NCBI GenBank assembly: GCA_025966435.1
Contig: JAICRQ010000077.1
Span: forward strand, 1-10,339
Origin: Anaerolineales bacterium
GTDB taxonomy: Bacteria; Chloroflexota; Anaerolineae; Anaerolineales; Villigracilaceae
Reading direction: 5' to 3'
Length of the DNA stretch: 10,339 nucleotides
The position numbers were made by a program, and so were the translations under genes. This document shows, piece after piece, positions 1-10,339 of this stretch (positions within the stretch are counted from its first letter, which is position 1; each line of letters begins with the position of its first letter). The notes beneath the pieces were generated by a model that worked only from the letters and a program-made list of their open reading frames with translations, was not told the DNA's origin and made no database searches.

Positions 1-1
1 A

Positions 2-142
2 ACTCTCGTCTACACAATGGACACGGCCGCCACCGCTGCATTTGCCCTGGGGCTGCCTATCCCTGCCGATTGGGACGGCGTGCCCGTCTATGAAGCCTTT
101 GGTTTGCCCGTGGAGAGACAGTCCGTGCAATGCCAATCGTAA
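2..142 (+). CDS. C-terminal end of an alkaline phosphatase superfamily (phosphodiesterase/phosphatase) protein, partial
   Basis: An open frame enters from the left edge and ends at TAA 140-142, giving 46 codons. The piece includes VYTMDTAATAAFALGLPIP followed by DWDGVPVYEAF. This pattern (a 'D-x-A-x-T-x-x-x-x-LGLP-x-P-x-x-x-DG-x-P-x-x-x-x-F' tail) is typical of the C-terminal end of the alkaline phosphatase/sulfatase/nucleotide-pyrophosphatase superfamily, where the chain closes the fold after the last metal-ligand region. The active-site nucleophile and metal ligands would lie upstream, outside the window, so substrate and metal use cannot be stated. The gene converges on the kinase gene, with a hairpin between them. 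The superfamily assignment is inference from a short tail. The frame itself is supported by its clean stop and coherent protein-like composition. Confidence 0.6.
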   Translation, partial: TLVYTMDTAATAAFALGLPIPADWDGVPVYEAFGLPVERQSVQCQS

Positions 143-158
143 AATGTATTCCCAGATA

Positions 159-181
159 CGCCAGCAGCTGCATTGCTGGCG
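159..181. terminator. Hairpin between convergent genes, possible bidirectional terminator
   Basis: A perfect 8-bp stem (CGCCAGCA 159-166, TGCTGGCG 174-181) closes a 7-base loop. It sits in the 51-bp gap between the phosphatase-like stop (142) and the kinase stop (194), where a shared terminator is expected. Neither side is followed by a clear run of T, so Rho-independent activity is uncertain. It could instead be an mRNA 3'-end stabiliser. Confidence 0.4.
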
Positions 182-193
182 AAACAAAATTGT

Positions 194-2272
194 TTACGGC
201 ACAACCGGGCGCAAGGCGAGCTGAATATTCTCACGCAGATCCGGGAAAAAGCGCAGAGGCAAGTCGATCGGCGTGAACTCCGTACGCGTGCCAATTTCCT
301 CAACAGGAAAATAATACAACTGCGTTTCACTCTCCGCGCCGCGGCGGACGTCCTGAAACGTCATCAGGATATGGGTGCCATCCGGGCTGAAGGCGGCAGA
401 ACCGTAGCAGCAAATTCCGTCAATAGGGTTGATCTTGCGCACGTCCGTCGCGGACATATCATACAGATACAATTCGCCATAGCCTACATTGCGCTGGAAG
501 CTATTGAACAGAAAACGTTGTCCACCATCCCAGTGATAGGACGGCAGGATGGGATATCTCTCATAGCCTTCCGGCAGAAAGTGTTTGGCAGGGAACTCAT
601 CCATGATCAGCGGGTCCGCTGCCTGGCAGCGTTCCATATCCACCTGCAATACACGGATGGTATCCCCCAGCCTCTCTCCGATCACGCTCTGATACAGTAT
701 CGCCAGGCGCTCACCATCCGCGGACCATTGCGCGCCCTTGACTGCCACGTCGGTGTAATCGAGGCAGATATCTTCCAGAGCCTGTAATTCAAAGGCGGAG
801 GAAGCACGGGAGATGGCTTCGAGATCGAATGGAAGAATCAGCAGACGCCGCTCGATGCTGATGGCGACGTGCTGTCCATCGGGCGAGACGCGGAAGCCAT
901 CGAACCGGGGCGCCTTGAAACAGGCAAGCTGTTCCGGTTCTGCCAGCGCCGCTTCCGCATCCACTTTGTAAACGCAATTGCCTTCCCCGTACACTAGCGC
1001 ACTGCCTCCCGGCAGCCACTGCAGATCGAACTTAGGCATGTTCGTATTCGTCAGTTGACGGACGCGACTTCCATCCATGTCCATGACGTAAACATCGCGA
1101 TTAGCGGTCAGTGCGATCCTGTCGGCGCCGCCAATGCCGGGGATAGCAGTCACCGTCGGAGTCAGTTCTTCTGTCGGCAGCGACGTCTCGGTAGCCGTTG
1201 CCGGGGATACGCTCGTCGGCGTGAGGGGCGCGGTCGTAGCGGTGACAGGTGAAGTCGTGACACCGATTGGTGGGGCGGCTCGCGGAACTCCCCAGATGAC
1301 GAACGCAGCAAGCACCAGGGCAAGGACTCCGCCCACTATCCAGGGACGCAGACTGATCCGCCGCGGCGGCTCTGGAAGAGCCGGGGGAATTATCAGCTCC
1401 TCGACATTTGTTTTTAGAAACAGGGCAATGGGTGAGCCAAGGCTGACATCCGCCGGCAGCGGCTCCGACAGTGTCGAAATAAATGCATCGGCAAGCTCAG
1501 CCCCGGAGGCATACCGCTTTTCACGCTCTTTCGCCAGGACCTTCTCAATGATCGGTTCCACGCCCGCCGGTAAATTCGGGTTGATCTCACGAATGTGCGG
1601 AGCCGGCTCGGTGGCGTGTTTGTACGCCATGCCAAGCGGCGTGGTGGCTTCAAACGGCGTCTTGCCGCTCAGCATCTCGAACAGGATCACCCCCAGCGAG
1701 TAAATGTCACTGCGTGCATCGACGGACTCGCCCTTTGCCTGCTCGGGACTCATATGTGTGGGCGTGCCGATAATCCCTGAGCTGGTCAGCCGGGCAGTCC
1801 CCTGCGTGAACTTGGCAATGCCGAAATCGGAGACGTAAGCATTGTCGTATTCATCGAAAAGAATGTTGCCGGGCTTGAGGTCGCGGTGGATGATCCCCTT
1901 GCTGTGGGCGTAATCGAGGGCGGCGGCAAGGCGCTGAAGGATATGACCAATTTCAGCGAGCGAGAGCGTTCCGTTCTGGATGCGCTCAATCAGCGAGCCG
2001 CCTGCCATGTAACGCATCACGAAGAACAACTGGTCGCGGTCGCGCCCCACATCATAGACCGGGACGATCGCGGAGTGCTCGAGCCGGGCGATGATCTTAG
2101 TCTCGCGCTCGAAGCGCTCGCGCACCTGAGGATCGTTCAGCGATTCGCGTTTGAGGATCTTAAGCGCCACCTCGCGTTCGAACATGGGATCGTAGGCGCG
2201 ATAAACCGTTGCCATCCCACCCTGGCCCAGCTCCTCTCGAATCTCGTAACGGCTGAACTTCTCTGCACCCAT
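194..2272 (-). CDS. Membrane Ser/Thr protein kinase (PknB-like) with C-terminal extracellular TolB/PD40-type beta-propeller
   Basis: Eukaryote-type (Hanks) protein kinase of about 692 aa. Residues are counted from the ATG at 2270-2272. The glycine loop LGQGGMATVY starts at residue 15, the VALK lysine is K38, the helix-C Glu is probably E57, the catalytic block HRDLKPGN is at 129-136, DFG at 149-151 and SPE at 175-177. All key catalytic residues are present, so the kinase should be active in the cytoplasm. One TM helix (about 311-330) follows, then a Thr/Ser/Pro-rich stalk (about 335-379). The outer region (about 381-692) has repeated 'F/W-SPDG-x-x-hydrophobic' blades (VSPDGQHVAIS, FSPDGTHILM) like TolB/PD40 propellers. 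There are no PASTA repeats, so the sensor differs from classical PknB. An in-frame TTG at 2288-2290 would add 6 residues behind AGGA. ATG is preferred although its GGAG lies 12 bases upstream. Ligand and substrates cannot be read from the sequence. Confidence 0.9.
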   Translation of the reverse strand: MGAEKFSRYEIREELGQGGMATVYRAYDPMFEREVALKILKRESLNDPQVRERFERETKIIARLEHSAIVPVYDVGRDRDQLFFVMRYMAGGSLIERIQNGTLSLAEIGHILQRLAAALDYAHSKGIIHRDLKPGNILFDEYDNAYVSDFGIAKFTQGTARLTSSGIIGTPTHMSPEQAKGESVDARSDIYSLGVILFEMLSGKTPFEATTPLGMAYKHATEPAPHIREINPNLPAGVEPIIEKVLAKEREKRYASGAELADAFISTLSEPLPADVSLGSPIALFLKTNVEELIIPPALPEPPRRISLRPWIVGGVLALVLAAFVIWGVPRAAPPIGVTTSPVTATTAPLTPTSVSPATATETSLPTEELTPTVTAIPGIGGADRIALTANRDVYVMDMDGSRVRQLTNTNMPKFDLQWLPGGSALVYGEGNCVYKVDAEAALAEPEQLACFKAPRFDGFRVSPDGQHVAISIERRLLILPFDLEAISRASSAFELQALEDICLDYTDVAVKGAQWSADGERLAILYQSVIGERLGDTIRVLQVDMERCQAADPLIMDEFPAKHFLPEGYERYPILPSYHWDGGQRFLFNSFQRNVGYGELYLYDMSATDVRKINPIDGICCYGSAAFSPDGTHILMTFQDVRRGAESETQLYYFPVEEIGTRTEFTPIDLPLRFFPDLRENIQLALRPVVP

Positions 2273-2290
2273 GCTTGCGTCGCGCTCCAA

Positions 2291-2590
2291 AAATCCTGTG
2301 TCATGATTTACTTTTTGTTACTCAGGGGCAAGTATAACGAGCGACGAAGTCTATATGTAATACATTTGAATTACAGAATTTTGAACGTTCCTACTGATCA
2401 TCCGGATACATCCGTTAACCTGCGCGTAAGATTCTGGTAAGACTTCTGTAATGCTTTTTGCAGGTTCTTTTAACGTTGTGTTTCTATACTGGGATTATCG
2501 CTTTCGCGATGACGATCGACTTAACCCCTCGCAGGAACATTTACAGTCAGGTTTTCCATCGGTCGAACATCCATATGAATAGGAGAAAAC
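2291..2590. other. Divergent intergenic region between kinase and small secreted protein
   Basis: This 300-bp, comparatively AT-rich gap must hold the promoters of both divergent genes. No near-consensus sigma-70 pair was found for either. TATACT occurs on the + strand near 2486 and on the - strand near 2330 (TTATACT), each with a poor -35. A short perfect palindrome, ATGTA-A-TACAT, lies at about 2354-2364, upstream of the kinase, and could be an operator half. Reading frames here lack a ribosome binding site and protein-like content, so the stretch is treated as non-coding. Confidence 0.5.
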
Positions 2591-2920
2591 ATGAAACGAA
2601 AATTAAGTGTGCTTTTCGTTGTAGTCTTCGTCGCGCTTTTGACAGTTGTCCCGGCTTCGGCGGGACGCGGCAATGAAACCCCGGGTGTGGTGTACGTCAC
2701 TAGCCAGGGACTGTACTACGATACGTTTGTCGTCAAAGACCCATTGCCCTTCCGTGGGCGGTTCCAAGAGATCGAAAATGGCGCCACAGAGTTTGGTCCC
2801 GGCGATCCGGGTTATCTGGGTGGGCGCTGGTGGGAGGATACGAACGGTAACAATATCATGGACGCCACCGATCACTACTTCCTCTGCCCGCTGCTCGGAC
2901 CCGGGCGACCGACTCCGTAA
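2591..2920 (+). CDS. Small secreted protein with signal peptide and EF-hand-like loop, function unknown
   Basis: 109 aa, starting at ATG 2591-2593 behind a good ribosome site (AGGAGA, four-base spacing). The N-terminus is a classical Sec signal peptide: MKRK, a hydrophobic core to about residue 20, and an AxA motif (A22-S23-A24), with cleavage predicted before G25. The mature protein is about 85 aa. It is rich in Gly, Tyr, Trp and Phe and contains one Cys (C99). Residues 83-94 (D83, N85, N87, D91, D94) have acidic/amide spacing similar to a calcium-binding EF-hand or dockerin loop, set after a GGRWW segment. I know of similar small hypothetical proteins but cannot name a family or function. 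The gene stands alone: the kinase is divergent, and a strong terminator hairpin lies 21 bases after the stop. It is likely exported to the surface or medium; calcium binding is inference. Confidence 0.8.
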   Translation: MKRKLSVLFVVVFVALLTVVPASAGRGNETPGVVYVTSQGLYYDTFVVKDPLPFRGRFQEIENGATEFGPGDPGYLGGRWWEDTNGNNIMDATDHYFLCPLLGPGRPTP

Positions 2921-2941
2921 TGTGAATCAGAAAAGATGATA

Positions 2942-2976
2942 AGAACTTCCAGATCCTTTTAGGGTCTGGAAGTTCT
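2942..2976. terminator. Strong hairpin terminator between convergent genes
   Basis: A 15-bp stem (2942-2956 with 2962-2976) has one G:T-type mismatch and a five-base loop (TTTTA). It lies between the stop of the small secreted protein (+) and the stop of the diguanylate cyclase (-). On the + strand GTTTAG follows; on the - strand a T-rich TTATCATCTTTTC follows. It is therefore likely to end transcription from both sides. Confidence 0.8.
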
Positions 2977-2985
2977 GTTTAGAAA

Positions 2986-4152
2986 TCATCCTTCTTTCGC
3001 CATCTGGATCGCATTTTTAGTCATCTTTGCATTGTAAAGAGCGTCATCCGCCTGCTTCAGGATTTCATCGCGAAGGCTTGTTTCGCTGGCACAGGCAATG
3101 CCAATCGAAACCGTAATATGGAACGAGCCCTTGCCATGGCTGTATTCGGCAACGGCGATCTCAGAGCGGATTCGTTCTGCAAGCACATCGGCATCACAGG
3201 GACCCGGCACGATGACCAGAAATTCCTCGCCGCCCCAGCGCCCGACCAGATCCTGCTTGCGGATCATCGACTGGAATAGATTGGCAGTCTTCGCCAGGAC
3301 CTCGTCGCCGACGGAATGCCCCCAGCGGTCGTTCACCTGTTTGAAATCATCGATATCGATCAGCAGTATGGAAAACTCAACGTTCTGCCTCTGTGCCCGG
3401 GAGATTTCCTTCTCAAGAAACACCTGTGTGGCACGCCTGTTCGGGACGCGGGTCAGGACGTCCATAGTAGCAATCTCCAGCAAGTCGTTCCGCAGGCGGT
3501 GACTGACCATCAGCACGAAGCCTGTGGTCCAGAAGAAGCTGATGGCGAAAGAGAAAAGATAGGTTGCAGATTGCGCGGGGGTGAGGGTGAACGAGTCCTG
3601 TGGAGGGTTCCTCACGACGCTGGTCGTTCGGAAGACCAGAAATGCCGCATGGACGAGGAAGGAGATCAGCATCAGGTTGGCGCTAAAGCGGAGGGCGGTC
3701 TTCTGAATTCGCCATAGCTGAGAAATGAGCAGGCAGGTCATGGCAAGAGACCCCAAGGAAAAGGTGAGGACACGCTTCACCAGGTCCACATCCCAATACG
3801 TGAAGTTCGCCAGCAAAACGAGTACTACCGCAATGATCCCGATCACCAGCACCTTACTATAAGGGAATCCGGTAAATTGGCTGAGGGCGATATAAAAAAG
3901 ACCCGGACCCGTCAGGAGCAGAAGGTTCGACAGAATGATGGACAGAAACTCAGGGAGCTGGTCTGCAAACAAGCGCAGTAACAATCCAGCTGCGACGAAG
4001 AGATTTGCCAGCAGCGCCGCCCCCACGCCCCGATACTGTTTCAAATCCCGAATCAGAAACGCCTGTGCCCCGATCGCCGTCGCCTGGACGAAAAACGTCA
4101 TGCCGACAAAGAGCGCCACCGCCCGCACATCAAACTGGAAGAGGATTTGCAT
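2986..4152 (-). CDS. Membrane diguanylate cyclase (GGDEF domain, multi-TM sensor)
   Basis: 388 aa. It would make the second messenger cyclic di-GMP from two GTP. The first about 216 residues form roughly seven hydrophobic helices (about 9-34, 43-62, 66-90, 98-118, 127-147, 155-175, 194-216), an integral-membrane sensor not matched to a named type. The GGDEF domain spans about 225-385. It has the opening MDVLTRVPNRR, the metal-binding LLIDIDDFK (D266, D268), the active loop GGEEF at 307-311, and the product-inhibition I-site R298-x-x-D301 exactly five residues before it. Both catalytic and feedback sites are intact, so activity with c-di-GMP feedback is expected. No EAL or HD-GYP domain is attached. 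ATG 4150-4152 follows AAAGG with six-base spacing. On the - strand TATAAA (about 4181-4186) could be its -10, but no good -35 is visible. The gene is divergent from padR. Confidence 0.93.
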   Translation of the reverse strand: MQILFQFDVRAVALFVGMTFFVQATAIGAQAFLIRDLKQYRGVGAALLANLFVAAGLLLRLFADQLPEFLSIILSNLLLLTGPGLFYIALSQFTGFPYSKVLVIGIIAVVLVLLANFTYWDVDLVKRVLTFSLGSLAMTCLLISQLWRIQKTALRFSANLMLISFLVHAAFLVFRTTSVVRNPPQDSFTLTPAQSATYLFSFAISFFWTTGFVLMVSHRLRNDLLEIATMDVLTRVPNRRATQVFLEKEISRAQRQNVEFSILLIDIDDFKQVNDRWGHSVGDEVLAKTANLFQSMIRKQDLVGRWGGEEFLVIVPGPCDADVLAERIRSEIAVAEYSHGKGSFHITVSIGIACASETSLRDEILKQADDALYNAKMTKNAIQMAKEG

Positions 4153-4237
4153 TTCGTACCTTTATCTTTCCGTAGTATTTTATACCCTGGCGCAGGCAAA
4201 GGGGGAAACAAAATGGTCATTGTCCTTCTTTAGACTA

Positions 4238-4260
4238 ACTATATCAATATTTGACATAGT
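4238..4260. promoter_or_regulatory. 23-bp palindrome over the padR -35 box, probable PadR operator
   Basis: ACTAT-A-TCAA-TAT-TTGA-C-ATAGT pairs at 9 of 11 positions about its centre at 4249. Its right half contains the TTGACA -35 box, so a bound dimer would block RNA polymerase. A second ATATCAA/TTGATAT inverted pair (4241-4247, 4271-4277) has arms 30 bp apart and reaches into the -10. PadR regulators commonly repress their own operon from such sites. That PadR binds here is inference. Confidence 0.6.
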
Positions 4261-4280
4261 ATTACATTATTTGATATAAT
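4251..4280 (+). promoter_or_regulatory. Near-consensus sigma-70 promoter of the padR operon
   Basis: TTGACA (4251-4256) and TATAAT (4275-4280) are both perfect consensus hexamers, separated by 18 bp. Transcription should start about 4287, giving a leader of about 15 bases that carries AAAGGAG before the padR ATG at 4302. The strength suggests that control is by repression. Confidence 0.85.
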
Positions 4281-4301
4281 AGCCGTGAAAGGAGCCTGAC
4301 G

Positions 4302-4667
4302 ATGCCAAATACATCTCAAACAGATCTGAAAGATATCCTCCCCCTCAGCCCGGCGACGTTTTATATCCTGCTGGCACTGCCAGATGGACCGAAGCATGGA
4401 TACGCGATTATGAAGGAAGTGGAACAGATGACCGAAGGGAAAATCACCCTGGGTCCCGGCTCCTTGTATGGGTCGATCAAGCGATTGTTACAGGACAATA
4501 TGATCGCCGAGACAGATCACCGCCCCATCCGTGCGTTGGACGATGAACGCAGGCGCTACTACGCCCTCACCGATTACGGGCGGCAGGTGCTGGCGGGCGA
4601 AGTCCAAAGACTGGCAAGCGCCGTGCGGTTAGCGCAGAAAAAAGCTGTGCACAACGGGACAATCTAA
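4302..4667 (+). CDS. PadR family transcriptional regulator
   Basis: 121 aa, a cytoplasmic winged-helix DNA-binding protein. The PadR core is clear: HGYAIMKEVE at 32-41, LGPGSLYGSIKRL at 50-62 (recognition helix region), and the wing RRRYYALTDYGR at 83-94. A short C-terminal helix (about 95-115) would form the dimer interface, which fits the short PadR subfamily 1. The start is supported by AAAGGAG seven bases upstream of ATG. The stop codon overlaps the next ATG by one base (TAATG), so translation is coupled to the membrane gene downstream. PadR proteins are usually ligand-released repressors. The palindrome across the promoter suggests autorepression. The inducing ligand is unknown. Genes of this type are frequently paired with small or permease-like membrane proteins, as here. 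Confidence 0.93.
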   Translation: MPNTSQTDLKDILPLSPATFYILLALPDGPKHGYAIMKEVEQMTEGKITLGPGSLYGSIKRLLQDNMIAETDHRPIRALDDERRRYYALTDYGRQVLAGEVQRLASAVRLAQKKAVHNGTI

Positions 4668-5326
4668 TGACACTTCCTTCCTCATCCGTTCGGGCGGTTC
4701 GGTTGGTCACACGGGCATACTACAACTTCTTAACCTTATACCCGATCGGCTTCCGCGCACAACACGGGCAGGAGATGAAAGACCTGTTCGAAGAGCGCTG
4801 TATGGAAGCGTATGAAACAGCTGGCATTATGGGAGTCGGCCGGTGGCTGCTAAAGATCCTAGCAGGAGAAGTAATTAGTCTCTACAAGGAGTACCTAACT
4901 ATGATGGCAGATCTAATAGAAAGGAACCGGGATGCCCAAAAAGCGCTGGCACTAGGGATGATCTTTCTGGTTGGCACATGGGGCACGTTATTTTTTATGG
5001 CAGCCAGGCTGGTACTGCCGCTGCCTGGGACGGTGAGCTTTGCTACCGGTACGCTGCCTGGCATCGTTCTGGTGCTGGTGAATGCGCTGCTGGTGGCGCG
5101 CTCGATCACCCACTCGGAGCGCATCGAATATGTGGCCGGGATGGCGGCAATGGCAAATACCTTTCTAATCGCCACGTTACTGGCGATACAGTCGAGCCTG
5201 GGATCGCTCCCATCCGTGGCGCTGCTGGTGCAGGTCGTGCTAATTGGACTGCACGGGCATCTGCTCAGGAAGTTGCGCGGCAATGAGATGACTCACGATA
5301 TGCAAGAATTGAAGATAGGAGAATAA
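4667..5326 (+). CDS. PadR-associated four-TM membrane protein, function unknown
   Basis: 219 aa, second gene of the padR operon, its ATG overlapping the padR stop. The N-terminal cytoplasmic part (about 17-80) has LYPIGFR followed by HGQEMKDLFEER. This 'YP-x-x-FR ... EM-x-x-x-F' pattern is familiar from PadR-linked membrane proteins and from the prefix of some MacB-like permeases. Four hydrophobic helices follow: about 94-118, 127-146, 157-177 and 181-201. The C-terminal tail is short and charged. There are no ATPase motifs and no MacB periplasmic domain, so it is not a complete ABC permease. It may be a membrane partner or a target of whatever signal PadR senses. I cannot assign a biochemical role. 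Co-expression is strongly supported by the one-base overlap upstream and one-base gap downstream. Confidence 0.85.
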   Translation: MTLPSSSVRAVRLVTRAYYNFLTLYPIGFRAQHGQEMKDLFEERCMEAYETAGIMGVGRWLLKILAGEVISLYKEYLTMMADLIERNRDAQKALALGMIFLVGTWGTLFFMAARLVLPLPGTVSFATGTLPGIVLVLVNALLVARSITHSERIEYVAGMAAMANTFLIATLLAIQSSLGSLPSVALLVQVVLIGLHGHLLRKLRGNEMTHDMQELKIGE

Positions 5327-5327
5327 C

Positions 5328-5549
5328 ATGAATACAGGTACTTTCATCACAGCAGGATTATTTTTCCTGATCGGGCTCATCACAGCGATTCATCCCTTGT
5401 TTGCCTTCAACCTGCGCGCCTGGTTTGGAAGGCAAGTATTGGATATGAAGATCCAACCGGGAGCAAGGACTTTGCTCGCTTATCGAGTAGTAGGAATTGC
5501 ATTCCTGCTGATTGGCGCGGCGATGTTCTTTGTACAACTTAACGGTTAG
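5328..5549 (+). CDS. Small two-TM membrane protein, third gene of the padR operon
   Basis: 73 aa, starting one base after the preceding stop, with AGGAG six bases before the ATG. Two hydrophobic helices (about 5-27 and 52-70) flank a basic and aromatic loop (LRAWFGRQVLDMKIQPGAR). The layout of helix, aromatic loop with a Pro-rich turn, then an 'R-x-x-G-x-x-x-L-x-x-G' helix recalls small DUF6199-like membrane proteins, but the match is too weak to name. It is likely an inner-membrane subunit working with the four-TM protein. Its stop overlaps the tail of the convergent TIR gene by four bases. Confidence 0.75.
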   Translation: MNTGTFITAGLFFLIGLITAIHPLFAFNLRAWFGRQVLDMKIQPGARTLLAYRVVGIAFLLIGAAMFFVQLNG

Positions 5550-7204
5550 GGAGTTGGCCGTGGATGGGACGGCCACTTGATCTCGACCGGTCCCACATAG
5601 CCGTGCACCTCCGACAGGAAGATGCGTCCATGGGAGGGCTCGGTGCAGCCTGCCTGGTCGATCACAGAAACTTCCGTGAACTCATAGACGGGAATTGGTG
5701 TAAAGGTCACCTTTCCGTTACGGCACAACCATGCCTCGAGTATATAGCGCGGGCTGTTCTCACTCTCGCGCTCCCCCGGCGGCACGTCGAAGAAGTCCCA
5801 GCGAATCGTGACCTCATCCCCCAAACGCTCCACTTCCACATTCTGCGGCGCCGGCCATTGTGAGTCTCGTACGATTGGCAGCTCCACTTTGTCAGGATAG
5901 ACCACTTCGAGACTGGAAAGCTCACCGTCCAGTTTTACATCGCGGGCGTTGACCCAGCATACATCCGGGAAAAACTCAGGCAAACCCCATAACCAGGTCT
6001 CCACTTGCCTTCCGGCTTGCAGCTCCACTCGCCCACGAACCTCCATTCGATTCGTGGGAATTAAGCCAAATCGATACAGGTAGATATTGCCCGGTCCGTA
6101 GCGGCAGGCAGTACGGTTGATGACTTCCGCCGTTAGGATTGAAAAAACCGTTGTTGGGGTGGGTGTTTCTGTCGCCGTAGGTGAGGGAGTTGGTGTCGGC
6201 GTGGGAGTTTCCGTCTGGGTCGCTGTGAGGCTAGGGGCAGGAGTAGGCGTATTCGTCACGAGAGCTGTGGCAGGCAGCAAGGAGGGCATTATGGAGGACT
6301 GCGTTTCGGTCGGAGTGTTTGCAGTGCCTGGAGACCAAAGCCCGGACACTGTGATGCTGGCAGCAACCACGGCAGCGCCGACCAGGAGCGTCAGCAATCT
6401 CCCAACTGGCACCGCTAACATTGGAGAGAACAAGGCAGGAATTTTTGCCCACAACGCCGCCAGCGGACTCGTCGTGGCGGAAGCCGTCAGAGCTCCTGTA
6501 GAAGTGTTGACATATTTCGCGTCGCCATCCAACTTGAGAGAGACAATGCCCATTTGCTTGAAACGCTCATCGCGGTTCAAAGCGCGCGTCTTCAATTGAA
6601 AGGCTGCCGCGGTTGGCATGTCCACAAAGACATGGACGCTGCCCGCGACGAGGTTCGCGATCTGTAATTGAGAGCGGTCTGCACTGGTCAGTTTGGAGAT
6701 GAAATCCAGCAGTTGCTGCTGCTTCTCTGCGGTAAAGGCGCTCAGGTCGATGCCTTGAATGACAATCTCTGCCTGGCGCGTCTCTGGTTCGGGCGCGGGC
6801 TCGAACTTCGCCAGATGTGCCTTGACCGTTTCGATGAGCTGGCTTACGGCGTTATCGAACCCCAGCATCTGCACATCGATGAATTGCAGACCTGCCAACT
6901 GGTAACGGACCTCTGCTGGCAATTTCGTCGGCTCCAGCATCACGGCAAAGATCGTACGCCCGGAATCCTGCGAGAGGTCGATCTCCTTGCGGACGTTATC
7001 CGACGCAGCCGACTTGGGGGAGAGCATCAGCACAAAGGCAGGGCAGGTATCGATCGCCTGGACGATCTGCACCCGCCAGGTATTCCCCGCTTTAATCGCC
7101 TCGCGGTCGATCCACACGCTAATCCCCGCCTGCGACATCTTCTCTACAATGGTGTCAACAGTCTGCGTATCGCGCCGGGAGTAGCTGGTAAAGACTTGTG
7201 CCAT
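5546..7204 (-). CDS. Transmembrane TIR-domain protein with Thr/Pro stalk and extracytoplasmic SH3-like and FnIII-like domains
   Basis: 552 aa. The TIR domain is at about 1-133. It begins VFTSYSRRD (residues 4-12), has the WIDREAIKAG loop (31-40), and has VRKEIDLS at 71-78, where E74 aligns by eye with the catalytic Glu of NAD-cleaving TIRs (the SARM1 KEI motif). NADase activity is therefore plausible. A small alpha/beta domain (about 146-226) contains 'EIVIQGIDLSAF' and 'AGSVHVFVDMPTAAA', a pattern seen in adaptor regions of bacterial TIR and caspase-like proteins. A TM helix lies at about 263-287. A Thr/Pro/Ser stalk (about 295-352) follows, then a Cys-bearing SH3-like region (about 353-425) and a FnIII-like beta region with two Cys (about 450-545). 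The predicted topology is TIR inside and sensor outside. It starts at ATG 7202-7204 with no Shine-Dalgarno but a strong promoter just upstream. It converges on, and overlaps by four bases, the padR operon. Signalling or abortive-defence use is inference. Confidence 0.85.
   Translation of the reverse strand: MAQVFTSYSRRDTQTVDTIVEKMSQAGISVWIDREAIKAGNTWRVQIVQAIDTCPAFVLMLSPKSAASDNVRKEIDLSQDSGRTIFAVMLEPTKLPAEVRYQLAGLQFIDVQMLGFDNAVSQLIETVKAHLAKFEPAPEPETRQAEIVIQGIDLSAFTAEKQQQLLDFISKLTSADRSQLQIANLVAGSVHVFVDMPTAAAFQLKTRALNRDERFKQMGIVSLKLDGDAKYVNTSTGALTASATTSPLAALWAKIPALFSPMLAVPVGRLLTLLVGAAVVAASITVSGLWSPGTANTPTETQSSIMPSLLPATALVTNTPTPAPSLTATQTETPTPTPTPSPTATETPTPTTVFSILTAEVINRTACRYGPGNIYLYRFGLIPTNRMEVRGRVELQAGRQVETWLWGLPEFFPDVCWVNARDVKLDGELSSLEVVYPDKVELPIVRDSQWPAPQNVEVERLGDEVTIRWDFFDVPPGERESENSPRYILEAWLCRNGKVTFTPIPVYEFTEVSVIDQAGCTEPSHGRIFLSEVHGYVGPVEIKWPSHPRPTP
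5555..5575 (+). terminator. Hairpin just after the padR operon, inside the tail of the TIR gene
   Basis: A perfect 7-bp stem (TGGCCGT 5555-5561, ACGGCCA 5569-5575) with a 7-base loop begins five bases after the operon stop. No T-run follows (CTTGATCTC). It also codes for the last residues of the convergent TIR protein, so it may be coincidental. Confidence 0.3.
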
Positions 7205-7226
7205 GATGGTTTTGGAGTGTTACCCT

Positions 7227-7255
7227 ATCATACGAAATTATTCAGTGAGAGTCAA
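7227..7255 (-). promoter_or_regulatory. Sigma-70-type promoter of the TIR gene
   Basis: Read on the - strand, TTGACT (7255-7250) and TATGAT (7232-7227) are separated by 17 bp, five of six consensus bases in each. The start site would be near 7220, giving a leader of only about 16 bases with no Shine-Dalgarno. This makes the TIR gene independently transcribed, even though amn lies upstream on the same strand. Confidence 0.75.
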
Positions 7256-7302
7256 CGAGTGTTTACAGATTTAGCACGCTGCATGATTGCTCCACCGGGA
7301 CT

Positions 7303-8073
7303 CTAGAACCGCAAATGCTTGACCGTCTCACCCTTGTTGATCAATTGCTTGAGCGAGTCGATGCCGATGCGCAGGTGCATTTCCAGATATTTCTGTGTCA
7401 CACTTGTATCGCTCCCGGCCGTCTTGACACCCTCCGGAGTCATCGGCTGGTCGGAGACGAGCAGGAGCGCACCCGTGGGGATCTTGTTATAAAAACCGGC
7501 GCTGAACAAGGTTGCCGTTTCCATGTCGACCGCCATCACTCGGATCAGGCGCAGATACGCCTTGAACTTCTCGTCATGCTCCCAGACACGCCGGTTGGTG
7601 GTATAGACGGTGCCGGTCCAATAATCTCGTGCATGGTTACGGATAGTGGTCGAGACGGCTTTTTGCAGGTTGAACGCCGGCAGGGCAGGCACTTCCGGGG
7701 GGAAGTAATCGGTGGACGTCCCTTCGCCGCGTATTGCTGCAATCGGCAGAATCAAGTCGCCGAGCTTGTTCTTTCGCTTGATCCCGCCGCATTTGCCGAG
7801 GAACAGACAGGCTTCGGGGCTCACCGCGCCGAGCAGGTCCATCACGGTGGCAGCGTTGGGGCTGCCCATCCGAAAGTTGATCAGGGTGATGCCTTCTGCC
7901 GTGACGGTGGGCATGGCCTTCCCTATGCCGCGGATGGGGACGTTGTACCACTCCGAGAACTTTTGCAGGTAATCATTAAAATTGACCAGCAGGATATGTT
8001 TGCCAAACTGTTTAAGTGGGGTATCCGTATAGCGCGGCAGCCAGTTCTGTACGATCTCTTCTTTTGTTCTCAT
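7303..8073 (-). CDS. amn: AMP nucleosidase, short form
   Basis: 256 aa. It would hydrolyse AMP to adenine and ribose 5-phosphate (EC 3.2.2.4) in the cytoplasm, linking adenylate level to purine salvage. The whole chain fits the nucleoside phosphorylase fold of AMP nucleosidases: KEEIVQNWLPRY at 4-15, NFRMGSPNAATVMDLL at 66-81, FLGKCGGIKRKNKLGDLILP at 91-110, RGEGTS at 115-120, TTNRRVWEHDE at 158-168, VDMETATLFS at 182-191 and LLVSDQPMTPEGVK at 204-217. D207 of SDQP is the likely catalytic Asp. It lacks the N-terminal regulatory domain of the roughly 480-aa enterobacterial Amn and matches the short Bacteroidota-type form. ATG 8071-8073 follows GGAG with five-base spacing. The TIR gene lies 98 bp downstream on the same strand. 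No terminator was seen between them, so partial read-through is possible. Confidence 0.92.
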   Translation of the reverse strand: MRTKEEIVQNWLPRYTDTPLKQFGKHILLVNFNDYLQKFSEWYNVPIRGIGKAMPTVTAEGITLINFRMGSPNAATVMDLLGAVSPEACLFLGKCGGIKRKNKLGDLILPIAAIRGEGTSTDYFPPEVPALPAFNLQKAVSTTIRNHARDYWTGTVYTTNRRVWEHDEKFKAYLRLIRVMAVDMETATLFSAGFYNKIPTGALLLVSDQPMTPEGVKTAGSDTSVTQKYLEMHLRIGIDSLKQLINKGETVKHLRF

Positions 8074-8183
8074 GGAATCTCCGGGAGGGTAGGAGGAATT
8101 TTTAGCGCTAATCTTACTTCATGTTATTCCACCCATGCTTTTACAAAATAAATGGATCCCATCAAATTTGAAAATTTGGCTTG

Positions 8184-8552
8184 TCACGTCAAAGTCAATT
8201 GCTTAATCTTATTCACTACTACAGACAAATTCCCCAATACTTCCTTATTTCGAAAGCGAACGATCCTGAGCCCTATATCATTTAAAGCTTTTTCACGCCT
8301 TGCATCCTCTTCCTGTTGCAAATCATGGATATCTCCATCCACTTCGACAACCAACGCAGCCTTATGGCAATAGAAATCGACAATGAACCCGGCAATGATC
8401 TGTTGCCTCCGAAAATGGACACCTAACTTATTGGCACGTAATTCCTGCCAAAGTACAGTTTCGGCAGGAGTCATTTCATGACGTAATTCGCGAGCACGCT
8501 GTAATTTTTCTTTGGTTATCTTTTGACCGGGAATAATGTTTTTGACGGGCAT
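8184..8552 (-). CDS. DUF559 domain protein, PD-(D/E)XK (Vsr-like) nuclease fold
   Basis: 122 aa. The DUF559 signature is complete: LRHEMTPAETVLWQELRANKL at 23-43, with E31; FRRQQIIAGFIVDFYC at 47-62, with D59; and the catalytic-type strand LVVEVDGDIH at 67-76, with E70, D72 and H76. The chain ends in the usual RIVRFRNKEVLGN strand and helix. These proteins have the very-short-patch-repair/PD-(D/E)XK fold and are taken to be DNA nucleases, but the substrate is not established. They are often found as single genes in accessory regions and near restriction systems. There is no clear Shine-Dalgarno before the ATG (8550-8552). The gene lies downstream of the HNH gene on the same strand, separated by the 8568-8650 hairpin repeat, so it may be on its own transcript. 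Confidence 0.85.
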   Translation of the reverse strand: MPVKNIIPGQKITKEKLQRARELRHEMTPAETVLWQELRANKLGVHFRRQQIIAGFIVDFYCHKAALVVEVDGDIHDLQQEEDARREKALNDIGLRIVRFRNKEVLGNLSVVVNKIKQLTLT

Positions 8553-8567
8553 GGCTTGATCATTTTA

Positions 8568-8650
8568 CCCCTCTCCCGTCTCCCCTAAAGGGGAGAAGCC
8601 AAATCATCACCCAACAAGCTCCCTTCCCACTTGGGAAGGGCGGGGGGATG
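8568..8650. repeat. Paired GC-rich hairpins, REP/MITE-like intergenic element or terminator
   Basis: Two perfect hairpins lie close together: TCTCCCC-TAAA-GGGGAGA (8579-8596) and CCCTTCCC-ACTT-GGGAAGGG (8621-8640). C-rich sequence flanks them on the left (ACCCCTCTCCC) and G-rich on the right (GGGCGGGGGGATGGG), which could pair as an outer stem. The layout and the simple pyrimidine/purine arms look like the short intergenic repeats that occur in many copies in some genomes. It sits in the 103-bp gap between the HNH stop and the DUF559 start and may also stop HNH transcripts. Copy number cannot be seen from one window. Confidence 0.6.
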
Positions 8651-8655
8651 GGTCC

Positions 8656-9564
8656 TTATACTCTTATGAACCGGCTATAACGCCACTCCAATGCCTCTCT
8701 GCTGGGATAATGATTCTTTAAACTGGGCAAAATCAATTTTGTGTTGTGCAATCCTTTTAGCCCGTGCTGCAAAACAGGACCGTCTTCCTCTTCCAAAACA
8801 TCTGCTCGGACTTGAATAACATAATCAGGGGTAACACCTAATATAAAGCTGTCATAAGCAGCATGATGTAATTTGCAGAGAGCAATACCATTGTCAATTG
8901 TCATCTTGCTTTCTGGTGCACTATCAGGAACGATATGTGCAGCATCAAGCAACACACGATGCTTCAGACGGCAAAAAGCACATTGTGAACGATATGCGTC
9001 CAGAACCTTTTCTCGAAAGCTTCTTTGCTGCAATCTAACCTTAACAGTGGCTGTTATATACGCGTGCCGTGCATCAGACATTTCTGCAGTTTGCCGAGAG
9101 ATATTTGATTCAGAATAGGCGTAGGTGGGAAGCGGATCATCAACAGAAACTGTAAATGTCAGAGTGCCTGGATCATCACCAACAATGTATACAGGGTATA
9201 CAGCTAAATATCTGCCGGGTTGCAGTCCGTGCAAATAAATGAGCGGGAGATTTAGCTCAAACACCTTCCGCAAGCCCACGTTATCAACGTGATTAGGGTT
9301 ATCACCACGGTATCGATATTGCAGAAAACCATCTTTCTCGAGATAGTTGTCGTCATAAGGGCCCTTTACTGTAGTTGTAATTGAAAGTGGCAACCTAAGA
9401 ATTTTGGGTTTGAATATACCGTTTGGGGCGACAAGCGGGACTCGCTGTCCTTGAAACTCAAAACCCTGTAATAGTAAATCTCGAGCCAGCACATCCCCAT
9501 GCATATTGACCTGCTCCGAAAGCCAATTGAATGCTGCTAAGCGAACTTGAAGGTCAATATCCAT
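8656..9564 (-). CDS. HNH endonuclease with N-terminal ScoMcrA-like SRA/sulfur-binding domain, candidate type IV restriction enzyme
   Basis: 302 aa. The C-terminal HNH nuclease (about 182-246) has C195-x-x-C198, the DAAHIVPDS block with H210, N225, and C230-x-x-H233-H234, so the metal-binding beta-beta-alpha core is intact (HNH_2 type). The N-terminal about 150 residues contain RYRGDNPNHVDNVGLRKVFE (85-104) and PLIYLHGLQPGRYLAVYPVY (107-126), including Y123-P124. This arrangement matches my memory of SRA-like sulfur-binding domains of ScoMcrA/SprMcrA proteins, which recognise phosphorothioate or methylated DNA and cut it. That assignment is inference; the HNH call is firm. The start is ATG 9562-9564, with only a weak ribosome site. 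The gene is divergent from the retron promoter and clearly more AT-rich than the left side of the window, suggesting an acquired defence cluster. Confidence 0.85.
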   Translation of the reverse strand: MDIDLQVRLAAFNWLSEQVNMHGDVLARDLLLQGFEFQGQRVPLVAPNGIFKPKILRLPLSITTTVKGPYDDNYLEKDGFLQYRYRGDNPNHVDNVGLRKVFELNLPLIYLHGLQPGRYLAVYPVYIVGDDPGTLTFTVSVDDPLPTYAYSESNISRQTAEMSDARHAYITATVKVRLQQRSFREKVLDAYRSQCAFCRLKHRVLLDAAHIVPDSAPESKMTIDNGIALCKLHHAAYDSFILGVTPDYVIQVRADVLEEEDGPVLQHGLKGLHNTKLILPSLKNHYPSREALEWRYSRFIRV

Positions 9565-9636
9565 AACAAGATTTTACTTCACTCTAGCATCTCATTTCAT
9601 TATGACAGAACAATGATTTCTTCTCATAAATGTAGA

Positions 9637-9642
9637 TATAAT
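9637..9642 (+). promoter_or_regulatory. -10 box of the retron transcript
   Basis: A perfect TATAAT at 9637-9642 predicts a start near 9649-9650, the first base of the a1 repeat of the retron RNA. The -35 is poor (ATGATT at 9613-9618, 18-bp spacer). The match between predicted start and RNA edge is the main support. Confidence 0.65.
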
Positions 9643-9649
9643 TATATTA

Positions 9650-9797
9650 AGTGCTTGTGGAGTTCAATTAATTTCTGCTGTGTAAACGCAGCAAGTACGA
9701 CAAAGTTTGTCAGAAGAGCGCCTGTTATGGGCGCGCTGCTTGTTACTGGCGTCTGGCGCGCCGATATAGCGAATGCGTAAATTACTCCACAAGCACT
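9650..9797 (+). ncRNA. Retron msr-msd non-coding RNA
   Basis: About 148 bases, ending three bases before the reverse transcriptase frame. The ends form a perfect 14-bp inverted repeat (AGTGCTTGTGGAGT 9650-9663; ACTCCACAAGCACT 9784-9797). It can be extended past a small bulge by AATT (9666-9669) with AATT (9780-9783). This is the a1/a2 stem that defines retrons. Inside are a 7-bp hairpin (9676-9682/9687-9693, loop TAAA, one G:T), a small hairpin (9699-9711), and a long imperfect hairpin (about 9719-9771). The core of the long hairpin pairs GGCGCGC 9730-9736 with GCGCGCC 9756-9762. The first two fit msr; the long one fits the msd that would be copied into DNA. The priming G cannot be chosen by eye. 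The position, the inverted repeat and the adjacent retron-type RT agree. The exact fold is inference. Confidence 0.8.
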
Positions 9798-9800
9798 ATC

Positions 9801-10339
9801 TTGAACATACGTCTACACTATGAGTCTTACATTATTAAGATCCCCGAAGACCTTAAAGAAGATTTTTTCAAACTTAGAGATCGTGAAGATGTTGCGACTT
9901 TACTTGAAATTACAAGCAAGCAACTAAATTTTCATTTATATATACTTCGACCCTCGACTAAGTACACAAAATTTTATATTCCAAAAAAGTCAGGTAAATA
10001 TAGAGAAATTTCAGCGCCTATATCGCCAATAAAAATTATCCAACGAAAGCTCAAACAAGTTTTGGAAGCAGTTTATCAACCTAAGCCAGCAACACAGGGG
10101 TTCCGATCTAATCATAGTATTGTTACAAATGCAAGAATACACAAAAGGCGTCGCTATGTTTTAAATCTTGATTTGGATAACTTTTTTTCAACTATCCACT
10201 TCGGACGCGTTCGCGGTATGTTCATGGGTAACCCATACCGCCTTAACAACGAAGTATCAACGATACTTGCTCAAATTTGTTGCCACGATGGACATCTGCC
10301 TCAAGGTGCTCCAACATCTCCAATTATTTCTAATATGAT
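9801..10339 (+). CDS. Retron reverse transcriptase, N-terminal part, cut by window end
   Basis: 179 complete codons are visible and the frame runs off the right edge. The product makes msDNA from the adjacent RNA. In order, counting from TTG 9801: an N-terminal REDVATLLEITSKQLN helix region (28-43); the FYIPKKSGKYREISAP finger segment (58-73); the retron region-X motif NARIH (N110-A111-x-x-H114, NAxxH); LNLDLDNFFSTI (121-132) with the first catalytic D124; GRVRGMF (135-141); and PQGAPTSP (167-174). The YADD box and the VTG-bearing region Y lie beyond the window. NAxxH separates it from group II intron and DGR enzymes. The frame has no ATG or GTG near its start and is open back to 9672. TTG 9801, four bases after a2, is the best start, though no Shine-Dalgarno is seen. 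Sequence is AT-rich compared with the left side of the window. Confidence 0.9.
   Translation, partial: MNIRLHYESYIIKIPEDLKEDFFKLRDREDVATLLEITSKQLNFHLYILRPSTKYTKFYIPKKSGKYREISAPISPIKIIQRKLKQVLEAVYQPKPATQGFRSNHSIVTNARIHKRRRYVLNLDLDNFFSTIHFGRVRGMFMGNPYRLNNEVSTILAQICCHDGHLPQGAPTSPIISNM

Follow-up and report, generated by a model that had tools for sequence, protein, structure and literature searches.

The right end of the DNA stretch analyzed here (hereafter, the window; 10,339 nucleotides, comprising the entire contig C377 of a fragmented host genome of 635 contigs that is 80% complete) carries an RT-TOPRIM retron, that is, one with a reverse transcriptase (RT) fused to a TOPRIM domain, which is probably decaying in this copy. 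On balance, we favor the interpretation that the clade of this retron does not always prime from guanosine and that, in the window, the predicted priming nucleotide is an adenosine, A9670. With regard to the priming site, there appears to be about as much for as against the possibility that the primer base is part of a like-with-like purine mismatch (G/G or A/A) that evolves as a unit, G being one of the allowed letters. A retron subgroup that would prime from adenosine, or would tolerate either purine, is a prediction from comparative sequence analysis, and what is new is the probable adenosine at this priming site along with its coordinated facing base.

The earlier note on this DNA, which was made from the sequence alone, described a perfect 14-bp inverted repeat with nested hairpins immediately ahead of an RT reading frame, and this description was borne out (Table 1). 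The arms of the repeat are 100% complementary and 120 nt apart, whereas the longest perfect repeat among 300 dinucleotide shuffles of 9560-9900 is 11 nt. The RNA-folding check proposed in the note yielded −63.9 kcal/mol for the RNA 9645-9805 (z = −5.18), with none of the 200 shuffles folding as well; a search of 9560-9900 against Rfam produced no matching family at E values up to 1. The repeat and the structured RNA are located directly upstream of the retron-type RT frame.

Table 1 Features of the retron locus at the right end of contig C377 (the window) and at the start of contig C234 (locus L003)
Feature	Position	Strand or contig	Basis or remark
a1 arm, retron ncRNA	9650..9663	+	perfect 14-nt repeat with 9784-9797
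Inner 5' arm AATT	9666..9669	+	forms a helix with 9780-9783 across a 2-nt bulge; from comparison, absent from the minimum-energy fold
Predicted branch (priming) nucleotide A	9670	+	comparison with clade loci
msr hairpin	9676..9693	+	fold; counterpart in relatives varies with compensation
Small second hairpin	9699..9711	+	fold, window sequence only
Long hairpin, probable msd template	9718..9778	+	fold; role suggested by the retron layout
A facing the branch position	9779	+	comparison with clade loci
Inner 3' arm AATT	9780..9783	+	comparison with relatives
a2 arm, retron ncRNA	9784..9797	+	perfect repeat with a1
RT N-terminal part (NAxxH, LDLDNFF, PQGAPTSP)	9801..10337	+	cut by the contig end; predicted to continue on C234
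ATG, family-like start, out of frame with the RT	9820..9822	+	frame probably changes shortly downstream
RT end and TOPRIM start	L003:3-608	C234	PADLOC PDLC02968 positions 160-343
TOPRIM remainder, next frame	L003:590-1210	C234	PADLOC PDLC02968 positions 343-528

The priming guanosine is called conserved in retrons in several reports (PMC6868368, PMC12887533, PMC12956279, PMC11754653); in Retron-Eco8, a change of the priming G to C stops defense, and in Retron-Eco1, the positions around the priming G tolerate substitution poorly (both described among PMC12887533, PMC11754653, PMC12956279 and PMC12548924). In the window, the segment 9664-9675, TCAATTAATTTC, is without G where the priming guanosine would be expected. 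In the clade of the window RT, the a1/a2 stem is separated from the branch base by an extra short helix (AATT:AATT in the window, CGATT:AATCG in L005, GTATT:AATAC in L038 and GATT:AATC in L200). The base that follows this inner helix is G, with G facing it, in L004, L005, L029, L031, L037-L041 and others, and A, with A facing it, in the window (A9670), L006, L030, L043, L046 and L200. The assignment of the branch position to A9670 is fixed by the inner helix, and this helix is open in the minimum-energy fold computed for the window RNA.

These letters were compared across the clade with a fixed structure finder, used at a score threshold of 16. The 39 loci of the RT tree group were run through it together with 20 dinucleotide shuffles of each locus, 780 in all; the genome set searched for relatives contained one genome per species. 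The threshold was reached by 30 of the 39 loci compared to 19 of the 780 shuffles (Fisher p = 6e-34). The branch and facing letters in the 30 loci, the window included, are G/G in 16, A/A in 8, T/T in 2, T/C in 2, G/A in 1 and A/G in 1, whereas the 19 passing shuffles gave G/G twice, A/A never and other combinations 17 times. Like-with-like purines were thus found in 24 of 30 loci vs 2 of 19 shuffles (Fisher p = 2e-6), and among the 26 loci with purines on both sides, the two letters are coordinated (Fisher p = 5e-5; like the other Fisher tests here, this one ignores kinship, and the loci include the near copies L038-L040 as well as L041 and L203). Because most helices called by the finder stop at letters that do not pair, the shuffles serve as the fair control. 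The most trusted of the 8 A/A loci are the window, L006, L030, L043, L046 and L200, with L059 and L065 open to other possible readings. The close relatives L028 and L198 have, by eye, T at the branch, facing G if the wobble pair is not drawn (T/C and T/T in the finder). The finder result does not fit for four loci, L008, L045, L054 and L055, of which L055 is G/G by eye; the 9 loci below the threshold include L007 and L063, both with G by eye (L063 is G/G in the finder, too).

The set of 39 leaves out L042 (identical to L007), L201 (identical to L061), L060 (Eco2 clade), L057 (RT frame not found), L056, L058 (partial contig), L062 and L064 (kept out of the tree), L010/L033/L034 (other RTs), and L009, L011, L012, L014-L024 and L026 (partial or distant matches); the letters obtained among these rows are G/A for L056, T/T for L058 and A/A for L062, and there is no row for L064. 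In a wider set (L066-L195, repeats left out), 52 rows scored at least 16 with the same finder, of which 34 were G/G, 3 A/A and 15 other; the three A/A rows (L071, L123 and L124) are ambiguous by eye, and many of the 15 are over-extended pairings of plain Eco2-like RNAs (a1, G, ATTT). By parsimony, label A, which was set by hand for 7 rows, needs 5 changes on the RT tree, of which the starred branches force 1, the tree being weakly resolved.

The architecture itself is common to the relatives. The stem, along with the counterpart of the msr hairpin, is kept through compensatory changes, which answers the covariation check suggested in the note. Across 21 loci (L039, L040 and L203 dropped), arms paired with their own partners vs swapped ones at 0.92 vs 0.28 for the outer helix, 0.98 vs 0.64 for the inner helix and 0.86 vs 0.37 for the hairpin, in a comparison that is partly circular because the helices were chosen for pairing.

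The main rival for the window, which we consider rather unlikely, is that the RT-TOPRIM retron is an ordinary one, priming at a guanosine of the a1 stem (G9662 or a neighbor), with A9670 being part of the linker. The a1 arm contains G9659, G9660 and G9662, and the stem of the minimum-energy fold ends at its inner end, GGAGT; a 2019 review (PMC6868368) places the priming G either within the inner end of the msr stem or just after it. Also consistent with this rival, L043, L046 and L200 have a G a few bases upstream of the branch A, within the paired arm. The best counter-case is L030, in which the a1 arm AAGAGAACATCCA is followed by AAAAATAATTT and then by the hairpin, such that the last G before the hairpin stem is that of the GAG located near the 5' end of a1. 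Furthermore, a plain linker does not explain the recurrence of G/G in 16 and of A/A in 8 of the 30 loci right after the inner helix.

The RT reading frame of the window contains the three motifs named in the note, the first in the form NARIH (Table 1). The remainder of the gene was sought in the same genome: a search with the RVT_1 profile at E = 0.001 yielded two matches only, the window RT and the first bases of contig C234. This contig begins with LQQLAKRHQCTYSRYADD and continues with EVTGLTVN, the VTG of region Y, and it also encodes YADD; YADD and VTG, for which the note had asked, are assigned to the window RT on the strength of the adjacency of C377 and C234. The note also placed the effector downstream of the window or in fusion with the RT, and the TOPRIM domain on C234 agrees with the latter. 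The window RT piece covers positions 3-151 of PDLC02968 (529 positions), and about 8 residues are absent between the pieces from the two contigs, the relative L006 having ICARLDAN at that place. Of the active-site motifs of TOPRIM (E, D and DxD, compared as given for Eco2 in PMC12405507), this copy shows YTEGKTD, which follows the VTG element in L003:3-608, and FDRDVD in P0001. The start of C234 is, almost certainly, the remainder of the window RT gene.

Synteny within the genus lends modest support to the proposed adjacency, the continuity of the profile match being the stronger part. Five same-genus genomes were searched for both flanking genes: the ABC-F ATPase, the neighbor on C234, was found in all five, and the nucleoside phosphorylase, the neighbor on C377, has a close match (>80% identity) in two. 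In G609, the two are encoded on one contig, in matching order and on matching strands, 14 kb apart, and in G351, they are separated by about 70 kb. When the ten proteins of C377 and C234 were compared with four same-genus stretches, matches were obtained for the phosphorylase, a DUF559 protein and ABC-F only. The interval in G609 (L220, G609:C2:485500-503200) holds about 14 kb of other genes between the retron-flanking ones and appears as a variable insertion spot, with a 151-residue frame, perhaps a transposase, present three times.

Retron type numbers are used here as PADLOC names. Both C234 pieces have RT-Toprim type I-C (PDLC02965/02968) as the best PADLOC match, and so do the full-length relatives L028, L198, L005, L036 and L037, whereas the window RT piece, taken by itself, gives 228.9 bits with RT-TIR_XII and 223.1 with RT-Protease_XI, more than the 207.7 obtained with I-C, and the TOPRIM relative L031 best matches XII. 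Types XII (RT-TIR) and XI (RT-protease) are the nearest PADLOC RTs to the window, but the effector here is TOPRIM; an RT-protease, L008, is found within the window's own tree group. Judging by these matches, the window locus is an RT-TOPRIM retron of PADLOC type I-C, a known kind of system: of the "undescribed retron" of the note, the retron stands, and the novelty as a system does not. The NCBIfam model for retron Ec67 (NF038237, cut-off 450 bits) scored below the cut-off with L028 (396.7), L198 (375.5), L005 (352.5) and L037 (370.3), as well as with the partial window and C234 pieces (208.7, 135.9 and 15.1); two of the four relatives score slightly higher with the NCBI TIR retron model, also under its cut-off. 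With regard to intron and DRT RTs, two affiliations that the note had listed as refuting, retron families were the ones matched: the group II intron RT model gave 45.2 bits with the window piece vs a cut-off of 300, and the four relatives did not exceed 64 of 300 for group II, 39 of 390 for Drt2 and 28.7 of 200 for Drt3a.

In the RT tree, the window is the sister of L006, from a different genome (support 99/91), and belongs to a group of 39 rows (the W group) that is split from five Eco2-like rows at 100/100. Among the RTs of this group are some whose fusion partner is a trypsin-like protease (L008), a Schlafen AlbA_2 domain (L007) or an Mrr-type domain (L046, with L200 similar). The coordinates of L198 coincide with a plasmid gene of Herpetosiphon aurantiacus (Chloroflexota); the Herpetosiphon match shares its coordinates with the match in genome G890, assigned by the search tool to the window's phylum, and the Chloroflexota-like setting surmised in the note thus holds. 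Searches of phage records produced no match at E = 1e-60, and the genome samples of the family, and then of the order and class, yielded no further loci. An AlphaFold2 model of L028 (mean pLDDT 78.2, pTM 0.51) retrieved from PDB, as the best matches, five Eco2 chains (E from 3.1e-35, 644-654 alignment columns covering both domains, 27-28% identity, TM about 0.4).

Like the window, Retron-Eco2 (Ec67, Escherichia coli; PDB 9lm3, 9i2f) has an ncRNA right before an RT-TOPRIM fusion gene, and the order reported for it, a1 stem, branch rG15, AUUU linker and hairpin (PMC12405507), recurs in the window clade as a1 stem, branch base, AUUU linker, hairpin and msd. Unlike Eco2, the window RT lies outside the Eco2 clade, its RNA has a longer linker with an inner helix and the predicted branch base is A rather than G; the protein of the relative L028 is 27-28% identical to Eco2. 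Labeled relatives of the window also differ from Eco2 at the residue reported, in the same source, to bond the branch rG15, namely R184. This position is R in four of the five Eco2-clade rows, but one of Q, E, N, H, A and K occupies it in all 27 rows of the W clade that are labeled G, A or T and have a residue there; R occurs in two unlabeled rows, L053 and L054, and the window residue falls in the gap between C377 and C234. Thus, the contact of R184 with G may have been lost in the W group. Position 184 was also considered as the residue that switches between A and G and was rejected because it does not separate the A rows from the G rows.

The copy in the window is probably decaying, to judge from its reading frames: TOPRIM changes frame on C234 after about L003:590-610, and the RT start is probably shifted as well. 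The first start codon in the RT frame is a TTG at 9801, and reading from the out-of-frame ATG at 9820 gives MSLTLLRSP, which resembles the starts of relatives (MSLHLSSDP in L198). A programmed frameshift is not favored as the cause of the TOPRIM frame change because L028, L198, L005, L036 and L037 read through RT-TOPRIM uninterrupted in a single frame and because L006 (nearest relative, genome G372; reverse strand, about 2600-3220) changes frame in TOPRIM at a different place. In addition, L030 has a stop inside TOPRIM near the end of its contig, and the C-terminus of L004 departs from the family.

If the window locus were a dead remnant, the A letters could be meaningless, an explanation that we consider unlikely. 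Unlike the frames of the retron, those of the neighboring phosphorylase (256 aa) and ABC-F ATPase (528 aa, truncated where its contig stops) are open, and the three A/A members with TOPRIM, the window, L006 and L030, all have an interrupted TOPRIM frame, which fits decay. Against this, the 14-bp stem of the window is perfect, L006 shares A/A while its RT frame is open, and the A/A members L046 and L200, from different assemblies, have unbroken frames that span RT and effector (526 and 520 aa) and resemble each other at the C-terminus; A/A is therefore not confined to broken copies. Another A/A member, L043, has an uninterrupted RT frame of 373 aa, with no fused effector. Furthermore, the two letters change together, and decay would not be expected to alter both facing letters jointly. 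Self-priming of the kind reported for Retron-Sen1 (Se72), in which the RT starts at a 3'-OH with no 2',5' branch, appears highly improbable: Sen1 is without an apparent priming guanosine, as the window may be, and no 2',5' linkage was observed for Sen1 (PMC6868368), but the window RNA keeps the branch layout, the clade retains long a1/a2 stems and the Eco2-like order of stem, one base, short linker and hairpin, and G is at the branch in about half of the confident loci, which fits branch priming.

Under the preferred interpretation, priming from adenosine, the ncRNA would be transcribed upstream of the RT gene, with a1 and a2 pairing at its ends; the RT would prime DNA synthesis on the 2'-OH of the nucleotide at the stem's inner end and would then copy the msd hairpin. 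The priming nucleotide would be adenosine in the window and its nearest relative as well as in several further lineages, with the facing base shifting along (G/G to A/A), such that, in the A-type members, the RT might read the like-with-like purine mismatch at the end of the stem rather than the letter. In working relatives, by analogy with Eco2, the msDNA would silence the fused TOPRIM nuclease for as long as no phage disturbs it; in Eco2, TOPRIM is an RNase and the phage trigger is DenB (PMC12405507).

Several observations were made on other effectors in the clade and on the neighborhood of the retron. An Mrr-type restriction endonuclease domain (PF04471, E = 2.1e-6 in L046, similar by eye in L200) is the fusion partner of the RTs of L046:2326-3903 and L200:1018-2577 (reverse strand), each with an A/A ncRNA upstream; the best PADLOC match of L046, RT-protease XI, involves the RT part only, and the RT-Mrr fusion is a possible new fused effector. 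In L007:979-2592, with a retron-like ncRNA upstream that is the same as in L042 (Chloroflexota bacterium USCA_metabat.78), the RT is fused to Schlafen AlbA_2 (PF04326, E = 2.5e-12); the portion of the open literature covered for retrons and Schlafen contained no related-looking report. TOPRIM itself seems to move between defense systems because the C-terminus of an Eco57I-type restriction-modification protein (PF07669; L023:1477-3645) matches the TOPRIM part of the I-C model (PDLC02968 positions 327-525). Within the window, the reverse strand encodes a TIR_2 protein (5546-7204; PF13676, E = 1.3e-20) that has a threonine/proline-rich middle and partially matches the models for SAVED-TIR, TIR-pAgo and Thoeris, as well as an HNH_2 endonuclease (8656-9564), divergently oriented to the retron and related to phosphorothioated-DNA restriction enzymes at 67.7 bits, far below the family cut-off of 180.

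In the part of the open PubMed Central literature that was covered, no retron with a branch base other than G was found, the remark on Sen1 apart. If the prediction is true, a natural A-type group would suggest that stem-end geometry, and not the letter, is what the RT reads; it would also widen retron searches that anchor on G and would enlarge the DNA-writing toolbox by RTs that start differently.
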